Below, in pieces: positions 1 to 6,893 of a stretch of 6,893 nt of DNA. A program made the translations under genes and the position numbers. How positions within the stretch are numbered: position 1 is the stretch's first letter; each line of letters opens with the position of its first letter. This DNA comes from Methanobrevibacter sp. Its GTDB lineage: Archaea > Methanobacteriota > Methanobacteria > Methanobacteriales > Methanobacteriaceae. The notes under the pieces were generated by a model. The model saw only the letters and a program-made list of their open reading frames with translations. It did not search any database and was not told where the DNA came from. The stretch spans positions 1 through 6,893 of the forward strand of contig JAGCBE010000007.1 of assembly GCA_017652345.1 (NCBI GenBank), in the 5' to 3' direction.

Positions 1-299
1 AAATCATATAGTAACATTTCATTAAATGATACTTTATTCAAAATAAATTAATTTAATTAATCATAAAATCAATTTAATTGAATTATATAGTCTGATTATA
101 AAAATGAATTTAGTATATCTACATCTAACAGTTTAAAAAGAGTAATTTAATAAATTTTTAATCTTGAGTTAATTTTTAAGATTCAAAAAATAGAAATTTT
201 AAAAAAAGTTAAATATTTGAAAAATTAGAAAATTATAAAATTTGAAAATTTGAAAAAAATAAAAAATAGAAAAAAAATAATTAACGAAAAAATTTATCA
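1..299. other. A+T-rich spacer without a recognisable gene
   Basis: This stretch is almost entirely A and T and contains no reading frame that looks like a gene, no G+C-rich block that would suggest a structured RNA, and no clear promoter. Its right part (about 180-300) is A-rich on the plus strand, so it is oligo-T on the minus strand, downstream of the RecJ-like gene, and probably belongs to that gene's transcription termination zone. The left part has short inverted TTAATTTAATTAA-type segments that are expected by chance in such DNA. What lies beyond the left edge cannot be told. Confidence 0.7.
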
Positions 300-330
300 A
301 AAAATTATTTTCAATTGAAATTATTTTTTT
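253..330 (-). terminator. Probable terminator of the RecJ-like gene
   Basis: Just after and overlapping the stop codon, positions 300-329 form an imperfect palindrome centred on CAATTG (311-318), with two mismatches over about 15 pairs. On the minus strand it is followed by runs of T at 270-277, 261-266 and 253-259. Archaeal intrinsic termination depends mainly on oligo-T tracts, so the T runs are the stronger evidence; the hairpin is weak because it is nearly all A-T. The T-tract contains a 20-nt module that recurs exactly after the desulfoferrodoxin gene. Confidence 0.6.
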
Positions 331-2662
331 ATTCATTAGTCATATTTTGGATTTCACTGAGAAGTTGATTCAACACTTCCTTGCCAAGACCTTCAATGTA
401 TTTTATTGATCCTGCACATTCGTGACCTCCACCATCAATACCTGCTTGAGGTATCTTATCTGCAAGACTAATGACTATATTGTTCACATTGAATCCAAAG
501 ATCTTATGTACCGAATCAGTTGCCCTTAAAACTCCAAAGTCAGGGCCATGTCCAAGGGTAATGATTGGCTTATCTTCACCAATCTCCTTTACAATCTTAT
601 CATGGACAAATCCACAGGTTTTTCCAGGAGCAGGGAAAGTGAACTTATGAGCATATTTTTCAACATCCAAAACGTTGAAGTAGATTCCATTTTCAAGTTG
701 GACTCTCTTGACATTAGGTAATGTTGCTTTCATTTGAATATCTACACGTTTTAGGTATTCCTTGTATAATGCTTCAACCATCTTTGGATGCTTGTCAAGA
801 TTGTCTACACCTAAAATGGTATCTATGATTCCTCTACCGTTCATGAATCTAAGGAAGTAAGCTTCAAAATCAATACACTCCGCAATTTTCTTCAATTGCT
901 CTCTATCATATCCTTTTTCAGATGCAAGCTTTACATATTGTTCCACTTCATCCGCTTCTGCACGGTCACCTAAAACCGCAACAGCAGGCAAGTGTTTCAC
1001 TAATTCTTCAACATCTGGATTAATGATATGTGCAACTTCAGTAGCTAATGCTCCAGCAGTTATTTGGGAGTCTCCTCCAACAAGATAAGGATTTACATGA
1101 GTGTCAACATATTCATCCACTGCAACGGTACCTGCAATAATGTCATCATTATTGCATTCTACGCTTCCATCAATTGTTTCTCCACTTTTCAATGTTTTTG
1201 TAATAAGTTCTCCAGGGAAGTGATGGTCAATGACCACTATTTCAATGTCATAGATTTTTGCCTGCATCAATGCCACAATGTCTTCCTCAGTTGAACCGTT
1301 ATCCAACAATACAATCAATGGCAATTTTTGCCCATGTCTTTCAAAGTCTTCCAATGCAAATGAGAGGTCCTTAACTACATCCTCCAATTCGTAAAATGGA
1401 GCTTTACTTGGGGAACGTTTGAAGTAATGGTATTCAGCATCATTATCTGGATTGAATTCCTTCAATAAAGGAATGACTGCTTTTTCCATTGCAACTCCTG
1501 CACAGATCCCATCTGCATCTGCATGGTGTCTGACAAGAATTGATCTTCCATCAAGAATGGCTCTTCTGATAACCTTTGCAGCTTCTCTCATTTTAGGCTT
1601 TAGCCTGTCTAAAACTGGGCTTTGGATTAGGAAATCAACATCATCAGGTTCCGCTTTTTTATCTAAAGCAATATCAATGAATTCCTTCATCTTATTTGCT
1701 TCTTCACCTTCAAGCTTTTCAATGCTGCTTGACTCTATTTGAATTTCGCCATTATGCTTATTGACTTCTCCAATTACTTCTACAATGTCTCCTATTTCAA
1801 TTTCAGGATACATCCTAACTCCAGGTTCATTAAATGCTGCAGCCCAGGTAATTGCAGTCTCATCAGTAATTGTAAAAATAGTTGGTCCGGAAGTCTGTTG
1901 GATTTGTATAACTTCTCCATGGACTTTAACAATGCTACTGAGTGAAGAGTCATCAAGTGTTTCGATTTTGGTTCTTTGGATGTTTTTCTTGACTTTTTTA
2001 ATCACATATTCTCCTTTGAAAACACTTGCAGGTGCCATGTCAACTTCACGTTTTCTCTCTTTGATTTGTGTGATTCTTACAAATACATAATCTCCAACTT
2101 TATTTGAGGAATTACGTGTTCTCATGAGTCCCCAAACCTGATTGTTTAAGCTGACAAAAATACCGTATCTTTCCACTCTTGTGACTTTACCTCTATAGAT
2201 GGAATTAAGCTCCAAATCGCTCATTTCACACAATCCATCTAATTCATAAACAATTTCCTTTCCAGAGATGTCAGATTCCACAACGAGTTTTTCCGGATTT
2301 TTCTCTCTTTCAGCTTGTTTTTTCATCTTCTCTTCTTCTTGCTTTTCTGCACATTCATCACAGTAATTCTTATCAGAGTCAATACGTTTTCCACATTCAT
2401 TGCAAACAGTAATTTCACCGGTTCCATTACAGTAGGAACAGTCTTCCAAGACATCTACCATTCCCTTTCCATCACATACTTCACATGGAACATCTTGATC
2501 TGCATCTAAATCAAATTTAGCTCTAGCATTACTGTTCACGCCTTTAAAGTGATTTTTCATTTCAAATGTATCTACATAACCGGTTCCATCACAATTGTCA
2601 CATATTTTTGTATCCACAACAATAGACCCGGTTCCATTACATTTAGGGCATGCTTTTTTCAT
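329..2662 (-). CDS. Archaea-specific RecJ-like DHH phosphoesterase/exonuclease with DnaJ-type zinc finger, S1 and OB domains
   Basis: Predicted single-strand nucleic acid exonuclease or phosphoesterase of the DHH superfamily, matching the archaeal group with a DnaJ-type zinc finger (COG1107-like). Visible domains in order: four CxxCxGxG knuckles (residues 5-12, 21-28, 60-67, 75-82); a small zinc ribbon with CNEC at 87-90 and CDEC at 101-104; a charged linker; an S1 RNA-binding domain (about 153-210); a second OB fold (about 243-317); then the DHH catalytic domain with HADADG (380-385), LDNGS (453-457), DHH (479-481) and GDRAE (565-569); and a C-terminal DHHA1 domain ending in GGGHECAG (744-751). 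The Mn-binding Asp/His motifs look intact. The ATG start is supported by GAGGGGG at 2667-2673, four bases upstream, and by the first zinc knuckle starting at residue 5. Archaeal RecJ proteins act in DNA replication and repair or RNA decay; the S1 domain leaves the preferred nucleic acid open. It may share a transcript with the lipoprotein gene 89 bp upstream. Confidence 0.9.
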   Translation of the reverse strand: MKKACPKCNGTGSIVVDTKICDNCDGTGYVDTFEMKNHFKGVNSNARAKFDLDADQDVPCEVCDGKGMVDVLEDCSYCNGTGEITVCNECGKRIDSDKNYCDECAEKQEEEKMKKQAEREKNPEKLVVESDISGKEIVYELDGLCEMSDLELNSIYRGKVTRVERYGIFVSLNNQVWGLMRTRNSSNKVGDYVFVRITQIKERKREVDMAPASVFKGEYVIKKVKKNIQRTKIETLDDSSLSSIVKVHGEVIQIQQTSGPTIFTITDETAITWAAAFNEPGVRMYPEIEIGDIVEVIGEVNKHNGEIQIESSSIEKLEGEEANKMKEFIDIALDKKAEPDDVDFLIQSPVLDRLKPKMREAAKVIRRAILDGRSILVRHHADADGICAGVAMEKAVIPLLKEFNPDNDAEYHYFKRSPSKAPFYELEDVVKDLSFALEDFERHGQKLPLIVLLDNGSTEEDIVALMQAKIYDIEIVVIDHHFPGELITKTLKSGETIDGSVECNNDDIIAGTVAVDEYVDTHVNPYLVGGDSQITAGALATEVAHIINPDVEELVKHLPAVAVLGDRAEADEVEQYVKLASEKGYDREQLKKIAECIDFEAYFLRFMNGRGIIDTILGVDNLDKHPKMVEALYKEYLKRVDIQMKATLPNVKRVQLENGIYFNVLDVEKYAHKFTFPAPGKTCGFVHDKIVKEIGEDKPIITLGHGPDFGVLRATDSVHKIFGFNVNNIVISLADKIPQAGIDGGGHECAGSIKYIEGLGKEVLNQLLSEIQNMTNE

Positions 2663-2666
2663 TTTT

Positions 2667-2720
2667 CCCCCTCACAGATCTTTCTTATAAATTGAATAAT
2701 TCAAATAAAAGTATAACTTA
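2667..2720 (-). promoter_or_regulatory. Ribosome binding site and weak promoter candidates before the RecJ-like gene
   Basis: On the minus strand GAGGGGG (2667-2673) sits four bases before the ATG and is a good Shine-Dalgarno sequence. Two TATA-like stretches lie upstream: TTATAC at 2711-2716, spaced well for a short leader, and TTTATAAG at 2683-2690, which would start transcription almost at the ATG and so fits the ribosome site poorly. Neither is strong. The gene may depend partly on read-through from the lipoprotein gene. Confidence 0.4.
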
Positions 2721-2739
2721 TTATGTTGATTAATCATTT

Positions 2740-2761
2740 TTTAGATTATTTTTAGATTATT
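2740..2761. repeat. Exact 11-bp tandem duplication across the lipoprotein stop codon
   Basis: TTTAGATTATT occurs twice back to back (2740-2750 and 2751-2761). Read on the minus strand the duplication includes the last two codons and TAA stop of the lipoprotein gene, and gives a second in-frame TAA two codons later. It looks like a small slippage duplication; it is not followed by a long T run, so it is not a convincing terminator. Confidence 0.75.
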
Positions 2762-3261
2762 CCTGCTTTTTTGAATAATCCTGAGTTTTCCTCTACTAAT
2801 TGATTTCTTTCACCTTGAAGTATCACTGCTTTTTTCATTTGCTCATTTGCTGATTTAGCATATGAATTTCCTGAATAAGGATCATTATTTGCATAGTATT
2901 GAATAGCTAAATAAAGCTCATCACTTGCCTTTTTCTTCAATGACACTTCTTCCTTAATCAAATCAATATACTCTTTATAAACGCTTTCATTTAAGTCATC
3001 CTGATACTCTTCAATTTCTGAAAGCTTTGTTTCTGCATCATTAAATTTTTCCTTTGCAATTTGAATGTTATTGTTTCCGCTTGCATAGTCACGGCTATTG
3101 ATGGAGCTGATTGCAGCGTTATAATCATTATCTCCTTCAGTAATATCGGTGTTCAAATCTTTCATTCTACTGTTTATATTATCAATAGGGCCATTAATAC
3201 AACCGCTTATACTAACAACTGCTATCAATATCAAAACAATTAATATAATATCTTTTCTCAT
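2752..3261 (-). CDS. Predicted small lipoprotein, function unknown
   Basis: I do not recognise the family. The N-terminus is a typical secretion signal: a short basic start (MRKD), a hydrophobic stretch at about residues 5-18, and a lipobox ISGC with Cys21, so the mature protein (about 149 residues) is expected on the outer face of the membrane, anchored by lipid. The rest is highly charged and strongly helical, probably antiparallel helices, with no cofactor or catalytic motif. Residues 46-76 and 115-145 can be aligned without gaps with nine identities (including D58/D127 and SGN at 61-63/130-132), pointing to an internal duplication of a helical hairpin, perhaps TPR-like. The ATG start is fixed by the signal peptide; the ribosome binding site is weak (TTTGATAG). 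It has its own TATA box and lies 89 bp upstream of the RecJ-like gene in the same direction. A cell-surface binding or structural role is possible but is only inference. Confidence 0.8.
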   Translation of the reverse strand: MRKDIILIVLILIAVVSISGCINGPIDNINSRMKDLNTDITEGDNDYNAAISSINSRDYASGNNNIQIAKEKFNDAETKLSEIEEYQDDLNESVYKEYIDLIKEEVSLKKKASDELYLAIQYYANNDPYSGNSYAKSANEQMKKAVILQGERNQLVEENSGLFKKAGII

Positions 3262-3343
3262 GCTATCAAATTTAATTTTTTTAATTTTAAATAATATTTT
3301 TAATTAGTTAATAATTTGATAAATTTAATTTAAAAATATTTAA

Positions 3344-3364
3344 CTTATATAATATTAATATTAT
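3344..3364 (-). promoter_or_regulatory. TATA box of the lipoprotein gene, overlapping a 16-bp palindrome
   Basis: On the minus strand ATTATATAAG (3353-3344) matches the archaeal TATA-box consensus well and would place the transcription start near 3320, giving a leader of about 60 nt. The upstream edge of the box overlaps a perfect 16-bp palindrome, ATAATATTAATATTAT (3349-3364). The TATA call is reasonable; the palindrome could be a regulator site but is pure A/T and could be chance. Confidence 0.5.
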
Positions 3365-3395
3365 GAATTTCATATTTAATAAAATTTAGTAATTT

Positions 3396-3491
3396 GATGA
3401 AAAATAGTAAGAATAGTGAGATAGTGAGAATAGTAAATTAGTAATGATAGTGAGAATAGTGGAATTAGAAAATTAGGAAAATAGTAAATTA
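3396..3491. repeat. Degenerate tandem repeat tract, about 26-bp unit, roughly four copies
   Basis: The tract is built on GATAGTGAGAATAGT followed by an A/T-rich tail. The 15-bp core is exact at 3420-3434 and 3446-3460, a 26-bp period. A related copy with a 2-bp gap begins near 3396, and the segment AATAGTAAATTA at 3429-3440 recurs exactly at 3480-3491. It lies between the desulfoferrodoxin terminator and the lipoprotein promoter. The plus strand is purine-rich with almost no C. No reading frame uses it. It is most simply a decayed spacer minisatellite; a binding-site array is an alternative. Confidence 0.7.
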
Positions 3492-3500
3492 AAATGTTTT

Positions 3501-3549
3501 TTAGAAAAAATAAAAAATAGAAAAGTATTATTTAAAATAAATAATACTT
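3501..3549 (-). terminator. Hairpin and oligo-T terminator of the desulfoferrodoxin gene
   Basis: A perfect 12-bp stem (AAGTATTATTTA at 3523-3534 with TAAATAATACTT at 3538-3549, three-base loop) overlaps the stop codon at 3548-3550. On the minus strand it runs straight into TTTTCTA, T6, A, T6 (3524-3505). A hairpin directly followed by T runs is a convincing intrinsic terminator and separates this gene from the lipoprotein gene downstream. Confidence 0.75.
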
Positions 3550-3928
3550 AGGAATGCCATAAACCGTGGATGTTACAATATTCAATAGCTTTTACATCTT
3601 CAACTTCTGCATTTACATCGAATACTGCTTTAGGTTCATCACCAGGTTTTAAGTTTGCACGGTAAACTTGATCTCCTACAATTAATTCAACAAAATTAAT
3701 GTAATGTTCTTCTAACATTGGGTGTGCTTCTTCTCCCATAGTTACGACAATTTTGCCATCTTCTTTAGTAATTACAGGGATGTGTTTTACTCCACCTTCT
3801 GGTAATTGTCTAGGTTCTAAAAGTTCCATTGCTTCTCCACAGCAAACTAATTCTCCAGCGCCTTCAACAATAGCTTCCACCATGTTTCCACAGTGGTTAC
3901 ATCTGTAAATTTCATTAATCTTAGCCAT
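3548..3928 (-). CDS. dfx: Desulfoferrodoxin (2Fe superoxide reductase)
   Basis: Cytoplasmic superoxide reductase that reduces superoxide to hydrogen peroxide without making oxygen, typically fed by rubredoxin; an oxygen-defence enzyme of strict anaerobes. The 126-residue length is normal for the two-domain form. The N-terminal desulforedoxin domain has the Fe(Cys)4 ligands C10, C13, C29 and C30 (CNHCGNM and VCCGEAM). The catalytic domain has the Fe(His)4Cys ligands H49, H69, H75, C118 and H121 in the usual contexts KHIPVI, HPMLEEH and EYCNIHGLW. The conserved active-site Lys (K48) is present, but the usual Glu two residues before H49 is Val47 here. The start is fixed by a strong GGAGG seven bases upstream of ATG and by the family N-terminus; an ATG at 3931-3933 is out of frame. 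It appears to be monocistronic, with its own TATA box and terminator. Confidence 0.96.
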   Translation of the reverse strand: MAKINEIYRCNHCGNMVEAIVEGAGELVCCGEAMELLEPRQLPEGGVKHIPVITKEDGKIVVTMGEEAHPMLEEHYINFVELIVGDQVYRANLKPGDEPKAVFDVNAEVEDVKAIEYCNIHGLWHS

Positions 3929-3935
3929 ATCATTG

Positions 3936-3940
3936 CCTCC
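3936..3940 (-). promoter_or_regulatory. Ribosome binding site of desulfoferrodoxin
   Basis: GGAGG on the minus strand, complementary to the 3' end of archaeal 16S rRNA, ends seven bases before the ATG at 3928. It is the strongest ribosome site in the window, in line with an abundantly made enzyme. Confidence 0.85.
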
Positions 3941-3981
3941 AAATAATAATTAATTCTAGTTTGTTCCTTTCAATATTTAAA

Positions 3982-3993
3982 GTTTTATATAAT
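3982..3993 (-). promoter_or_regulatory. TATA box of desulfoferrodoxin
   Basis: ATTATATAAAAC on the minus strand is a close match to the archaeal TATA consensus. A start about 25 bases downstream, near 3960, would give a leader of roughly 30 nt containing the GGAGG site. It lies immediately next to a palindrome pair at 3995-4020. Confidence 0.65.
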
Positions 3994-3994
3994 T

Positions 3995-4020
3995 AAAACA
4001 TTTATGTTTTCATTTGAAAA
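3995..4020. promoter_or_regulatory. Two overlapping palindromes, candidate operator of desulfoferrodoxin
   Basis: AAAACATTTATGTTTT (3995-4010) has 7-bp perfect arms around a TT centre, and TTTTCATTTGAAAA (4007-4020) has 6-bp perfect arms around TT; they share TTTT at 4007-4010. They sit directly upstream of the TATA box, where a regulator could block or recruit TBP/TFB. Arms containing C and G in such A+T-rich DNA are less likely by chance than pure A/T dyads. No known archaeal operator is matched with certainty. Confidence 0.45.
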
Positions 4021-4141
4021 TTTCATCGATTTTTCATTATTTTACTTTATTTTGATTTAAATTTTGAAATATTTTATAAAAACTTTTTATATTTGTAAAA
4101 ATATAAATATAAAGTAAGATATTAAATTTCAAAAAAGTTTC

Positions 4142-4173
4142 CATGAAAAGTTATTTAATCCTTTATTTTCATG
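4142..4173. repeat. Inverted repeat CATGAAAA/TTTTCATG
   Basis: Perfect 8-bp arms at 4142-4149 and 4166-4173 are separated by 16 bases and abut a TATA-like sequence at 4174-4184. It could be a regulator site for the Connectase-like gene, or chance in A+T-rich DNA. Confidence 0.35.
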
Positions 4174-4249
4174 TTTTTTATAAGTTTTTAAATGCTTTTT
4201 TGAGATTTGAAATTTTTAATAGATTTAAGAAAATGAAATTTAAAATTTA

Positions 4250-4304
4250 ATAGGCATAAATTGAAATTATTATGGATAGTTAAGTAAAATTTAAATGTGC
4301 CTAT
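4250..4304 (+). repeat. Inverted repeat ATAGGCA/TGCCTAT before the Connectase-like start
   Basis: Arms ATAGGCA (4250-4256) and TGCCTAT (4298-4304) are exact complements and extend by a U-G and an A-U pair in RNA, giving a possible 9-bp stem around a 37-nt loop. The arms are among the few G+C-containing stretches of this spacer. The right arm ends 19 bases before the ATG at 4324. It may be a leader structure or a binding site. Confidence 0.35.
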
Positions 4305-4323
4305 GTTTAAGCGATGTGAGAGT

Positions 4324-5250
4324 ATGAGTTTAATTATTGCTTATGTTGGAAAGAAAGGATGTGTAATGGCAGGAGATAAGAGAAGAATTGCCTATTTTGG
4401 TTCTAAAGAGGAACGTGAGCTTTTAGAACAGGAAATTTACACTGGTGAAATCACTAATGATGAAGAATTGTATGCAAGAGCTGAAGAGCTTGATATAAGT
4501 TTGAAAATAACTGATGATGCAACTAAAGTAAAAAGCTTAGAAAATGTAGCAGTCGGTGAAGTCAGTTCAAGAGGAACTATGGAAACCAAAAGAAAAAGAA
4601 TCTATGGTACAACCAATGGTTTCCAGATCATTGAACTTACCGGTTCTGAGATTGTAAACAGAAAAAGAGGAGACTCTTCCATTATTGTATTTGGAAATAA
4701 GATTACAAAATCATTAGCTAATGAAATGCTTAAGAAAAGATGGAAACCAAGCTTTAGCTTAAAGTATATGGGAGATATCTTCGGACAAATCTTAGATGAT
4801 ATTTCTAAAAAGACCCCTTCTGTAGGCACTAAATATGATGTAGTTATCCAACAGAATGATTTGTATATTGATAAGGTCCAACCTTATTTGGATGAAGTCA
4901 TTGAAATGGATATAAATCTTTTAGCAAAGTTCAGAGCTAAACTTAGAGAAGACTTATTGCAACAGAATGAAACAATTAAATTGGCTTCCACAATTATCGA
5001 TGAAGGTCCTGTAGGAATTGTTGACTCAATTGATGATAAGATGATTCAAGTAAAATTAAACCCTGATGTAAGGGCATTTGACATCAATTGGAAACTTCTT
5101 GCAAAGCCTGGTGAAAATGTTATCATGTTTGTTGAAGGTGACGATGAGGCATTATTGAAGGACCAAGTTGTAATTGAAAATGAAGTTTTATGCATTAAAC
5201 GTAATAAGGCTAATTTAAAATGTGATATCATTTTATGTCATCTTGAATAA
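4324..5250 (+). CDS. Connectase family protein (DUF2121), proteasome-beta-like N-terminal nucleophile ligase homologue
   Basis: Recognised by resemblance to Connectase of Methanocaldococcus jannaschii (MJ0548), a proteasome-beta-related protein ligase acting on a KDPGA motif of methyltransferase subunit MtrA through an acyl intermediate on its N-terminal Thr. From the ATG at 4324 the protein has 308 residues. After Met removal it begins SLIIAYVGKKG with Ser1 as probable nucleophile, then AGD with Asp17 in the place of the proteasome's Asp17, and GEVSS at 77-81. The Ntn-like domain spans about residues 1-190; a helical linker (about 195-220) leads to a small beta-rich C-terminal domain (about 222-307). 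The open frame extends up to GTG at 4297, but that start adds nine residues, lacks a ribosome site and would bury Ser1. The ATG at 4324 follows GTGAG (4316-4320), a weak but better ribosome site. Family membership is strong; the ligase activity, substrate and Ser nucleophile are inferred. A 46-bp gap leads to the hydrolase gene downstream. Confidence 0.87.
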   Translation: MSLIIAYVGKKGCVMAGDKRRIAYFGSKEERELLEQEIYTGEITNDEELYARAEELDISLKITDDATKVKSLENVAVGEVSSRGTMETKRKRIYGTTNGFQIIELTGSEIVNRKRGDSSIIVFGNKITKSLANEMLKKRWKPSFSLKYMGDIFGQILDDISKKTPSVGTKYDVVIQQNDLYIDKVQPYLDEVIEMDINLLAKFRAKLREDLLQQNETIKLASTIIDEGPVGIVDSIDDKMIQVKLNPDVRAFDINWKLLAKPGENVIMFVEGDDEALLKDQVVIENEVLCIKRNKANLKCDIILCHLE

Positions 5251-5252
5251 AT

Positions 5253-5262
5253 AGTTTATAAT
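5253..5262 (+). promoter_or_regulatory. Possible TATA box before the hydrolase gene
   Basis: AGTTTATAAT lies just after the Connectase-like stop codon and would place a transcription start near 5285, very close to the ribosome site. It could give the hydrolase gene its own promoter; co-transcription with the upstream gene is equally plausible, since no terminator-like T run separates them. Confidence 0.3.
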
Positions 5263-5286
5263 TGATTTTGCGTTTATTTTATAAAA

Positions 5287-5291
5287 GGTGA
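5287..5291 (+). promoter_or_regulatory. Ribosome binding site deciding the hydrolase start
   Basis: GGTGA matches the archaeal anti-Shine-Dalgarno sequence and lies five bases before the ATG at 5297. The alternative GTG start at 5288 lies inside this site, so it is unlikely to be used. Confidence 0.8.
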
Positions 5292-5296
5292 CAATA

Positions 5297-6202
5297 ATGA
5301 AAATTACATTTTTAGGCTCTGGAGGTGGTAGATTTGCCACCATTAGTCAAAAGCGAATGACTGGGGGCTTTAGAATTGATGATTTTGGAGGAAAAAATTA
5401 TCAAGTTGACCCAGGTCCTGGAGCATTGGTCAGGTCTTATCAGTTTGGCGTGAATCCAACTAAAATTGACGGGGTCTATATTTCTCATTCCCATACAGAC
5501 CATTATAATGATGCTGAAATATTCATTGAGGCAATGACAAGAGGAATGACAAAGAATAATGGTATCATTATGGGAAGCCAATCTGTTTTTGAAAAATTCC
5601 AACGTTGGGGCCCTGCAATTTCAAGTTATCATAAAAGCAATTCTAAAAATTTGATCTTGACTCCTAATAAGATAGCACGTTTTCCTTCATTTACCATTAA
5701 AGGTACTGAAACAAGACATGGAGATCCTACAGGTGTTGGTTTCCAAATAGAAAATAATGGATTTAAGATATCATACACTGCTGACACTGAATATTTTGAT
5801 GAATTGCCAAAATATCATAAAAACGCAGACATTTTAATAGGTAGTGTCTTAAGGCCTGGTGCAAGATCCATTAGGGGACATATGTGTACTGATAATTTCA
5901 TTGACATTGTTGAGCAGGTCAAGCCGAGCTTAGCGATTATGACCCACTTCGGTTTCAAGATGATTGCTGCAAATCCAGTTGAAGAGGCAATAAGAGTCTC
6001 TAAAAAGACAGGAGTCAGAACTTTAGCTGCTTTTGATGGTATGAAAGTGGATATCAATGATAAATATCCTGAACGTTCTAAAATGATTCGTCTTAAGGAC
6101 AGGTTTGCAAATCGCATAAAACAAGAGGATGTCTATTCCCTTAATTTTGAATCAAAACCAAATAAAAAAAGGAATAATAAGAAAAATAATTATGACAATT
6201 AA
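5297..6202 (+). CDS. Metallo-beta-lactamase-fold metal-dependent hydrolase, RNase Z/PhnP-like
   Basis: Cytoplasmic metallo-hydrolase of 301 residues whose substrate is not known. It begins with the usual first strand MKITFLGSGGGR and has VDPGPG (37-42), the zinc-binding HSHTDH motif (64-69), a His in TRHGDPTGVGF (H141), the metal-bridging Asp in YTADTEYF (D163), and later His in RGHMC (H195) and MTHFG (H217). All elements for two-metal hydrolysis appear present. The overall pattern is closest to RNase Z-related and PhnP-related hydrolases, but I see no exosite arm that would make it a tRNA 3' processing enzyme, so that specific call is not made. The C-terminus is a Lys/Asn-rich basic tail (about 286-301) that could bind nucleic acid or be disordered. 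The start at 5297 is chosen because of GGTGA five bases upstream and the canonical MKITFLG beginning. The Connectase-like gene lies directly upstream. Confidence 0.85.
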   Translation: MKITFLGSGGGRFATISQKRMTGGFRIDDFGGKNYQVDPGPGALVRSYQFGVNPTKIDGVYISHSHTDHYNDAEIFIEAMTRGMTKNNGIIMGSQSVFEKFQRWGPAISSYHKSNSKNLILTPNKIARFPSFTIKGTETRHGDPTGVGFQIENNGFKISYTADTEYFDELPKYHKNADILIGSVLRPGARSIRGHMCTDNFIDIVEQVKPSLAIMTHFGFKMIAANPVEEAIRVSKKTGVRTLAAFDGMKVDINDKYPERSKMIRLKDRFANRIKQEDVYSLNFESKPNKKRNNKKNNYDN

Positions 6203-6308
6203 ATTATTTTCTTATTTTATTTTTTAAATTCTATTTTTCTAATATATTTTTTTTAACATTCTATTTTTTTAATATATTTTTTTTAATATTCTATTTTTTT
6301 AATATTTT
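6203..6308 (+). terminator. T-rich terminator zone made of 30-bp tandem units
   Basis: After the hydrolase stop the plus strand is a series of T runs (T6-T8), typical of archaeal oligo-T termination. From 6231 it is an exact-period tandem array: unit 1 at 6231-6260, unit 2 at 6261-6290 (two differences), partial unit 3 at 6291-6308. Each unit is CTATTTTTTTAATATATTTT followed by TTTTAA and a short A/T end. Unit 3 runs over the convergent chorismate synthase stop codon (6299-6301) and its last codons. On the minus strand the array is A-rich, so it should end transcription of the hydrolase side only. Confidence 0.7.
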
Positions 6309-6893
6309 AAGTTTGTTGGATGAATAAATCCTCCACGAATCATATGGTCTGCTAAAATGATAGCGGTAACTGATTCAGCAACTGCAGTGACTCTTGGACA
6401 GATGCATGGATCATGTCTACCACTGATTTCAATTGTTGTGTTTTCTCCTTTTTCCAAGTCAATTGTATTTTGGACTTTAGAAATGGAAGGAGTTGGTTTA
6501 ACAGCAATTCTTGAAACTATAGGCATGCCATTGCTCATTCCTCCAAGAATGCCTCCTGAATTGTTTGTTTTAGTCTTTATGATTTTAGTGTTATTATCAT
6601 TTTCCTCATAGTAGAATTCATCATTGATTTTAGAAGCAGATGATTTTGCGCTCTCAAATCCTAAGCCAATTTCAACTCCTTTAACTGCATTAATGCTCAT
6701 TAATATTTGTGCTAAATCACCATCAAGCCTTCCAAACACTGGCTCTCCAAGTCCTGCAGGAACTCCAGTTGCAATTGTTTCAACTATTCCTCCAACTGAG
6801 TCTCCTTCTTGCTTTTTAGAGAGAATCAATTCTTCCATAAGTTTTGCAGCTTCAAGATCTCCACACTTAACATCACTCTTATTGATAGTATCA
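6299..6893 (-). CDS. aroC: Chorismate synthase, C-terminal part (start beyond the right edge)
   Basis: Chorismate synthase catalyses the FMN-dependent removal of phosphate from 5-enolpyruvylshikimate 3-phosphate to give chorismate, the branch point to Phe, Tyr, Trp and p-aminobenzoate. The open frame reaches the window edge; 197 C-terminal residues of a protein usually around 360-390 long are visible, so the ATG at 6836-6838 is internal, since the sequence upstream ([12 protein letters not shown]) is family-like. Clear signatures are [15 protein letters not shown], the block [12 protein letters not shown] followed by MPIVSR (visible residues 111-128), and the C-terminal [10 protein letters not shown] with VTAVAESV, matching the family's FMN/substrate-binding signature. 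Reduced FMN is needed as cofactor. The gene converges on the hydrolase gene and ends inside the 30-bp repeat array. No odd residue was seen. Confidence 0.95.

Follow-up and report, generated by a model that had tools for sequence, protein, structure and literature searches.

What kind of enzyme is encoded between positions 4324 and 5250 (+ strand) of the window, by which we mean the whole 6,893-nucleotide stretch of Methanobrevibacter DNA analysed here, and is there anything exceptional about its N-terminus? An earlier note had described the product as a connectase homologue in which Ser replaces the usual Thr as the predicted N-terminal nucleophile. Connectases are archaeal enzymes that cleave proteins and join them again. 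The class is right, but the claim of novelty has to be turned round, since the protein is typical of an enzyme family already known. We infer that it is very probably an ordinary Ser1-type connectase of a rumen or gut Methanobrevibacter (olleyae-like), which, once its Met had been removed, would be active in cutting and religating its likely substrate, MtrA, at a KDPGA motif. MtrA is the subunit of the Mtr methyltransferase that carries the corrinoid.

The 308-residue protein is assigned to the connectase (MJ0548/DUF2121) family by Pfam, by sequence matches in the PDB, by alignment and by a structural model. The profile search placed it within DUF2121/Connectase, as the earlier note had supposed: residues 1–197 (4324–4914, +), which by Pfam and model make up an N-terminal proteasome-beta-like (Ntn) ligase domain, match positions 1–195 of the 196 in MJ0548_N (PF09894; 1.4e-76, 256.9 bits against a cut-off of 26.8), and residues 202–305 (4927–5238, +), modelled as strands following a long helix, correspond to the C-terminal domain MJ0548_C (PF25274; 2.2e-28). 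As sequence matches, these are not due to chance. In the PDB, every sequence match with an E value of 1.6e-33 or lower is a connectase (6zvz, 6zw0, 8jtu and 8wkd; the other row has E 0.78), and an AlphaFold2 model made from an alignment of 25 diverse members (alignment A2; mean pLDDT 91.5, pTM 0.70) finds its best PDB match in 6zvz_C (E 6.6e-26, TM 0.84/0.88); by the Pfam matches and the model it is a full-length connectase. In the predicted structure two helices (28–40 and 46–55) are inserted after the third strand, and the first helix pair of the proteasome is missing; read from this model, the insertion between strands 3 and 4 is the signature by which connectases have been defined (PMC8665760). 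Asp18 (residue 17 of the mature protein, within M-A-G-D), Lys68 and Glu79 are invariant across the 25 members of A2, and on the strength of this invariance Lys68 is the probable equivalent of Lys33. Translation and alignment confirm all three of the features that the earlier note had picked out, namely Met-Ser-Leu (codons ATG AGT TTA, at the head of the N-terminus MSLIIAYVGKKGCVMAGDKRR), GEVSS (G78-E79-V80-S-S) and an Asp that is residue 17 of the mature chain. The protein has the connectase combination of Met followed by a Ser or Thr nucleophile, Asp17 and a conserved Lys, the last placed by its invariance.

The top name-bearing homologues are Methanobrevibacter proteins. The nearest named locus (L001, 99%) is from a Methanobrevibacter metagenome-assembled genome (MAG) of goat jejunum, and the DUF2121 protein of M. 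olleyae (P0011; 87% identity over the full length, with the same MSL start) differs only at the level of species. The connectase MJ0548 of M. jannaschii (6zvz, 6zw0) shares the two-domain architecture, Ser1, Asp17, the conserved Lys and GEV, although its sequence of 293 residues has diverged (36% identity in the alignment), and the MtrA proteins of its group continue beyond KDPGA with other residues than those in the window's group. Methanosarcina mazei connectase (8jtu, 8wkd) has the N-terminal ligase domain in common (36–38% identity), but begins with Thr1 and is a 192-residue chain lacking the C-terminal domain; this domain is missing from Methanosarcina-type loci, whose proteins stop near residue 193–197. 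The proteasome beta subunit, HslV and Anbu share the core of the Ntn fold (best structural match E 5.5e-4), but are oligomeric and are described as having no connectase insertion (PMC8665760).

Whether Ser would become N-terminal depends on where translation begins. The frame is also open from a GTG at 4297, nine codons 5' of ATG 4324, and a start there would leave Ser internal, making the protein no N-terminal nucleophile enzyme; among the best 120 of 982 homologues, 15 are indeed drawn with a longer N-terminus or from another start. On the other hand, Met at the position of ATG 4324 is the start in 100 of the same 120, loci from other clades begin at the equivalent Met, and none of the 15 bases preceding the ATG (AAGCGATGTGAGAGT) varies between the window and the ten first-ranked loci L001–L010. 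These bases belong to a conserved leader (4307–4323, +) in which GTGA is a likely ribosome-binding site, and 5' of which the DNA diverges, with insertions and deletions. Because the leader is unchanged where the DNA upstream of it varies, and because most homologues and the other clades share the Met, we take ATG 4324 as the better start; the conserved leader led us to reject GTG 4297, and an internal Ser is scarcely credible. Given the sequence Met-Ser, the Met would be expected to be removed by methionine aminopeptidase, exposing Ser1.

Two observations on the starts of related genes may be added. Amid diverging flanks, nine of the loci L001–L010 carry the full 17-base leader (TTAAGCGATGTGAGAGT) without any change, and the tenth, L008, departs from it at one base. 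An apparent ATT (AUU) start was seen in eight of the 123 Methanobacteria starts read (L363, L367, L378, L383, L387, L403, L412 and L446), and the named loci L035, L043 and L063 also appear to begin in this way; the layout is a strong ribosome-binding site, mostly GGTGAT, then four to five bases and ATT-AGT (an Ile codon followed by Ser1). At several of these loci the nearest alternative start is a GTG within the binding site, and L383 has an upstream ATG as well.

How unusual, then, is Ser1? The belief that M. jannaschii connectase uses Thr1 was mistaken, as the 6zvz sequence reads MSLII, and locus L110, whose translation agrees with 6zvz over 272 of 273 residues (it differs at the start codon and nowhere else), reads GTG-AGT, again giving Ser; there is thus no departure from MJ0548. 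It is the M. mazei enzyme that has Thr1 (PMC10154401, PMC11745163). Across the family, 185 of the 220 N-termini read have Ser, 34 have Thr and one has Val, which disposes of Ser as an exceptional nucleophile and of the notion that Ser is rare and Thr the rule. Every one of the 115 readable starts among the best 120 of 982 homologues has Ser, and the named loci have 72 Ser and 7 Thr (79 of 80 read; L054, which starts at a contig edge, is omitted). Whole-genome searches found the N-terminal domain in 122 of 151 Methanobacteria genomes, 33 of 36 Methanococci and 64 of the 392 Halobacteriota drawn (63 above cut-off), these group names, borrowed from the named loci, standing for the phyla of L001, L074 and L076, respectively. 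The N-termini comprise 121 Ser, one Thr and one Val in Methanobacteria (123 read, two unread, four fragment matches omitted), 27 Ser and six Thr in Methanococci (33 read), and 37 Ser and 27 Thr in Halobacteriota (64 read, two matches below cut-off omitted); within the Methanocaldococcus family alone, seven of 13 have Ser and six Thr. A tree of 93 representatives, drawn from 172 sequences and made with the trait column excluded by a quick method that gave long-branch warnings, shows at least seven changes of the state at position 1 (Ser, Thr or the one Val). These repeated changes, and the mixture in the Methanocaldococcus family, suggest that the two residues have been exchanged in a nearly neutral way. 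The flagged oddity is therefore settled, Ser-type connectases being the rule and the earliest released connectase structures (2021) being of this type; what stands of the original interpretation is the connectase class and the prediction of Ser1 as nucleophile, and the unusual status of Ser falls, along with the chemical contrast considered next.

In the proposed mechanism, the freed Ser1, aided by Asp17 and the conserved Lys, would attack the Asp-Pro bond of KDPGA in the MtrA linker. A brief side-chain ester would give way to an amide bond with the N-terminal amino group of the enzyme itself, and the step would be reversed by the same or a different PGA... fragment; reacting reversibly with such fragments, the enzyme would therefore cut and religate rather than hydrolyse. 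The covalent intermediate reported for the Thr1 enzyme of M. mazei is an amide with the N-terminal amino group (PMC10154401). If, as we suppose, this chemistry applies to the Ser enzyme, any side-chain ester is at most transient, and the earlier opposition of a Ser ester to a Thr ester does not hold as written, the reported intermediate being no lasting ester.

In other Ntn-hydrolases the choice between Ser and Thr alters kinetics, and the MtrA recognition tags are not the same in Methanobacteria and Methanosarcina. Might Ser1 set the enzyme apart in function, so that it hydrolyses more, or accepts a different range of substrates, than the Thr1 enzymes do, as had been suggested? With Ser the majority state, the state changing repeatedly on the tree (long-branch warnings notwithstanding) and both residues occurring within the Methanocaldococcus family, this is improbable. 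A still smaller chance attaches to the idea that the protein chiefly binds MtrA, as a chaperone or assembly factor, its ligase activity being incidental in vivo: one relative genome has retained, at full length, a tandem copy in which Val occupies position 1 and Arg takes the place of the Lys, but a Ser or Thr nucleophile is present in 219 of the 220 N-termini read. We prefer to regard the protein as a cut-and-religate enzyme. The tandem pair just mentioned (L068:2414-3322 and L068:3458-4378) is from a Methanobrevibacter MAG with the isolate name Lapin (probably rabbit); its first copy has Thr1 and keeps the Lys, and its second, to judge from the altered residues, is a probable pseudoenzyme.

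Is a suitable MtrA to hand? Membrane-type MtrA with KDPGA was found in L081 and L082, whose genomes have connectases 93% and 94% identical to that of the window, so the likely substrate would seem to be present nearby; the linker regions of near relatives read KDPGAFEEDAMVIEV in the membrane form and KDPGALEEDALVIDL in the soluble form discussed below. From the genomes of L001 (99%), L002 (98%) and L004 (96%) the soluble form alone was recovered, perhaps because these MAGs are incomplete. With membrane type assigned on a crude hydropathy threshold, KDPGA is present in each of the 37 membrane-type rows from genomes that have connectase (one gene was read twice). Of 26 such rows from genomes without detected connectase, nine keep it. 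The other 17 all fall within one block of 18 rows (L185–L202, from genomes among G130–G148), which includes an MtrA (L197) identical to that of Candidatus Methanosphaera massiliense. Among the 84 proteins closest to L197, those with organism names are all from Methanosphaera and KDPGA occurs in five of the 80 readable; in the next 36 it occurs in 32 of 34 readable. In these Methanosphaera genomes, which lack connectase, the Lys of the motif has mostly gone (NDPGA, NDPGC, EDPEV and others; 17 of 18 rows, 75 of 80 readable), and in Methanosphaera the enzyme and the Lys of its motif appear to have disappeared together, probably in one event.

Eight further Methanobacteria genomes without detected connectase keep KDPGA, and are perhaps incomplete MAGs. 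Among the 30 best-scoring MtrA loci of Halobacteriota, KDPGA is present in all ten readable cases with connectase (12 loci), and in at least one copy in 11 of the 16 readable cases without it (18 loci), the remainder having RDPGA (four) or KDPDA (one). The proposition that KDPGA marks connectase-bearing genomes thus held for Methanosphaera and failed in Halobacteriota, and, since many methanogens lacking connectase keep the motif, its presence alone is no proof that an MtrA is a substrate. Conservation of the tag is likewise ambiguous, because in structures the stretch of MtrA that follows the B12 domain turns back and packs on that domain (PMC4915002), which could keep the segment following the motif conserved without connectase.

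Many Methanobacteria possess extra, soluble copies of MtrA. Cytoplasmic MtrA homologues (PMC4915002) and the mtrA2 of M. ruminantium (PMC5816558) were already known. In 50 such copies from Methanobacteria, picked from short open frames (two of them from genomes without detected connectase; six Methanosarcina paralogues without the motif and two gene fragments were excluded), the site reads KDPGA in 41, KDSGA in five, HDSGA in two, RDPGA in one and KDTGA in one; the next 13 or so residues show fair conservation, past which the tail drifts. The M. mazei enzyme is reported to ligate moderately to highly with Ser at the Pro position, but not with Thr there (PMC11961121). The soluble paralogues that combine the connectase site with a diverged tail and no anchor are L086, L088, L090, L092, L096–L098, L103, L104 and L203–L243; some of them have KDSGA, and in some of their genomes the corrinoid domain is almost identical to that of the membrane form. 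Within-genome comparison of the soluble and membrane catalytic domains (15 pairs) gave 0 to 51 differences in about 143 residues. Six pairs differ at no more than five residues across 22 to 63 base differences, so their base changes are mostly synonymous; MAG G003, an apparent mixture of two genomes, supplied one of these pairs. In the 20 residues past the tag, the two forms have only 0 to 4 in common in the 15 pairs.

Retention of the site and near-identity of the domains are what an exchange between soluble and anchored forms would need. It is therefore conceivable, though we think it unlikely, that in Methanobacteria connectase exchanges nearly identical MtrA corrinoid domains in vivo between a membrane-anchored tail and the anchorless tails of soluble copies encoded elsewhere, at the shared KD|PGA site; such exchange would replace damaged corrinoid domains or tune the amount of MtrA that the Mtr pump holds by its anchor. 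The identity of the domains is accounted for equally well by strong purifying selection on MtrA, since between close species the membrane forms resemble each other to the same degree. One paper suggests, in a single sentence, that connectase helps to repair the Mtr complex (PMC12774963), and the exchange idea is not stated in the titles and abstract openings of the connectase and MtrA literature matches listed; a literature search on DUF2121 and MJ0548 gave no match. The soluble copies that keep the cleavage site nevertheless provide a concrete candidate second substrate in rumen methanogens, and the Ser-type enzymes of mesophilic Methanobrevibacter may be useful as ligation tools that recognise another tag.

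Directly downstream of the connectase gene lies one for an MBL-fold hydrolase (PF12706; 5288–6202, +; its start is perhaps ATG 5297), RNase Z-like by family matches below cut-off. In 94 of 101 Methanobacteria loci (some genomes being counted twice) an MBL-fold gene lies 3' of connectase on the same strand, no more than 400 bases away, and it does so in none of 70 loci outside Methanobacteria, some with short flanks; given this distribution, the two genes probably form a lineage-specific operon, the pairing being seen in Methanobacteria only. A chorismate synthase gene follows downstream in the window. Upstream and divergent are genes for a desulfoferrodoxin, a small lipoprotein-like protein with no Pfam match and a Hef-associated-nuclease-like protein (329–2662, –; 735 bits, under the NCBIfam cut-off of 840), the N-terminal region of which weakly resembles the DnaJ zinc finger (27 bits, below cut-off).
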